Below are positions 1 to 64,000 of a DNA stretch of 64,000 nt, piece by piece (the stretch's first letter is position 1; every line of letters begins with the position of its first letter). The notes beneath the pieces are model-generated. The model saw only the letters and a list, made by a program, of their open reading frames with translations. It ran no database searches and was not told the DNA's origin. The DNA is from Paramagnetospirillum caucaseum (GTDB lineage Bacteria; Pseudomonadota; Alphaproteobacteria; Rhodospirillales; Magnetospirillaceae): the NCBI RefSeq assembly GCF_000342045.1, contig NZ_AONQ01000021.1:1-64000 (forward strand), given 5' to 3'. The position numbers and the translations under genes are program-made.

Positions 1-1
1 G

Positions 2-2398
2 TTAACCCCGCAATTCGCCGCCGGTGGCCTTGGCCACCGCCGAGACGATCTTCGCGCCCACCGCCTCGATCTCCTCGTCGGTCAGCGTCTTGTCGCTGGG
101 CTGCAGCGTCACGGTGATGGCCAGCGACTTCTTGCCCGCCGCCATCTTGTCGCCCTCGTAGAGGTCGAACACCGCCACGTCGGTGATCAGCGCCTTGTCG
201 GCGTTCTTCGCCGCGCGGACCACCGCATCCGCCGCCACGCCCGCATCCAGGGTGAAGGCGAAGTCGCGGTCCAGCGGCTGCAGGGCCGAGGCCTTGAGCA
301 GCGGCTTGGCCTTGGTGGCCTTGGCTTTTTGCGCCGGCAGGGCCTCGAGGAACAGCTCGAAGCCGACCACCGGCCCCTTGACGTCCAGCCTTGCCAGGAC
401 GCCGGGATGCAGTTCGCCGAAGAAGCCCACCGGCTTGTTGCCCAGCTTGAGCGTGCCGGAACGGCCGGGGTGGTACCAGGCGGGGGCCTCGGCCACCACC
501 TGCAGGCTTTCGGGATTGGCTCCGGCGGCGGCAACCGCCGCCAGGATATCCGCCTTGGCGTCGAAGGCGTCCACGGCCCGCGCCGGCTCGGCCCAGTGGC
601 GGCCGCGCGCCCGTCCGGCGCGGATGCCGGCGGCCACCAGCCGCTGCTGGCCCGGCTCGGGTCCGTCGAATTGCGGCCCCAGCTCGAACAGACCGAGATC
701 CTTCATGCCGCGGTCGGCGTTGCGGCCGGCGGCGGTGACCAGATTGGGCAGCACCGAGGGACGCATGACGTCGAGATCGGCGGAGATGGGATTGGCCAGA
801 TGCATTTCGGGCGCGCCTCCGCCGAACATCACGGCGTGGGCTTCGGGCAGAAACGACCAGGTCACCGTCTCCACCAGACCGCGGGTGGCCAGCTGGCGGC
901 GCACCCAGCCGGAACGGCGCTGGCCGGGGGTCAGCACCGGCTTCGGCATGGCCGGACGCGGCATGGGAGTGGCGGGGATGTTGTCGTAGCCGTTGATGCG
1001 GATGATCTCCTCCACCAGATCGTGCTCGGCGGCGATGTCGCCGCGCCACGACGGCGGGTTGACCAGCAAACCATCCGCATGCTCCGCCACGGCGCAGCCC
1101 AGGTCGTTGAGGATGGTCTCCATACGCTGGACGGAGACGTCGACGCCGCCCAGTTCGGCGACGCGGTTGGGACGCAGCACGATGGATTTCTGCCAGTCGG
1201 GCTCGGTGCCGGTGATCACCGGCTCGGAGGCCTCGCCGCCGCACAGATCGAGGATCATGCGGGTGGCCAGTTCCATGGACGCCACCACGAAGGCCGGATC
1301 GACGCCGCGCTCGAAGCGGAAGCGGGCGTCGGACAGGATGTCCAGCCTGCGCCCGGTGGCGGCGGTGCGGATGGGGTCGAAATAGGCGGCTTCCAGGAAC
1401 ACCTGGGTGGTGGACTCGGTGCAGCCCGAGTGCTCGCCGCCCAGGATGCCGGCCAGGGCCTCGGGGCCGTTGTCGTCGGCGATGACCGTCATGCCCGCAT
1501 CCAGCGTGTAGGTCTTGCCGTTGAGGCCGGCCAGGGTCTCGCCGTCACGCGCCAGACGGGCGCGGATGTCGCCCTTGACCTTGGCGGCGTCGAAGACGTG
1601 CAGCGGGCGGCAGAGGTCGTAGGCGAAGAAGTTGGTGATATCCACCAGGGCCGAGATGGGACGCAGGCCGATGGCGGAGAGGCGGTCCTTCAGCCATTGC
1701 GGGCTGTCGCCGTTCCTGACGCCCTTGATCAGGCGGCCGGCGAACAGCGGGCAGGCATTGGCATCCTCGGGCGCGAAGTCCAGGCGCACGCCGATGGAGC
1801 TCTTGAAGGCGCCCGGCACCGGCTCGACCTTGAGCGGCTTGAGATTGCCGAGGCCGAAGGCCGCCAGATCGCGGGCGATGCCGCGCACGCCCAGGCAGTC
1901 GACGCGGTTGGGGGTGACCGAAATCTCGATCATGGGATCGAAGCTCATGACGTCGAGCAGGCGGGCGCCCACCGCGATGGAGACGTCCAGCTCGGCGATG
2001 CCCTCGTGGTCCTCGCCCAACTTCAGCTCGCGCCACGAGCACATCATGCCCTGGCTTTCGACGCCCCTGACCTTGCCCTTCTTCAGCAATTCGCCGGTGA
2101 TGGGGATATAGGTGCCCGGCTGGGCCAGGATGACCTTGAGGCCGGCGCGCGCGTTGGGAGCGCCGCAGACCACCTGCAGCACGCCGTCCCCTGAATCCAC
2201 CTTGCACAGCTTCAGCTTGTCGGCGTCGGGATGCTTCTCGGCCTCCAGGATATGGCCGACCACGAAGCCGCCCAGATGCCTGGCGGGGTCGTCGATGCCC
2301 TCGACCTCGAGGCCGATGGCGGTGAGGCCGACCTCGATCTCGGCCAGGGTGGCCTCGGTGTCGAGATGGGTCTTGAGCCAGTCCAGCGTGAACTTCAT
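2..2398 (-). CDS. pheT: Phenylalanine--tRNA ligase beta subunit
   Basis: Beta subunit of cytoplasmic phenylalanyl-tRNA synthetase; with PheS it forms the alpha2-beta2 enzyme that charges tRNA-Phe. The 798 residues match the family's usual length and order: an OB-fold tRNA-binding domain at about residues 40-150, B3/B4 editing and B5 domains in the middle, and a ferredoxin-like anticodon-binding domain over the last 95 residues. I start it at [12 protein letters not shown], whose ATG overlaps the pheS stop (ATGA). The longer open frame adds 60 arginine-rich residues that lie inside pheS and are not part of the family. Translational coupling to pheS fits the 1:1 subunit ratio. The stop codon is 2 bases from the window edge. 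Confidence 0.97.
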
Positions 2399-3471
2399 CG
2401 GGTCAGCCCTCCCGCGAGCGTGGGAACGTCGAGCGGCACGAAGCCGTAATGCTTCAGCCAGCGCAAATCGGAATCGAAGAAGGTGCGCAGGTCGGGAATG
2501 CCGTATTTCAGCATGGCCATGCGCTCGACGCCCATGCCGAAGGCGAAGCCCTGGTAGCGGTCGGGGTCGATGCCGCAATTGCGCAGCACATTGGGATGGA
2601 CCATGCCCGAGCCGCCGATTTCCAGCCAGCCGGCGCCGGGTCCGATCTTCAACTCGCCGCCTTCGCGCGAACAGCCGATATCCACCTCGGCCGAGGGCTC
2701 GGTGAAGGGGAAGAAGCTGGGGCGAAAGCGCACCGGCACGTCGTCCACCTCGAAGAAGGCGCGGACGAATTCCAGCAGGCAGCCCTTGAGGTGGCCCATA
2801 TGGGTGACCTCGTCGATGACCAGCCCCTCGATCTGATGGAACATCGGGGTGTGGGTCATGTCCGAATCGCAGCGATAGGTGCGGCCGGGCGCGATGATGC
2901 GGATGGGGGGCTTGTTGGCCAGCATGGTGCGGATCTGCACCGGGCTGGTGTGGGTGCGCAGCAGGTGGCGGCCCCCGTCGGCCTTCTCGCCGAAATAGAA
3001 GGTGTCGTGCATCTGGCGCGCCGGATGCTCGGGCGGAATGTTCAGCGCGTTGAAATTGTGGAAGTCGTCCTCGATGTCCGGACCTTCCGCCACGTCGAAG
3101 CCCATCTGGGCGAAGATGGCGGCCATCTCGTCCATGACCTGGGAAATGGGATGGATGCGCCCCATCGCCTCGGGTCGCGACGGCAGGGTCACGTCCAGGC
3201 GCTCGCGCGACAGGCGCTCGTCCAGGGCCTTGGTCTCCAGACCGGCCTTGGCGGCGGCCAGCGCGCCCTCGATCCGGTCCCGCGCCGCGTTGAGCGCCGC
3301 ACCGGCGGCCCTGCGCTCGTCGGGGCCCATGCCGCCCAGGGACTTCATCAGGCCGGTGATACTGCCCTTCTTGCCCAGCGCGGCGACGCGGGCGGCGTCC
3401 AGCTGGTCCAGGGTGGAGGCGGCGGCCACCGCGGCCAAGGCTTCGGACTGGAGTTTATCGAGGTCCTGCAT
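2395..3471 (-). CDS. pheS: Phenylalanine--tRNA ligase alpha subunit
   Basis: Catalytic class II subunit of phenylalanyl-tRNA synthetase, 358 residues. The N-terminal coiled coil occupies about residues 1-90. The catalytic core follows, with the family's [12 protein letters not shown] stretch (motif 2 region) and the GxGxxR-type motif 3 near [10 protein letters not shown] close to the C-terminus. The start MQDLDKLQ is preceded by GAGAGAG, a usable ribosome-binding site; the open frame continues 13 codons upstream without family similarity. It follows rplT by 83 bases and overlaps pheT by 4, so rpmI-rplT-pheS-pheT can be one transcript, with the hairpin in the 83-base gap as a possible control point. 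Confidence 0.97.
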
Positions 3472-3493
3472 CTCTCTCGTTCCCCAAGACGCG

Positions 3494-3524
3494 AAAAGGG
3501 GCCGTCCCATACGGGCCGGCCCCT
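3494..3524 (-). terminator. Hairpin with T-run between rplT and pheS (attenuator or partial terminator)
   Basis: Read on the minus strand, an 8-bp perfect stem AGGGGCCG/CGGCCCCT closes a 12-base loop and is followed at once by TTTT. It sits 30 bases after the rplT stop and 22 bases before the pheS start. Its position suggests either a leaky terminator that separates ribosomal protein from synthetase expression or a pheST attenuator. I see no phenylalanine-rich leader peptide, so the mechanism is open. Confidence 0.5.
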
Positions 3525-3554
3525 CTCCAACACATTTCTTCCCGAAAGGAAGTC

Positions 3555-3911
3555 CTACTGGAGGGCGGCCTGAGCCTTTTCCACCAGCGACTTAAACGCT
3601 TCGGGTTCGCGGATGGCGATATCGGACAGCACCTTGCGGTCGAGCGCGATGCCGGCCTTCTTCAAGCCGTCCATGAAACGCGAATACGGCAGGCCGTAGG
3701 CGCGCGAACCGGCGTTGATGCGCTGAATCCACAGGGCGCGGAAATTGCGCTTCTTGGCGCGGCGGTCGCGATAGGCGTACCGCAGGGCCTTCTCGACCTT
3801 CTGGATCGCGACCCGGAAGCAGGTGCTGGACCGGCCGCGATAGCCCTTGGCGAGCTTGAGAATCTTCTTGTGACGGGCGTGCGTGGTGACGCCCCGCTTG
3901 ACGCGAGCCAT
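3555..3911 (-). CDS. rplT: 50S ribosomal protein L20
   Basis: Ribosomal protein L20, a 23S rRNA-binding protein needed early in large-subunit assembly. The 118 residues match the family throughout, from [19 protein letters not shown] through the basic [19 protein letters not shown] stretch. The gene lies 3 bases downstream of rpmI, the usual partner. In many bacteria L20 represses the infC-rpmI-rplT operon; here infC is absent and the upstream gene is an unrelated permease, so any autoregulation would act on the rpmI leader. Confidence 0.98.
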
Positions 3912-3914
3912 TTA

Positions 3915-4118
3915 TCAGCCTCCGTTCGGCAGGAAGTACTTCTTGACGTTGTCGCTGTCCGTCTTGAACAGCAGGAAGGTGCCGCGCGCCTGGCGCTTCA
4001 TCTTCTGCGACTTCGCCGACAGGCAGTGACGCTTGAACGCCACGTTGCCCTTCACCTTGCCGGTGCCGGTGAGCTTGAACCGCTTCTTCGCGGAGCTCTT
4101 GGTCTTCATCTTGGGCAT
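3915..4118 (-). CDS. rpmI: 50S ribosomal protein L35
   Basis: Ribosomal protein L35, 67 residues, with the family start [20 protein letters not shown] and a strongly basic composition. It is the first gene of the rpmI-rplT(-pheS-pheT) unit. A sigma70-type promoter lies 85-113 bases upstream, giving a leader of about 78 bases that contains a possible CAAGGC/GCCTTG hairpin at 4162-4183. Confidence 0.97.
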
Positions 4119-4202
4119 TTGCGCTTATCCTTAGTCTGAATGGTTCAGCGACGAGGAACGGCAAGGCAGCCCTAACAGCCTTGTCCGCTCAGGAAGGGGA
4201 CG

Positions 4203-4231
4203 CTTATAGCTCGGGCGATCCGGCAATGCAA
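4203..4231 (-). promoter_or_regulatory. Predicted sigma70 promoter of rpmI-rplT
   Basis: On the minus strand TTGCAT (4226-4231) and TATAAG (4203-4208) are separated by exactly 17 bases. Transcription would start near 4196, about 78 bases before the rpmI ATG. This is the only convincing promoter between the EamA gene and rpmI. Confidence 0.55.
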
Positions 4232-4252
4232 GGGGCCGGAATCACTTTCAAA

Positions 4253-5142
4253 TCACTTCCGGTTCACCAGCCAGATGCCCGCCGCCACCAGGACCATGGC
4301 TCCGCCCAGGCCCCAGGTGATGCGCTCGCCCAGCAGGGCCGCGCCGAACAGCATGCCGAACAGCGGCGTCAGGAACGAGAAGGCCGACAGCCTGGTGGCG
4401 GGATAGCGGGAGATCAGCCAGAACCACGCCAGATACGAGGCGAAGGCCACCGCCACGATCTGCCAAGCCAGCGACACCCAGATCAGCGCCGACGGCTCGC
4501 CGATCACCCCCTTTTCGCCCAGCAGCAGCGAGGCGACGGGCAGGGCCAGGGCCGACACCCCCAACTGGTACAGCAGGGTCTTGTTGGGGCTGACCGCCGC
4601 CAGGCGGGTGGTGCGCACCAGCACGGTGGTAGCGCCCCACATCACCGCCGAAACCAGCAGCATCAGGTCGCCGACCAGCTGGCGGCGATCGGGCAGCGAC
4701 AGGTTGTCGCCGAAGGCCAGCACGATGCCGCCGAAGGCGCACAGCAGGCCCACGGTCTGGTTCCGGGTCAGGCGTTCGGCCGGGACCAGCAGGTGCATGC
4801 CCAGCGCCACCACGAAGGGCGCGGTATAGAGGAACACCACCGCCCGCGACGCCGTGGTGTATTCCAGCCCCCAGAAGATCAGGGCGAACTCGGCGGCGAA
4901 CAGCAGCCCGGCCGCCAGCCCGGCCCGGCCCGAGCCGTCGGATTCGAACAGGCGGATTCCCTGCCAGCGGCTCCAGCCCATCAGCAGCAGGGTCGATCCG
5001 GCCGAGCGCAAGCCCGCCTGCAGCACCGGCGAAATGCCGGCATTGGCCACCTTGGCCGCCACCTGGTTGAGGCCCCACAGGGCGCACAGCCCGATCATCA
5101 GGGTCATGGCCAGGGCGTCGAGATGGGTGTGGCGCTGGGGAG

Positions 5143-5146
<4 letters not shown>
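4253..5146 (-). CDS. EamA/DMT family permease
   Basis: Inner-membrane permease of the drug/metabolite transporter superfamily, 297 residues with about ten hydrophobic segments in two EamA repeats (roughly residues 10-140 and 150-290). The first begins MTLMIGLCALWGLNQVAAKV, the second ends near GLGGAMVLVAAGIWLVNRK. The start is set by an ATG overlapping the upstream ATP-binding gene's stop (ATGA). That coupling to the yej transporter operon may mean its substrate is a product of imported peptides, but substrates of this family cannot be read from sequence. Confidence 0.88.
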
Positions 5147-6743
<1,597 letters not shown>

Positions 6744-6744
<1 letters not shown>

Positions 6745-7766
6745 CAGGTCGTCTTTCTCGGATCAAAGGCGTCGCGCACCGCTTCGCCGACGAAGACCAG
6801 CAGCGACAGCAGGGTGGCGACCACCACGAAGCCGGTCAGGCCCAGCCAGGGGGCCTGCAGGTTCTCCTTGCCCTGGCGCAGCAGGTCGCCCAGCGAGGCC
6901 GAGCCGGGCGGCAGGCCGAGCCCGAGAAAATCCAGCGCGGTCAGCGACACGATGGAGGAATTGAGGATGAACGGCATGAAGGTGACGGTGGCCACCATGG
7001 CGTTGGGCAGCACATGGCGGACCATGATGCGGGAATCGCTCATGCCCAGCGTGCGGGCGGCACGGACGTAATCGAAGTTGCGGGCCCGCAGGAACTCGGC
7101 CCGGACCACGCCGACCAGATTGGTCCACGAGAACAGCACCAGGACCAGCAGCAGGGTCCAGAAGCCCGGCTTGATGATGGAGGCGATGATGATCAGGATC
7201 AGCAATTCCGGCAGGCCGCCCCAGATCTCCAGGAAGCGCTGGAAGGCCAGATCGACCTTGCCGCCGAAATAGCCCTGCACCGCGCCCGCCGCCACGCCGA
7301 CCACGGTACTGACCAGGGTCAGCGCCAGCCCGAAGCAGATGGACAGGCGCAGGCCATAGATCAGCCGGGCCACCACGTCGCGGCCCTGGTCGTCGGTGCC
7401 CAGCCAGTTTCTGGCCGACGGCGGCGACGGGTGCGTAGCCAGCGGGTCGTAATTGATGGCGCGGTAGTCGAAGGGAACCGGCGGCCACAGCGCCCAGCCC
7501 TTCTCGGCGATCTTTTCCACGATGTAGGGATCGCGGTAATCGGCATAGGTCAGGAAATCGCCGCCGAAGGTCACCTCGGGATAGTCCCTGACCATGGGGA
7601 AGTACATCGCCCCGTCATAGCGCACCATGATCGGCCGGTCGTTGGCCACCAGTTCGGCGGCCAGGGTGACCAGGAACAGGGCCAGGAAGATCCACAGGCT
7701 CCAGAATCCCCGCCGATTGCGGCAAAAGGCGTCGAGCCGGCGGCGGTCGAGCGGCGTCAGGCTCAT
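6744..7766 (-). CDS. yejE: ABC transporter permease (YejE-like)
   Basis: Second membrane subunit of the peptide importer, 340 residues. After an N-terminal membrane segment (about 20-40) and a periplasmic stretch come five further segments with the binding-protein-dependent permease domain. The cytoplasmic EAA-type loop lies around [20 protein letters not shown]. The stretch [19 protein letters not shown] is typical of DppC/OppC-type permeases. I use the ATG at 7766 because the open frame beyond it runs into yejB. It overlaps yejB by 4 bases and yejF by one. Confidence 0.92.
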
Positions 7767-8866
7767 CCCCCCCTCCCCTCGAAATCGATGCGGGGATCGA
7801 CCCAGTGATAGGTCAGGTCGCTGACCAGATTGAGCACCAGACCCAGCAGCGAGAAGGCGTAGAGCGTGCCGAACATCACCGGATAGTCGCGGTTGCTCAC
7901 CGCCTCGAAGCCCAGCAGGCCGATGCCGTCGAGCGAGAAGATGATCTCCACCAGCACCGAGCCGGTGAACAGGATGCCGACCAGGGCGCGGGGGAAACCG
8001 GCGACGATCAGCAGCATGGCGTTGCGGAAGATATGGCCGTAGAGGATGCGCCGTTCGGACAGGCCCTTGGCCCTGGCGGTCACCACGTATTGCTTGTTGA
8101 TCTCCTCCAGGAAGGAGTTCTTGGTCAGCATGGTCAACCCGGCGAATCCGCCAACCACCAACGCGGTTACCGGCAGCGCCAGGTGCCAGAAGTAATCCCC
8201 GGCCCGCGCCGCCAGGGAAGCCCCCTCCATGCCGGACGAGGACAGCCCCCTCAGCGGGAACCACGAGAAATACTGGCCGCCGGCGAACACGACGATCAGG
8301 GCGATGGCGAACAGGAAGCCGGGCACGGCATAGCCGATGATCACCGCCCAGGACGACGCCACGTCGAGGCGCGAGCCGTCCCGCGTCGCCTTGGCGATAC
8401 CCAGCGGAATGGACACCAGATAGATGATCAGGGTGCTCCACAGCCCCAGCGAGATGGAGGTGGGCATCTTCTCGATCACCAGCCCGATCACCGAGACATC
8501 GCGATAGAAGCTCTTGCCGAAATCGAAACGGGCATACTGGCCCATCATCAGCCAGAAGCGCTCGTGCGCCGGACGGTCGAAGCCGAACTGCCTCTCGATC
8601 TCCTTGATGAAGTCGGGCGGCAAGCCCTGGGCCCCGCGATAGGCCCCCTGGCCGCCCTGGGCCGGGGCCGCCTTGACCTGGGCGGTCTCGCCCGAGCCCG
8701 CCCCCGAGACGCGGGCGGCGGCATCGACGGCGGTGCCCTGCAGCCGCGAGATCATCAGCTCCACCGGCCCGCCGGGGGCGAACTGCACCACCGCGAAATT
8801 GATCAGCATGATGCCGAACAGGGTCAGCGGGATCAGGGCCAGACGGCGAAGGGCGTAGGCGATCAT
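7763..8866 (-). CDS. yejB: ABC transporter permease (YejB-like)
   Basis: First membrane subunit of the peptide importer (DppB/OppB-like), 367 residues. It begins [20 protein letters not shown], a membrane segment typical of this subunit. A periplasmic insertion at about 45-100 contains an alanine/glycine-rich stretch, and the EAA-type loop is at [20 protein letters not shown]. The start overlaps the yejA stop (ATGA). The longer open frame lies inside yejA and is rejected. Confidence 0.92.
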
Positions 8867-10644
8867 TTCCTCACCCACCAGGTCATGGGCTGCACCCCGC
8901 TGGAGGGAACCTTGTCGGGCATGCCGAATTTGTCCCACCACACCAGCCGGTCGAGACCCAGATGCCATTGCGGGATGACGTAATGGTTCCACAACAGCAC
9001 CCGGTCCAAGGCGCGGGTGCGCGCCACCAGGGTCTCGCGGTCGGGAGCGGAAATCACCAGATCGACCAGGGAATCCACCGCCGGGTTCTTGATGCCGGCC
9101 AGATTCTGGCCGCCGGGGGCATCGGCGGATTCCGTGCCCCAATAGCCCAGCTGTTCGTTGCCCGGCGACTGTGACTGGCCCCAGACATGAACCACCATGT
9201 CGAAATCGAAGTGGTCGAGGCGGTTCTTGTACTGGGCGGTGTCGACGGTGCGCACGCCGGCCTCGATGCCGAGACGGGCCAGATTGCGGGCGAACGGCAG
9301 GGTGATGCGCTCCCAGGCGGGCTGGACCAGCAGGATCTCGAAGGCGAAGGGCTGGCCGGAGGCATTCACCAGCCTGCCGTCCACCACCATCCACCCCGCC
9401 TCTTCCAGCAGCTTCATGGCGGCGCGCAGGTTGGGGCGGATATTGCCGTCGCCCTCGGTGGCCGGCGGCTTGAACTCGGTGGTGAACACCTCGGGCGGCA
9501 CCTTGCCGCGCAAAGGCTCCAGCACCGCGAGTTCCTGGGCCGAGGGCAGCCCCACCGAAGCCAGTTCCGAATTGGCGAAGTACGAGCCGGTGCGCTTGTA
9601 CTGGCCATGGAACAGGGTCTTGTTGGTCCATTCGAAATCGAAGGCCAGCCCCAGGGCCTGGCGCACCCGGATATCGGCGAACAGCGGACGGCGCAGGTTG
9701 AAGGCATAGCCCTGCATGCCGGCCGGACGCTGGTTGGCGAAGGCCTGGCGACGGCCCCGCTTGTCCTTCAGCCCGGCCCAATCCTCATAGGCGGTCGCCC
9801 ATTTCTTGGCCTCGTTCTCCAGCCGCCAGTCGTACTCGCCGGCCTTGAACGCCTCCAGCGCCACCGTGGTGTCGCGGTAGGAATCGTAGCGGATACGGTC
9901 GAAATTGTACTCGCCCTTACGCACGGGAAGATCGGCACCCCAGTAATCCCGGACCCGCTCATAGGTGATGGTGCGCTGGGTCTCGAACGCCGCCACCTTG
10001 TAGGGGCCGCTGCCCAGCGGCGGCTCCAGGGTGGTGACGGCGAAGTCGCGGCCCTGCCAGTAATGCTTGGGCAGGATGGGCAACTGCCCGACGATCAGCG
10101 GCAGCTCGCGGTTGTCGCCGGGCTTGAAACTAAAGCGCACCCGGCGCGGCCCCAGCACCTCCACCTTATCCACCGCCGCGTAGTAGAAGCGGTAGCGGGG
10201 ATGGCCCTTGGCCTTCAGGATGTCGAACGAGAACGCCACGTCCTCGGCGGTGATCGGCTTGCCGTCATGCCAGCGGGCCTGGGGCCGCAGGTTGAAGACC
10301 ACCCACGAGCGGTCGGCGGGCACCTCGACGGTCTCGGCGATCAGGCCGTATTCGGAAAACGCCTCGTCGGCCGAATTGGCCATCAGGGTCTCGAAGGGCA
10401 GGTCGGACCCGCCCGGCGGGTCGCCCTTGACGATGAAGGGATTGAGGGTGTCCCAGCCGCCGATCTCGGCCAGCCGCATCTCGCCGCCCTTGGGGGCGTC
10501 GGGGTTGACGTAGTCGAAATGCCGGAATCCCGGCCCGTATTTGGGCGCCCCGTGCATGGCCAGCCCGTGCACCGGCGCCACCGTCTCGGCAAGAGCGGCG
10601 GGGACGGCGAGCAGCAGGCAAAGGGCAAGGATCGGGGCGCGCAT
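8863..10644 (-). CDS. yejA: Extracellular solute-binding protein, peptide ABC transporter (YejA-like)
   Basis: Periplasmic binding protein of family 5 (SBP_bac_5), 593 residues, which would deliver peptides to YejB/YejE. The start [19 protein letters not shown] gives a clean signal peptide with cleavage after residue 19; the 15 codons upstream do not. The family's [20 protein letters not shown] motif lies near residues 120-140. The mature protein has no lipobox. It is the first transporter gene, 44 bases after the FecR-domain gene and overlapping yejB by 4 bases. Confidence 0.93.
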
Positions 10645-10688
10645 GGGGCCAGAGTTTGGGGCCAAGCGCGGCCCAGGGCAAGGGGGCA

Positions 10689-11336
10689 CTACTTGCCGGC
10701 GAACGGCGGCACCCGGCCCTGCAGGGCTTCCAGCATCACCAGTTCCTCGTCGGCGTGGTCGGTCACCATGTAGGGTTCCATCACCGGGTCACGCCCGGCG
10801 GCAAAGACCCGGCGGGGCGCGTCGTGGTGGCGGGTCCGCACCTCCTCGGCCCGGCCCGGCGCGGCGTTGGGGCTCATCACGGCGTGGCCGTAGCAGACGC
10901 AGATATTGGTCGCCGCCGGGTGGCTTTCCAGATAGACGGCGGTGCCGCGGATGCCCACATTGGCCAGCGGCGTCTTCAGGGTGACGGTCTTCGGCCCGAA
11001 CACCGACAGCAGGCGGCCGCTCTCCAGGTTGATCTCGCGCCCGGCCGGGCGGTCGGAAACGGTCACCGCGCCGCCGGCCCGCAGCAGGAAGGCGTCGTCG
11101 CCCAGGGTGAACACCGCCGTACCGCCAGGACCGGCGGCGACCGTGTCGCCGGAAACGACGGCGCTGCCCGCAGCGGCTGGTTTACCGTTGATCATGACGT
11201 CACCGGTGCTCTGGCGCAGGGAGCCGCCGGAGGGCGCCATGGCCGAGGCCGGACGCAGTTTGCCGAAGGCCGCCAGGGCCGCCATGCCGGTCAACAGGCG
11301 GCGGCGGGTGGAATCGGGCTTGCCACAGGTGCACAT
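10689..11336 (-). CDS. FecR-domain protein with twin-arginine-type signal
   Basis: A 215-residue exported protein. The N-terminus MCTCGKPDSTRRRLLTGMAA resembles a twin-arginine signal, followed by a hydrophobic stretch ending about residue 35. Residues 45-150 form a FecR-type beta-rich domain with TPLANVGIRGTAVYLE as the recognisable core. FecR domains occur in sigma-regulators and in stand-alone periplasmic proteins; no transmembrane anti-sigma region or ECF sigma gene is present, so a signalling role is not supported. The CTC start and CVCYGHAV cysteines are unusual. It sits between the ahcY terminator and yejA, 44 bases from the latter. Confidence 0.75.
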   Translation of the reverse strand: MCTCGKPDSTRRRLLTGMAALAAFGKLRPASAMAPSGGSLRQSTGDVMINGKPAAAGSAVVSGDTVAAGPGGTAVFTLGDDAFLLRAGGAVTVSDRPAGREINLESGRLLSVFGPKTVTLKTPLANVGIRGTAVYLESHPAATNICVCYGHAVMSPNAAPGRAEEVRTRHHDAPRRVFAAGRDPVMEPYMVTDHADEELVMLEALQGRVPPFAGK

Positions 11337-11355
11337 GGACGGCGTCTCCCCAAGA

Positions 11356-11386
11356 AAAAACCCCCTTCCGTCGCCGGAAGGGGGTT
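11356..11386 (-). terminator. Intrinsic terminator of ahcY
   Basis: On the minus strand a 12-bp perfect stem (AACCCCCTTCCG/CGGAAGGGGGTT) with a 4-base loop is followed by TTTT. It lies 22 bases after the ahcY stop and 20 bases before the FecR-domain start, so it separates ahcY from the yej operon. Confidence 0.9.
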
Positions 11387-11407
11387 CCATCCGCTCGAAC
11401 GAGCAGT

Positions 11408-12808
<1,401 letters not shown>

Positions 12809-12879
12809 GGCGGTCCCTTAAGACGTGGTTTTCCAGCTGCGGCCTGTGTAGCAGGCCTCTTGGCAAAACGCAATACGAT

Positions 12880-12895
12880 ATAAAGATATCTTTAT
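12880..12895. promoter_or_regulatory. Candidate SahR operator upstream of ahcY
   Basis: ATAAAGATATCTTTAT is a perfect 16-bp palindrome in an otherwise GC-rich stretch, 72-87 bases upstream of ahcY. ArsR-family SahR repressors, which respond to S-adenosylhomocysteine, are known to control ahcY and methionine genes in Proteobacteria. The match to the alphaproteobacterial motif is from memory, so the assignment is an inference; the palindrome is seen directly. Confidence 0.6.
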
Positions 12896-12906
12896 GTGGG
12901 CATGGC

Positions 12907-13323
12907 CTACTTCACCAGGCTGACATTGGCGGTGCCCTCGGCGCCCATGAAGACGCACAGGATGCGCACCGGCCGGCCGGTGGCGTTGATGCCCTTGTGC
13001 GGCACGGCCATGGTTTCCATCAGGGCCTGGCCCTGGACATAGGTGCGCCGGCCGTGGGGGCCGTAATCCACCACCACCTCGCCTTCCAGGATGTAGGCGT
13101 ACATGGGAGCGGGGTGGAGATGCAGGGCCGCCTCGGAATGGGGCGCCAGGGTGACGATGGTCGAGGTCACCCGGGCCGGACCGCTGTCGGGATAGCGGAT
13201 CGGCTCGCCGACCACCGTGGTGCCGGTGGACAGCAGTTCCACCGAGGGATAGGCGTTCTGGGCGACGACCGCTTGGCTCGCCCCCAGCAGCACCGCCATG
13301 GCGACGGCGAAGACGATCCGCAT
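12907..13323 (-). CDS. Secreted cupin-domain protein
   Basis: A 138-residue protein with a signal peptide ending near AVVAQ (about residue 22) and a single cupin barrel. The metal-ligand motif is partly visible as EAALHLHPAPMYAYILEGE at about 63-81, the second motif region being GQALMETMAVPHKGIN. It would bind a metal in the periplasm; substrate and reaction are unknown. It starts 21 bases after the Enzyme I gene, so it is probably the tail of that operon, though no functional link to the PTS is evident. Confidence 0.75.
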   Translation of the reverse strand: MRIVFAVAMAVLLGASQAVVAQNAYPSVELLSTGTTVVGEPIRYPDSGPARVTSTIVTLAPHSEAALHLHPAPMYAYILEGEVVVDYGPHGRRTYVQGQALMETMAVPHKGINATGRPVRILCVFMGAEGTANVSLVK

Positions 13324-13344
13324 GGTTCCCCCTCCCCTTTGGGC

Positions 13345-15168
13345 TCAACGCCCCTCGAAATTGTCGAGCAATTGGCCGATCTTTCCCGAATCGGTCTGCT
13401 CCATGATGGTGCGGCCCAGCCCCTCGGCGGCGACGAGGTTGAGCGAGCGGATGCGGTTCTTGACCACCGGCAGGTTGGAGGTGGTCATGGACAGCTCGCG
13501 CAGGCCGAGGCCCAGCAGCAGGGGCGCATAGCGGGGGTCGCCGGCCATCTCGCCGCAGACGCTGACCGGGATATTGGCCCGGTGGGCGGCCTGGGTGGTG
13601 AACTGGATCAGGCGCAGCACCGCCGGGTGCAGCGGGTTGTAGAGATGGGCCACCGCCTCGTCGGCGCGGTCGATGGCCAGGGTGTACTGCACCAGGTCGT
13701 TGGTGCCGATGGCGAAGAAATCGGCGTGCCAAGCGATGGCGTCGGCCGACAGGGCCGCGCCGGGAATCTCGATCATGGCGCCGAGCGGCGGCAACGGGTC
13801 GGGCAGGGGCATGCCGGCCTTGCGCAGGCGGCGGATCACCCGGTTCATCACCTCGCGGGTGGCGCGCAGTTCGCCCACCGTGGCGATCATCGGGATCAGG
13901 ATGCGTACCGGCCCGTGCCATGCGGCGCGCAGGATGGCGGCCAGCTGGGCTTCCAGCAGGTCCTGGCGGGCGAGGCCCAGGCGGATGGCCCGGAGGCCCA
14001 GCGACGGATTGGGGCCGATGGTGCAGCCGAGCGCCGGGGCCAGCTTGTCGCCGCCGGCGTCGAAGGTGCGCACCGTGACGGTGCGTCCGCCCATGCGCTC
14101 GATGACATCCTTGAGGATGCCGTACTGCTCGTCCTCGCTGGGCACGTCGTCGCGGTTCATGAACAGGAACTCGCTGCGCAGCAGGCCGATGCCCTCGGCC
14201 CCCGAATCCAGCACCGCCCCCACCTCGTTGGGCAGTTCCATGTTGGCCTGCAGGCCGATGCGTCCGCCATCCCGCGTCACGGCGGGCACGTCCTTCAGGC
14301 GCGACAGGACGCGCCGCGCCTTGAGGAAAGCGGCGCGCTCGCGGCGGTAGAAGGCCAGGGTCTCGGGCTGGGGATTGATCACCACCAGGCCGTTGGTGCC
14401 GTCGACGATCACCGTTTCGCCGCCCTTGACCCCGGTCAGCAGGTCGGCGATGCCCAGCACCGAGGGCAGGCCCAGCGAACGGGCCATGATGGCCGTATGG
14501 CCCTCGCTGCCGCCCATCACGGCAGCGAGGCCGGCCACCTGGGCCGGGTCGAGCAAAGCGGTGTCGGCCGGGGTCATCTCCTCGGCGATGATCACCGCGT
14601 TCCGGGGCAGGGCGGTGAAGGGACGGTAGGCGGTGTTGGTCAGCGCGCGGAGCAGGCGCCGCCCGATATCCTTGATGTCGGCGACCCGGGCGGCGAGATA
14701 GGGATCGTCCATGGCCTCGAAGCCGCGGACGATCTCGTTGATCTCCTGCTGGACGGCGGCCTCGGCATTGATGCGTTCGGCGCGGATGCGGGTCTCGACG
14801 CCCCTGAGCAGGCGCGAGCCGTGCAGCATCTGGCGGTAGGCGTCCAGCAGGTAGCCCAGTTCCTCGCCGGCGGCTCCGCCCAGACGCCCGGCCTTGTCCT
14901 GCAGTTGCTCCACCTGATGGCCGGCATTGGCGGCCGCTTCGGTGAAACGGACGCATTCGGCATCGAGGCGGGCGGCGGGAATGCGCAGCTCGGGGACGGT
15001 GATGGTGCCGGAATCGTGGAGGTAGAGGGTGCCGATGGCGATGCCGCGCGACACCCCCAGGCCATCACGCACCAGTTCGGCACGCACCGGTTCGCCGCCG
15101 GTCGCGGTGGCGGGATGAGCCGCCGCCCTTGCCCGTCCGCCTGCCTTGCTGCCGCCGCGCGTCGCCAT
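13345..15168 (-). CDS. ptsP: Phosphoenolpyruvate--protein phosphotransferase (Enzyme I)
   Basis: Enzyme I, which takes phosphate from PEP and passes it to HPr. At 607 residues it lacks the N-terminal GAF domain of PtsP(Ntr) and resembles classical Enzyme I. The phosphorylated histidine is His224 in GGSEGHTAIMAR, the PEP-binding TIM barrel fills the C-terminal half, and the catalytic VCGEMAGD cysteine lies near residue 535. A 30-residue basic/alanine-rich N-terminal tail precedes the usual start. It is 11 bases downstream of ptsH. The locus holds no sugar-specific EIIB/EIIC, so its role is presumably regulatory. Confidence 0.95.
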   Translation of the reverse strand: MATRGGSKAGGRARAAAHPATATGGEPVRAELVRDGLGVSRGIAIGTLYLHDSGTITVPELRIPAARLDAECVRFTEAAANAGHQVEQLQDKAGRLGGAAGEELGYLLDAYRQMLHGSRLLRGVETRIRAERINAEAAVQQEINEIVRGFEAMDDPYLAARVADIKDIGRRLLRALTNTAYRPFTALPRNAVIIAEEMTPADTALLDPAQVAGLAAVMGGSEGHTAIMARSLGLPSVLGIADLLTGVKGGETVIVDGTNGLVVINPQPETLAFYRRERAAFLKARRVLSRLKDVPAVTRDGGRIGLQANMELPNEVGAVLDSGAEGIGLLRSEFLFMNRDDVPSEDEQYGILKDVIERMGGRTVTVRTFDAGGDKLAPALGCTIGPNPSLGLRAIRLGLARQDLLEAQLAAILRAAWHGPVRILIPMIATVGELRATREVMNRVIRRLRKAGMPLPDPLPPLGAMIEIPGAALSADAIAWHADFFAIGTNDLVQYTLAIDRADEAVAHLYNPLHPAVLRLIQFTTQAAHRANIPVSVCGEMAGDPRYAPLLLGLGLRELSMTTSNLPVVKNRIRSLNLVAAEGLGRTIMEQTDSGKIGQLLDNFEGR

Positions 15169-15179
15169 GGCAGCAGCCG

Positions 15180-15473
15180 TCAGTCTTCGTCGAACTTGCG
15201 GTCGACCAGATCGAACAGGGCCTCCATGGCCTCGAACGCCTGGTTTCCGGTCACTTTCAGCTCGATGGAGCAGCCCGGCGCGGCGGCCAGCATCATCAGC
15301 CCCATGATCGACAGGCCCGACACCTCGGTGCCGCGATGGCCGACGGTGATCTGGGCGTCGAAGGTGGCGGCCAGCTTGACGAACTTGGCGGCGGCGCGGG
15401 CATGCAGGCCGCGCCGGTTGGCGATGGTCGCCGTCCGGGTCAGTTCGCCGCCGGTTTCGGTCGCGTCCGGCAT
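15180..15473 (-). CDS. ptsH: Phosphocarrier protein HPr
   Basis: HPr, 97 residues, which relays phosphate from Enzyme I to EIIA. The phosphorylated histidine is His24 in NRRGLHARAA. The regulatory serine is Ser55 in GLSIMGLMML, the site HprK would act on, and hprK is in the same operon. Its ATG shares one base with the stop of the EIIA gene. The longer open frame upstream lies inside the EIIA gene and is rejected. Confidence 0.95.
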   Translation of the reverse strand: MPDATETGGELTRTATIANRRGLHARAAAKFVKLAATFDAQITVGHRGTEVSGLSIMGLMMLAAAPGCSIELKVTGNQAFEAMEALFDLVDRKFDED

Positions 15474-15880
15474 CACTTGCGATCCTGGGTCAGCAGCTTG
15501 GAGGCCACGTTGATGTACTTGCGGCCGGCTTCCTGGGCACTGGCGACGGCATCGGCCAGGGGCTCGGAATGCCGCACGCTGGCCAGCTTGATCAGCATGG
15601 GCAGGTTGACGCCGGCGATCACCTCGACCTTGGCCTTGTCCATGATGGAGATGGCCAGATTGGACGGCGTGCCGCCGAACATATCGGTCAGCACCACCAC
15701 GCCGGCGCCGTCGTCGCAGCGCGCCACGCTGGACAGGATGTCGTTGCGGCGCTGCTCCATGTCGTCGTCGGGTCCGATGCATACCGCCCCGACATTGGGC
15801 TGCGGCCCGACCACGTGCTCGAGCGCGGCGACGAGTTCGTCGGCGAGCCGGCCGTGGGTGACGAGTACCAGTCCGATCAT
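15473..15880 (-). CDS. PTS EIIA component, mannose family
   Basis: Cytoplasmic EIIA of the mannose/ManX type, 135 residues, with the phospho-accepting His9 in MIGLVLVTHGRLADEL and the conserved LTDMFGGTPSNLAI stretch near residue 65. The open frame extends 21 codons further upstream, but MIGLVLVTHG is the family start. With HPr and Enzyme I it forms a phosphorelay that ends in a soluble EIIA, as in many alphaproteobacteria where it is thought to regulate rather than transport. Confidence 0.93.
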   Translation of the reverse strand: MIGLVLVTHGRLADELVAALEHVVGPQPNVGAVCIGPDDDMEQRRNDILSSVARCDDGAGVVVLTDMFGGTPSNLAISIMDKAKVEVIAGVNLPMLIKLASVRHSEPLADAVASAQEAGRKYINVASKLLTQDRK

Positions 15881-15950
15881 CTCAATCCCCCTTGGGCGGG
15901 AGGAAAGCCGGCTCCACCGGCCCCGTTCCCGCGCGTCTTGCACAGTGACA

Positions 15951-16868
15951 TCATGAACTCCCTTCGTCGAGTTCGCGATGGCGAAGCTCGACCCGCCCGC
16001 CGCGGCGCTTCATCCACCCGGCGAGACGCTCGGCGATGGCGACGGAACGGTGACGGCCGCCGGTGCAGCCGACGGCGATGGTGAGGTAGCTCTTGCCCTC
16101 GGCGGCGAAGCGCGGCAGCAGCGGCTCCAGCAGGCGGGTGAGCGATTCCAGGAACGGGCCGAAGGCCGGGTCGGCGGCCACGTATTCGGCCACCGCCGGA
16201 TCGCGGCCGGTCAGCGGCTTCAACTCGGGCACGTAATGGGGATTGGCCAGGAAGCGGGCGTCGAACACCAGATCGGCCTCGCGCGGCAGGCCGTTGCGGT
16301 AGGCGAAGGAAGTGACGAACACCACCAACCCGCCGGACGCTTCCCGCCCGAAATGCCCGGCCAGCACCCGCTTGAACTCGGCGGGCGGCTGGTTGGTGGT
16401 GTCGATCATCACGTCGGCCCGGCGCTTGAGCGGCGAGACCAGGGTGCGCTCGTGGCGGATGCCGTCCAGCAGCGGCCGGTCCACCGCCATGGGGTGGCGG
16501 CGCCGCGTCTCGGTGAAGCGGCGGCAAAGGACGTCATCCTCGCAATCCAGGAACAGCAGCCGCACGTCCAGGCCGCTTTCCGCCATCAGGCGGTCGAGCG
16601 CCGCCAGCACCGGCTCCACCCCGAAATCGCGGGTACGGATGTCGACGCCCAGCGCCAGGGGGCGCGCCAGACCCTCGCCGGAACGCACCAGACTGGCCAC
16701 CAGCGAGAGCGGCAGGTTGTCCACCGCCTCCCAGCCCATGTCCTCCAGCGCCTTCAGCGCCATGGTCTTGCCCGCCCCGGACATGCCGGTAACGAGCACC
16801 ACCCGGCCGCCGCCTTCGGCGGCGCCGGCCGGGGTGGAATCCGTCGGGCTGGAGTGCAGGTCGCTCAT
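15951..16868 (-). CDS. rapZ: RNase adapter protein RapZ (YvcJ family nucleotide-binding protein)
   Basis: P-loop protein of 305 residues with Walker A GMSGAGKT at 28-35 and a C-terminal domain carrying VGCTGGRHRSVAIAERLA. In Escherichia coli RapZ hands the sRNA GlmZ to RNase E and senses glucosamine-6-phosphate; in alphaproteobacteria the role is less clear, but the gene is regularly next to hprK and PTS genes. I choose the ATG that overlaps the hprK stop (ATGA); an adjacent GTG would add one residue. It lies 70 bases upstream of the EIIA gene. Confidence 0.95.
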   Translation of the reverse strand: MSDLHSSPTDSTPAGAAEGGGRVVLVTGMSGAGKTMALKALEDMGWEAVDNLPLSLVASLVRSGEGLARPLALGVDIRTRDFGVEPVLAALDRLMAESGLDVRLLFLDCEDDVLCRRFTETRRRHPMAVDRPLLDGIRHERTLVSPLKRRADVMIDTTNQPPAEFKRVLAGHFGREASGGLVVFVTSFAYRNGLPREADLVFDARFLANPHYVPELKPLTGRDPAVAEYVAADPAFGPFLESLTRLLEPLLPRFAAEGKSYLTIAVGCTGGRHRSVAIAERLAGWMKRRGGRVELRHRELDEGSS

Positions 16869-17299
16869 CACGGCGGCATTATATCCCGCGTTGAAGCGCG
16901 CATCGCAAGGCGAACCTTTGCCGCCGCCGAGGCCTCGAAGGGGGCCAGCCGCAGATGGCGGAGCGTCAATCCGAGCAATTCCAAGGTGTTCGCTTCCGGC
17001 AGCCGTTCCACCTCGGATGCGGGGACCAGATCGACCACCAGATCCAGGGGCGCCTGCTCCAGATGGGGAAGACGGATCAGCCCCAGGCCGCGCACCTCCA
17101 GCATTCCGGCGATGGTGGCGGGCGGGCGGGCCACCAGGGTGTCGCCCCGGCGTTCCAGCCGGGTCTGATCATCGGCCACCAGCAGCGCCCCCCCGTCGAT
17201 CAGCCGCAACGCCAGATCCGACTTGCCGCCGCCCGAGGGGCCGCGCAGAAGAACGCCGCGGCCGCCGATGGCCACGCAGGTGCCGTGAAGGAGAGTCAT
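16868..17299 (-). CDS. hprK: HPr kinase/phosphorylase, short alphaproteobacterial form
   Basis: A 143-residue protein matching only the C-terminal catalytic domain of HprK (about 310 residues in Firmicutes), the usual alphaproteobacterial form. Walker A GPSGGGKS is at 20-27, followed by LLVADDQTRL and the EVRGLGLIRLP signature. It would phosphorylate HPr at Ser55. It is the first gene of hprK-rapZ-EIIA-ptsH-ptsP and overlaps rapZ by one base. No clear Shine-Dalgarno is visible; instead a 7-bp hairpin ends 8 bases before the ATG. Confidence 0.94.
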   Translation of the reverse strand: MTLLHGTCVAIGGRGVLLRGPSGGGKSDLALRLIDGGALLVADDQTRLERRGDTLVARPPATIAGMLEVRGLGLIRLPHLEQAPLDLVVDLVPASEVERLPEANTLELLGLTLRHLRLAPFEASAAAKVRLAMRASTRDIMPP

Positions 17300-17306
17300 G
17301 GCGAAA

Positions 17307-17323
17307 GGGTGGCGACGCCACCC
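17307..17323 (-). other. Hairpin directly before the hprK start
   Basis: GGGTGGC and GCCACCC pair perfectly around a 3-base loop; on the minus strand TTTCGCC and the hprK ATG follow. It could be a weak terminator for the upstream transglycosylase gene or a structure limiting ribosome access to hprK. Confidence 0.4.
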
Positions 17324-17366
17324 GCCCGAGTCAAGACGGGGCGGACGCGGCCGGACTGAAAATCGA

Positions 17367-19196
17367 TCAGCGCGACGCCTTGCGCGGCTTGGGCTGGACC
17401 GGGTCCTGGCCGGAATAGAGCGGCCATTCGCCGGCCGCCACGGATTCCAGGGTGTCCGACGGGTGGGCGAAGCGGCTCTGGTAGATCCAGTAGCTGGTCA
17501 TCACCCGTTGCACGAAGGCGCGGGTCTCGCGCGACGGCAGGCTTTCCACCAGCAGCAGCGGGTCGTCGTTGTGGCGGATGTTGGCCAGCCAGCGGCCCAG
17601 ATTGCCAGGGCCGGCATTGTAGGCGGCGGCCATCAGCAGCAGGTTGCCGTTGACCGGCTCCTCGGCCAGCAGCTTGCCCACATAACGCTGGCCCAGGGCC
17701 AGGTTGTGCTCGGGGTCGGTGAGGCGGTCGCGGGCGCCCTTTCCACCGATGGCGGCGGCGGTGGCCGGCATCAGCTGCATCAGCCCGGTGGCGCCGGCGC
17801 CGGAGCGGGCATTGGGGTTGAACGAGGATTCCTGGCGGACCAGGGCGAAGACCAGGGCCTTGTCCACCTGCCAGCCGCCCTTGGGCGTCCAGTCGGGCAC
17901 CGGGAAGGCGGCGGCGTCGTGCAGGCGGCCGTTCTCGCGCGGCAGCGAACCGCCCAGGCGCACCGCCAGGGCGGGCATCTGCCCGGCATAGGCCATGACC
18001 AGCATAGACTGGCGCAGGCCCTTGCCGGCATTGGGATAGAGCTTGCGCAACTCCTCCTCGGCGCCGGCGCGGTCGCCCAGCTGCAGCAGGCCGAGCGCCC
18101 GGCGCGCGCCGGGAACGCGCATCAGCAGGTCGGCATCGCCCTCGGTAAAGGGCGGCACCTCCCATGAGAACTGGGTCTGGTGCCCCAACTGGGCGCGCGC
18201 CAGCAGGCCATAATAGGTCCGGGACGAGGTGGCGGCCAGTTCGAACCAGTGATTGACCGCCTCGGGACGCCGCGTGACCAGATTGGCCCGCCCGGCCCAG
18301 AAGGCTCCGGCGGCGGACAGCCAGTCCTGGCCGTCGGCCAGCTTGGCCACCTCCTCGAAATGGCGGCGCGCCAGATCGGGCTTGCCCATGCGCCACTGGG
18401 CCAGGCCGGCGATCCAGTGGGCGGCGGGCAGAAGCTCGCCCGAGCGCTCGGCCGACAGGCCGGCCAGGGTGGCGGCGGGCTCGTCGCGGCCGCCGGCGAA
18501 ATGATCGGCGGCCGCCATCAGGCGCATGCGGTCGAAATCCAGCGGCGCCATGGCCTGGGCCTCGGCCGAGGCCATCATGGCCTCGACCCGGGCCGGCTCC
18601 TCGTCGCGCAGCGCCTGGCGGAGCCTGGCCTTGAAGGCCTTGACCCTGGCGGGGGAGCCGTCCACGTCGTAGGCCGCCTCTTCCCAGGTGGCGCCGTCGG
18701 CCTCGAACTCGATGCCGGTGCCCTTGAGGCCGCCCCTGGCCGGGGCGCGCAGGGCGCCGACGCCCTTGGCGCCCTTGACGCCCTTGGCCAGATTGTGGAC
18801 GGCCTCGGCCTGGGGCAGGTCGGCGTATTCGGACAGCCAGGCGCGGATTTCCTGGAACTTGGGCTTGGCGGCCGGGGCCAGCAGGCGGCCGGCCAGCACA
18901 TGGCCCTTCAGCAATTCGTCGCGGATCTTGCCCAGCTCGCGGTCGGCGGCGGCCGACTGGCCCGAGGCCTGCAGCGCCATCACCCGCCGATAGAGGTCGG
19001 CATCGGCGGCGGACAGCGGCTTGGGCAGGGGGGCGACACGGGCCTCGCGATTGGTGCCGGGCAGGATGGCCGCCGTCTGGGCGCCATCGGCGGCGGCGAT
19101 TCGCACCGCTTCCGTCTTGGCGAGGTCGCCCGCCAAGGCCGGAGAGGTCGCCGCCATGATCGCCAGCATCACTGCCGGGAGGAGCCTGTCGCGCAA
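17367..19196 (-). CDS. Soluble lytic murein transglycosylase
   Basis: Periplasmic peptidoglycan-cleaving enzyme of 609 residues. A signal peptide (LRDRLLPAVMLAIMAATSPALA) leads a long alpha-helical solenoid domain, and an SLT catalytic domain occupies about 440-590, with the catalytic glutamate in FALVRQESSFNPNA and the GLMQLMPATA and AAYNAGPGN motifs. I start it at a TTG preceded by AGAGGAG at good spacing; the open frame continues 31 codons upstream but without a better signal. The gap to hprK is 67 bases, so co-transcription is possible. Confidence 0.92.
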   Translation of the reverse strand: MRDRLLPAVMLAIMAATSPALAGDLAKTEAVRIAAADGAQTAAILPGTNREARVAPLPKPLSAADADLYRRVMALQASGQSAAADRELGKIRDELLKGHVLAGRLLAPAAKPKFQEIRAWLSEYADLPQAEAVHNLAKGVKGAKGVGALRAPARGGLKGTGIEFEADGATWEEAAYDVDGSPARVKAFKARLRQALRDEEPARVEAMMASAEAQAMAPLDFDRMRLMAAADHFAGGRDEPAATLAGLSAERSGELLPAAHWIAGLAQWRMGKPDLARRHFEEVAKLADGQDWLSAAGAFWAGRANLVTRRPEAVNHWFELAATSSRTYYGLLARAQLGHQTQFSWEVPPFTEGDADLLMRVPGARRALGLLQLGDRAGAEEELRKLYPNAGKGLRQSMLVMAYAGQMPALAVRLGGSLPRENGRLHDAAAFPVPDWTPKGGWQVDKALVFALVRQESSFNPNARSGAGATGLMQLMPATAAAIGGKGARDRLTDPEHNLALGQRYVGKLLAEEPVNGNLLLMAAAYNAGPGNLGRWLANIRHNDDPLLLVESLPSRETRAFVQRVMTSYWIYQSRFAHPSDTLESVAAGEWPLYSGQDPVQPKPRKASR

Positions 19197-19448
19197 GGCT
19201 GTTCTCCTCTGTTTCGCTGGTGCTCCGATTCGCCCGTCGCTCGCGGATCGCGCGCCGGGATCGGACCACAGGGTTATCGACAAAACCAATCGAGGTCACC
19301 GGTTTTATAAATGACCGCCGCCGCCAGGGCAACGAAAAACGACTCGCGAGTCATGAGCAAACCATGAAATTACGTTTTAAATCAATACGATAAACTTCAC
19401 ATCCGAGTCGATGTGGCAGGATTCGCCTGCAAGTTCCATAATGGCGCG

Positions 19449-20378
19449 ATGATCGTCTCGGCCAGCTATCGCACCGACATTCCCGCCTTCTACGGCCGTT
19501 GGTTCCTCAACCGTTTCCGGGCGGGCTGGGCCAAGGCGGTCAATCCCTATGGCCGGCAGGTCTCCACCATCCCCCTGCGCCTTGGCGTGGACGGCTTCGT
19601 GTTCTGGACCCGCAATCCCGGACCGTTTCTCGACGCCCTGGCCGAGATCCGCCGGGCCGGAATGCCGTTCGCGCTGCACTGCACCGTCACCGGCTATCCC
19701 CGCGCCCTGGAAAGCTCGGTGATCGAGGTCGAGCGGTCGCTGTCCCTGATGGCCGAGATCGCCAAGACCCATGGCCCCCGGGTGGTGGTGTGGCGCTACG
19801 ATCCCATCCTGGCCAGCTCGCTGACGCCGCTGGACTGGCACGAGGAGAATTTCGCCCGGCTGGCGGCGCGGCTGGCGGGAATCACCGACGAAGCGTCGGT
19901 GTCCTTCGCCACCCTCTACCGCAAGACCGGGCGCAATCTGGCCGCCGCCGCCCGCGCCCACCGCTTCGGCTGGGGCGATCCGCCGGCGGAGGACAAGCGC
20001 GCCCTGCTGCCCCGGCTGGCCCAGGCGGCGGCGGCCCACGGCATCCGCCTGACGCTGTGTTCGCAGCCCGACCTGCTGGCGGAGGGCGTCGCGCCGGCGG
20101 CCTGCATCGACGCAAGGCGGCTGGAGGACGTGGCGAGGGGCTGGGGCCTGGACCGGCGGATCGCCGCCAAGGTCAAGGGCAACCGCCCCGGCTGCCTGTG
20201 CCATGAAAGCCGCGACATCGGCGAGTACGACACCTGCCCGCACGGCTGCACCTATTGCTATGCGGTCAACGCCCGCGCCCTGGCCAAGCGCCGCCATGCC
20301 GGGCATGACCCCGATTCGGAATTCCTGCTGCCGCCGCCCTGGCTGGAGCAGCAAGACGCGCCACCGGCCTTGCTGTGA
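19449..20378 (+). CDS. DUF1848 family protein with CX3CX2C motif
   Basis: A 309-residue protein of the DUF1848 family, opening with MIVSASYRTDIPAFYGRWF and containing WTRNPGPFLDAL and VVWRYDPIL. Near the C-terminus, Cys249 and Cys251 (CLC) precede Cys263, Cys267 and Cys270 in DTCPHGCTYCYA, an exact CX3CX2C pattern as in radical-SAM iron-sulfur sites. The function of the family is not established. I start at ATG 19449; the frame reaches back 12 codons with no family similarity. It stands alone on the plus strand between the transglycosylase and acnB. Confidence 0.85.
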   Translation: MIVSASYRTDIPAFYGRWFLNRFRAGWAKAVNPYGRQVSTIPLRLGVDGFVFWTRNPGPFLDALAEIRRAGMPFALHCTVTGYPRALESSVIEVERSLSLMAEIAKTHGPRVVVWRYDPILASSLTPLDWHEENFARLAARLAGITDEASVSFATLYRKTGRNLAAAARAHRFGWGDPPAEDKRALLPRLAQAAAAHGIRLTLCSQPDLLAEGVAPAACIDARRLEDVARGWGLDRRIAAKVKGNRPGCLCHESRDIGEYDTCPHGCTYCYAVNARALAKRRHAGHDPDSEFLLPPPWLEQQDAPPALL

Positions 20379-20457
20379 CGTGTCGCGGCTGGGTCCAGGG
20401 GGCCGCGCGCGCCGGCTTTGCCGGTAAATATCTCGATCGAGGGACCTGGAAATAAGT

Positions 20458-20495
20458 GCGGCGGCTGGTGCCAGGGGGGAAGCACCAGCCGCCGC
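20458..20495. repeat. 14-bp perfect inverted repeat (strong hairpin)
   Basis: GCGGCGGCTGGTGC (20458-20471) pairs perfectly with GCACCAGCCGCCGC (20482-20495) across a 10-base loop rich in G. No T-run follows on the plus strand; on the minus strand ACTTATTT follows. It may be a terminator-like end of a small RNA or a transcript-stabilising structure. Function unknown. Confidence 0.6.
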
Positions 20496-20661
20496 GTCTG
20501 GCCGGCTCGCCGCTCCAGAGGGGGTCAGGGAGCGACGGCCATGTGGAGGGCCATGACAGGGATCATCGGGGCCAATTGTGGCGATTTCATGGACGCCATG
20601 CGGGCTGGCGGCAAGAAATTGTCTTTTCCCCGGGCCGGGGTTGGGGGTAGTTTTCTTCCGC

Positions 20662-20689
20662 TTGAACCCCCACTTAAGGGTGGTATCCT
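20662..20689 (+). promoter_or_regulatory. Predicted promoter of acnB
   Basis: TTGAAC (20662-20667) and TATCCT (20684-20689) are 16 bases apart. Start of transcription would be near 20696, about 110 bases before the acnB GTG. It is the best sigma70-like pair in the intergenic region. Confidence 0.4.
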
Positions 20690-20806
20690 GCGCACCGGAC
20701 ACCGGGGGCCTCGGCAGCAGCCAAGGTCGCGGTGCTTGCGTGCGTCCAACGGATCGGCCGAACCACCCGGAAGTGGGGCCGCAACCATGATCGAGAGGAT
20801 TACGCC

Positions 20807-23392
20807 GTGCTTGAAGCCTATCGCCAGCATGTCGCCGAACGCGCCGCGCTCGGGATTCCCCCCCTGCCGCTGTCGGCGGAGCAGACCGAGGCCCTGGTCG
20901 GCCTGCTGCAGAATCCGCCCAAGGGCGAGGAGCAGACCCTCGTCGATCTGATCACCTATCGCGTCCCGGCCGGCGTGGACGACGCCGCCAAGATCAAGGC
21001 CGAGTTCCTGGACAAGGTGGCCAAGGGCACCGTTTCCTGCGCGCTGATCAGCCGCGAGAAGGCCGCCGAATTACTGGGCACCATGCTGGGCGGCTTCAAC
21101 GTCAAGCCGCTGATCGAGCTGCTGGGCGATGCCAAGGTGGGCGGCGTCGCCGCCGAGGGGCTGAAGAAGACCCTGCTGGTGTTCGACTTCTTCCACGACG
21201 TCAAGGATCTGGCCGACAAGGGCAACGCCAACGCCAAGGGGGTGCTGCAGTCCTGGGCCGACGCCGAGTGGTTCACCTCGCGCCCGGAAGTGCCGAAGTC
21301 GCTGACCGTCACCATCTTCAAGGTGACCGGCGAGACCAACACCGACGACCTGTCGCCCGCGCCCGACGCCTGGAGCCGTCCCGACATCCCCCTGCATGCC
21401 CTGGCCATGCTGAAGAATCCCCGCCCCGGCATCGAGGCCGACGAGCCCGGCGCCCGCGGCCCGCTGAAGCAGTTGGAGGCCCTGGCCAAGAAGGGCAATC
21501 TGGTGGCCTATGTGGGCGACGTGGTCGGCACCGGCTCCTCGCGCAAGTCCGCCACCAACTCGGTGCTGTGGTTCACCGGCGAGGACATCCCCTACGTCCC
21601 CAACAAGCGTTTCGGCGGCGTCTGCCTGGGCACCAAGATCGCCCCCATCTTCTACAACACCATGGAAGATGCCGGCGCCCTGCCCATCGAGCTGGACGTC
21701 AACCAGATGAACATGGGCGACGTGGTCGAGCTGCGTCCCTATGAGGGCAAGGCGCTGAAGGACGGCAAGGTCATCAGCGAATTCACCGTCAAGTCCGAGG
21801 TGATTTTCGACGAAGTGCGCGCCGGCGGCCGCATTCCGCTGATCATCGGCCGCGGCCTGACCACCAAGGCCCGCGAGGCCCTGGGTCTGCCGGTCTCCAC
21901 CCTGTTCCGCCTGCCGGCCGTGCCCAAGGATACCGGCAAGGGCTTCTCGCTGGCCCAGAAGATGGTCGGCCGCGCCTGTGGCCTGCCCGAGGGCAAGGGC
22001 ATGCGCCCCGGGACCTATTGCGAGCCCAAGATGACCACGGTCGGCTCGCAGGACACCACCGGCCCCATGACCCGCGACGAGCTGAAGGATCTGGCCTGTC
22101 TCGGCTTCTCCGCCGACATGGTGATGCAGTCCTTCTGCCACACCGCCGCCTATCCCAAGCTGGTGGACGTCAAGACCCACCGCGAGCTGCCGGGCTTCAT
22201 CTCCACCCGTGGCGGCGTGGCGCTCCGCCCCGGTGACGGCGTCATCCACTCGTGGCTGAACCGCCTGCTGCTGCCCGACACCGTGGGCACCGGCGGCGAT
22301 TCCCACACCCGCTTCCCCATCGGTATCTCCTTCCCGGCCGGTTCCGGTCTGGTGGCCTTCGCCGCCGCCACCGGCGTCATGCCGCTGGACATGCCGGAAT
22401 CGGTGCTGGTGCGCTTCAAGGGCAAGATGCAGCCCGGCGTCACGCTCCGCGACCTGGTCAACGCCATCCCGCTCTACGCCATCCGCGCCGGCCTGCTGAC
22501 CGTGGAGAAGAAGGGCAAGAAGAACGTCTTCTCCGGCCGCATCCTCGAGATCGAGGGCCTGCCCGACCTCAAGGTCGAGCAGGCGTTCGAGCTGTCCGAC
22601 GCCGCCGCCGAGCGTTCGGCCGCCGCCTGCTCGGTGCGCCTGGATAAGGCTCCAATCATCGAGTACATGACGTCGAACATCACCCTGATGAAGTGGATGA
22701 TCGCCAACGGCTACGAGGACCCGCGCACCCTGGGCCGCCGCATCAAGGCCATGGAAGCCTGGATCAAGAAGCCCGACCTGCTGGCCCCCGATGCCGATGC
22801 CGAATACGCCGCCGTGATCGAGATCGATCTGGCCGACGTCAAGGAGCCCATCGTCGCCTGCCCGAACGATCCCGACGACGTCAAGCTGCTGTCCGAAGTG
22901 GCCGGCGCCCATATCGACGAGGTGTTCATCGGTTCGTGCATGACCAATATCGGTCACTTCCGCGCCGCCGGTAAGGTGCTGGAGGGCAAGTCCGACATCC
23001 CGACGCGGCTGTGGATCGCGCCGCCCACCAAGATGGACGCCATGATCCTCAACGAGGAAGGCTACTACTCGGTACTGGGCAAGTCGGGCGCCCGCATGGA
23101 AATGCCCGGCTGCAGCCTGTGCATGGGCAATCAGGCGCAGATCCGCAAGGGCTCGACCGCCATGTCCACCTCGACCCGCAACTTCCCCAACCGTCTGGGC
23201 ATCGACACCAACGTCTATCTCGGTTCCGCCGAGCTGGCCGCCGTCTGCGCCCTGATGGGCAAGATCCCGACGGTCGCCGAGTATCTGGAGCAGGTCAACG
23301 TGGTCAACGCCAAGGCCGCCGACGTCTATCGCTACATGAACTTCGACCAGATCGCCGAGTTCAGGGACGTGGCCGCCAAGGTCGCCGTCTGA
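20807..23392 (+). CDS. acnB: Aconitate hydratase B
   Basis: Bifunctional aconitate hydratase 2/2-methylisocitrate dehydratase of the TCA cycle, 861 residues (the Escherichia coli enzyme has 865). The start is [20 protein letters not shown] matches the AcnB N-terminus, and GAGAGG lies 8 bases upstream; the longer frame from an ATG at 20732 adds 25 unrelated residues. The HEAT-like N-terminal domain, swivel domain and catalytic domains are in AcnB order. The [4Fe-4S] ligands are Cys711 (GSCMTN), Cys769 and Cys772 (CSLC). It is monocistronic, with its own promoter candidate and a strong terminator. Confidence 0.97.
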
Positions 23393-23414
23393 CCCGACGC
23401 GATGTGATCAAGCG

Positions 23415-23446
23415 AAACCCCCGCCGGGAAGCCGGCGGGGGTTTTT
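23415..23446 (+). terminator. Intrinsic terminator of acnB
   Basis: An 11-bp perfect stem ACCCCCGCCGG/CCGGCGGGGGT with a 4-base loop, followed by TTTTT, 25 bases after the acnB stop. Confidence 0.92.
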
Positions 23447-23525
23447 CTCGTTCTAATGCTTATTGCCGTCGCGGCGACACCGTGTCATCCTGGTCCCCGT
23501 CCTTGTGATTGCGCGGAAAAGGGCC

Positions 23526-24296
23526 ATGTCCCCGGCGCACCGAATTCCCCCCAGCGGGAACCCGCTCATCGACCAGCAGCACGGCCGGCTCAGCGAGCTG
23601 ATCCAGCAGGCCGCCCTGGCGGCCCGCGACAACGACGGCGCCGCACCGTTTCTGCAGGCCCTGACCCAGTTCCGCCGCGCCCTGGCCCACCATTTCTCGG
23701 TGGAAAAGGTGATCTTCAGCGGGGCCGGCTTCGACGCCGCCAGCGGCCATGGCCGGGCCCACGCCATGATCCTCGAGCGCCTGGATTCCGGGCTGCATTC
23801 GGCGGGCGATCTGTCCACGGTCCAGGCCCGCCACCGCGTCCTGGAGGAGCTGGAAAGGATATTGCTGGACCACGAGATGCTGGAGGATGCCGCCTATTGG
23901 GATGCGGTCCGCGCCCATTCCGCCAGTCCGGCCCTGAAATGGACCGAGCTGATGGCCATCGGCATCGGCTGGGTGGACGACCAGCACCGGGACATGGTGG
24001 ACCTGCTCAACCAGCTGTCGCGGGCGGCCCGGACCGAGGACCACGCCGCCGTCAGCCCTCTGCTGCAGCAATTCCTGCACCTGGCCCGCCAGCACTTCGC
24101 CGCCGAGGAACGGCACCTGGAAGCCCGGGGCAGGCCGCTGTCCGGCCACCGGGCCGACCACGCCCGCATGCTGGCTGAGTTCGACCAGCTGGCGGCGGCG
24201 GAGGGCCACGGCCCCCGCATCCTGGTGGACCATTACCTGCGGTTCTGGGTGATGGAGCACATCCTGGGCATCGACCGCCAGGATCTGATGGAGTGA
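23526..24296 (+). CDS. Tandem hemerythrin-domain protein
   Basis: A 256-residue soluble protein made of two hemerythrin four-helix bundles. The first (about 10-120) shows LIDQQHGRLSELI, AHHFSVEKVIF and HGRAHAMI. The second (about 140-255) shows WVDDQHRDMVDLL, HFAAEERHLEARG, HRADHARML and VMEHILGID. The second domain carries the full di-iron ligand set; the first has phenylalanine where the paired HxxxEKH histidine is expected, so its iron site may be incomplete. Likely roles are oxygen binding or sensing. The start ATG at 23526 is chosen over an upstream frame extension of 21 codons. Confidence 0.85.
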   Translation: MSPAHRIPPSGNPLIDQQHGRLSELIQQAALAARDNDGAAPFLQALTQFRRALAHHFSVEKVIFSGAGFDAASGHGRAHAMILERLDSGLHSAGDLSTVQARHRVLEELERILLDHEMLEDAAYWDAVRAHSASPALKWTELMAIGIGWVDDQHRDMVDLLNQLSRAARTEDHAAVSPLLQQFLHLARQHFAAEERHLEARGRPLSGHRADHARMLAEFDQLAAAEGHGPRILVDHYLRFWVMEHILGIDRQDLME

Positions 24297-24412
24297 AGCG
24301 GGCAAAGCCCCCGCTTCTCCCCGAGGATCAGACCTGGGTTTTTCCCTCGCCGGGCGCGCGCCTTATGCCGCGGAAGGCAAGGGCGCTCGCGCCTGTCCGC
24401 CGCTTGGGCGCT

Positions 24413-24438
24413 CCCGGTGATCGATTGCGATCACCGGG
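24413..24438. repeat. 11-bp perfect hairpin between convergent genes
   Basis: CCCGGTGATCG and CGATCACCGGG pair around a 4-base loop between the hemerythrin stop (plus) and the glucosaminidase stop (minus). Neither side has a T-run. A bidirectional terminator is possible but not proven. Confidence 0.4.
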
Positions 24439-24446
24439 ATATGGGA

Positions 24447-25376
24447 TCAGCCCCGCCGGGCCTGAACCCGGCCCAGGCGGGCCTGGTCGTAGCGGGTCAG
24501 TTCGTTGCGGCGGATCAGGGTGCGGATGGTCTGCACATAGGCGTCGCCCCGCTCGGAATAGCCGGACAGCGCCGCCGCCAGGGCATGGCCGTCGGGCCAC
24601 GCCCCCTCGGCGCGGGTCTGGGCGCGGACCCGGCGCAATCCCTCATAGGCGCGATGGGTGTTGAGGTTGTGCGCATAGGCGCGCACCGCCTCGTACAGCG
24701 TGGTGAAGTTGCGCATGCCGCTGCCGTCGGCCGAAGCCTCGACGGTATGGCCGAACAGGTTGCGCGAGCGGCGCACCAGCCGGGAGGTGCCCCAGCCGGA
24801 TTCCTCGGCCGACTGGGCCAGGGCCAGGGAGGCCGGCACCACGTCGACGCGGGACAGCAGCTTGCGCAAATTGCCGTCCTCCACCTCGTAGCGCCGGGCG
24901 AGATCGGCCAGCCAGGCCTGATCCGAGGCGGCCACATGCAGGCGGTTGGCCTTGCGGGTCATGATGTCGAGCAGGCGCGAGCGTTCGGCGGCGATCTCCT
25001 CGTCCACCGCCAGCACCAGGGGCAGCATGACGCGCAGGAACACCGCCTTCCGGTCATCGCTGTCGGACAGATCGTCGATGTCGCCGGGAATATGGGGCAG
25101 GAACAGCGGCGGCACGTCGACCTGACCGGCCGCCACCGCCTCGAGGCGGTAGCCCATGCGGTCGAGTGCCAGATTGAGGCGGGCAGCGCTGCTGACATCG
25201 TCGCCGGTGAGCGCGGCGGCCTGCTGCGGCGCGGGCTGCTCCACCTGGGGACGGGACACCGCGACGGGCGCGGCGGTATCGTGAAGAACCATCCAGTATA
25301 GACCGCCAACCGCGCCGAGAAGGGCTGCGAAACTGGCTGCTGTGAAGATTCGGGATCCGATCGACCCGGCTCGCAT
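24447..25376 (-). CDS. Membrane-anchored glucosaminidase (Bax-like)
   Basis: A 309-residue protein with an N-terminal membrane anchor (about 10-32), a proline/glutamine-rich linker and a C-terminal glucosaminidase domain (about 170-300). The catalytic region reads SLALAQSAEESGWGTSRL, followed by NLFGHTVE and the TLYEAVRAYAHNLNTHRAYE stretch of the Bax family. It would hydrolyse peptidoglycan glycan strands from the periplasmic face. An FNR-type palindrome lies 59-72 bases upstream, so expression may rise under low oxygen. Confidence 0.87.
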   Translation of the reverse strand: MRAGSIGSRIFTAASFAALLGAVGGLYWMVLHDTAAPVAVSRPQVEQPAPQQAAALTGDDVSSAARLNLALDRMGYRLEAVAAGQVDVPPLFLPHIPGDIDDLSDSDDRKAVFLRVMLPLVLAVDEEIAAERSRLLDIMTRKANRLHVAASDQAWLADLARRYEVEDGNLRKLLSRVDVVPASLALAQSAEESGWGTSRLVRRSRNLFGHTVEASADGSGMRNFTTLYEAVRAYAHNLNTHRAYEGLRRVRAQTRAEGAWPDGHALAAALSGYSERGDAYVQTIRTLIRRNELTRYDQARLGRVQARRG

Positions 25377-25434
25377 ATGGGGCTGCCTCCGCCTTGTTGC
25401 AGTGCAATATCGAGAACGACCTTACCCGAGGCGA

Positions 25435-25448
25435 TTGAGCTAAATCAA
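25435..25448. promoter_or_regulatory. FNR/FixK-type box upstream of the glucosaminidase gene
   Basis: TTGAGCTAAATCAA fits TTGA-N6-TCAA. Its centre (25441.5) would be near -41.5 or -44.5 of a start predicted at 25397-25400 on the minus strand, where TATTGC (25404-25409) can serve as the -10. This is the arrangement of a class II FNR-activated promoter. Confidence 0.5.
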
Positions 25449-25463
25449 CCCAAAACCGCCCGA

Positions 25464-25510
25464 TATACGAACAAAAACAGAACATGCCCCGAGCCGGCGG
25501 CTCGGGGCAT
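25464..25510 (-). terminator. Intrinsic terminator of the NifU-like gene
   Basis: On the minus strand ATGCCCCGAGCC and GGCTCGGGGCAT (25484-25510) form a 12-bp perfect stem with a 3-base loop, followed by GTTCTGTTTTTG. It lies about 28 bases after the stop of the NifU-like gene. Confidence 0.85.
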
Positions 25511-25538
25511 GCGGATGAAACGGTTGAAAAAGAGGCGG

Positions 25539-26087
25539 TTACTCGACCGCCTGGACAGCCATCACCTCGGGAACATAATACTTCAGCATGTTCTCGATGC
25601 CGTGCTTCAGGGTGGCGCTGGAGCTGGGACAGCCCGAGCAGGCGCCCTGCAGGTGCAGGTAGACGATGCCGTCCTCGAAGGCGCGGAAGATGATGTCGCC
25701 GCCGTCCTGGGCCACCGCCGGACGCACGCGGGTATCCAGCAGTTCCTTGATCTGCATGACGATGCCGTCGTCGTCGCCGGTGGCGGCGGCCGCCTCGGAG
25801 CCGGGATTGATCACCGGATCGCCGGAATTGTAGTGGTCCATGATGGCCGCCAGCACCTGGGGCTTGACCACCTGCCAGTCGGCGGCATCGATCTTGGCCA
25901 CGGTGATGAAGTCGGTGCCGAGGAACACGCTGCCCACGCCCTCGATGGCGAACAGGCGGGTGGCCAGCGGCGAGCCGGCGGCCCGCGAGGCCTCGGCGAA
26001 ATCGGCGGTCCCCTGGCCCATCACCACGGTGCCGGGCAGGAACTTCAGGGTGGCGGGATTGGGGGTGGGTTCGGTCTGGATGAACAT
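25539..26087 (-). CDS. NifU-family Fe-S scaffold protein (Nfu type)
   Basis: A 182-residue iron-sulfur carrier. An N-terminal Nfu_N (Scaffold) domain, MFIQTEPTPNPATLKFLPG to about residue 90, is followed by a C-terminal NifU-like domain with the cluster-binding CSGC (Cys150 and Cys153). It would deliver [4Fe-4S] clusters to apo-enzymes. I start at MFIQTEPTPNP, the family start; eight codons upstream are discarded. It ends in a strong terminator. Its closeness to acnB is probably coincidental. Confidence 0.93.
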   Translation of the reverse strand: MFIQTEPTPNPATLKFLPGTVVMGQGTADFAEASRAAGSPLATRLFAIEGVGSVFLGTDFITVAKIDAADWQVVKPQVLAAIMDHYNSGDPVINPGSEAAAATGDDDGIVMQIKELLDTRVRPAVAQDGGDIIFRAFEDGIVYLHLQGACSGCPSSSATLKHGIENMLKYYVPEVMAVQAVE

Positions 26088-26192
26088 GGGGGTCCTTACG
26101 CTTCGGAGCACGAAAACTGCCCCTAGTAGATGGCGTCGTCTATCTCCGAGTCAAGGAGTAGGATGAAACCGGCCGGCGCTTGAGGGACTCGC

Positions 26193-26660
26193 CTAACTGA
26201 TCGCGTCGATCTGGTCGGGTGTCAGGCTGCCCGGCACCAGGGTCAGCGGCACCCGCAGCTTGCCGATATACTTGCCGGTCAGCGCGGTGACCAGCGGCCC
26301 CGGCCCGCCCGGCCCGGTGTCGGCGGCCAGCACCAGCACCGAGATGGAGGGCTCCTCGGCGATCAGGGCGATCAGCTCGTCGCGGGGATTGCCCTCGCGG
26401 ACGTGAAGCACCGGAACATGACCCGACAACTGGTTGACGTCGCCGGCCAGGCGGTTGAGCAATTCCTCGGCCGCCTCGCGCGCCTCGGCGCGCATCAGAT
26501 TGCCGATGGAGGCGAAATGCTCGTATTCGGTGGGCTCTATGACGCGCAGCAGCGCCACCTGCCCGCCCGACGAGCGGGCGCGGCGGCAGGCGAAACGCAA
26601 CGCCGCCTGCATCTCGGGCGAATCGTCCACAACCACCAGGAACACGCGATTGGTCGGCAT
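26193..26660 (-). CDS. Universal stress protein (UspA family)
   Basis: A 155-residue single-domain USP beginning MPTNRVFLVVVDDSPEMQAAL. It has the Rossmann-like pattern and a region near residues 112-150 where ATP-binding members carry GxxGx9GS; here GPGGPGPLVTALTGKYIG is a weak match, so nucleotide binding is uncertain. It follows the TIGR02186 gene by 20 bases and is probably the last gene of the TSUP-TIGR02186-USP unit. Confidence 0.88.
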   Translation of the reverse strand: MPTNRVFLVVVDDSPEMQAALRFACRRARSSGGQVALLRVIEPTEYEHFASIGNLMRAEAREAAEELLNRLAGDVNQLSGHVPVLHVREGNPRDELIALIAEEPSISVLVLAADTGPGGPGPLVTALTGKYIGKLRVPLTLVPGSLTPDQIDAIS

Positions 26661-26680
26661 GATGTCCTCCCCGGGAATGC

Positions 26681-27445
26681 TCAGGCTTTCTTGAAGACGA
26701 TCGCGGCGAGCCAGCCGGCGAAGGCCGCCAGGGCGATGGCGATGATGCCGTAGGCCGCCGCCTGCTGGTGAGCGAAATCATAGACGTCGGCCCCGATGCC
26801 GATCTTGCTGACCACCAGGGGGGTGGTCTGGGCGCTGACCACCTGGCCGCCCACCATCAGGTAGACCTCGACCATGTAGACGCCCACCGGCACGTTGGCG
26901 GGGAAATGCACGTCGGTGCGGAACAGGCGCTGGCTCAGCATGCCGATCTCCAGCACCTTGTCGCCGTAAAGACCCTTCTTCTGGTTCAGGCGGATCAGCG
27001 CCTTGCGGTATTCCGCCGTATCCGCGCCGCCGTCCTTGACCCGGAGGGCGAGGTCCAGGTGATCCAGCCCGATCTGGTGGCGCCCCAGGATGGCCGGCGG
27101 CGCCAGCTGGTCCAGCGGACGGGTCGAGGCCACCTGGTAGAAGGACGGAGCGTTGTCCACCTTGGCGATGCCGGAATTGATCCAGATGCCGGCGGTGCGG
27201 TCCTTGCGCCGCAGGGTCTCGGACCTGTTGGGACCGCGCACCACCACCACCACGTCGCCGGTCTTGCCGCCGTCCACCTCCTCGATGGCGCCGAACAGCA
27301 GCACGTCGGTGCCGGCGAAGCCGGTGGTGATGGCCACCAGATGCTTGGACAGGTCGGCGACCAGCGGCTCGGCGGCGTGGGCTGGCACAAAGGGGGCCGG
27401 GGCGCAAAGCGCCAGCAGGGATAAAGCCAGGAGCAACCGCCTCAT
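26681..27445 (-). CDS. TIGR02186 family exported membrane protein
   Basis: A 254-residue protein with a signal peptide (MRRLLLALSLLALCAPAPF to about residue 24), a beta-rich periplasmic domain, and one C-terminal membrane segment (AAAYGIIAIALAAFAGWLAAIVF). It is anchored with its bulk in the periplasm. TIGR02186 proteins are found next to TauE/SafE permeases in alphaproteobacteria, and here the two genes share one base (TGATG). A role as accessory subunit of that transporter is inferred; no enzyme motif is visible. Confidence 0.82.
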   Translation of the reverse strand: MRRLLLALSLLALCAPAPFVPAHAAEPLVADLSKHLVAITTGFAGTDVLLFGAIEEVDGGKTGDVVVVVRGPNRSETLRRKDRTAGIWINSGIAKVDNAPSFYQVASTRPLDQLAPPAILGRHQIGLDHLDLALRVKDGGADTAEYRKALIRLNQKKGLYGDKVLEIGMLSQRLFRTDVHFPANVPVGVYMVEVYLMVGGQVVSAQTTPLVVSKIGIGADVYDFAHQQAAAYGIIAIALAAFAGWLAAIVFKKA

Positions 27446-28371
27446 CAGTGCTTGCCCCCCGTCCCGACGGCGAACAGTTCGTTCGGCACCGTCACCATGT
27501 CGAACAGCAGCTTGAGACAGACCCCCAGCACCATCAGGGCCAGCAGCGAGCGCAATTGCTCGCCCTTCAGCTTGACGCCGAAGCGGGCGCCGACCTGGGC
27601 GCCGACCACGCCGCCCAGCAGCAGCAGCAGGGCCAGCACCACGTCCACCGTGTGGTTCATGGTCGATTGCAGGAAGGTGGCGTTGGCGGTGACGAAGATG
27701 ATCTGGAACAGCGAGGTGCCGACCACCACCGAGGTGGGCATGCCCAGCAGGTAGATCATGGCCGGCACCATGATGAAGCCGCCGCCCACGCCCATCAGCG
27801 CCGCCAGAATGCCGACGAACAGGCCGATGGTGGCCGGGATGATGGCGCTGATATAGAGCTGCGAACGGCGGAAGCGCATCTTGAGCGGCAGGCCGTGCAT
27901 CCAGCCGTGCTGGTGCTTCTTGCGCACCGCAACGGCGCCGCCGTTGCGCCGGCTGGCCAGCAGCGCCTGGATGCTCTCCACCAGCATCAGCGCGCCGACG
28001 ATGCCGAGAAAGACGATGTAGCACAGCGAGATGACCAGATCGATCTGGCCCAGGCCGCGCAGCCACCGGAAGAGATAGACACCCAGCGTCGAGCCGACGA
28101 AGCCGCCCAGCGTCAGGATCAGCCCCATCCTGACGTCGACGTTGCCGCGCCGCCAATGGGCCAGCACGCCGGACACCGACGAGGCGACGATCTGGTTGGC
28201 CTCGGTCCCCACCGCCACGGTGGGCGGCACCCCCAGGAAGATCAGCAGCGGAGTCATCAGGAATCCGCCGCCGACCCCGAACAGGCCGGACATGAATCCC
28301 ACGGCGCCACCCAGTCCCAGGATGACGAAAACGTTCACCGACATCTCGGCGATGGGAAGGTAGATCTGCAT
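27445..28371 (-). CDS. TauE/SafE (TSUP) family membrane transporter
   Basis: A 308-residue inner-membrane protein with about eight membrane segments and the duplicated TSUP signature: SGLFGVGGGFLMTPLLIFLG near residue 30 and ILAALMGVGGGFIMVPAMIY near residue 190. The family exports or imports sulfite, sulfoacetate or other organosulfur anions. With the TIGR02186 protein and a USP it forms a three-gene unit. The substrate cannot be read from sequence. Confidence 0.9.
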   Translation of the reverse strand: MQIYLPIAEMSVNVFVILGLGGAVGFMSGLFGVGGGFLMTPLLIFLGVPPTVAVGTEANQIVASSVSGVLAHWRRGNVDVRMGLILTLGGFVGSTLGVYLFRWLRGLGQIDLVISLCYIVFLGIVGALMLVESIQALLASRRNGGAVAVRKKHQHGWMHGLPLKMRFRRSQLYISAIIPATIGLFVGILAALMGVGGGFIMVPAMIYLLGMPTSVVVGTSLFQIIFVTANATFLQSTMNHTVDVVLALLLLLGGVVGAQVGARFGVKLKGEQLRSLLALMVLGVCLKLLFDMVTVPNELFAVGTGGKH

Positions 28372-28484
28372 TCCTTCCGCCCCCTGCCCCTTGCGCTCTC
28401 AGGCGGCGCTTGCGGGGTTCCTTGGTTGTCGCTCCAACCGGGGTATGATGGCAACAGGAATTTTATGGTTTTCTAATGTTCACG

Positions 28485-29465
28485 CTATTTCAGCGCCGCC
28501 AGGACGTCGGCGGCCTGCATGCGCACCCGCAGCGTGGCATAGCCCTGGGCGGCCAGATGGTTCGGCAGGAAACTGGAATCGGGGGCGGCGCTCCATACCA
28601 GCCAGGGGCGCAGGCGGGCGGCGGCGGCCAGATGATCGACCATGCGGGTCCAGGCCTCGAGCTGGCGGCGCTCGGCCAGCACCTTCTCGAAATCGCGGCC
28701 CAGCTCGCGCAGCACGATGGAATAGGCGTAGAGCCGGCCCTTATTGCCGTAGAACACCCCGTCCACGCCGAAATCCAGCAGTACCGGGCGGCCGGCGGCC
28801 AGATGGTGGTCGATGGACTCGGTGACCTCGTCCAGGTCGCGGACCAGCGCCTCGACCAGGGCGGCCAGCGCCTCCGGCTTGCGCTCGAAGCCGGCCGAGC
28901 CGGCGGCCACCAGATCATTGTAGAGGTCCAGCGAGCGCTGGGCGTTGCGGTACTGCTTCTCGGCCGAGGCGGTGGGCAGCCACGATTTGTGGGTGTCGAA
29001 CTTCCACACCGTGCCGGGATACTTCAAGAGGCCGGCGGCGTGGTTGAGGTTGACGTCGACGCCGTTGGGGCCGAAGGCCACGCCCTTTTCGGAATTGAGC
29101 GCGCCGACCATGCGGGCCAGCCCGCCCACCAGCCCCAGCTGGAAGGCCGGCATGTCGCGCAGCCAGGCGCCCGGCATGAAGAACGGATCGTTGGCGTGCC
29201 ACTTGCTGACGTCCAGCTCGCGCGAGATCAGGGCGGCGGCCACCGCCACGCCGCGCGAGCGCGGCGCCATGACGTTGCCCGGGGCGAAGTCGGGATTGTC
29301 GTCCACCTTGCTGATCGCCACCATGGCGATGGGGAAGACCAGCACCACGACGATGGCGAAGGCCCACAGCACGAAGCGCCGCGACGGATGGCGCAGCACG
29401 GCGGCGATGCCGGCCAGGGCGGCGGCGATGCCGTTCAGCAGGGTTTCGGCGAAGCGCTGGGTCAC
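28485..29465 (-). CDS. DUF2333 family membrane protein
   Basis: A 326-residue protein of the DUF2333 family with one N-terminal membrane segment ([21 protein letters not shown], about 31-51) and a soluble, mostly helical periplasmic domain. No catalytic motif is recognisable. Its ATG overlaps the trpS stop (ATGA), and it is followed by a 113-base gap before the TSUP gene. Confidence 0.83.
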
Positions 29466-30460
29466 GGCCGCAGGAACCCGACGATATCGTAGACGTCCTT
29501 GATGATCGGGCGGGCGATGGCATCGGCCCGCTCGGCGCCCGAACGCAGGATGGAATCGATATGGGCTGTATCGGTCATCAGGCGCTTCATCTCGGTGTTG
29601 ATGGGACCCAGCACCGAGACGGCCAGATCCACCAGCTCCTTCTTGAATTCCGAGAACTGCCGGCCTTCGAACTGGCTGACCACCTGGGCCTTCTCCTTGT
29701 CGGCGAGCGCCGCGTAGATCCCCAGAAGGTTGGAGGCCTCGGGGCGGCCTTCAAGGCCTTCAAGGGTGCCGGGCAGCGGCTCCAGGTCGGTCTTGGCCTT
29801 CCTGATCTTCAAGGCGATGGTGTCGGCATCGTCGGTCATGTTGATGCGCGAGTAATCGGATTCGTCCGACTTGCTCATCTTCTTGGCGCCGTCGCGCAAG
29901 CTCATGATGCGCGCCGCCTCGGGCGGAATGATCGGCTCGGGCTGGGGAAAGAACTCGACGCCGAAATCATTGTTGAACTTCTGGGCGGTGTCGCGGGCCA
30001 GTTCCAGATGCTGCTTCTGGTCCTCGCCCACCGGCACATGGGTGGCCTTGTAGGCCAGGATGTCGGCGCTCATCAGGTTGGGATAGGCGAACAGCCCGAC
30101 CGAGGCGTTCTCCTTGTGCTTGCCCGCCTTGTCCTTGAACTGGGTCATGCGGTTCAGCCAGCCCATGCGCGCCACGCAGTTGAAGATCCAGGCCAGCTGG
30201 GCGTGGGCGGGAACCATCGACTGGTTGAAGACGACGTGCTTCGAGGCGTCGACGCCGGCGGCGATCATCCCGGCGGTGACTTCCCGGATGTTGCGGGTCA
30301 GCTCCTTGGGCTCCTGCCACAGGGTGATGGCGTGCATGTCGACGATGCAGAAGATGCACTCGTACTCGTCTTGAAGCCGCACCCAGTTGCGGATGGCGCC
30401 CAGGTAATTGCCGAGATGGAGATTGCCGGTGGGCTGGACGCCGGAAAAGATGCGCTTCAT
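29462..30460 (-). CDS. trpS: Tryptophan--tRNA ligase
   Basis: Class I tryptophanyl-tRNA synthetase, 332 residues. The ATP-binding HIGH-like motif is [11 protein letters not shown] at about 12-22 and the KMSKS loop is [10 protein letters not shown] near residue 195. Length and domain order are normal. The start region has only a weak Shine-Dalgarno. Order on the strand is murJ, trpS, DUF2333, with 63 bases between murJ and trpS. Confidence 0.97.
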
Positions 30461-30523
30461 GACGGGGAGTGACTCCGGGAGAGAACCTTCAGGGGGAGAG
30501 GTATACTCCCTGGCCCGCCCAAA

Positions 30524-32071
30524 TCAACCCCGCTTGCGCCGCATCATGCCCCTGATCTCGCCCAGGCTCAGCGCGCCCAGCAGCTGGGCCGCCGCCAGGA
30601 AGACGACGGCGCCCAGCGCCACCAGCCCGGCCAGGATGCCCACCGCCATCAGCTGCCCCTGGGCCAGGGGCCACAGCGCCAGCTTGCCCCCCCACAGCGC
30701 GCCGCCCATCACGGCGCAGGCGGCCACGATGCGCGGCGCCTTGGACTTCAGGCGCCCGTCCACGGTGAAATAGCCGCGCCGGGCCAGCAGCACGCCTAAG
30801 ATGGCCACGTTGGCCCAGGCGGCGATGGCGGTGGCCAGCGCCATGCCCACATGGCCGAGCGGCTTGGCCAGCGACAGGTTGAGGACGACGTTGAGCACCA
30901 TGGCCACCCCCGCCACCCGCACCGGCGTGGCGGTGTCCTCGCGGGCGAAGAAGCCGGGGACCAGCACCTTGACCAGCACATAGGCCGGCAGCCCGACGGC
31001 GAAGGCCACCAGGGCGGACGCCGTGGCCGCCGTCTCATCGGGTCCGAACGAGCCGCGCTCGAACAGCACCCGGATCACCGGGACGGCGATGACCATCAGG
31101 GCCACGGCGGCCGGCAAGGTCAGCGCCAGGCCCAGCTCCATGGCGCGGTTCTGGCTGGCGCGCGCCGCTTCCGCCTCGCCGGCCTTCAACTGACGCGACA
31201 GGGTGGGCAGCAGGGCGGTGCCGATGGCGATGCCCACCACGCCGAGCGGCAGCTGGTTGACCCGGTCGGCGTAGTTGAGGTAGCTGACCGCGCCGTCGGC
31301 CACCATGGAGGCGATCATGGTGTTGATCACCAGGTTGACCTGATAGACCCCGGCCCCCAGGGCGCCGGGCACGATGCGCCGGAACAGCAGCCCGACCTCG
31401 GGCGTCAGGCGGGGCCGCGTCAGCCCCAGCCCCATGCCGACGCGGCGCGCGGCGCGCGACAGCCAGACGAACTGCACGATTCCGGCGGCGAAGGTGCCCC
31501 AGGCCATGGCGTGGCCGGCGGTCTCGGAATAGGGGACAAGGAACCACAGCCCGGCCATGGAGGTCAGGTTGAGCAGCACCGGCGTGGCGGCGGCCGCCGC
31601 GAAGCGACCCATGGAATTCAGTACCCCGGCCTGCAGCGACACCAGCGAGATGAACAGCAGGTAGGGAAAGCAGATGCGCGAGAACTCGACGGCCAGCGCC
31701 ATCTTGCCCGGCACCGAGGCGAAGCCGGGCGCCAGGCCGTAGATGGCCCAGGGCATGGCCAGCTCCATCACCGCCACGAACAGGGCGAGCGCCAGGCCCA
31801 GCACGGCGAAGGCCTGCTCGGCGAAGCGCCGCGCGGCTTCCGTCCCCTCGGCGGCCATCTTGCCGGTGAACAGCGGCACGAAGGCGGCGTTGAACGCCCC
31901 TTCGGCGAACAGCGAGCGGAACAGGTTGGGAAAGCGGAAGGCCACGAAGAAGGCGTCGGCCACCGCGCCGGCGCCCAGGAAATGGGCGATCATCATCTCG
32001 CGCGCCAGGCCGGTGACGCGCGACAGCATGGTGAAGCCGCCAACCGTGGCGATGGAGCGGAACAGACTCAT
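30524..32071 (-). CDS. murJ: Lipid II flippase MurJ
   Basis: Inner-membrane MOP-superfamily protein of 515 residues with about 14 hydrophobic segments, beginning SIATVGGFTMLSRVTGLAREM, the typical MurJ/MviN N-terminus. It flips the peptidoglycan precursor lipid II across the membrane. It lies between an acetyltransferase gene 39 bases upstream and trpS downstream. Confidence 0.95.
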   Translation of the reverse strand: MSLFRSIATVGGFTMLSRVTGLAREMMIAHFLGAGAVADAFFVAFRFPNLFRSLFAEGAFNAAFVPLFTGKMAAEGTEAARRFAEQAFAVLGLALALFVAVMELAMPWAIYGLAPGFASVPGKMALAVEFSRICFPYLLFISLVSLQAGVLNSMGRFAAAAATPVLLNLTSMAGLWFLVPYSETAGHAMAWGTFAAGIVQFVWLSRAARRVGMGLGLTRPRLTPEVGLLFRRIVPGALGAGVYQVNLVINTMIASMVADGAVSYLNYADRVNQLPLGVVGIAIGTALLPTLSRQLKAGEAEAARASQNRAMELGLALTLPAAVALMVIAVPVIRVLFERGSFGPDETAATASALVAFAVGLPAYVLVKVLVPGFFAREDTATPVRVAGVAMVLNVVLNLSLAKPLGHVGMALATAIAAWANVAILGVLLARRGYFTVDGRLKSKAPRIVAACAVMGGALWGGKLALWPLAQGQLMAVGILAGLVALGAVVFLAAAQLLGALSLGEIRGMMRRKRG

Positions 32072-32110
32072 GGCCGCACTATTGAGGCAAGCCCCCGCCG
32101 ACGCAAGGGG

Positions 32111-32614
32111 TCATCCCGCCAGACCCAGCTGGAAGCACTGCTCGGTGACCGGCTTGCCCCAGGTCTCGCCGGTCAGCTCCTGGGTGAGGACGAACCCGCG
32201 CGCCTCGTAGAGCCGCCGGGCGACGTGCAGCCCGGCGAAGGTCCACAGATGCACCGAGGCGAAGCCCTTTTCCCGGCAGAATTCCAGGGCGGTATCCAGC
32301 AGGCGCGATCCCGCCCCCATGCCCTGGCGGTGGGGATCGACCATGAACCAGCGCAGATGCGCGCCCGTCTCCAGCCCCTTGGCGCCGTCGATGGCCACCG
32401 ATCCCACCATGCGGTCGCGGGAATCCACGGCGCACCACAATTGGCTGGCGAAGCGGTGGCGGTCACGCACGAAGGCGGCCAGCTCGCAGGCCACCTTGGC
32501 CTCGAAATAGGGGCCGAAATTCCAGTGGAGCGCGTAATAGCGCGAATGCATCGCCACGATGTCGCCGATGGCGCCCGGCTGCCACCCGGCGACGATCTCG
32601 ACCTCGTCCCTCAT
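32111..32614 (-). CDS. GNAT family N-acetyltransferase
   Basis: A 167-residue GNAT protein. The acetyl-CoA-binding motif A is WFMVDPHRQGMGAGSRLLDT at about residues 90-109, and motif B includes WTFAGLHVARRLYEARGFV. The substrate is unknown. The start at MRDEVEIVAG is fixed by GGAGGAAGG five bases upstream; a longer frame has no such site. It lies between the 26-residue peptide gene and murJ on the same strand. Confidence 0.88.
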   Translation of the reverse strand: MRDEVEIVAGWQPGAIGDIVAMHSRYYALHWNFGPYFEAKVACELAAFVRDRHRFASQLWCAVDSRDRMVGSVAIDGAKGLETGAHLRWFMVDPHRQGMGAGSRLLDTALEFCREKGFASVHLWTFAGLHVARRLYEARGFVLTQELTGETWGKPVTEQCFQLGLAG

Positions 32615-32666
32615 GCCCTTCCTCCCGGCCGTGTCGGGAAATCCTGACACGGCGGGAAACGGGTGG

Positions 32667-32747
32667 CTACAGCAGCAAAAGGCCGAGCAGCCAGTAGCTG
32701 CCGCCGGGCAAGGCGGCGATCAGCAGGTTCTTGGAAAAATCGTCCAT
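32667..32747 (-). CDS. 26-residue hydrophobic small protein
   Basis: A small reading frame with ATG and TAG, reading MDDFSKNLLIAALPGGSYWL and then LGLLLL. GGAGG lies 8 bases before the ATG, a near-ideal ribosome-binding site. The peptide is acidic at the N-terminus and hydrophobic for the rest, as expected of a single-span small membrane protein. It lies between the cupredoxin gene of the iron locus (102 bases upstream) and the acetyltransferase gene. An 8-bp AT-rich inverted repeat at 32772-32800 sits just upstream and may be an operator. I know of no named family. Confidence 0.55.
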   Translation of the reverse strand: MDDFSKNLLIAALPGGSYWLLGLLLL

Positions 32748-32771
32748 GGCCACATCCTCCCCAAGGCTGCG

Positions 32772-32800
32772 AAATAACCACTTTTCTTGTAAGGTTATTT
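32772..32800. repeat. AT-rich inverted repeat AAATAACC/GGTTATTT
   Basis: Two perfect 8-base arms separated by 13 bases lie in an AT-rich island 25-53 bases upstream of the 26-residue peptide start and 48 bases after the cupredoxin stop. An operator or terminator role is possible; the minus strand has no T-run after the stem. Confidence 0.4.
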
Positions 32801-32848
32801 AAGCACCGAGGACGGCCGGAAGGCGACGGATCATCGGTATTAAGGTCT

Positions 32849-33196
32849 TCACCGGGCGACGATGACCCCCTTGGCGGTGGCCTCGTGATACTCGCCGAAG
32901 AAGGGGTACTCGCCGGGATCGACCTTGCCCAGCACCACCCGGACCTCGGCGCCGGGAAAGACGATCTTTTCCCGGCGCAATTCCAGGCACTCGAACTCCT
33001 CGGGCTCGGCATCCTCGTTCCTGATCAGCAGGATCACCTTGGTCTTGGCCGGAATTTCCAGGCGTTCGGGGCTGAACCGGTGATCCTTGATGGTCAGCCT
33101 GACCAGCACCTCGTCGGCGGCCAGGACGCCCGGGCTCCACAGGGCGAGCAGCAGGGCCGACAGAACCGGAAGAATGAGTCGGGAAAGAACAGGCAT
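32849..33196 (-). CDS. Cupredoxin-domain periplasmic protein (FtrB-like)
   Basis: A 115-residue exported protein with a signal peptide (to about residue 26, GVLA/ADEV) and a cupredoxin_1 fold ending PGEYPFFGEYHEATAKGVIV. Similar small cupredoxins (FtrB) accompany P19 proteins in ferrous iron uptake systems and are thought to oxidise iron. Copper ligands are hard to place: the family's E/H-rich site reads FECLELRREK. It is transcribed away from the P19 gene, and a Fur-like box lies at 33272-33286 in its promoter region. Confidence 0.75.
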   Translation of the reverse strand: MPVLSRLILPVLSALLLALWSPGVLAADEVLVRLTIKDHRFSPERLEIPAKTKVILLIRNEDAEPEEFECLELRREKIVFPGAEVRVVLGKVDPGEYPFFGEYHEATAKGVIVAR

Positions 33197-33271
33197 GGCC
33201 GTTTCCTTGGCTATTGATAGCGCCTCGCATTCTCATACTCAAGTCCTAGCGCTTTGTCCAGACCCTGATTG

Positions 33272-33286
33272 TGGGAATTATTTGCA
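33272..33286. promoter_or_regulatory. Candidate Fur box, cupredoxin side
   Basis: TGGGAATTATTTGCA reads as a 7-1-7 inverted repeat with 5 of 7 paired positions; the TGCAAAT half is the usual alphaproteobacterial Fur half-site. It lies 76 bases upstream of the cupredoxin start. Confidence 0.4.
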
Positions 33287-33377
33287 GCTTTTCCAGGGGA
33301 TTGTTTCATATGTGATTTATCCGCCGGAAGGGCTCTGGCCGGCCTTTCCCGCCTAACCCGGAGGAAAAGTATGGCTG

Positions 33378-33406
33378 TTGACAGGCCGCGGCAGAGCGGC
33401 TAGGAA
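33378..33406 (+). promoter_or_regulatory. Predicted promoter of the P19 gene
   Basis: TTGACA (33378-33383) is a perfect -35; TAGGAA (33401-33406), a weak -10, follows at 17 bases. Transcription would start near 33413, directly at the Fur-like box at 33414-33428. Confidence 0.45.
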
Positions 33407-33413
33407 CAGCAAC

Positions 33414-33428
33414 TGCGAGTCACTTGCA
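33414..33428. promoter_or_regulatory. Candidate Fur box, P19 side
   Basis: TGCGAGTCACTTGCA is a 7-1-7 inverted repeat with 6 of 7 paired positions, in the form seen for alphaproteobacterial Fur. It covers the predicted transcription start of the P19 gene, the right place for a repressor. TCGCA at 33430-33434 provides a further half-site. Confidence 0.5.
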
Positions 33429-33457
33429 GTCGCATTACCATTGGCATAGAGGCCCCC

Positions 33458-34021
33458 ATGACCAATCGTCAGAGCATCCTTTCCGCCCTCGCCCTCGTGG
33501 CGGGCCTGTTCACCGCCACCGTCCCGGCCATGGCGGTGGAGTATCCCATCGGCGCCCCCGAGAACCGCTACGGCATGGAGATCGGCGCCGTCTATCTCCA
33601 GGCGGTGCGCATGGAGCCCGACGGCATGATGACCCAGCCCGAGCAGTCGGACATCCATATCGAGGCCGACATCAAGGCGCTGCAGGGCAATCCCAACGGC
33701 TATCCCGAAGGGGCGTGGATTCCCTACCTGCATGTGACCTACGAGCTGGTCAAGGACGGCACCGGCGAGGTGATCAAGGGCGACATGATGCCCATGGTGG
33801 CCAGCGACGGCCCCCATTACGGCGACAACATCAAGCTGAAGGGCCCCGGCAAGTACAAGGTCACCTACACCATCTATCCGCCCAACGCCCCCGAGAACCA
33901 TGCCGGCAAGCATTACGGCCGCCACACCGACCGCGCCACCGGCGTGCGTCCGTGGTTCCCGGCCTTCAAGCTCGACTACGAATTCGTCTTCGCCGGCATC
34001 GGCAAGAAGGGTGGCTACTGA
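33458..34021 (+). CDS. Periplasmic iron-binding protein, P19/FtrA (Tp34) family
   Basis: A 187-residue protein with a signal peptide ending at VPAMA (about residue 26). The mature part opens VEYPIGAPENRYGMEIGAVY and contains SDIHIEADI and WIPYLHVTYEL, whose Met, Glu and His positions are the copper/iron ligands of the P19 family. In Campylobacter P19 and in FtrABCD systems it takes part in ferrous iron uptake. It is the first of three coupled plus-strand genes, with the porin ATG overlapping its stop (TGATG). Confidence 0.87.
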   Translation: MTNRQSILSALALVAGLFTATVPAMAVEYPIGAPENRYGMEIGAVYLQAVRMEPDGMMTQPEQSDIHIEADIKALQGNPNGYPEGAWIPYLHVTYELVKDGTGEVIKGDMMPMVASDGPHYGDNIKLKGPGKYKVTYTIYPPNAPENHAGKHYGRHTDRATGVRPWFPAFKLDYEFVFAGIGKKGGY

Positions 34022-35472
34022 TGAGCGCCCGTTCCATCGCGACGGTGGCGGCGATCGGCATGATCGCCGCTACCCCGGCCTGGGCCGCCAAGGACCCTTC
34101 CACCGCCGAGCTGCTGGCCGAGATCCGGCGCCTGGCCAACCGCGTCGAGGAGCTGGAGCGCAAAAAGCCGGTCGCCACCGAGACCGTGCAGCGCATCGAA
34201 AAGCTGGAGCAGCATAACGCCGCGGTGGAAAAGGCCCTGGAACAGGACACCATCAGCGAGACCGAGCCGCAGCTCGCCGCCCGCATGAAGGCCACCGAGA
34301 CCGACGCGCTGTCCTACAGGAAGGGCAAGAAGATTCTCGACGCCCTGGGCGACGTCAAGGTCGGCGCCGGCATGACCATGGTCGGCCAGAACCTGGCGGG
34401 CCAGCAGCTGGACAAGGAAAGCCAGCTCAACTGGCGCGGCGACGTGACCGTAAGCCTGCCCGGCGGCGAGGCCGCCGGAATCAAGGGCACCATCTTCACC
34501 CATGTGCGCATGGGCCAGGGCCAGGGCGTCGGTTCGGTCAAAAACTCCTTCTCCTCGGTCAACGCCACCGCCTTCCAGCGCCCCGGCGCCGACAATTCCG
34601 ACGCCGCCATCGGGCTGGTGGAAGCCTATTACCAGCTGGAAACCGCCGGGTTGGGCGGAAAGCTGGAAGCCACCCTCGGCAAGATGGACCCCTTCGTGTT
34701 CTTCGACCAGAACGCGGTGGCCGCCGACGAGACCCGCTTCTTCATGAACCAGGCCCTGGTTCACAATCCGCTGCTGGACGCCGGCGGCGACATCGGCGTC
34801 GACGGGCTGGGCTTCACCCCCGGCCTGCGGGTGGCCTACACCAATGAATCCGACAAGTCGCAGGTCTGGCGCCTTCAGGCCGGCGTGTTCGAGACCGGCA
34901 ACGGCGCCGCCTTCCAGAACTCCACCGATTTCCCCTTCCGCATCGTCCAGGCGGAAACCACCCAGCGCTTCTTCGGCGGCCTGGAAGGCAATTACCGCGT
35001 CTACGGCTGGATGAACGACCGCGCCACCGATTTCGACAGCCGGCGCGCCAAGCATGCCGGCATCGGCCTGTCCTTCGACCAGAAGGTGGACGATTACGTC
35101 ACGTTGTTCGCGCGTTACGGCCACGAGGTGAAGGGCAACCCCCGCTTCGACCAGAGCCTGACCGTCGGCGGCGAAATCGGCGGCTCCTATTGGGGACGCG
35201 GCGCCGACGGACTGGGTCTCGCCCTGGCGGCGTCCCACGTCAACAAGAAGTTCCGCGACCGCTCCGAAACGCTGGACAACGATGCCGACGGCACGCCGGA
35301 TTTCGGCTACCGCGCGGTTTCCTTCGAGCAGATGGCCGAGGTCTACTACCGCTACCGCCTGCTTCCCAATTTCGAGCTGACCCCGGACGCCCAGGTGATC
35401 CGCCATGCCGGCGGCGACCCGTCGGGCGCCGTGGTCTACGCCCTGGGATTGAGGGGGCAGCTGGCCTATTAA
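34021..35472 (+). CDS. Outer-membrane porin-like protein with N-terminal coiled coil
   Basis: A 483-residue exported protein. After a signal peptide (to about residue 22, TPAWA) comes a coiled-coil stretch (about 25-85, ELLAEIRRLANRVEELERK) as in trimeric OprB/carbohydrate-selective and phosphate porins. The remainder looks like an outer-membrane beta-barrel and ends in GLRGQLAY, with the terminal aromatic expected of outer-membrane proteins. Its place between a P19 gene and a polyferredoxin gene suggests it admits iron or an iron chelate. I place the start at the ATG overlapping the P19 stop; the frame runs further back within P19. Confidence 0.78.
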   Translation: MSARSIATVAAIGMIAATPAWAAKDPSTAELLAEIRRLANRVEELERKKPVATETVQRIEKLEQHNAAVEKALEQDTISETEPQLAARMKATETDALSYRKGKKILDALGDVKVGAGMTMVGQNLAGQQLDKESQLNWRGDVTVSLPGGEAAGIKGTIFTHVRMGQGQGVGSVKNSFSSVNATAFQRPGADNSDAAIGLVEAYYQLETAGLGGKLEATLGKMDPFVFFDQNAVAADETRFFMNQALVHNPLLDAGGDIGVDGLGFTPGLRVAYTNESDKSQVWRLQAGVFETGNGAAFQNSTDFPFRIVQAETTQRFFGGLEGNYRVYGWMNDRATDFDSRRAKHAGIGLSFDQKVDDYVTLFARYGHEVKGNPRFDQSLTVGGEIGGSYWGRGADGLGLALAASHVNKKFRDRSETLDNDADGTPDFGYRAVSFEQMAEVYYRYRLLPNFELTPDAQVIRHAGGDPSGAVVYALGLRGQLAY

Positions 35473-35559
35473 TGGGTGCAAGCGCCTCTCAGTCGTATTA
35501 TCACTATCGGCCATGCCCGGTCCCAATGCCGGGCATGGTTTGATCTTTTTGAGGACCGC

Positions 35560-36924
35560 ATGAACGCCCTCTCCTCCCGCTCCGCCCCGCTGGCCGTTAT
35601 CGGCCATTTCCTGGCCCGCCATTCCGGGACCATCCAGGCGGTGCAGTGGCTGATGGTCGTCATCTATCTCGGATTGGTGACCGTGCCGGCCTTCCTGCCG
35701 GTTCCCGACGATGCCCAGCATATCTGGGACAATCTGGTGCTGTTCGCCCAGTTCGCCTTCTGGGGCGTGTGGTGGCCCTTCGTCATGGTCAGCATGGTGG
35801 TGATGGGCCGCGCATGGTGCGGCCTGTTCTGTCCCGAGGGCACCATGACCGAATGGGTCAGCCGCCACGGCCTCGGCCGGGCCATTCCCGCCTGGCTGCG
35901 CTGGAAGGGCTGGCCGTTCGTGGCCTTCGTCTGCACCACCGTCTACGGCCAGATGATCACCGTCTACGAATACCCCAAGGCGGCGCTGCTGATCCTCGGC
36001 GCCTCCACCGTCATGGCGCTGGGCATCGGGCTGGTCTACGGGCGGGGAAAAAGGGTGTGGTGCCGCTATCTCTGCCCGGCCAGCGGGGTATTCTCGCTGC
36101 TGTCGCGCCTCGCCCCCGTCCATTTCCGCGTCGATGCCGAGGCCTGGCGGGTGGCGCCGCGCACCCATGCGGTGGACTGCGCCACCCTGGTGGACGTCCG
36201 CGCCATGACCGGCGGCGGCTCGTGCCACATGTGCGGCCGCTGTTCCGGCCATCGCGACGCCGTCGAACTGGCGCCCCGCCTGCCCGGCTCCGAGATCGCC
36301 GCCCTGCCGGCCCGCGAGGTGTCGCCCTGGGACATCGTCCTGCTGCTGTTCGGGGTGATGGGGGTGGCGACCGGCGCCTTCCAGTGGGCCGGCTCGCCGT
36401 GGTTCGTCGCCCTGAAGCAGGGCATCGCCCGCATCCTGATCGAGCGCGACATCCTGTTCCCCATGACCGAGACCCTGCCCTGGTGGCTGCTGACCAATTC
36501 CGACGAGACCGGCGAGGTGTTCAGCCTGCTGGACGGCTTTTGCATCGTCGCCTATATGGGCGGCGCCGCCCTGGCGCTGGGCGGCATCGGGCTGGCCGGG
36601 CTGGCCGCCGCCGCCCGGGTGCTGGGCGAAAAGCGCCTGCTGTGGCGCCTCGGCTACGGGCTGGTGCCGGCCGGGGCGGCGGGCCTCATCGTCGGCCTGT
36701 CGTCCATGACGCTGACCCAGCTCACCGCCGAGGGGGTGTTCCTCGCCTGGGTGCCCGACGCCCGCGCCCTGCTGCTGACCGGCGGATTGCTGTGGAGCGC
36801 CCTGCTGCTGTGGCGCTCGCTGCCCGCCGCCGCCTTCGCCCGCCGGCTGGCCGCCTGGGGGCTGGGGCTGGCCGGGGCTTTCGCCCAGCTCGGCATGTGG
36901 GGGGTGTTCTTCTTCGTCTGGTAG
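35560..36924 (+). CDS. NapH-like membrane polyferredoxin (FtrD-like)
   Basis: A 454-residue inner-membrane protein with roughly nine to ten membrane segments. It carries two NapH/RdxA-type cysteine motifs, [14 protein letters not shown] near residue 88 and [15 protein letters not shown] near residue 168, and then a ferredoxin-like [10 protein letters not shown]. This fits an electron-transfer protein like FtrD, which re-reduces ferric iron for uptake. GAGGA lies 6 bases before the chosen ATG. The extra C-terminal membrane segments (from about 275) exceed the usual NapH length and could take over part of the missing FTR1 permease's role; that is speculation. Confidence 0.8.
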
Positions 36925-36958
36925 GGTAGGATTCCCCCGACTGATACGGGGGAATCTC

Positions 36959-38599
36959 ATGGCACATCCGACGTCACTTCCCGCCTGGAAGGATCTGGAG
37001 GCCCTGGCCGCCACCACCGGCCGGCGGCCCATGCGCGAGATGTTCGCCGAGGACCCGGAGCGCTTCGGGCGTTTCTCGGCCCGCCTGGACGGGCTGCTGC
37101 TCGATTATTCCAAGAACCGCATCGACGAGGACGTGATGGCCGCCCTGCTGCGCCTCGCCGCGCAGGCCGGGGTGCCGGCCGCCCGCGACGCCATGATCGG
37201 CGGGGCCAGGATCAACGTCACCGAGCGCCGCGCCGTGCTGCACACCGCGCTGCGGAACCGCTCGGACCGCCCGGTGACGGTCGATGGCCACGACGTGATG
37301 CCCGAGGTGCGCGCCGTGCTCGAGCGCATGAAGGCCTTCGCCGGGCGGGTCCGTTCGGGCGAGTGGCGGGGCGCCACCGGACGGCCCATGCGCAACGTGG
37401 TCAATATCGGCATCGGCGGCTCGGACCTCGGGCCGGTGATGGTCACCGAGGCGCTGAAGCCCTATCACAAGGACGATCTGGCGGTCCGCTTCATCTCCAA
37501 CGTGGACGGCAGCCACGCCGCCGAGGTGCTGAAGCTCTGCGATCCCGAGACCACCTTGTTCATCGTGGCGTCGAAGACCTTCACCACCCAGGAGACCATC
37601 GCCAACGCGCGGACCTGCCGGGCCTGGGCCGTGGAAAGGCTGGGCGAGGCCGCCATCCCGGCCCATTTCGTCGCGCTGTCCACCAATGCCGAGGCGGTGG
37701 CCGGGTTCGGCATCGACACCGCCAACATGTTCGGGTTCTGGGACTGGGTGGGGGGCCGCTATTCCCTGTGGTCGGCCATCGGCCTGTCCATCGCCGTGGC
37801 GGTGGGCTTCGAGCGCTTCGAGGAACTGCTGGCCGGCGGCCACGCCATGGACGAGCATTTCCGCACCGCGCCCCTGGAGGCCAACCTGCCGGTGATCCTC
37901 GCCCTGATCGGCATCTGGAACGCCAATTTCCTCGGCGCCGAATCCTATGCCGTGCTGCCCTACGACCAGTACCTGCACCGCCTGCCGGCCTATCTCCAGC
38001 AGCTGGACATGGAGAGCAACGGCAAGGGCACCGCCAAGGACGGCGCCCCGGTGGCCTGGGGCACCGGCCCCGTGGTGTTCGGCGAACCGGGCACCAACGG
38101 CCAGCACGCCTTCTACCAGCTGATCCACCAGGGCACCCGCCTGATCCCCTGCGACTTCCTGGCCGCCGCCCACAGCCACAACCCGCTGGGCGAGCATCAC
38201 CTGATGCTGCTGTCCAACGTCCTGGCCCAGGCCGAGGCGCTGATGAGGGGCAAGACCGAGGCCGAGGCCCGCGCCGAGCTGGAACAGGCCGGCACGGCGG
38301 CGGACGAGATCGCCCGCCAGCTGCCCCACCGGGTGTTTCCCGGCAACCGCCCCAGCAACACCCTGCTCTATCCCCGCCTCGACCCCTTCACCCTGGGCAT
38401 GCTGATCGCCCTTTACGAACACAAGGTCTTCGTCCAGGGCGTGGTCTGGGACGTCTGCAGCTTCGACCAGTGGGGGGTGGAGCTGGGCAAGGTGCTGGCC
38501 AAGGCCATCCTGCCGGAACTTTCACCCGGCAATACAATCGGCAGCCACGATTGCTCGACCGCCGGGCTGATCAAAGCTATCCGCGCCCTGCGGCAATAA
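36959..38599 (+). CDS. pgi: Glucose-6-phosphate isomerase
   Basis: Phosphoglucose isomerase of 546 residues (Escherichia coli 549), interconverting glucose-6-phosphate and fructose-6-phosphate. The family signatures [34 protein letters not shown] and [10 protein letters not shown] are present, as is the catalytic HEN-like LIHQGT region. It starts 34 bases after the polyferredoxin gene on the same strand, with no metabolic link to it evident. Confidence 0.97.
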
Positions 38600-38626
38600 C
38601 AATCAACTAATTATTGTTCTTTGGTC

Positions 38627-38659
38627 TTACCAGTTCCGGACCGGCATTTAGGCTGGTAA
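38627..38659. repeat. 7-bp inverted repeat upstream of the diguanylate cyclase gene
   Basis: TTACCAG (38627-38633) and CTGGTAA (38653-38659) flank a 19-base spacer, 70-102 bases upstream of the PAS-GGDEF start. A regulator-binding site is possible; nothing else supports it. Confidence 0.3.
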
Positions 38660-38728
38660 CGGCGCCTGCGAATCTGTATATGCTGATCCAGATTTCAGGT
38701 TGATCGCCCGGGGAAGGGGCAAGCCGGG

Positions 38729-40464
38729 ATGGGCAACATGGGACGGGTGGAAACGCCGGCCGAGCGGCGGCGCAAGGGGCCGCGATTCGGCGCCAATTTC
38801 ATGACGGTGCTGGAAGTGTCGCGCGACCTCGTCTGCCTGTGCGCCGACGGCGTGGTGCTGGACGTCAACAGCGCCGGCGCCGCCATGCTGGGCGCCGAAA
38901 ACGCCGAAGAGATCATCGGCCGCGCCTTCCGCGATCTGGTGGGCGGCGATTACGCCGGGGTGATCGACGATCTTCTCCATCTCAAGGAGATCGAGGATTC
39001 CGCCTTCCCCATCAAGGTGCTTCACCTGGACGGCGGCACCTTCGAGGCCGAGTTGCAGATCCATCCCGCCCGCGAGTTGGGCCCGGCCCATGCGGTGGTC
39101 ACGGCGCGCGACATTTCCCGCCAGGGACGCCTGGCCCGCACGGCCCGCTACAGCGAGGACCGTTTCCAGGCCCTGGTGGAGCGCTCCATGCACCTGGTGC
39201 TGCTCTGCCACGGCGGGCGCATCGGCTATATCAACGCCACCGGCGTGCAGGTGCTGGGCGGCGGCGACGCCAGCCAGTTCGTCGGCATCCCGGTATCGGA
39301 AATCTTCGCCGGCGAGTATCGCGAGATCGTCGCCACCGACCTGGCCGCCCTGCTGGACGAAGGCGGCATCGTGCGGTGCGCCTCGCCCGCCTCGACGGTT
39401 CGGCCTTCGATGCCCAGATCAAGGCCACCCAATTGCCGTCCCGGAGCGCCGCGCCGGAATACATGATCGAGGCGCGCGACATCACCGGCCAGATCCGGGC
39501 GGTGGCGGCGCTGCGCCACATGAACGACACCCTGGAGCAGCAGGTGGTCGCCCGCACCCGCGAGCTGGCCGAACAGCGCTCGCATGCCGTCCAGGCCCGC
39601 GCCTTCGTGGAAAGCCTGCTGGAGGCGGTGCCCAATCCCCTGTGGTGGAAGGACACCGACGGCCGCTATCTCGGCTATAACGGCGCCTTCCGCGAGATGC
39701 ACGGCATCGCCGCCGCCGACTGGCTCGGCCGCACCACCGCCGAGATGGTCAATTCCGACTTCGCCACCATCTCGGCCAAGGCCGACCTGCGGGCCATCGC
39801 CGAGACCGGCCGCGTCCAGTTCGAGGCCCATCTGGAGGTGGCGGCGGGCAAGGCCCTGGACGTGGTGGTCAACAAGACCGTGTGGCGCGGGCGCGACAAG
39901 CGGCCGGAAGGGGTGATCGGCGTGATGCTCGACATCACCGACAGGAAGCGCATGGAGGCCGAGCTGCGCCGTCTGGCCACCACCGACGTGCTGACCGGCG
40001 CCTTCAACCGCCGTCATTTCATGGAACTGGCCGGGGCCGAGGTCGACCGGGCGCGGCGCCACGGCCGGCCGCTGGTCGCCCTGATGCTCGATATCGACCA
40101 CTTCAAGCGCGTCAACGACACCTACGGCCATCCGGTGGGCGACGTGGCCATCAAGGCCCTGTCCGACACCTGCGCCCAGGTCATCCGTCATGAGGACGTG
40201 CTGGGCCGCCTGGGCGGCGAGGAATTCGCCATCGTGCTGACCGAGACCGACCTGGACGGCGCCCTGCAGGTGGCCGAGCGGCTGCGCCAGGCCATCGCCG
40301 CCATCCGCATCCCGGTCGAAGCGGGAACCGTCGCCTTCACCATCAGCATCGGCACCGCCGAGCGGCTGGAGACCGATTCCACCATCGATGCCATGCTGTC
40401 GCGCGCCGACATGGCGCTCTACGCCGCCAAGCGTTCCGGCCGCAACAGAGTGGCGGTGGGGTAG
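38729..40464 (+). pseudogene. PAS-PAS-PAS-GGDEF diguanylate cyclase, frameshifted
   Basis: Coding potential runs in one frame from 38729 to about 39375 and in another from about 39376 to 40464. The join is a tandem duplication GTGCG-GTGCG (39371-39380). Removing one copy restores EGGIVRLARLDGSAFDAQIK and a continuous 576-residue protein. Domains: PAS (about 25-130), PAS (about 145-260, holding the break), a short coiled coil (DTLEQQVVARTRELAEQR), PAS (about 290-410) and GGDEF (about 415-570) with DIDHFKRVNDTYGH and an intact GGEEF. The second part could still be made from an internal ATG such as 39463. Fresh mutation, sequencing error or phase switching cannot be told apart here. Confidence 0.85.
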
Positions 40465-40506
40465 AGGCCAATAGTCCGGCCGCCGGATTTCATGCTATGG
40501 TTTGCC

Positions 40507-40821
40507 ATGGCTATGGTTGATCCGGTCCTGACCCGTTTCCGCGATTCCCTGACCCTGACCTATGGCAACCGCCTGCAGAGGGTGGTGCTGTTCGGCTCGA
40601 GGGCTCGGGGCGACGCCCGTCCGGATTCCGATTACGACGTGGCGGTATTCCTGATGAATCTCGGCGACCGCTGGGCCGAGGCGGACCGCATTGCCGAACT
40701 CACCACCCAGGTTCTCGACGATACCGGCGCCTTCATCCACGCCATGCCCTACCGGGCCGGCGCCTGGGAGGAGCGCACCCCGCTGATGCACGAAATCCGC
40801 CGCGAGGGGCTTGATCTGTGA
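40507..40821 (+). CDS. MNT-type nucleotidyltransferase-domain protein
   Basis: A minimal nucleotidyltransferase of about 104 residues with the metal-binding GSRARGDARPDSDYDVAVF motif (GSxARG...SDxD). It pairs with the HEPN gene that overlaps its stop codon. Such MNT-HEPN pairs act as toxin-antitoxin modules in several bacteria, where the MNT protein AMPylates and silences the HEPN RNase (type VII). Start codons at 40492, 40507 and 40513 are all possible; I choose 40507 as the best compromise. Confidence 0.83.
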   Translation: MAMVDPVLTRFRDSLTLTYGNRLQRVVLFGSRARGDARPDSDYDVAVFLMNLGDRWAEADRIAELTTQVLDDTGAFIHAMPYRAGAWEERTPLMHEIRREGLDL

Positions 40822-41213
40822 CGCCCGAGGCGACCGGCTATCTGGACAAGGCCCGCCGCTGCCTTGCCTTCGCCCGCACCAACCTCGACGTCGGATTGGG
40901 CAACGACGCGGGCCGCAATGCCTATCTGGCCGCCTTTCACGCGGCTCAGGCCCTGATCTTCGAACGGACAGGCCGGGTCGCCAAGTCCCACCATGGTGTC
41001 CATGCCGAATTCAACCGACTCGCCCAGGACGAAGCCAGGCTGGATACCGGGTGTCGCCGTTTCCTCGCCCAGAGCTATAACCTGAAGGCCGTCGCCGATT
41101 ATGAGATCGGCGCCGATTCGGAAATTCCGCTCGACCGGGCCGCCATGGCGGTCACCGGGGCGGGGCGGTTTGTCGAACGCCTCGCCGAGGCTCTCGGCAT
41201 AAATCCGGCGTAA
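40818..41213 (+). CDS. HEPN-domain protein
   Basis: A 131-residue helical HEPN protein, partner of the upstream MNT gene. It starts with GTG overlapping the MNT stop. The conserved region [18 protein letters not shown] is the family core; the arginine and histidine are seven residues apart rather than in the RX4-6H spacing of RNase toxins, so RNase activity is uncertain. The mutL ATG follows after 2 bases, so readthrough into mutL is likely. Confidence 0.83.
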
Positions 41214-41215
41214 CC

Positions 41216-43033
41216 ATGTCCATCCGCCTCCTTCCCCCCACTTTGGTCAACCAGATCGCCGCCGGCGAGGTGGTCGAGCGCCCCGCCTCCGCCGTCAAGG
41301 AGCTGGTGGAGAATGCCATCGATGCCGGGGCCGGCCGCATCGACGTGGTGCTGGCCGAGGGCGGCCAGTCGCTGATCGCGGTCAGCGACGACGGATGCGG
41401 CATGAGCCCCGACGAGATGATGCTGGCCGTCGAGCGTCACGCCACCTCGAAACTGCCCGACGACGATCTGGTGCGCATCCGCTTCCTGGGCTTCCGCGGC
41501 GAGGCGCTGCCCTCCATCGGCTCGGTGGCGCGCCTGACGCTGACCAGCCGGCCGCGGGGCGCCGAATCCGCCTGGAGCCTGTCGGTGGAGGGCGGCGCCA
41601 AGGCAAGCCCGGTCCCCGCCGCCCATCCCCAGGGCACCCGCGTCGAGGTGCGCGACCTGTTCTACGCCACCCCGGCGCGGCTCAAATTCCTCAAGGCGGC
41701 GCGCACCGAGCTGGCCCATGCCGCCGACGTCATCGAGCGCCTGGGAATGGCCCATCCCGACATCGCCTTCTCCCTCTCCGACGGCGGCCGCAGGGTGCTG
41801 GACCTCGCGGCCAGGCGCGGCGAGCCCGGCGCCGCCCTGTTGTCGCGCATCGCCCAGGTGGTGGGGCGCGAGTTCGAGCCCAACGCCCTGGCGCTGGACG
41901 CCGAGCGCGACGGGGTGCGCCTGACCGGCTGGGCCGGGCTGCCCACCTACAACCGCGCCAGTGCGGCCGCCCAGTACCTGTTCGTCAACGGCCGCCCGGT
42001 CAAGGACCGGCTGGTGATCGGCGCGGTCAGGGGCGCCTATCAGGACGTGCTGGCCCGCGACCGCCATCCGGTGGTGGCGCTGTTCCTCGAACTCGATCCC
42101 GACCAGGTGGACGTCAACGTCCATCCCGCCAAGGCCGAGGTGCGCTTCCGCGATTCCGGGCTGGTGCGCGGCCTGATCGTCGGCGCCATCCGCCACGCCC
42201 TGGCCGGGGCCGGCCACCGGGCCAGTTCCACCCTGACCGGGGTGGCGCTGGGGGCGTTGGGCAACAGCCCGCCGCCCGCCTTCGCCCATCATCCGCCGCC
42301 GCGCCCTTCCCTGCCGCTGCTCCGCGCCGGTATCGGCGCCCAGGCCCCCCTGGGCGGGCTGGCCGAGGCGCCGCTGCGACCCGGCCTGGGCCTCGACCTG
42401 CCGCCCGCCGCCCCCGCCGCCGAGCGCGAGACAGAAGACGGAGCGGCCGCCGATTATCCCCTGGGCGCGGCACGGACCCAACTGCACGACACCTATATCG
42501 TCGCCGAGACCGCCCAGGGGCTGGTGATCGTCGACCAGCACGCCGCCCACGAGCGCCTGGTGTTCGAGCGCCTGAAGCTGGGTCTGGCCGAGGGCAAGGT
42601 AGCCCGCCAGGGCCTGCTGCTGCCCGAGGTGGTGGACCTGGGCGAGGCCGGCGCCGCCCGCGTGGCCGAACGGGCCGGGGAGCTGTCCCGCCTGGGGCTG
42701 GTGGTCGAACCGTTCGGCCCCGGCGCCGTGGTGGTGCGCGAGGTTCCCGCCTTGCTGGGCGACGGCGACGTCCAGGGGCTGGTGCGCGATCTGGCCGACC
42801 AGCTGGCCGAGTGGGGCGCCGCCACCGCGCTCGAGGAGCGGCTGCTGCACATCTGCGCCACCATGGCCTGCCACGGCTCGGTGCGGGCGGGGCGCCGCCT
42901 CTCCATCCCCGAGATGAACGCCCTGCTGCGCCGCATGGAGGCCACCCCGCTGTCGGGCCAGTGCAACCATGGCCGGCCCACCCACGTCTCCCTCAGCCTG
43001 AGCGATATCGAGAAGCTGTTCGGACGGCGGTAG
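41216..43033 (+). CDS. mutL: DNA mismatch repair protein MutL
   Basis: MutL, 605 residues. The N-terminal GHKL ATPase shows [26 protein letters not shown] and [14 protein letters not shown] proline/alanine-rich linker (about 340-405) leads to the C-terminal dimerisation domain. That domain carries [12 protein letters not shown], an exact DQHA(X)2E(X)4E endonuclease motif, plus ACHGS and CNHGRPT. This MutL should therefore nick DNA itself, as in bacteria without MutH. It starts 2 bases after the HEPN gene. Confidence 0.96.
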
Positions 43034-43051
43034 CCCCGTTCCCATCCACGC

Positions 43052-43093
43052 TTGACCGCCGTCAAGTACCATAGTCAATTACTTGGGTATTGT
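43052..43093 (+). promoter_or_regulatory. FNR/FixK-type promoter of the hemerythrin gene
   Basis: TTGACCGCCGTCAA (43052-43065) is a perfect palindrome of the TTGA-N6-TCAA type. TATTGT (43088-43093) is a plausible -10, so the box centre lies about 41.5 bases before a start near 43100. This geometry is that of a class II promoter activated by an FNR-like protein. The hemerythrin ATG is at 43127. Confidence 0.6.
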
Positions 43094-43126
43094 CGCTTCA
43101 TCAGCTTGAAACGAAGGAATACCGCC

Positions 43127-43546
43127 ATGAGAAAGACCGATGGTTTCCGTAAACATCATGACGATCTGCGGGGAGTCGTCGGCCGGCTCGAGCCCATGCT
43201 CGACCCCAAGCGGATCGCCGAGGACCCGGCGGCGGTGTCCAAGGTGGTGCTCGACCTGTTCGGCAAGTTCTCCATCCATCTGGCCATCGAGGACAACACG
43301 CTGTACCCCAAATGCGCCGCCCATCCCGACACGGCGCTGCGCCGCACCGCCGCCGAGTTCCAGGCCGAGATGGGCAGCCTGTCGCTGCGCTTCGATTCCT
43401 ACAAGAAGGCCTGGGCCGGCCCGCTGGCCATCGGCCGCGATCCCGCCGGCTTCGTGGCGGCCACACGGCAGATCCTCGGCCTGTTCAAGGCCCGGGTCGA
43501 GCGCGAGGAAAGCCGCCTCTACGACCTGTTCGACAAGGCGGCCTGA
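43127..43546 (+). CDS. Single-domain hemerythrin-like protein
   Basis: A 139-residue hemerythrin HHE-type four-helix protein starting MRKTDGFRKHHDDLRGVVG. Candidate iron ligands are His in KHHDDL and His plus Glu in FSIHLAIEDNTLYP. Late in the protein KARVEREESRLY replaces the usual HxxxE, so the site may be asymmetric. GAAGGA precedes the ATG. With an FNR-type promoter upstream it is probably made at low oxygen, as an oxygen or nitric oxide binding or sensing protein. Confidence 0.82.
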   Translation: MRKTDGFRKHHDDLRGVVGRLEPMLDPKRIAEDPAAVSKVVLDLFGKFSIHLAIEDNTLYPKCAAHPDTALRRTAAEFQAEMGSLSLRFDSYKKAWAGPLAIGRDPAGFVAATRQILGLFKARVEREESRLYDLFDKAA

Positions 43547-43571
43547 GGACGCAATCCGCTGCAGGGGGGCC

Positions 43572-46180
<2,609 letters not shown>

Positions 46181-46183
46181 GCC

Positions 46184-46912
46184 ATGCGCGCCCTGGTGAC
46201 CCGCCCCAAGGAGGATTCCGAAGGCGTGGCGCGGGCGCTGGCCCAACGCGGCCTCGACGTGATGGTCGAGCCGCTGCTCGACATCGTCCCGGTCGAGGGC
46301 GCCACGGTCGACACCGGAGGCGCCCAGGGCATCCTGGTGACCAGTGCCAACGGCATCCGCGCCCTGGCCCGCCTTTCCCCCGATCGTGATCTGCCCATCT
46401 GGGCGGTGGGCGACGCCTCGGGCCGGGCGGCGCGCGAGATGGGTTTTTCGCGTGTCCAATGCGCCGGCGGCGACGTGGACAGCCTGGCCGAACTGGTGGC
46501 GTCCCGCGCCGATCCCCAGGCCGGGGCGCTGTTTCACGCCGCCGGAACGGTGACGGCCGGCGACCTGTCGGGATGGCTGTCGGCCAGGGGCTTCCAGGTG
46601 CGCCGTCAGGTCCTCTACCGGGCGGTGCCCGCCACCCGCCTTTCCGCCGCCCTGTGCGACAGCTTGCTGGCCGGCGGCCTGCAGCTGGCCCTGTTTTTCT
46701 CTCCCCGCACCGCCCGGACCTTTGCTACCCTGGCGATCGGGGCCGGAATGCGGGAGAGTCTCGGCGCCATCGCCGCCTACGGCCTGTCGGCCAATGTCTC
46801 GGCCGAGTTGGCCCCGCTGCCCTGGCGGGTGCTGCGCCAAGCCGCCGAACCCAGCCAGGCGGCCCTGCTCGCCGCCATCGACGACGATCTCAACCGGGGA
46901 TTCAGCCCATGA
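46184..46912 (+). CDS. hemD: Uroporphyrinogen-III synthase
   Basis: Cyclises hydroxymethylbilane to uroporphyrinogen III, the branch point to heme and cobalamin. 242 residues in the two-lobed HemD fold; sequence conservation is low as usual, with LVTSANGIRALARL and LALFFSPRTARTFATL as the recognisable stretches. It lies directly after hemC and its stop overlaps the start of the mitofilin-like gene (ATGA). Confidence 0.92.
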   Translation: MRALVTRPKEDSEGVARALAQRGLDVMVEPLLDIVPVEGATVDTGGAQGILVTSANGIRALARLSPDRDLPIWAVGDASGRAAREMGFSRVQCAGGDVDSLAELVASRADPQAGALFHAAGTVTAGDLSGWLSARGFQVRRQVLYRAVPATRLSAALCDSLLAGGLQLALFFSPRTARTFATLAIGAGMRESLGAIAAYGLSANVSAELAPLPWRVLRQAAEPSQAALLAAIDDDLNRGFSP

Positions 46913-47910
46913 CGTCAGAGCCCGTTTCCGAGCCCGCCGCCCCCGCGGAGGTGCAGAGCCCGCCGCCGCGCTCATCGTCGGGCCGCCTGATCGCCGTGGC
47001 GGCGATCCTGGCGCTGGGCGCCGGCGCCTATGCCAGCTTCCCCCTCTGGCGCGGCCCTCTCGGCCTGCCCGCCGCCGCCCCCGGCGAATCCTTCGAGGTA
47101 GAGAACCTGCGGGCCGAACTGTCGGCGGCCACCAGCCGCATCGCCCAGTTGGAGGCGCGCGGCCCCGCCACGGCGGGGGCGGTGGATGCCACCCGCCTCG
47201 ACCGCCTGGAAGAGGCTCTGAAGACCACCCATGCCGCCGGCCCGGCCGGCGAGGTCGAGTCGCTAACGAAACAAGTGGCCGAGCTCAAGCGCAACTCGGC
47301 CGATGCCGCCGCCCTGCTCCGCCTCGCCGACCGGCTGGAGCAGGTGGAGACGGCATTGCGCGACCTGCAGGGCAAGCGGTCCTCGGCCGCCGCCCTGCTG
47401 CTGGCCGCCGGACAATTACGCGAAGCGGTGGCGGCCGGACGGCCCTATGAAGCCGAATGGCGCACCGCCCGCGTGCTGGCCGGCGAGGACGGGGAAAGCC
47501 TCGCCCTGCTCGACGGGCTGGGAGGGCAGGCCGCCTCCGGCATCGCCACCCGGAACGCCCTGGCGCAGCGCTTCGACGCCCTGGCCCCGGCGCTGATCCG
47601 CGCCGAGATCCTGCCCGAGGGCGAGGGCTGGTGGCGGCGCACCGCCGACCGCCTGCTGTCGCTGGTCACCATCCGCCGCGAGGACGGCGCCGCCATGGGC
47701 CACAACACCGCCGCCATCGTCGGCCGCGCCCAGGCGGCGCTGAGCGGCGGCAATCTTGCCGCCGCCCTGGCCGAACTGAACGCCCTGGACGGCGGCCCGG
47801 CCGAAGCCGCCGCGCCCTGGGTCACCGAGGCCAAGGCGCGGCAGGCCGCCGACAAGGCCCTGTCGCAGCTGACCGCCCAGGCCCTGGCCCTGGCCGGAGC
47901 CAAGCTATGA
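46909..47910 (+). CDS. Mitofilin/HemX-like inner-membrane protein (COG4223 type)
   Basis: A 333-residue protein with a proline/alanine-rich N-terminus, one membrane segment (about 25-45), a coiled coil (about 60-150) and a helical C-terminal domain. This is the layout of the alphaproteobacterial mitofilin-like protein usually found between hemD and hemY. It is thought to organise the inner membrane or its contact with the outer membrane. The longer open frame lies within hemD. Confidence 0.82.
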   Translation: MTSEPVSEPAAPAEVQSPPPRSSSGRLIAVAAILALGAGAYASFPLWRGPLGLPAAAPGESFEVENLRAELSAATSRIAQLEARGPATAGAVDATRLDRLEEALKTTHAAGPAGEVESLTKQVAELKRNSADAAALLRLADRLEQVETALRDLQGKRSSAAALLLAAGQLREAVAAGRPYEAEWRTARVLAGEDGESLALLDGLGGQAASGIATRNALAQRFDALAPALIRAEILPEGEGWWRRTADRLLSLVTIRREDGAAMGHNTAAIVGRAQAALSGGNLAAALAELNALDGGPAEAAAPWVTEAKARQAADKALSQLTAQALALAGAKL

Positions 47911-49187
47911 GGCGGCTGCTCGCCTTCCTGGCCCTCACCGGACTGGCGGTGGCCGGCGCCGTCTGGCTGGCCGACCGCCCGGGCGAGGTCACCATCCGCT
48001 GGCAAGGCTGGCGGATGGATACCACCGTGCCGGTACTGCTGGCCTTCCTGGCGCTGCTGCTGGTGGCGTTCTCCATGCTGAACCGCCTGGTCCGCGGCGT
48101 GTTCGGCGCTCCCGGCCGCTGGTTCGAATCGCGGCGGCTGGGGCGTGAGCGCAAGGGCTACGCCGCGCTATCCGACGGGTTGGCGGCGGCGGCCTCGGGC
48201 GACGCCGCCCGCGCCGGAAAGCTGGCCCGCCGGGCCGACAAGCTGCTGAACGACCCGGCGGTCACCGGCCTGCTCATCACCCAGGCCGCCCGGCTGAGCG
48301 GCGACGACGGACAGTTACGCCAGCGTTATGAAGTCATGACCGAACGCCGGGAGACGGCCTTCCTGGGACACAAGGGGTTGGCCGAGCTGGCGCTGAAGCA
48401 GGGCGAGCGCGAAACCGCCCGCGACCAGGCGGGCCAGGCCTTCCTGCTGCGGCCCGGCGCCGAGGATCTGGCCGCCCTGCTGCTCGACCTGCATGTGGAG
48501 GCCGGCGCCTGGGCGGAAGCCGAACAGGTGCTGCGCACCGCCCGGCGGCGGCACGCCCTGCCCGAAGCCGAACTGGCGCGACGCCGCGCCCTGATCCTGC
48601 TGGGCCGCGCCGAGGAGGCCCTGGCGGCCGGCGACGAATCCCGGGCCCTGGATTGGGCGCTGGATGCCCGCGACGCCGACCCGCTGTTCGTTCCCGCCGT
48701 GTCCCTGGCCGCCGGGCTGTACCGCCGCCGCGGCAAGGGGCGCAAGGCGGCGGCGTTGCTGAAGGCCGCCTTCAAGGCCGCCCCCCATCCGCTGCTGGTC
48801 ACCGGCTGGCGGGCGCTGGGCGAGGGCGAAGGCGCCCTGGAGCGGGTCAAACGGATGCAGGAACTGGTCCAGGCCAATCCCGCCTCGCCTGACGGCCATG
48901 TGGCCCTGGCCGAGGCGGCGCTGGCCGCCCAGTTGTGGGGGCAGGCCCGCACCCATCTGGAAAAGGCGCTGGAGCAGCGCCCCACCCGCGCCGTCTTCCA
49001 ATTGCTGGCCCAGGTCGAGCGCGACGAGCGCAAGGACGAGGCCGCCGCCGGCGCCTGGACGCTCCGGGCCGCGACCGATTCGGTATCGGAACCGTCCTGG
49101 ACCTGTGGCGGCTGCGGCCACCATGCCCCCGACTTCGCGCTGCGCTGCCCGGCCTGCGGCGCCGCCGGCCGACTGGAGTGGACATGA
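47907..49187 (+). CDS. hemY: Heme biosynthesis-associated TPR protein HemY with C-terminal zinc ribbon
   Basis: A 426-residue inner-membrane protein with two N-terminal membrane segments (about 3-22 and 39-62, HemY_N domain) and a helical TPR region. Its last 27 residues contain CGGC (Cys400, Cys403) and CPAC (Cys414, Cys417), a zinc-ribbon/rubredoxin-like site like that at the end of LapB (YciM). HemY is an unassigned partner of heme synthesis, not the oxidase of the same name. It overlaps both neighbours by 4 bases. Confidence 0.88.
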   Translation: MRRLLAFLALTGLAVAGAVWLADRPGEVTIRWQGWRMDTTVPVLLAFLALLLVAFSMLNRLVRGVFGAPGRWFESRRLGRERKGYAALSDGLAAAASGDAARAGKLARRADKLLNDPAVTGLLITQAARLSGDDGQLRQRYEVMTERRETAFLGHKGLAELALKQGERETARDQAGQAFLLRPGAEDLAALLLDLHVEAGAWAEAEQVLRTARRRHALPEAELARRRALILLGRAEEALAAGDESRALDWALDARDADPLFVPAVSLAAGLYRRRGKGRKAAALLKAAFKAAPHPLLVTGWRALGEGEGALERVKRMQELVQANPASPDGHVALAEAALAAQLWGQARTHLEKALEQRPTRAVFQLLAQVERDERKDEAAAGAWTLRAATDSVSEPSWTCGGCGHHAPDFALRCPACGAAGRLEWT

Positions 49188-49798
49188 CCCGTTACGCCCT
49201 GATCGCCGCCGCCCTTCTGTTCACCGCCCCCGCCGCCCTGGCTGATCCCGCCCCGGCCAATTCCGCCAAGGACGGCAAGGCGCTGTTCACCGCCAAGGGC
49301 TGCGCCGCCTGCCACGGCGAGGCCGGCGCCAGGCCCATTCCCGGCTCGCCGGTCATCGCCGGACAGAATTCCGTCTATCTGCTGCGCCAGATGAACGAGA
49401 TCGCCAGCGGGCTCCGCGCCTCCGCCCCGGTCAAGGCGATGCAGCCGGTCATCGAGAAGACCAGCCCCGACGACCGCATCGCCCTGGCCGACTGGCTGGC
49501 GGCGCAAAGGTCCGCCGAATCCCTGGCCGGCGACCGGGCCAAGGCGGACAAGGGCGCCGAGCTGTTCGACGAGAAGGGCTGCATCGGCTGCCACGGCGCC
49601 GACGGAGCCCGGCCGCTGGCCGACTATCCCGTCCTGGCCGGGCAGCGCAAGGATTACCTGATGATCCAGATCAAGGCGATCCGCGACGAGATCCGCTCGA
49701 CGCGCCGCGCCCGCATGATGGCCGCCAACGTGCGCAAGCTGTCCGACGCCGAGGTCGAGCAACTGGCCGAATTCCTTTCGCAGAACAAACGGAAATAG
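49184..49798 (+). CDS. Di-heme c-type cytochrome (c4-like)
   Basis: A 204-residue periplasmic cytochrome with a signal peptide (to about residue 20, PAALA) and two CXXCH heme sites, CAACH at 40-44 and CIGCH at 133-137, in a duplicated class I fold as in cytochrome c4. It may carry electrons to an oxidase. Its ATG overlaps the hemY stop, which ties a heme-bearing protein to the heme genes upstream. Confidence 0.92.
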   Translation: MTRYALIAAALLFTAPAALADPAPANSAKDGKALFTAKGCAACHGEAGARPIPGSPVIAGQNSVYLLRQMNEIASGLRASAPVKAMQPVIEKTSPDDRIALADWLAAQRSAESLAGDRAKADKGAELFDEKGCIGCHGADGARPLADYPVLAGQRKDYLMIQIKAIRDEIRSTRRARMMAANVRKLSDAEVEQLAEFLSQNKRK

Positions 49799-49807
49799 GC
49801 GGCCGGG

Positions 49808-50344
49808 ATGAGCATCCTTCCGCCACCCGCCCTTCCCCCGGCCACCCTGGTCCTGGGCGGCGCCCGCTCCGGCAAGTCGGCCTATGCCGAATCCCTGTTC
49901 GGCGGCCAGCCGGCCCTCTATCTCGCCACCGGCCAGGCCCTGGACGGCGAGATGGCCGAGCGCATCGACCATCACCGCCGCCGGCGCGGTCCGGGCTGGA
50001 GCACCCTGGAGGAGCCCCTCGACCTCGCCGACGCCCTGGACAACGTCATGCGCCCCGACCGGCCGGTGCTGGTGGATTGCCTGACCATGTGGCTGTCCAA
50101 CCTGATGCATGTCGGCCGCGACATCGACCGTTCCCTCGACCGCCTGTGCGAGGTGCTGGCCGCTCCCGCCGGGCCGGTGGTGCTGGTCTCCAACGAGGTC
50201 GGCATGGGGCTGGTGCCGGACACCAGCCTGGGCCGCGCCTTCCGCGACCACCAGGGCCGGGTCAACCAGCGGGTGGCCGTCATCAGCCGCCGGGTGGTGT
50301 TCGTCGCCGCCGGCCTTCCCCTGCTTCTCAAGGACGTTCCATAG
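49808..50344 (+). CDS. cobU: Adenosylcobinamide kinase/adenosylcobinamide-phosphate guanylyltransferase
   Basis: CobU/CobP, 178 residues, which phosphorylates adenosylcobinamide and attaches GMP in nucleotide-loop assembly of cobalamin. The P-loop is GGARSGKS at 17-24; HHRRRRGPGW and LVDCLTMWLSNLM fit the family. It lies 9 bases after the cytochrome gene and is followed directly by cobW. Confidence 0.95.
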   Translation: MSILPPPALPPATLVLGGARSGKSAYAESLFGGQPALYLATGQALDGEMAERIDHHRRRRGPGWSTLEEPLDLADALDNVMRPDRPVLVDCLTMWLSNLMHVGRDIDRSLDRLCEVLAAPAGPVVLVSNEVGMGLVPDTSLGRAFRDHQGRVNQRVAVISRRVVFVAAGLPLLLKDVP

Positions 50345-51352
50345 ATGCGCAAGATTCCCGCCACAATCATCACCGGCTTCCTGGGGGCCGGCAAGACCAC
50401 CCTGGTCCGCCACCTGCTGACCCACAGCCGGGGACGGCGCATCGCGCTGATCGTCAACGAGTTCGGCGATATCGGGGTGGACGGCGAATTGCTGGCCGCC
50501 TGCGGCGTGCCCGGCTGCGCCGACGATAACATCGTCGAGCTGGCCAACGGCTGCCTGTGCTGCACGGTGGCCGACGAGTTCCTGCCCACCATGCAGGCCC
50601 TGCTCGACCGGCCCAATCCGCCCGACCACATCGTCATCGAGACCTCGGGCCTGGCCCTGCCCAAGCCGCTGGTCAAGGCCTTCCACTGGCCGGAAATCCG
50701 CTCGCGCGTCACCGTGGACGGCGTGGTGGCGGTGGTGGATTCCCCCGCCGCCGCCTCGGGGCGCTTCGCCTCGACGCCGGAGGAGATGGCGCGCCCCGAC
50801 CACGACAATCCGCTGGAGGAGGTGTTCGAGGACCAACTGGCCTGCGCCGACCTGATCCTCCTCAACAAGGCCGACCTGCTGGACGAGGCCGCCCTGGCCG
50901 CCCTGCGGGAGGGCATCGGCGCGCGGCTGCGCCCCGGCGTCAAGACCCACCCCACCCGCCTGTCGGCCATCGACCCCCTGGTGGTGCTGGGCCTGTCCGC
51001 CGCCGCCGAGGAGGATCTGGCCGCGCGGCCATCCCACCACGACGCCGAGGACGGCCACGACCACGACGATTTCGAGAGCTTCGCGGTGCGCCTGCCCATG
51101 GTCGACGACCCGGCCGCCGTCGAGAGCCGCGCCATCGCCGCCATCGAGGCCCACGACATCCTGCGGCTCAAGGGCTTCCTGGCGGTGAGCGGCAAGCCGG
51201 CCCGCCACGTCATCCAGGCGGTCGGCACGCGTGTGGAACGATATTTCGACCGGCCGTGGAAGGCGGACGAGGAACGCGTCGGGACCCTGGTGGTGATCGG
51301 CCGCACCGGCCTCGACCGGAGCGCCATCGAAGCGGCGCTGCTGGGCCTCTGA
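50345..51352 (+). CDS. cobW: Cobalamin biosynthesis GTPase CobW
   Basis: COG0523 metallochaperone GTPase, 335 residues. P-loop GFLGAGKTT at about 11-19, the metal-binding CLCC motif near residue 75, and NKAD in the nucleotide pocket. A histidine/aspartate-rich loop around 231-242 (HHDAEDGHDHDD) is typical of metal handling. It is thought to supply cobalt to the CobN chelatase, whose gene starts on its stop codon (TGATG). Confidence 0.95.
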   Translation: MRKIPATIITGFLGAGKTTLVRHLLTHSRGRRIALIVNEFGDIGVDGELLAACGVPGCADDNIVELANGCLCCTVADEFLPTMQALLDRPNPPDHIVIETSGLALPKPLVKAFHWPEIRSRVTVDGVVAVVDSPAAASGRFASTPEEMARPDHDNPLEEVFEDQLACADLILLNKADLLDEAALAALREGIGARLRPGVKTHPTRLSAIDPLVVLGLSAAAEEDLAARPSHHDAEDGHDHDDFESFAVRLPMVDDPAAVESRAIAAIEAHDILRLKGFLAVSGKPARHVIQAVGTRVERYFDRPWKADEERVGTLVVIGRTGLDRSAIEAALLGL

Positions 51353-54300
51353 TGCATCTTCTCGCCGCCCAGGCCGGGACCATTTCCGACGGGAACGAGG
51401 CCATCGACCTCGGCCAGAGTCCCGCCGACCTGGTGGTTCTGTCGGCGGCGGACACCGAGCTGGCGGCGCTGGCCACCGCCTTCGCCGCCTGGGAGGGCGC
51501 GCCGGTCGGCCTGCGGCTGGCCAATCTCACCCGCCTCGCCCACCACATGTCGGTGGACCTCTATGTCGAGCAGGTGATCGCCAAGGCCCGTCTGGTGGTG
51601 GTGCGCCTGCTGGGCGGGCGCTCCTACTGGCCCTACGGCATCGAACAGATCGCCGACGCCTGCCGCCGCTTGAAGATTCCGCTGGCCCTGCTGCCCGGCG
51701 CCGACCAGCCCGACCCCGACCTCAGCGACGATTCCACCGTGGCGCCCGCGGCGGTGGAGCGCCTGTGGGCCTATCTGCTGCACGGCGGGCCGGACAATTG
51801 CCGCTGGTTCCTGGGCCATGCCGCCAGCCTGATCGGGCATGCGGCGGAGTGGCTAGAGCCGCGTCCCTTGCCCCAGGCCGGTCTTTACGGCGCCGCCGAT
51901 CCTCTCGACGGCAGGCCCCGCGCCCTGGTGGTGTTCTACCGCGCCCTGGTGCTGGCCGGCGACACCGCGCCGGTGGACGCCCTGATGCAGGGCTTGCGGG
52001 ACCGGGGGCTGGGCGCGGCGGCCCTGTTCGTCCACAGCCTGAAGGACCCGGTCAGCGCCGCGCTGGCCCGCGCCCTGCTGGCCGAGACGCCGCCCGACGT
52101 GATCGTCAACGCCACCGGCTTCGCCGTGTCGTCGCCGGGCAAGGCGGAACCCGGCCCCTTCGACGCCGCCGATTGCCCGGTTCTCCAGGTCATCCTGGCG
52201 TCGGGGAGCGAGGAGGGGTGGCGCGGCGGCAACCAGGGCCTGGGACCGCGCGACATCGCCATGAACGTCGCCCTGCCCGAGGTGGACGGCCGCATCATCA
52301 CCCGCGCCGTCTCGTTCAAGCGGGCGCGGCGCGACGAGGCCACCCAGTGCGACCTGGCCACCCATGCCCCGGTCGCCGACCGGATCGGTTTCGTGACGAG
52401 GCTGGCCGCCAATTGGGCCGCATTGCGGCGCAAGGCGGCGGGGGAGCGGCGCGTCGCCCTGGTGCTGGCCAATTATCCCAACCGCGACGGCCGCATCGGC
52501 AACGGCGTCGGCCTCGACACCCCGGCCGGCACCGTCCAGGTGCTGCGCGCCCTGGACGCGGCGGGCTACCGGGTGGGCGACATTCCCGAATGCGGCAACG
52601 CCCTGATCGAACTGATGCAGGCGGGCGCCACCAACGACTGGCGCGCCCTGGCCCACCGCGAGCGGCGCGAAACCCTGTCCCTGCCCGATTACCTCGCCTG
52701 GTTCCAGTCCCAGCCCAGGGCGCTGCAGGACAGGGTGACGGCCCGCTGGGGCGCGCCCGAGGCCGATCCCTTTTTCGCCAAGGGCGAACTGACCTGCGGC
52801 GAGTTCATCCTCCCCGCCACCCGCTTCGGTTTCGTTACGGTAGCGGTACAGCCGGCGCGCGGCTACAATATCGACCCCGCCGCCAGCTACCACGACCCCG
52901 ATCTGGTGCCGCCCCACAATTACCTCGCCTTCCATGCCTGGCTGCAGGACGGCTTCAGGGCCGACGCCGTGGTCCACATGGGCAAGCACGGCAACCTGGA
53001 ATGGCTGCCGGGCAAGGCCCTGGCCCTGTCGGCGGAGTGCTTCCCCGAGGCCGTCCTGGGGCCGCTGCCCCATCTCTACCCCTTCATCGTCAACGATCCC
53101 GGCGAGGGCACCCAGGCCAAGCGGCGGGCGGCGGCGGTGATCATCGACCACCTGACCCCGCCGCTGACCCGCGCCGAGAGCTACGGCCCCCTGCGCGAGT
53201 TGGAGCGGCTGGTCGACGAGTATTACGAGGCGGCGGGCATCGACCCGCGCCGCCTGGGCCTGCTGCGGCGGGAAATCCTCACCCTGTCGGCCGCCGCCGG
53301 ACTGGACGCCGATCTGGGCATCGGCCGCGACGACGACCCGGACGAGGCGCTGAGGAAACTCGACAACCATCTGTGCGAACTGAAGGAACTGCAGATCAGG
53401 GACGGCCTGCATGTGTTCGGCGTGTCGCCCGCCGACGACCAGCTGACCGACCTGCTGGTCGCCCTGGCCCGGGTGCCACGGGGCGGCGGGCCGGAGGGCG
53501 TCTCGCTGCCCCGCGCCCTGGCCGCCGATCTGGGGCTGGACGGTTTCGACCCCCTGGATTGCGTGCCGGGCGAAGCCTGGAGCGGCCCGCGGCCCGCCGC
53601 CCTGGACGGCGACGATCCCTGGCGCAGCCAGGGCGACGCGGTGGAGCGCCTGGAGCGCCTCGCCCGCGCCCTGATCGCCGGCCAGCGTCGGGCCGAGCCC
53701 GGCTGGAGCCGGACGGTTCCGGTGCTGCAATGGATCGACGGCCATCTGCGCCCGATGGTGGAATCCTGCGGCGCGGCGGAGATCGACGGCCTGCTGAAGG
53801 GCCTGGCCGGCCGCTTCGTGCCGCCCGGCCCCTCGGGCGCTCCCACCAGGGGGCGGCCCGACGTGCTGCCCACCGGTCGCAATTTCTATTCCGTCGATAC
53901 CCGCGCCGTGCCCACCCCGGCGGCCTGGAGCCTGGGCTGGAAATCGGCCCAGCTGCTGCTGGAACGCCATCTGCAGGAACACGGCGACTGGCCCAGGGCA
54001 TTGGCGCTGACCGCCTGGGGCACATCGAACATGCGGACGGGGGGAGACGATATCGCTCAAGGGCTGGCCCTGATGGGGGTCAAGCCGCGCTGGGACGTGG
54101 GCTCCAACCGGGTGGCCGGCTTCGAGATCCTGCCCGCCCCGGTGTTGGACCGCCCGCGAATCGATGTGACCCTCAGGGTCTCCGGCTTCTTCCGCGACGC
54201 CTTTCCCAACCTGATCGACCTGTTCGATTCGGCGGCGCGCGCCGTCGCCGCCCTGGACGAGCCGCCGGAGGTCAACCCCCTGGCCGAGCGGGTCCGGACC

Positions 54301-55056
54301 GAGCGCCTCCGCCTCGAGGCCGACGGCGTGCCGCCGGATCAGGCGGCGCGCCAGGCGGGGTTCCGGGTGTTCGGCTCCATGCCGGGGGCCTACGGCGCCG
54401 GGCTGCAGGCGCTGATCGACGAGAAGGGCTGGGCGACGCGGGCCGATCTGGCCGAATCCTACATGGCGTGGGGCGGCTGGGCCTATGGCGCCGGGGCGGA
54501 GGGCGAGGCCGGCCACGCCCTGTTCCGCGGCCGCCTCGCCAAGGTCGAGGCGGTGGTGCACAACCAGGACAACCGCGAGCACGATCTGCTGGATTCCGAC
54601 GATTACTACCAGTTCGAGGGCGGGCTGGCGGCGGCGGTAGAGACCGCCTCGGGCAAGGCGCCCACCATCTGGCACGCCGATCATTCCCGCCCCGAAACAC
54701 CCCGCATCCGCACCCTGGACGACGAGATCGCCCGGGTGGTCCGCGCCCGGGTGGTCAACCCGAAATGGATCAAGGGCGTGATGCGTCACGGCTACAAGGG
54801 TGCCTTCGAGATGGCGGCCAGCGTCGATTACCTGTTCGCCTTCGCCGCCACCACGAAGGCGGTCAAGGACCACCATTTCGATCTGGTGGCCGAGGCCTAT
54901 CTCGGCGACGAGGCGGTGCTGGACTTCCTCAGGACCAACAACCCCGCCGCCCTGGCTGAAATCCGCGCCCGCCTGCAAGAAGCCATCGAGCGCGGCCTGT
55001 GGCAGCCGCGCCGCAACTCGACCCACCAATTGCTGGAGCCCGACCGGCCATGCTGA
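51352..55056 (+). CDS. cobN: Cobaltochelatase subunit CobN
   Basis: Large subunit of the ATP-dependent aerobic cobaltochelatase, which inserts Co2+ into hydrogenobyrinic a,c-diamide. 1234 residues, close to the family's usual 1250. VHMGKHGNLEWLPGKALAL, an invariant CobN/BchH stretch, lies near residue 542, and the C-terminal part is collinear with the family. CobS and CobT are not in the window. The start is the ATG within the cobW stop; the frame runs back into cobW without family similarity. Confidence 0.96.
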   Translation: MHLLAAQAGTISDGNEAIDLGQSPADLVVLSAADTELAALATAFAAWEGAPVGLRLANLTRLAHHMSVDLYVEQVIAKARLVVVRLLGGRSYWPYGIEQIADACRRLKIPLALLPGADQPDPDLSDDSTVAPAAVERLWAYLLHGGPDNCRWFLGHAASLIGHAAEWLEPRPLPQAGLYGAADPLDGRPRALVVFYRALVLAGDTAPVDALMQGLRDRGLGAAALFVHSLKDPVSAALARALLAETPPDVIVNATGFAVSSPGKAEPGPFDAADCPVLQVILASGSEEGWRGGNQGLGPRDIAMNVALPEVDGRIITRAVSFKRARRDEATQCDLATHAPVADRIGFVTRLAANWAALRRKAAGERRVALVLANYPNRDGRIGNGVGLDTPAGTVQVLRALDAAGYRVGDIPECGNALIELMQAGATNDWRALAHRERRETLSLPDYLAWFQSQPRALQDRVTARWGAPEADPFFAKGELTCGEFILPATRFGFVTVAVQPARGYNIDPAASYHDPDLVPPHNYLAFHAWLQDGFRADAVVHMGKHGNLEWLPGKALALSAECFPEAVLGPLPHLYPFIVNDPGEGTQAKRRAAAVIIDHLTPPLTRAESYGPLRELERLVDEYYEAAGIDPRRLGLLRREILTLSAAAGLDADLGIGRDDDPDEALRKLDNHLCELKELQIRDGLHVFGVSPADDQLTDLLVALARVPRGGGPEGVSLPRALAADLGLDGFDPLDCVPGEAWSGPRPAALDGDDPWRSQGDAVERLERLARALIAGQRRAEPGWSRTVPVLQWIDGHLRPMVESCGAAEIDGLLKGLAGRFVPPGPSGAPTRGRPDVLPTGRNFYSVDTRAVPTPAAWSLGWKSAQLLLERHLQEHGDWPRALALTAWGTSNMRTGGDDIAQGLALMGVKPRWDVGSNRVAGFEILPAPVLDRPRIDVTLRVSGFFRDAFPNLIDLFDSAARAVAALDEPPEVNPLAERVRTERLRLEADGVPPDQAARQAGFRVFGSMPGAYGAGLQALIDEKGWATRADLAESYMAWGGWAYGAGAEGEAGHALFRGRLAKVEAVVHNQDNREHDLLDSDDYYQFEGGLAAAVETASGKAPTIWHADHSRPETPRIRTLDDEIARVVRARVVNPKWIKGVMRHGYKGAFEMAASVDYLFAFAATTKAVKDHHFDLVAEAYLGDEAVLDFLRTNNPAALAEIRARLQEAIERGLWQPRRNSTHQLLEPDRPC

Positions 55057-55151
55057 GCCCCCGCGCCCTGATCCTCGCCGCCCTGGCCTTCGCCGGCACG
55101 GTCGGCGGCTACCTGCTGTCGCGCGGCATGCTGCCCTGGCCCAAGGGCTGA
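55050..55151 (+). CDS. 33-residue single-span small protein after cobN
   Basis: A small frame overlapping the end of cobN by 7 bases. It reads MLSPRALILAALAFAGTVGG followed by YLLSRGMLPWPKG, i.e. one membrane segment with a short cytoplasmic or periplasmic tail. The tight overlap with cobN suggests translational coupling. I do not recognise a family. It is the last gene before the integrated element. Confidence 0.5.
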   Translation: MLSPRALILAALAFAGTVGGYLLSRGMLPWPKG

Positions 55152-55185
55152 GCGGGGACGGGCCGTCTGTCAATCCGGATGGAGA

Positions 55186-55201
55186 GCTTGGCTGGGGCGC
55201 C
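55186..55201. repeat. Left attachment site (att direct repeat)
   Basis: GCTTGGCTGGGGCGCC, identical to 62180-62195. It corresponds to the last 13 bases of tRNA-Gln plus 3 flanking bases, but no tRNA body follows. GGCTGGGGC within it also pairs with GCCCCAGCC at 55206-55214 to form a 9-bp hairpin. Confidence 0.85.
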
Positions 55202-55267
55202 TGGAGCCCCAGCCGAAAGCGAAAAACAGCTATTATTTCAACTAGATAGCTGGCACCAAAAAGCGCA

Positions 55268-55285
55268 TGTGGACCGTCTTTGTGG
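55268..55285. repeat. Left copy of an 18-base end repeat
   Basis: TGTGGACCGTCTTTGTGG matches TGTGGACCGCCAATGTGG at 62099-62116 in 15 of 18 positions, in the same orientation. One copy lies inside each end of the element, as arm-type integrase or excisionase sites do. Confidence 0.5.
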
Positions 55286-55356
55286 ACTGCCCAAGGCCGG
55301 AATATGCCCTCTTGGAGCCCGGCTTGCAATCCCTCTCGTGCCAGGCTGGGGCCGAT

Positions 55357-55385
55357 TTGACGGCGACTCGACGACATGATACAAA
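55357..55385 (+). promoter_or_regulatory. Predicted promoter of the element's first operon
   Basis: TTGACG (55357-55362) and TACAAA (55380-55385) are 17 bases apart. A transcript from about 55392 would include the ATG at 55418 but not the one at 55376, which supports the shorter start for the first gene. Confidence 0.45.
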
Positions 55386-55417
55386 ATGTTAGGAACAACT
55401 ACATACGCAGGCTGCTA

Positions 55418-55816
55418 ATGCCCATCTTTGACCCTTCCAACCCTATCATTCGGTTGGCGCTTCGCATCACCTGGTCGGAGCAAGGCCGGCATTACACCGC
55501 CGCTACCGTTGCGGAGGCGTTCGGCCTCACCAGCCCAGTTGGCCTTTACAACACCCTGTGCAAGGGGTTCGAGCGCGGAGCCGGCCCTGTCGATGAAGGC
55601 CAGCTCCGCACCGCCTATGGCAAAGATGTTCGTCGCCATGTGAGCAACCAGGAATGGGAGCAGTCGATCTATGCGGGTCGAGAAGCTGCATATCACCTGG
55701 CCGCACACCTTGAAATCCTCGAAGCCCAACGTCGCGAACAGCGTCGCGCCCGTCTCTCCGCCGCCGGCAGTTGGTGCCGCCGGCCCCAGCCCCCGAAGGA
55801 GTCCCCCCATGTCTGA
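55418..55816 (+). CDS. Element protein of unknown function (132 residues)
   Basis: Unrecognised 132-residue protein. HYTAATVAEAFGLTSPVGLYNTL near residues 25-47 could form a helix-turn-helix; the C-terminus is basic and proline-rich. I start at MPIFDPSNP because the predicted promoter lies between this ATG and an earlier one at 55376. It overlaps the next gene by 8 bases, so the two are likely co-translated. Confidence 0.6.
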   Translation: MPIFDPSNPIIRLALRITWSEQGRHYTAATVAEAFGLTSPVGLYNTLCKGFERGAGPVDEGQLRTAYGKDVRRHVSNQEWEQSIYAGREAAYHLAAHLEILEAQRREQRRARLSAAGSWCRRPQPPKESPHV

Positions 55817-56231
55817 GTTCCAGTTCAGTTGGTCCCGCTTCAATGATCTACAGCGCCGGGCCGCCGCCGAAGACCTGACCGATCACGAAGCCGAAGAATA
55901 CGACACCCTGGCCCGTGTCTGGGAGGAGGCCAAGGCCGAGGGCCGCCGCAGGGAGGGGCGACAGGTCGAGGAACAGCGCCAGCGTCAGGCCGAAGAGAAC
56001 CCTTCCGACCCCGATGGTAGTGTCGGAGCCTGTCTGGCCGAATTCCAGCGGACCCGCGACCAGCAGCGCGGCGTCACATGGCATCGTGCCGAAATGGTCG
56101 AGGTCCGAAACCCGGACGGCAGGTCCACCAACCGCCAATGGGTCGGTCCTGGCCTTGCCGGCCAGACCTACCACCAGCCCAGCGCCTCCCGAGGCGGTCT
56201 GGACGCCATCAAACGCGGCCTGGCGGCCTGA
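55809..56231 (+). CDS. Element protein of unknown function (140 residues)
   Basis: A 140-residue protein starting MSEFQFSWSRFNDLQ. Residues 10-60 are strongly helical and charged (AAAEDLTDHEAEEYDTLARV, then REGRQVEEQRQRQAEE), a likely coiled coil. No family recognised. It lies in the middle of a three-gene run. Confidence 0.6.
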   Translation: MSEFQFSWSRFNDLQRRAAAEDLTDHEAEEYDTLARVWEEAKAEGRRREGRQVEEQRQRQAEENPSDPDGSVGACLAEFQRTRDQQRGVTWHRAEMVEVRNPDGRSTNRQWVGPGLAGQTYHQPSASRGGLDAIKRGLAA

Positions 56232-56235
56232 GGCG

Positions 56236-56736
56236 ATGGCTCGTCGCGATCCCGATAAGCCCGGCTTGGTCGCTCTCGATGCCCACAAAGAGGCTTTCGA
56301 GAGCGGCCACATGACGGCGACGGAAATCGCCGACACCCTCGGTGTATCGCGGCAAAAGACCAATGCCGCGATCAAGCGTGCGGGCTGGTGCCGACCGGCA
56401 GCACGGTCTGCACCTGGTGCTGCTGCTAAGGGTGGCACGACCAAGTTCACCACAGCCGAGGCCGGCGACCTGCTCGTCTCCTTCGGCGTCGCCACCCTCG
56501 CCCGCGCCCATTCCCTGGTGACGGGTGGTGACCTTGGGCCATCAGCGTTGAAGGCCGTCTCTGCTGCCGCCGCTGCTGCCGAAGGCATCCTTCAGCGTCG
56601 CGGCATCATTCTGCCGGTCTGGAATGAAGACCATCTCCAGAGATTGGAAATCGCGGTCCTGTCGGGGGATGAGGAGGCAGCAATCCGCACTGACGTCGAA
56701 GCTGCGATGATCGACGTCGAGAACGGGGGAGCCTGA
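56236..56736 (+). CDS. Helix-turn-helix element protein (166 residues)
   Basis: A 166-residue protein with a clear helix-turn-helix at about 28-50, MTATEIADTLGVSRQKTNAA, followed by an alanine-rich region and a helical C-terminus ending DVEAAMIDVENGGA. It may regulate the element or act as a terminase-small-subunit or replication accessory; the sequence does not decide. It starts 4 bases after the preceding stop. Confidence 0.6.
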   Translation: MARRDPDKPGLVALDAHKEAFESGHMTATEIADTLGVSRQKTNAAIKRAGWCRPAARSAPGAAAKGGTTKFTTAEAGDLLVSFGVATLARAHSLVTGGDLGPSALKAVSAAAAAAEGILQRRGIILPVWNEDHLQRLEIAVLSGDEEAAIRTDVEAAMIDVENGGA

Positions 56737-56783
56737 TAGCTCCCATCGTCAGCGTCCCTTGAAGTTTCACCACTCATGTGGCC

Positions 56784-56912
56784 GTCTCAATAGACCTTGC
56801 CCCCACGAGACACCGGCCGTCTCTAAAATTCGTGTCTCACAGAAATAGGGCGTTGATTTTTGAGACGCGTTTCGTGTAATGTCTTAAATGTTATTGAGAC
56901 ATATCGAGACGG
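56784..56912. repeat. GAGAC/GTCTC repeat array, candidate res site
   Basis: Eight GAGAC or GTCT(C) words in both orientations lie in about 130 bases just before the serine recombinase gene. The best pair is TTTGAGAC ... GTCTTAAA around 56859-56888. Serine resolvases usually bind three such imperfect dyads (subsites I-III) next to their own gene. Confidence 0.55.
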
Positions 56913-56921
56913 AGATACCCC

Positions 56922-57473
56922 ATGCTGATCGGTTACGCCCGCACCTCCACCCTGGACCAGCAAGCCGGCATTGAGGCACAGATGCGCGACCTGAAGGCGG
57001 CAGGATGTGAAAAGCTGTTCAGCGAACAGGTCTCCTCAGTGGATGTGACCAACCGGGAGCAACTTTCCCAGGCGCTCGATTTCATTCGCGAGGGGGACAC
57101 CCTGGTCGTTAGCAAGCTGGATCGCCTGGCCCGGTCAGTTGGGCATCTGCTGTCCATCATGGACGCCATCGAGTCCAAGGGTGCTGCTCTGCGCATTCTC
57201 AACATGGGGATCGACACCAGCACGCCGACCGGCAAGCTCATGTTGACGGTTCTAGGCGGTGTCGCTGAATTCGAACGTGAGATCATGTTGGAACGCCAAC
57301 GCGAAGGCATCGCCAAGGCCAAGGCTGAGGGCAAGTATAAGGGTCGGAAGCCCACAGCCATGGCAAAGGCCGACGAGGTGCTGGCGCTGCGTGCCGAGGG
57401 CTTGGGGGCTACTGAGATTGCCAAGCGGCTTGGAATTGGGCGGGCATCAGTGTACCGAGCCCTGGAGGCATAA
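56922..57473 (+). CDS. Serine recombinase (resolvase/invertase family)
   Basis: A 183-residue small serine recombinase. The catalytic serine is Ser9 in MLIGYARTSTLDQQ; VSKLDRLARS and EFEREIMLERQREGI are typical, and a C-terminal helix-turn-helix reads LGATEIAKRLGIGRASVYRA. Its length and array of upstream dyads fit a resolvase for multimer resolution, as on plasmids and Tn3-type elements, rather than the integration enzyme. Confidence 0.93.
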   Translation: MLIGYARTSTLDQQAGIEAQMRDLKAAGCEKLFSEQVSSVDVTNREQLSQALDFIREGDTLVVSKLDRLARSVGHLLSIMDAIESKGAALRILNMGIDTSTPTGKLMLTVLGGVAEFEREIMLERQREGIAKAKAEGKYKGRKPTAMAKADEVLALRAEGLGATEIAKRLGIGRASVYRALEA

Positions 57474-57912
57474 GCGACGCGAGAAGGCCGCCAGCATCGC
57501 AGGGAGCGATACCACGACATTTGCCTGGGGATGCCAGTAATCTCAAGCATGAGCGGCTCCCACTTTGCAGCACCAGGCCGCCTAACAAATTGTTTTCACG
57601 CCTTTCTTTCTTCGGCCCCGAGTTTTTGTCCTGCAAGGGCCTGCGTCTTCATCGTGGTATCACTCCCCACGATGTTGCTGCGGTTGAGAAGATCAAGGCC
57701 GGCGTCGAGGGAATTCGCCGAGGCGATAAAAAAACGGGGAGTAGGGCGGGCTTGAAGGGGAAGCGGATACTGAGCGGCCGGAATTTTTCGGAACCCGGAA
57801 CCTGGCCGCCCCAATCCAACCGAGCCGGGGCGATGGCTTCGTCCAACACAACTTTACGTCACCTCTCGCCTGGGCTATCAATCGAAGGAAAACTTCGATA
57901 GAGGGGGATGTT
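57474..57912. other. 439-base gap within the element
   Basis: No gene is supported. The open frames on both strands are short, in conflicting frames and without recognisable domains. The visible structure is a pair of inverted 17-base repeats at 57501-57517 and 57652-57668. Confidence 0.5.
57501..57668. repeat. 168-base segment with 17-bp imperfect terminal inverted repeats
   Basis: AGGGAGCGATACCACGA (57501-57517) matches the reverse complement of 57652-57668 in 15 of 17 positions, and weaker similarity continues outward. It may be a miniature inverted-repeat element or a relic of an insertion sequence. No clear target duplication is visible. Confidence 0.35.
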
Positions 57913-58554
57913 TTGCGTAAACTTGTTATTGCATCTCTGGCCATCCTGAGCGCCTGTGCGACTCCATCCACTTATGAGTTGAAGTGGAGGGCGGAACGGA
58001 ACTTCGACAAATTTGCCGATGGGCCGACATGCCGCGTGAGCATATGGGGGAACTGGTCGGGCTCCCTATTCCCCCACCAGTTCGCCGGCATGATCTATCC
58101 TGTTGTGGAAATGCGGGGTGACCTGGTGCTGGTGGGAGCCAAGAGCGTCCCCATGGGTAATGCCATGGCTCAATTCCAAATGCCGGTTGGCGACATTCAA
58201 CTGAGGATCGACGGCAACAAAGCTTGGACTGTTGCAGCAATCAACACCCCAAGCCTTGCTCCAGAGGGAAATTCCAAGGAGATCGGGGCGCAGAAGGTTG
58301 CGAATTCGGCGTCACCATCACCCTATATGGACCCGAAGGCTATGGCCGAGATGACCCAGAACATGATGAGCACCTACCGCAGCAGTATGTCGCCAATCAC
58401 CGCCACAAGCGGTGATGCCGCCAAGGACATCCTCAGGCAGATGGCTACCGGCAGGACGATCTTGTTCCGCCAGATTAACGGCAATGCCGCCGGGAAGACT
58501 TTCGAGTATTCCCTGGAAACCTTCAATTCTGCCATGGCGGCCTGCTCATCGTGA
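57913..58554 (+). CDS. Element-encoded lipoprotein (213 residues)
   Basis: A 213-residue protein with a lipoprotein signal, LVIASLAILSAC, where Cys15 would be lipidated. The rest is a soluble domain without a recognised family. The start is TTG with AGGGGG 8 bases upstream; no ATG gives the signal peptide. It lies between the resolvase and the Rep-like gene. Confidence 0.6.
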   Translation: MRKLVIASLAILSACATPSTYELKWRAERNFDKFADGPTCRVSIWGNWSGSLFPHQFAGMIYPVVEMRGDLVLVGAKSVPMGNAMAQFQMPVGDIQLRIDGNKAWTVAAINTPSLAPEGNSKEIGAQKVANSASPSPYMDPKAMAEMTQNMMSTYRSSMSPITATSGDAAKDILRQMATGRTILFRQINGNAAGKTFEYSLETFNSAMAACSS

Positions 58555-58606
58555 AAAGCCGGCCCCCGATTTGACACCGCGAACAGAATGTTAGAAAGTT
58601 AGCCCT

Positions 58607-58700
58607 GGTCCGCGCGGCTATCGCTCCGCGCACATATGTATATCTCGTCTCGACGCCTCCCGGAGGGGGGCTAGGGCGGCGTCGCATGTGTGCGCGGACC
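58607..58700. repeat. Inverted-repeat cluster upstream of the Rep-like gene (candidate origin)
   Basis: GGTCCGCGC (58607-58615) pairs with GCGCGGACC (58692-58700). Inside lie a GCGCGG/CCGCGC hairpin (58612-58631) and a CACATATG/CATGTGTG near-repeat. This dense dyad cluster sits immediately before the start of a possible HUH replication gene, where a double-strand origin would be expected. Confidence 0.4.
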
Positions 58701-58724
58701 TCGAACAACAGATCGAGGAAAGCC

Positions 58725-59666
58725 GTGCCCATGACCCTATCTCCCGAACTCTCTTTCGACGCCCACATCGCCCCCATTCTGGCCGGCCCCCATGCCCCAG
58801 GATTGCCCTCGTGCATCCTTGAAATTCAACGGCTTCTTGCCCGCCTCGACTTTCCGAGCAAAGCCACCAGGCGTGCGGCCTCCATAGTGGCATACATCCA
58901 ACACCGTCTCTCCTCTCGCCTGGCAGGTAATCTCCAGAGATGGAAAGACCTGGGGGAAGCCGAGAAGCTCCTCTACATCGTCATGGAATTGGAGCAGACG
59001 AACTTCCGGTTCAACGCCTTCGCCACCATCCACCTGAAGGGAACCGGCAACGAGATCGAGACAGCCGAACAACTGGTCGCCGATCTTCAAGAGGTGCTCC
59101 GGCATGTTGACCCCATGGCTGAGGTGCTGGCCGTCGAGGCTCTGGATCGAGGTATCCGCCATGTCCACTGCCTGGTCTCGCTGCCCAAGGCCCCGAGCAC
59201 CCGCGCCGGCCGTGTCCACCTTCGGGATATCGTCGGCTGGTTCGATGAGCGCAATGGCCGGCCTGGCATAGCCTGGAAGAACGGCAGCGGCGTTCCCGCC
59301 CATCTCGAATGGCTGGACGAGCAGAAGGTCTTCCAGCGCGTCGGCATTGGCGGCCTCCTGGGAGCAGCCTGCTACATGGCTGCCCAGCGTGAGATGCGCC
59401 TGGTCGCCGGTCGGAACCTACGCGCCATCGGCAAGCAGCTTCATGCGGAGGCTCGTGACGCCGTGCGCCTCGCCGGGGGAGGCTTCCCTATACCCCTCCC
59501 CGCTTCACCAGCCTGTGGGGCTCCAATCGACGATGGCGATGACGCCAAGGAGCGAACACTGCCGGCCTTCGACGCCATCAAGCTGGCACAGCAGGAACGG
59601 GAGCGGAGCTGGTGGCGGCTCCCGCCGCTCATAAGCACTCCACCATTGTATCAGGGAAGTGCCTGA
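58725..59666 (+). CDS. Possible HUH-type replication initiator
   Basis: A 313-residue protein. HVHCLV at 146-151 fits the metal-binding HUHUUU motif (U hydrophobic) of rolling-circle Rep proteins and relaxases. AFATIHLKG about 47 residues earlier could be motif 1 and GAACYMAAQREM near residue 229 could carry the catalytic tyrosine. I start at GTG with GAGGAAA 6 bases upstream; an ATG two codons later is also possible. The assignment rests on motifs alone and the family is not recognised with certainty. Confidence 0.5.
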   Translation: MPMTLSPELSFDAHIAPILAGPHAPGLPSCILEIQRLLARLDFPSKATRRAASIVAYIQHRLSSRLAGNLQRWKDLGEAEKLLYIVMELEQTNFRFNAFATIHLKGTGNEIETAEQLVADLQEVLRHVDPMAEVLAVEALDRGIRHVHCLVSLPKAPSTRAGRVHLRDIVGWFDERNGRPGIAWKNGSGVPAHLEWLDEQKVFQRVGIGGLLGAACYMAAQREMRLVAGRNLRAIGKQLHAEARDAVRLAGGGFPIPLPASPACGAPIDDGDDAKERTLPAFDAIKLAQQERERSWWRLPPLISTPPLYQGSA

Positions 59667-59774
59667 AGGTTGACTGGCCAAATATATCGAAAGATGATTT
59701 AGCCAATAAAGCCGAATTGACAGAGTTGTGTTAGCATTAATTAGAACGTAAAATCATCAAGTCAATGGTGTTAT

Positions 59775-60149
59775 CTAAATTAAAGTGCATCTGAATTTTA
59801 TCGCTTGCCTCATCACTTCAGCTAATTCTGGGCTCATATCATCTGCACCATCAACAATTAAGACATGCTTGTCTTCGTAGCTATAATGAAACATCGTTGC
59901 GCCAACATAACCGCCAAATCTATTCTTTGAATTAACCATTCCGCATACGTCATTTGCATCAAGCTTAATAGCTTTAGAGGGTTTTTTTGATGGATCCGGA
60001 TTAAATAATCCTTCAAATTGGGCGCTGCTCGGGTCTATAAGTATTTTCTTTACAGCTGAAATAGCTTCTTTCTCGTTTTTTACAGAAGGATCACACGCCA
60101 CCAACATTATTACAGCGGCAGAGAAAGACAATATTCGTAATGTCATCAT
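59775..60149 (-). CDS. AT-rich element lipoprotein (124 residues)
   Basis: A 124-residue protein with a lipoprotein signal, RILSFSAAVIMLVAC, and a small mature domain containing one further cysteine pair. GGAGGAAACT precedes the double ATG at 60149. The gene and its flanks (59670-60345) are clearly richer in A and T than everything around and use codons unlike the neighbours, which suggests a separate, recent origin. Function unknown; ILIDPSSAQFEGLF resembles small secreted proteins in which amino-acid-level similarity is low. Confidence 0.65.
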   Translation of the reverse strand: MMTLRILSFSAAVIMLVACDPSVKNEKEAISAVKKILIDPSSAQFEGLFNPDPSKKPSKAIKLDANDVCGMVNSKNRFGGYVGATMFHYSYEDKHVLIVDGADDMSPELAEVMRQAIKFRCTLI

Positions 60150-60340
60150 AGTTTCCTCCAATTATTTTTTGGCTAAATGAACTTCACACGGCACTTATCT
60201 GTCGTTGCGCGCCTTGCATCAGAACAACAACGTGAAAGTTGCTGTTATCAACATAAATAGCCTAGCTTCTATCCGCTGCATATGAGTGAGTACTCTGGCT
60301 TCGGCGTTTATGAGCAGCGGACAGATTGCGATACCACATA

Positions 60341-62053
60341 CTAATCATGAGGGCAATTGCTGACATACAATTGCTTTTTAGGGCTAATTAAGTTTGCATT
60401 AATCCCGTCATACGCAATCTCTGAGATGGCCTCGTACCAATCTTTGATGACGAACCCCTTGCCGTACCTCCCCCGCTCTTCCGGAGTGTCATGACCATCC
60501 AGTTGGTCCATCAGGTCGGGATGGACCCTCGCTCGCTGGAGCGCCGTAATGACGGAATGCCGGAGCGAGTGATAGGACACGCCGGTAATGCCCAGTGAGC
60601 GGATGTAATCAGGAAACCACTTACTGAACAGGTATCCGAGGCGCATTGCCGTACCGCCTGGCTTAAGGTCTGGAAATACCATCTTCTCGCCCTTGCTGCG
60701 CAGTTCGGCCACATAGTCGAGAAAGCCCAACTCGACCGGGATAGGGTGAAGCGGGATGCGCCGCCAACCGGCCGCCGTCTTTACCTTCCTCTTCGGTAGC
60801 GTGTCCTCATCCTCGTCCTCAGTGGCATGGACGTGCAGGAAGGAGATGCCCTCATCCTCCTGCACGTCTTCCAATCGCAATTGGGACGCCTCTTCCAGAC
60901 GGATGGGATGGAACGCCCCCAATAGAGGAAGCCAGTAGCGTGCGTTTCGGTAGATGTGGGGACCAGGTCGGGGCTTGGTGCGGAAACGTGGCGATGTGGC
61001 ACCGTGATAGAGGGGGCTTTGAAAGAGCACTCGAAGCTGCTCCGGCGTCCAGGCTGCGCGTTCCTCGCTGCGCCGGTGGGTTCGCTTCCACTTGAAGGCC
61101 CCCCTCGCGAAGTTGGCCTCCAACCCATACTCATCGACGCACCATCCGAAAAACGTACTGACAATGCCGGCATGGCGCTTGACGGTCGGCGGAGCCAGCG
61201 TCTTGATCTTCGGGTTCTTCTCGGCCATCGCGACCAACTCAGAGAGATTTCCCGACCATGCCTGCCCTTTGCCTCGTTTGCTGGGCAGCCCTTGCAGCAT
61301 GGTAACGAAATCGGTGAAGTCGGTTCGCTCGTAGCGATCAATTCGCCGGTCGCCGCACCATTCCTTGAACAGCTCGTGCGCATCCTCGTTGGCCTTCGCC
61401 TGATCCGGCCCCCAGGTCTTGGCCTTGGCCCGGCTGTAGCGGGCGTAGGCTTCGCTGAGCTTCGGCAGTGCCTTCTTTCGAGAACCCGCCTGAGAGGCCG
61501 GCTGCGCCGCGAATAGAGGGTCTTGTGGGGCGACGGCATAGTCCCCTTCCAGGCGGGCGGCCTGGACCCGGTTGAGGTCGGCCACCGCCCGCAACAGCCC
61601 CCGGCAGACCCGCATGTAGGTGTCGCTGCCTGGCGCTGCCTGAATGCCGGCTTGGGTCAGTAACTCGTCGGCCAACTCCTCGACCAGAAAGGTACGGTCG
61701 TGCTTCACCCCGTCCACATAGTCGGCGGCCATCTGCTTTGCGGCCTCGACGTTGAACGGGACGCTGCCGAACCCGCGCATCTCCTCCCAGTGCTCCAAGG
61801 CACTGACATACCATTCGCGCAGCAGATCATTGATTTGCGTCGTGGTCAGGTCGGGGCGTCGCTTCACCATCAGAAATAGCTCATCCGTCAACGTCGTTAG
61901 CCGCCGGGCCTTCTCTCGTGCTTCGGCATAGGGGACCACACCGAGACTTTTAATCAGCTCGACGCGCCCGAACCTGCCGATGAGAGAGGGAGGAATGCGG
62001 CGACGCCAATCATATCGGCCACCACGGGGACGCAAATAAAAATTTCTCGCCAT
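60341..62053 (-). CDS. Site-specific tyrosine integrase
   Basis: A 570-residue phage-type integrase. Catalytic residues are visible in the C-terminal third: Arg385 (FHPIRLEEASQL), His495 and Arg498 (YHSLRHS), His521 (DGHDTPEERG) and Tyr530 (RYG). The N-terminal 200 residues are longer than in lambda-type enzymes and begin MARNFYLRPRGGRYDWRRRI. It ends the element beside its tRNA-Gln target, transcribed away from the tRNA. A 9-bp inverted repeat GCGCCTCGT/ACGAGGCGC (62057-62082) directly before the start may be an operator. Confidence 0.94.
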   Translation of the reverse strand: MARNFYLRPRGGRYDWRRRIPPSLIGRFGRVELIKSLGVVPYAEAREKARRLTTLTDELFLMVKRRPDLTTTQINDLLREWYVSALEHWEEMRGFGSVPFNVEAAKQMAADYVDGVKHDRTFLVEELADELLTQAGIQAAPGSDTYMRVCRGLLRAVADLNRVQAARLEGDYAVAPQDPLFAAQPASQAGSRKKALPKLSEAYARYSRAKAKTWGPDQAKANEDAHELFKEWCGDRRIDRYERTDFTDFVTMLQGLPSKRGKGQAWSGNLSELVAMAEKNPKIKTLAPPTVKRHAGIVSTFFGWCVDEYGLEANFARGAFKWKRTHRRSEERAAWTPEQLRVLFQSPLYHGATSPRFRTKPRPGPHIYRNARYWLPLLGAFHPIRLEEASQLRLEDVQEDEGISFLHVHATEDEDEDTLPKRKVKTAAGWRRIPLHPIPVELGFLDYVAELRSKGEKMVFPDLKPGGTAMRLGYLFSKWFPDYIRSLGITGVSYHSLRHSVITALQRARVHPDLMDQLDGHDTPEERGRYGKGFVIKDWYEAISEIAYDGINANLISPKKQLYVSNCPHD

Positions 62054-62056
62054 GCC

Positions 62057-62082
62057 GCGCCTCGTTGAGGCCCACGAGGCGC
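62057..62082. repeat. 9-bp inverted repeat before the integrase start
   Basis: GCGCCTCGT (62057-62065) and ACGAGGCGC (62074-62082) are perfect arms with an 8-base spacer, starting 4 bases upstream of the integrase ATG. Likely an operator or a hairpin in the leader. Confidence 0.4.
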
Positions 62083-62098
62083 GGGGCAGAATGCGCCT

Positions 62099-62116
62099 TG
62101 TGGACCGCCAATGTGG
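62099..62116. repeat. Right copy of the 18-base end repeat
   Basis: TGTGGACCGCCAATGTGG, the counterpart of 55268-55285, 64 bases inside the right attachment site. Confidence 0.5.
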
Positions 62117-62179
62117 TAGCGGGCCACGAACGCGGTTCGATGCCTGAAAAAAGCTAACAGTATGAAATAGTTGATAAAC

Positions 62180-62195
62180 GCTTGGCTGGGGCGCC
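62180..62195. repeat. Right attachment site, within tRNA-Gln
   Basis: GCTTGGCTGGGGCGCC, identical to 55186-55201. It overlaps the 3' end of the tRNA-Gln gene, which stays intact. Confidence 0.85.
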
Positions 62196-62257
62196 AGGAT
62201 TCGAACCTGGGAATGCCGGTACCAAAAACCGGTGCCTTACCGCTTGGCGACGCCCCA
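62183..62257 (-). tRNA. tRNA-Gln (anticodon UUG)
   Basis: 75 bases including an encoded CCA. The acceptor stem TGGGGCG pairs with CGCCCCA, followed by discriminator G and CCA. The anticodon stem CCGGT/ACCGG encloses loop TTTTGGT with TTG at positions 34-36. The T-arm contains GGTTCGAATCC. It is the integration target of the element on its 3' side and lies 49 bases from the ispE stop. Confidence 0.97.
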
Positions 62258-62306
62258 CCAGCGCGGGCGGGCACCATAGCCCGACCCGGCGGCAGTTTCA
62301 ACGCCC

Positions 62307-63167
62307 CTAAGACAGCAGCCGCGCCGGAGCAATCCACCAGGCGGGATGGGCGGCGGCCAGCCGGGCCGCGGCGGCGCGGGCCTGGGATTCCTCGGCGTAG
62401 AGGCCGAAGCAGGTGGCGCCCGAGCCCGACATGCGCGGCAACAGGCAGTCCGGGGTGGCGGCGATGGCGGCCAGCACCTCGCCCACCACCGGCTCGATGG
62501 TGATGGCCGGCGGCGTCAGATCGTTGCGCCGCGCCGCCAGGGCCGCGGCCAGCGCCTTGGCGTCCCGGGGGGAATCGGTCAGCGGATCGGCCGCCGAGAA
62601 CGGGCCGGTGCGCGCCTTGAACACCGGAGGCGTGTGCAGCGGCACCATGGGATTGACCAGCAGCAGCCAGGCGGGCGGCAAGGCGGGAGCAGGCTCCAGC
62701 ATCTCGCCCACCCCCATCATGCGCGTGGGGGTTCCGGCTAGGCAGACCGGCACGTCGGCGCCGATGGACAGGGCGACCTTGGCCAGCGTTCCGGCCGGCA
62801 GGACGACATCCCACAGCCGCATCAGGCCCTTCAGCGCGGCGGCGGCATCGGCCGAGCCGCCGCCGATGCCGGCGGCCACCGGCAGCCGCTTGGTGAGGGT
62901 GATGGCCGCTCCCCTGGTGACGCCCGCCGCCCCGGCCAGCAGGCGGGCGGCCTTCAGCACGATGTTCTCGCCCTCGGCGGGAATCTGGCCGGCGGTGGGG
63001 CCGGTCACCTCGAGGCGGAGCGTGTCGGCCGGGCGGAATTCCAGGGTGTCGCCCACGCCGGCGAAGGCCACCAGGGAATCCAGCAGATGATAGCCGTCGT
63101 CGCGCCTGCCGACCACATGAAGGGTCAGGTTGACCTTGGCCGGAGCCTCGATCGAGAAGCTGGTCAT
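62307..63167 (-). CDS. ispE: 4-diphosphocytidyl-2-C-methyl-D-erythritol kinase
   Basis: GHMP kinase of the MEP isoprenoid pathway, 286 residues, phosphorylating CDP-ME at its 2-hydroxyl. It has [11 protein letters not shown] at the start, the ATP-binding [18 protein letters not shown] near residue 97 and the C-terminal [11 protein letters not shown]. The family start [13 protein letters not shown] is used; the longer frame is rejected. It lies 14 bases after the TPR gene on the same strand. Confidence 0.96.
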
Positions 63168-63181
63168 GATGGTTCCGTACC

Positions 63182-64000
63182 CTATTTGACCGGAGAGGCC
63201 GGCAGGCGGCCGGTAGAGATCTTGGCCTTGAGCGGCTCGATCTGCTCGGGCTCGGGGTCGAGGCCCATGGCGCGCTGCCACTGGTAGCGCGCCTCGGTGT
63301 CGCGGCCCACCTGCCAGAAGGCGTCGCCCAAATGCTCGTTGATGGTGGGGTCCTCGGGCTTCAGCTCGGAGGCGCGCTCCAGATACTTCACCGCCGCCTG
63401 GAACTCGCCCATGCGATAGAGCGCCCAGCCCAGGGAATCGACGATGGCCCCGTCATTGGGGCGCAGCTCGACGGCCCGCTCGATCAGCTTGCGGCCCTTC
63501 TCGACGTTGAGGCCCTGGTCCACCCAGGTATAGCCCAGGTAGTTGAGCACGTCGGGCTGGTCGGGTTGCAGCCGCAGCGCCTCCAGCATGTCGGGCTCGG
63601 CCTTGGGCCATTGCCTGGCGCGCTCGTAGGCGATGCCGCGGGCGTAGAACAGCGACCAGTTGCGCGGCTCCTTGGACCCGCCGGCCCGGGCCAGGGCGTC
63701 GCCATAGGCCTCCGCCGCCTCGCCATAGCGCTTGTGGCGGCGCAGGACGTCGCCCAGCGTCACCAGCGCCTCGTAGGATTGCGGCCATTCCGCCGCCAGG
63801 GCCCGCAGTTCGGCGATGGCGGCATCGGTCTGCTTCATCTCGTCCAGGTTGACCGCCAGCTTGAGCCGGGCGAAGGTTCCCGGCTGGCTGGAGCGGTTCA
63901 TGGCGCGGTACAGCGCGTTGGCGTCCTCCAGTCGGCCCTGGGCGGCCATGGAATCGGCCAGCAGCAGCTGGGCCAGGGGGAAATCGGCCCTGAGGCTGAG
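63182..64000 (-). CDS. TPR-repeat protein, N-terminus beyond the window
   Basis: Partial gene: the frame is open to the window edge and 272 codons are visible. It consists of tandem tetratricopeptide repeats (for example [36 protein letters not shown] and [20 protein letters not shown]). The last repeats match the conserved C-terminal part of alphaproteobacterial TPR proteins encoded next to ispE, typically about 550-600 residues and probably exported. No enzymatic motif is expected; a scaffold role is inferred. Confidence 0.85.

Follow-up and report, generated by a model that had tools for sequence, protein, structure and literature searches.

A compact element in a tRNA-Gln gene of Paramagnetospirillum caucaseum, with a tyrosine integrase, a serine resolvase and a candidate HUH protein

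This study examined 7.0 kb of DNA lying in a tRNA-Gln gene, within a window of 64,000 nt (the whole stretch that was analysed) from Paramagnetospirillum caucaseum. The insertion belongs to an established type of hitch-hiking DNA, here in a compact version that has been little described, and its sequence is probably best read as that of a compact integrative element which is not self-transmissible and would depend on a helper. The means by which small islands with an integrase but without genes for transfer multiply and spread are for the most part not understood, and the element is of interest because it isolates a minimal set of two lipoproteins, a resolvase, an integrase and the HUH protein, so that the function of the last can be tested gene by gene. 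The element also links such islands to small plasmids with the same kind of HUH protein. Among the papers listed by literature searches, none dealt with this element.

Boundaries, insertion site and gene content

The element is bracketed by a perfect 16-bp direct repeat, GCTTGGCTGGGGCGCC, which occurs only twice on the + strand of the window and not at all on the opposite strand (Table 1); when extended to 20 nt, the two copies are 95% identical. In the two sources given to Rfam, the tRNA was the sole match. A genome of the same genus without the element, G010, supplied the empty site: the flank matches lie 26 bp apart, the right one begins exactly at window position 62180, where the repeat itself starts, and the joined flanks align with G010 in one piece (88.6%, with 22 gap positions). 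The 16-bp copies are therefore the borders of a genuine insertion. Further integrase-bearing insertions in tRNA-Gln, with repeats of 24-53 bp, were found in G013, G016 and G003, and a second genome of the genus, G009, holds an end-damaged related element in the same tRNA-Gln, which is without a left att, its left end having been lost beside IS3-like frames. Taken together, the unoccupied site in G010, the further occupied sites and the G009 element in this tRNA give strong support for integration into tRNA-Gln.

The marks of a genomic island were found as follows: each edge carries the direct repeat with the 3' end of the tRNA, a tyrosine integrase adjoins the tRNA (at a distance of about 130 bp), and the site is empty in G010. 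At the left end, attL and the element-side sequence read, by eye, as GGCTGGGGC, 7 nt and GCCCCAGCC, and these candidate arms look as expected for core-type integrase binding arms. The original prediction had placed the repeat at the tRNA-Gln 3' end, considered the element able to integrate and proposed a comparison with strains lacking the 7.0 kb. The repeat search, the tRNA call and the G010 alignment confirmed the first of these, the empty and occupied sites agree with the second, and G010 proved to be such a strain, with an unoccupied tRNA-Gln. Neither of the situations that it named as refuting, the same genes elsewhere without the repeat or a lack of any unoccupied site, occurred in the genomes read.

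Table 1. Features of the element and its insertion site; coordinates are positions in the whole window.
Feature	Position	Strand	Basis
attL copy of 16-bp repeat	55186..55201	.	repeat comparison
Gene A, 146 aa, overlaps gene B	55376..55816	+	open frame
Gene B, 140 aa	55809..56231	+	no significant match (Pfam, PHROGs, NCBIfam, PADLOC)
Gene C, 166 aa, weak helix-turn-helix	56236..56736	+	PF07037 E 0.001, below cut-off
GTCTC/GAGAC dyad array, res-like site upstream of resolvase	56784..56912	.	repeat analysis
Serine recombinase, resolvase/invertase type, 183 aa	56922..57473	+	PF00239 E 3.1e-43; HTH_7 E 8.9e-10
Lp1, lipoprotein-like, 213 aa, LSAC lipobox by eye, mobile cargo	57913..58554	+	PHROG 20142 E 2.8e-28
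Putative HUH promoter: TTGACA, then TTAGAA or TAGAAA after 14-15 nt	58571..58597	+	by eye
Long imperfect hairpin	58625..58698	+	folding, two-sequence comparison
Second hairpin, 3' arm over GAGG of probable ribosome site	58699..58718	+	pair comparison
HUH-motif protein (candidate)	58731..59666 (longer open frame from 58686)	+	motifs, profile alignment
Lp2, small lipoprotein-like gene, LVAC lipobox by eye	59775..60161	-	PHROG 2320 E 2.8e-17
Tyrosine integrase, 570 aa, DUF6538 N-terminus	60341..62053	-	DUF6538 E 2.8e-10; PHROG 1 integrase E 1.2e-20
attR copy of 16-bp repeat, at tRNA-Gln 3' end	62180..62195	.	repeat comparison, G010 flanks
tRNA-Gln(TTG), integration target, left intact	62183..62257	-	tRNA call; Rfam

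The predicted gene set of a tyrosine integrase, a resolvase with its array, two lipoprotein-like genes and three small genes was confirmed. Comparison of the eight element proteins with Pfam, PHROGs, NCBIfam and PADLOC revealed nothing recognisable as a gene for a capsid, conjugation or a relaxase, in line with the predicted lack of conjugation and capsid genes, and brought up neither an excisionase nor an AlpA-type regulator; PHROGs gave no significant match to a packaging, capsid-remodelling or helper-linked gene. The integrase matched Phage_integrase at E 4.7e-4, below the Pfam cut-off. The resolvase has the marks of a serine resolvase with a res site, namely resolvase and HTH domains with repeated sites upstream; copies on contig C1 of genome G000 are 83% and 77% identical to it, and GTCTC/GAGAC-type repeats also lie upstream of a further two copies of the resolvase in this genome. 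Multimer resolution at the array is plausible. Relatives of Lp1 occur on six plasmid records.

The three small proteins, for which profile searches had been suggested, yielded little. Genes A and B had no significant family match in the four libraries, the sole match to gene A being partial and at the end of contig C86 of G000, while for gene C the helix-turn-helix, below cut-off as it is, makes a regulator possible. Gene C was present in two of 17 genomes of the genus, its own included (the other at E 9.5e-4), had no match among the plasmids searched, and in PHROGs met only terminase-small-subunit entries at E 0.08-0.3.

The HUH candidate and its upstream region

The HUH protein probably starts at 58731 rather than 58686, judging by eye from GAGGAAA upstream. 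In the longer frame of 326 aa, which has a diverged C-terminus, EALDRGIRHVHCLV makes up residues 151-164 and Y230 is the candidate tyrosine; an HxH motif follows E..(x)RG (shuffle frequency 0.0019), and the motif-III Lys of the relatives is absent. Pfam, PHROGs, NCBIfam, PADLOC and further library searches gave no significant match, and Pfam REP_ORF2-G2P (PF23343) gave none. When eight HUH proteins of Alphaproteobacteria, not including the candidate, were made into a profile, this aligned with the candidate from motif I through HxH (hhalign probability 84%, P 7e-6); because this alignment ends at residue 168, the catalytic tyrosine is not aligned, although Y230 is present. With hmmsearch, the two candidate sequences (E 0.0011) ranked second and third among 910, the first place going to an HUH-type frame on contig C91.

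Other comparisons were less favourable: a profile from the first seven PF23343-type matches reached a probability of 6%, the reverse search with a profile of the candidate had its best relative at a non-significant E of 0.1, and a search of its own genome with the eight-relative profile did not list the candidate at E 0.01. The predicted motif-level HUH assignment has in this way gained a profile alignment, which neither the library searches nor the own-genome and reverse searches matched. The identity can stand at most as remote homology, the protein being a likely, very divergent relative of rolling-circle initiators. AlphaFold models of the whole protein (mean pLDDT 35) and of its core (44) were too poor for a fold search. 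Matches at E 0.001-0.01 in other genomes (two in one search, five in another) were dropped as chance; the frames behind them, where nameable, were DnaK-like, short-chain-dehydrogenase-like and acetyltransferase-like. No relative was confirmed in viral contigs scanned with the HUH protein, the HUH alignment, Lp1, the integrase and L118, or in phage records searched with the HUH protein, Lp1 and L118, and two scans of genome contigs found none.

The original prediction took the long hairpin upstream for an origin-like inverted repeat; on this view, the hairpin would be a double-strand origin at which the HUH protein nicks. Its place directly before the HUH gene and its DNA fold in the window (-27.7 kcal/mol, z -2.8) favour this view. 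In G009, however, the sense RNA fold keeps its -53 kcal/mol but the fold as DNA drops to -17.3 kcal/mol (z -1.1) and the antisense fold weakens (two sequences only), and no nick-site consensus was recognised in the repeat by eye; an origin here seems quite improbable. A sense-strand RNA leader would be the better fit. All 36 of its pairs are preserved in both sequences, one altered on both sides, a conservation not above the shuffle control (231 of 500 shuffles as high) and drawn from two sequences only. The six pairs of the second hairpin are identical in both sequences. Searched across 16 sources, the RNA model picked up its two source places and, at E 0.17, one of these in antisense. The putative promoter has short spacing and is conserved in sequence L008; a promoter scan did not call it. 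Rolling-circle replication, also predicted, is at most a possibility: the hairpin looks RNA-like, the motif-III Lys is missing and some plasmids with a relative of the protein carry another Rep, as described below.

History and function of the element

Eight chromosomal loci of HUH relatives were read, with a tyrosine integrase at seven and a tRNA-Ser with a 14-15-nt end repeat at five. Among four plasmid stretches with a relative, three carry a serine recombinase and two another, annotated replication protein, which is why the HUH protein may be accessory. PF23343 was matched weakly by three family members (on G091, G206 and the genome's own C54), and one of the eight relatives weakly matched an IS200-type transposase model (E 0.004). 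Between the window and G009, dS was 0.18-0.23 in the lipoprotein-HUH block, 0.34-0.40 in host genes and 0.97 in the integrase, which is 85% identical. The element is a mosaic, since this divergence shows separate histories for the lipoprotein-HUH block and the integrase. From dN/dS (HUH 0.13 in alignment columns 100-250 and 0.36 over the whole alignment, Lp1 0.07, integrase 0.09), the HUH core, Lp1 and the integrase are under purifying selection.

The much lower divergence of the Lp1-HUH block would also suit an HUH gene that is a separate cargo module, for example a single-strand nuclease of the RAYT or defence type, travelling with Lp1 and with no role in replication of the element, as would the second replication protein on plasmids and the IS200-type match. 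Set against this are the integrase near seven of the eight chromosomal relatives first read and the constraint on the HUH core, and we regard it as possible but doubtful. Still less likely, in our view, is an inactive remnant of an old integration, now decaying and no longer mobile: the lack of a recognised excisionase and the lost left end of the G009 relative are compatible with decay, but in the window the two att copies match exactly, the main reading frames are uninterrupted and selection maintains the integrase.

For the favoured reading, a helper-dependent integrative element, the following course can be proposed. The tyrosine integrase recombines attP with the tRNA-Gln 3' end and restores the tRNA, as the anatomy and the empty site show, and the element would probably excise as a 7.0-kb circle. 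The HUH protein might nick one strand of the circle, for rolling-circle amplification or in preparation for helper-borne spread, and multimers would be resolved through the GTCTC array by the serine resolvase. Judging from the RNA pairs in two sequences, a structured mRNA leader may mask the ribosome site and hold back the HUH gene, with the lipoproteins as cargo. A broader and distinctly tentative proposal is that Alphaproteobacteria harbour an undescribed class of minimal tRNA-integrating elements (about 5-11 kb), in which the most constant gene apart from the integrase encodes a G2P-like HUH protein that amplifies or processes the excised circle for a helper; the present element would be a fast-evolving member that has gained a resolvase and controls its HUH gene through a translational RNA switch.

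Relationship to known systems

PMC12595487 describes genomic islands at tmRNA or tRNA genes with IntY, AlpA and an inovirus Gp2-like protein, the last being among the likely class-defining genes; one such island was shown to be moved by a jumbo phage, and the three islands described there share a region of ~18 kb and AlpA. Both these islands and the present element sit at a small RNA gene between short direct repeats, carry a tyrosine integrase and cargo, and lack self-transfer genes, whereas the latter is 7.0 kb long, has no recognised AlpA, carries a different HUH protein and has an added resolvase. With PF23343 and YagK/YfjJ-type HUH proteins, the candidate shares the motif order F-x-T-I, E...G..HxH and a later Tyr; it differs from the PF23343 type in having no family match and no motif-III Lys, and in its 326-aa frame and diverged C-terminus. 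Integrative mobilizable elements such as the 14.5-kb G013 insertion likewise have an integrase and att repeats at tRNA-Gln, but that insertion carries a MobA/VirD2-type relaxase (PF03432), and none was recognised here. Finally, among small plasmids of Alphaproteobacteria, the 4.3-kb Sphingopyxis plasmid NZ_CP013343, unlike the element in having an annotated RepA and no annotated integrase, resembles it in combining a serine recombinase with a relative of the same HUH kind.

Boundaries of the element and its tRNA-Gln site

The integrative element in the window is real and has precise edges; what makes it most interesting is the HUH protein, together with the genes that accompany such proteins. 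The original prediction was borne out for the 16-bp direct repeat, for the tRNA-Gln(TTG) and for the order of the genes (see table). The proposed comparison with a strain lacking the element set its precise edges: in a genus relative, G010, the site is empty; the match to the left flank ends at contig position 2581149 and that to the right flank begins at 2581176, equivalent to window position 62180, where the repeat starts. The joined window flanks matched G010 in a single 786-column alignment (88.6% identity, 22 gap positions). At attL the repeat runs on into GGCTGGGGC-GCCTGGA-GCCCCAGCC, which we read as two 9-bp arms, 7 nt apart; the second arm is absent from attB and attR. Paired arms of the attL kind are expected at core-type sites of tyrosine recombinases. 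We infer that the element may replicate, excise and spread.

The tRNA-Gln is a busy integration target. All 17 genus genomes had matches to both flanks, and the insertion site was inspected in the own genome and six others (G009, G010, G013, G016, G003 and G008). That of G009 is occupied by a related element. G013 holds 14.5 kb with a 53-bp repeat, an integrase and a MobA/VirD2 relaxase, G016 11.4 kb with a 47-bp repeat and an integrase, and G003, where the tRNA lies away from cobN, 9.4 kb with a 24-bp repeat and a DUF6538 integrase. In G008 an integrase adjoins the tRNA, without a repeat within the 6.5 kb examined.

Features of the element and of related sequence stretches (G000, own genome; by eye, name or likeness judged by eye)
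Feature	Stretch	Positions	Remark
Element	window	55186-62195	
attL	window	55186-55201	16-bp repeat
attR	window	62180-62195	tRNA-Gln(TTG) 3' end
Serine resolvase	window	56922-57473	
Lp1	window	57913-58554	lipoprotein-like
Inverted repeat	window	58625-58698	
HUH candidate	window	58731-59666	longer frame from 58686
Lp2	window	59775-60161 (-)	lipoprotein-like
Tyrosine integrase	window	60341-62053 (-)	
Two genes in place of Lp2	L008 (G009)	10053-11698	one with HExxH peptidase-like motif (by eye)
Lp1-like gene	L107 (E. coli plasmid)	386-1012	
Second integrase, serine recombinase and HUH set	L131 (G000 contig C91)	4281-14299	also DarG-like macro-domain, DarT-like and large methylase-type genes (by eye)
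Element at tRNA-Ser(cga), ~11 kb	L132 (G000 contig C54)	1034-12067	P4-type integrase; 612-aa protein with HUH-type domain
HUH-family gene broken across two frames	L138 (G236)	9624-10480	in 5.9-kb tRNA-Ser element
Companion gene	L136	7144-7797	by eye
Companion gene	L137	6104-6763	by eye
Companion gene	L138	10524-11153	by eye
Resolvase copies	L010; L011 (G000 contig C1)	6546-7100; 1611-2168	GTCTC repeats upstream

A probable, divergent HUH protein

Nothing in Pfam, PHROGs, NCBIfam, PADLOC or PDB matched the candidate significantly, and plasmid and phage records gave no match either. It is present in two of 40 relatives' genomes (its own and G009); 385 class and 398 phylum genomes otherwise gave only matches taken for chance. 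The strict string E-x3-5-G-x1-3-HxH plus two hydrophobic residues arose in 0.19% of shuffles of the candidate (bare HxH-hydrophobic, 5.4%), and of 124 frames taken from ten stretches just two carried it, the window protein and its counterpart in G009. When 190 class genomes were searched with PF23343 (REP_ORF2-G2P), nine places matched, spread over eight genomes; two exceeded the cut-off, and the candidate was not among the nine. The joint profile of the seven places compared reached an hhalign probability of 6% against the candidate; singly, L118 from G091 reached 59% (P 9e-5) and the remaining six <3%, with seven reversed controls all <0.5%.

Grown to an eight-member family, L118 matched the candidate at 84% (P 7e-6; residues 84-168), or 55% (P 1.2e-4) without context. 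With filters off, both candidates scored E 0.0011 against the same profile and were outranked by one of the 910 sequences, a frame on own-genome contig C91 with the family's invariant residues. E, H, H, Y and K are invariant across the eight relatives; the candidate retains E, H and H, has a Tyr near the expected place and lacks the Lys. A genome search with the relatives did not list it at E 0.01, and in the reverse search, with the candidate's own profile against family and background, G091 came first after the candidates but at no better than E 0.1. The predicted HUH identity gained remote homology through the family profile, and found no backing in library matches, the Lys or the reverse search. 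Taking all of these results together, we consider the candidate a probable remote, divergent HUH protein.

The inverted repeat before this gene folds as DNA at -27.7 kcal/mol in the window (z -2.8) versus -17.3 in G009 (z -1.1), as sense RNA at -53.1 and -53.0 (z -2.9, -4.8) and as antisense RNA at -46.9 and -35.4 (z -3.2, -2.2). Both sequences keep each of the 36 named pairs; four changes are one-sided and keep a G-U pair, one is on both sides, and sliding the partner by 1-3 columns lowers paired cells to 31-58%. The pairing did not exceed the shuffle control, as expected with two sequences. A second hairpin covers GAGG of the probable ribosome site for the 58731 start, and we read the region as a leader that would limit HUH translation.

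Genomic company and mosaic history

A tyrosine integrase occurs at seven of the eight chromosomal family loci examined first (six called by Pfam, C91 by similarity to the window integrase). At five of the eight (own C54, G091, G206 twice, G236) there is a tRNA-Ser whose end is repeated, over 14-15 nt, at a distance of 4.8-10.9 kb, each copy with E 0.002-0.01 within its stretch. The G381 locus has an integrase and no tRNA in 19 kb, C91 no tRNA on the contig, and G153 neither integrase nor tRNA. Three further loci, one at a contig end (L155) and two weak members (L156, L157), showed an integrase-like frame in two of three stretches; tRNA counts cover the first eight, and the weaker hits G152 and G392 stand outside the locus counts. 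Among four plasmids with a relative, three have a serine recombinase in the stretch and two an annotated replication protein. On chromosomes, then, family members tend to be accompanied by integrases and on plasmids by resolvases, and the window element combines the two. The two RepA-bearing plasmids caution against assuming that the HUH protein is the main initiator. A similar-looking companion gene, with MGGWNSGR or MGGLLSGR close to its start, was seen by eye in three HUH-bearing tRNA-Ser elements.

The G009 element shares the tRNA, with identities of 85% (integrase, aa), 97% (Lp1) and 77-79% (HUH). Its left part has an IS3-like frame pair instead (by eye), and no left att copy was found in it. 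The genes in the Lp2 place are possibly a toxin-antitoxin or regulator pair. Synonymous divergence between window and G009 is 0.18 for Lp1 and, for HUH, 0.18 over the first 100 columns and 0.23 over the next 150, with a saturated C-terminus. Because host flanks stand at 0.34 (ispE) and 0.40 (cobN) and the integrase at 0.97, we read the element as a mosaic, in which the Lp1-HUH block would have been exchanged after the two lineages split and the integrases would be older than the split. dN/dS is 0.07 for Lp1, 0.09 for the integrase and 0.36 overall for HUH (0.49 in columns 1-100, 0.13 in 101-250).

Lp1 relatives occur in six plasmid records from three genera. For one of these, an E. coli ColRNAI plasmid of 2.46 kb, the incomplete PLSDB table lists no gene other than rop and the Lp1-like gene; the latter occurs in four of 5426 complete E. 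coli genomes, plasmid-borne in all four. A surface or exclusion role is our guess. Lp2 is similar to PHROG 2320.

Helper-dependent elements are the topic of PMC11389934. The nearest literature match found for the window element is the set of islands in PMC12595487, which lie at tmRNA with a 14-bp flanking repeat, an integrase, AlpA and an inovirus Gp2-like protein, are described there as lacking autonomous-transfer genes, and include one transduced by a jumbo phage.
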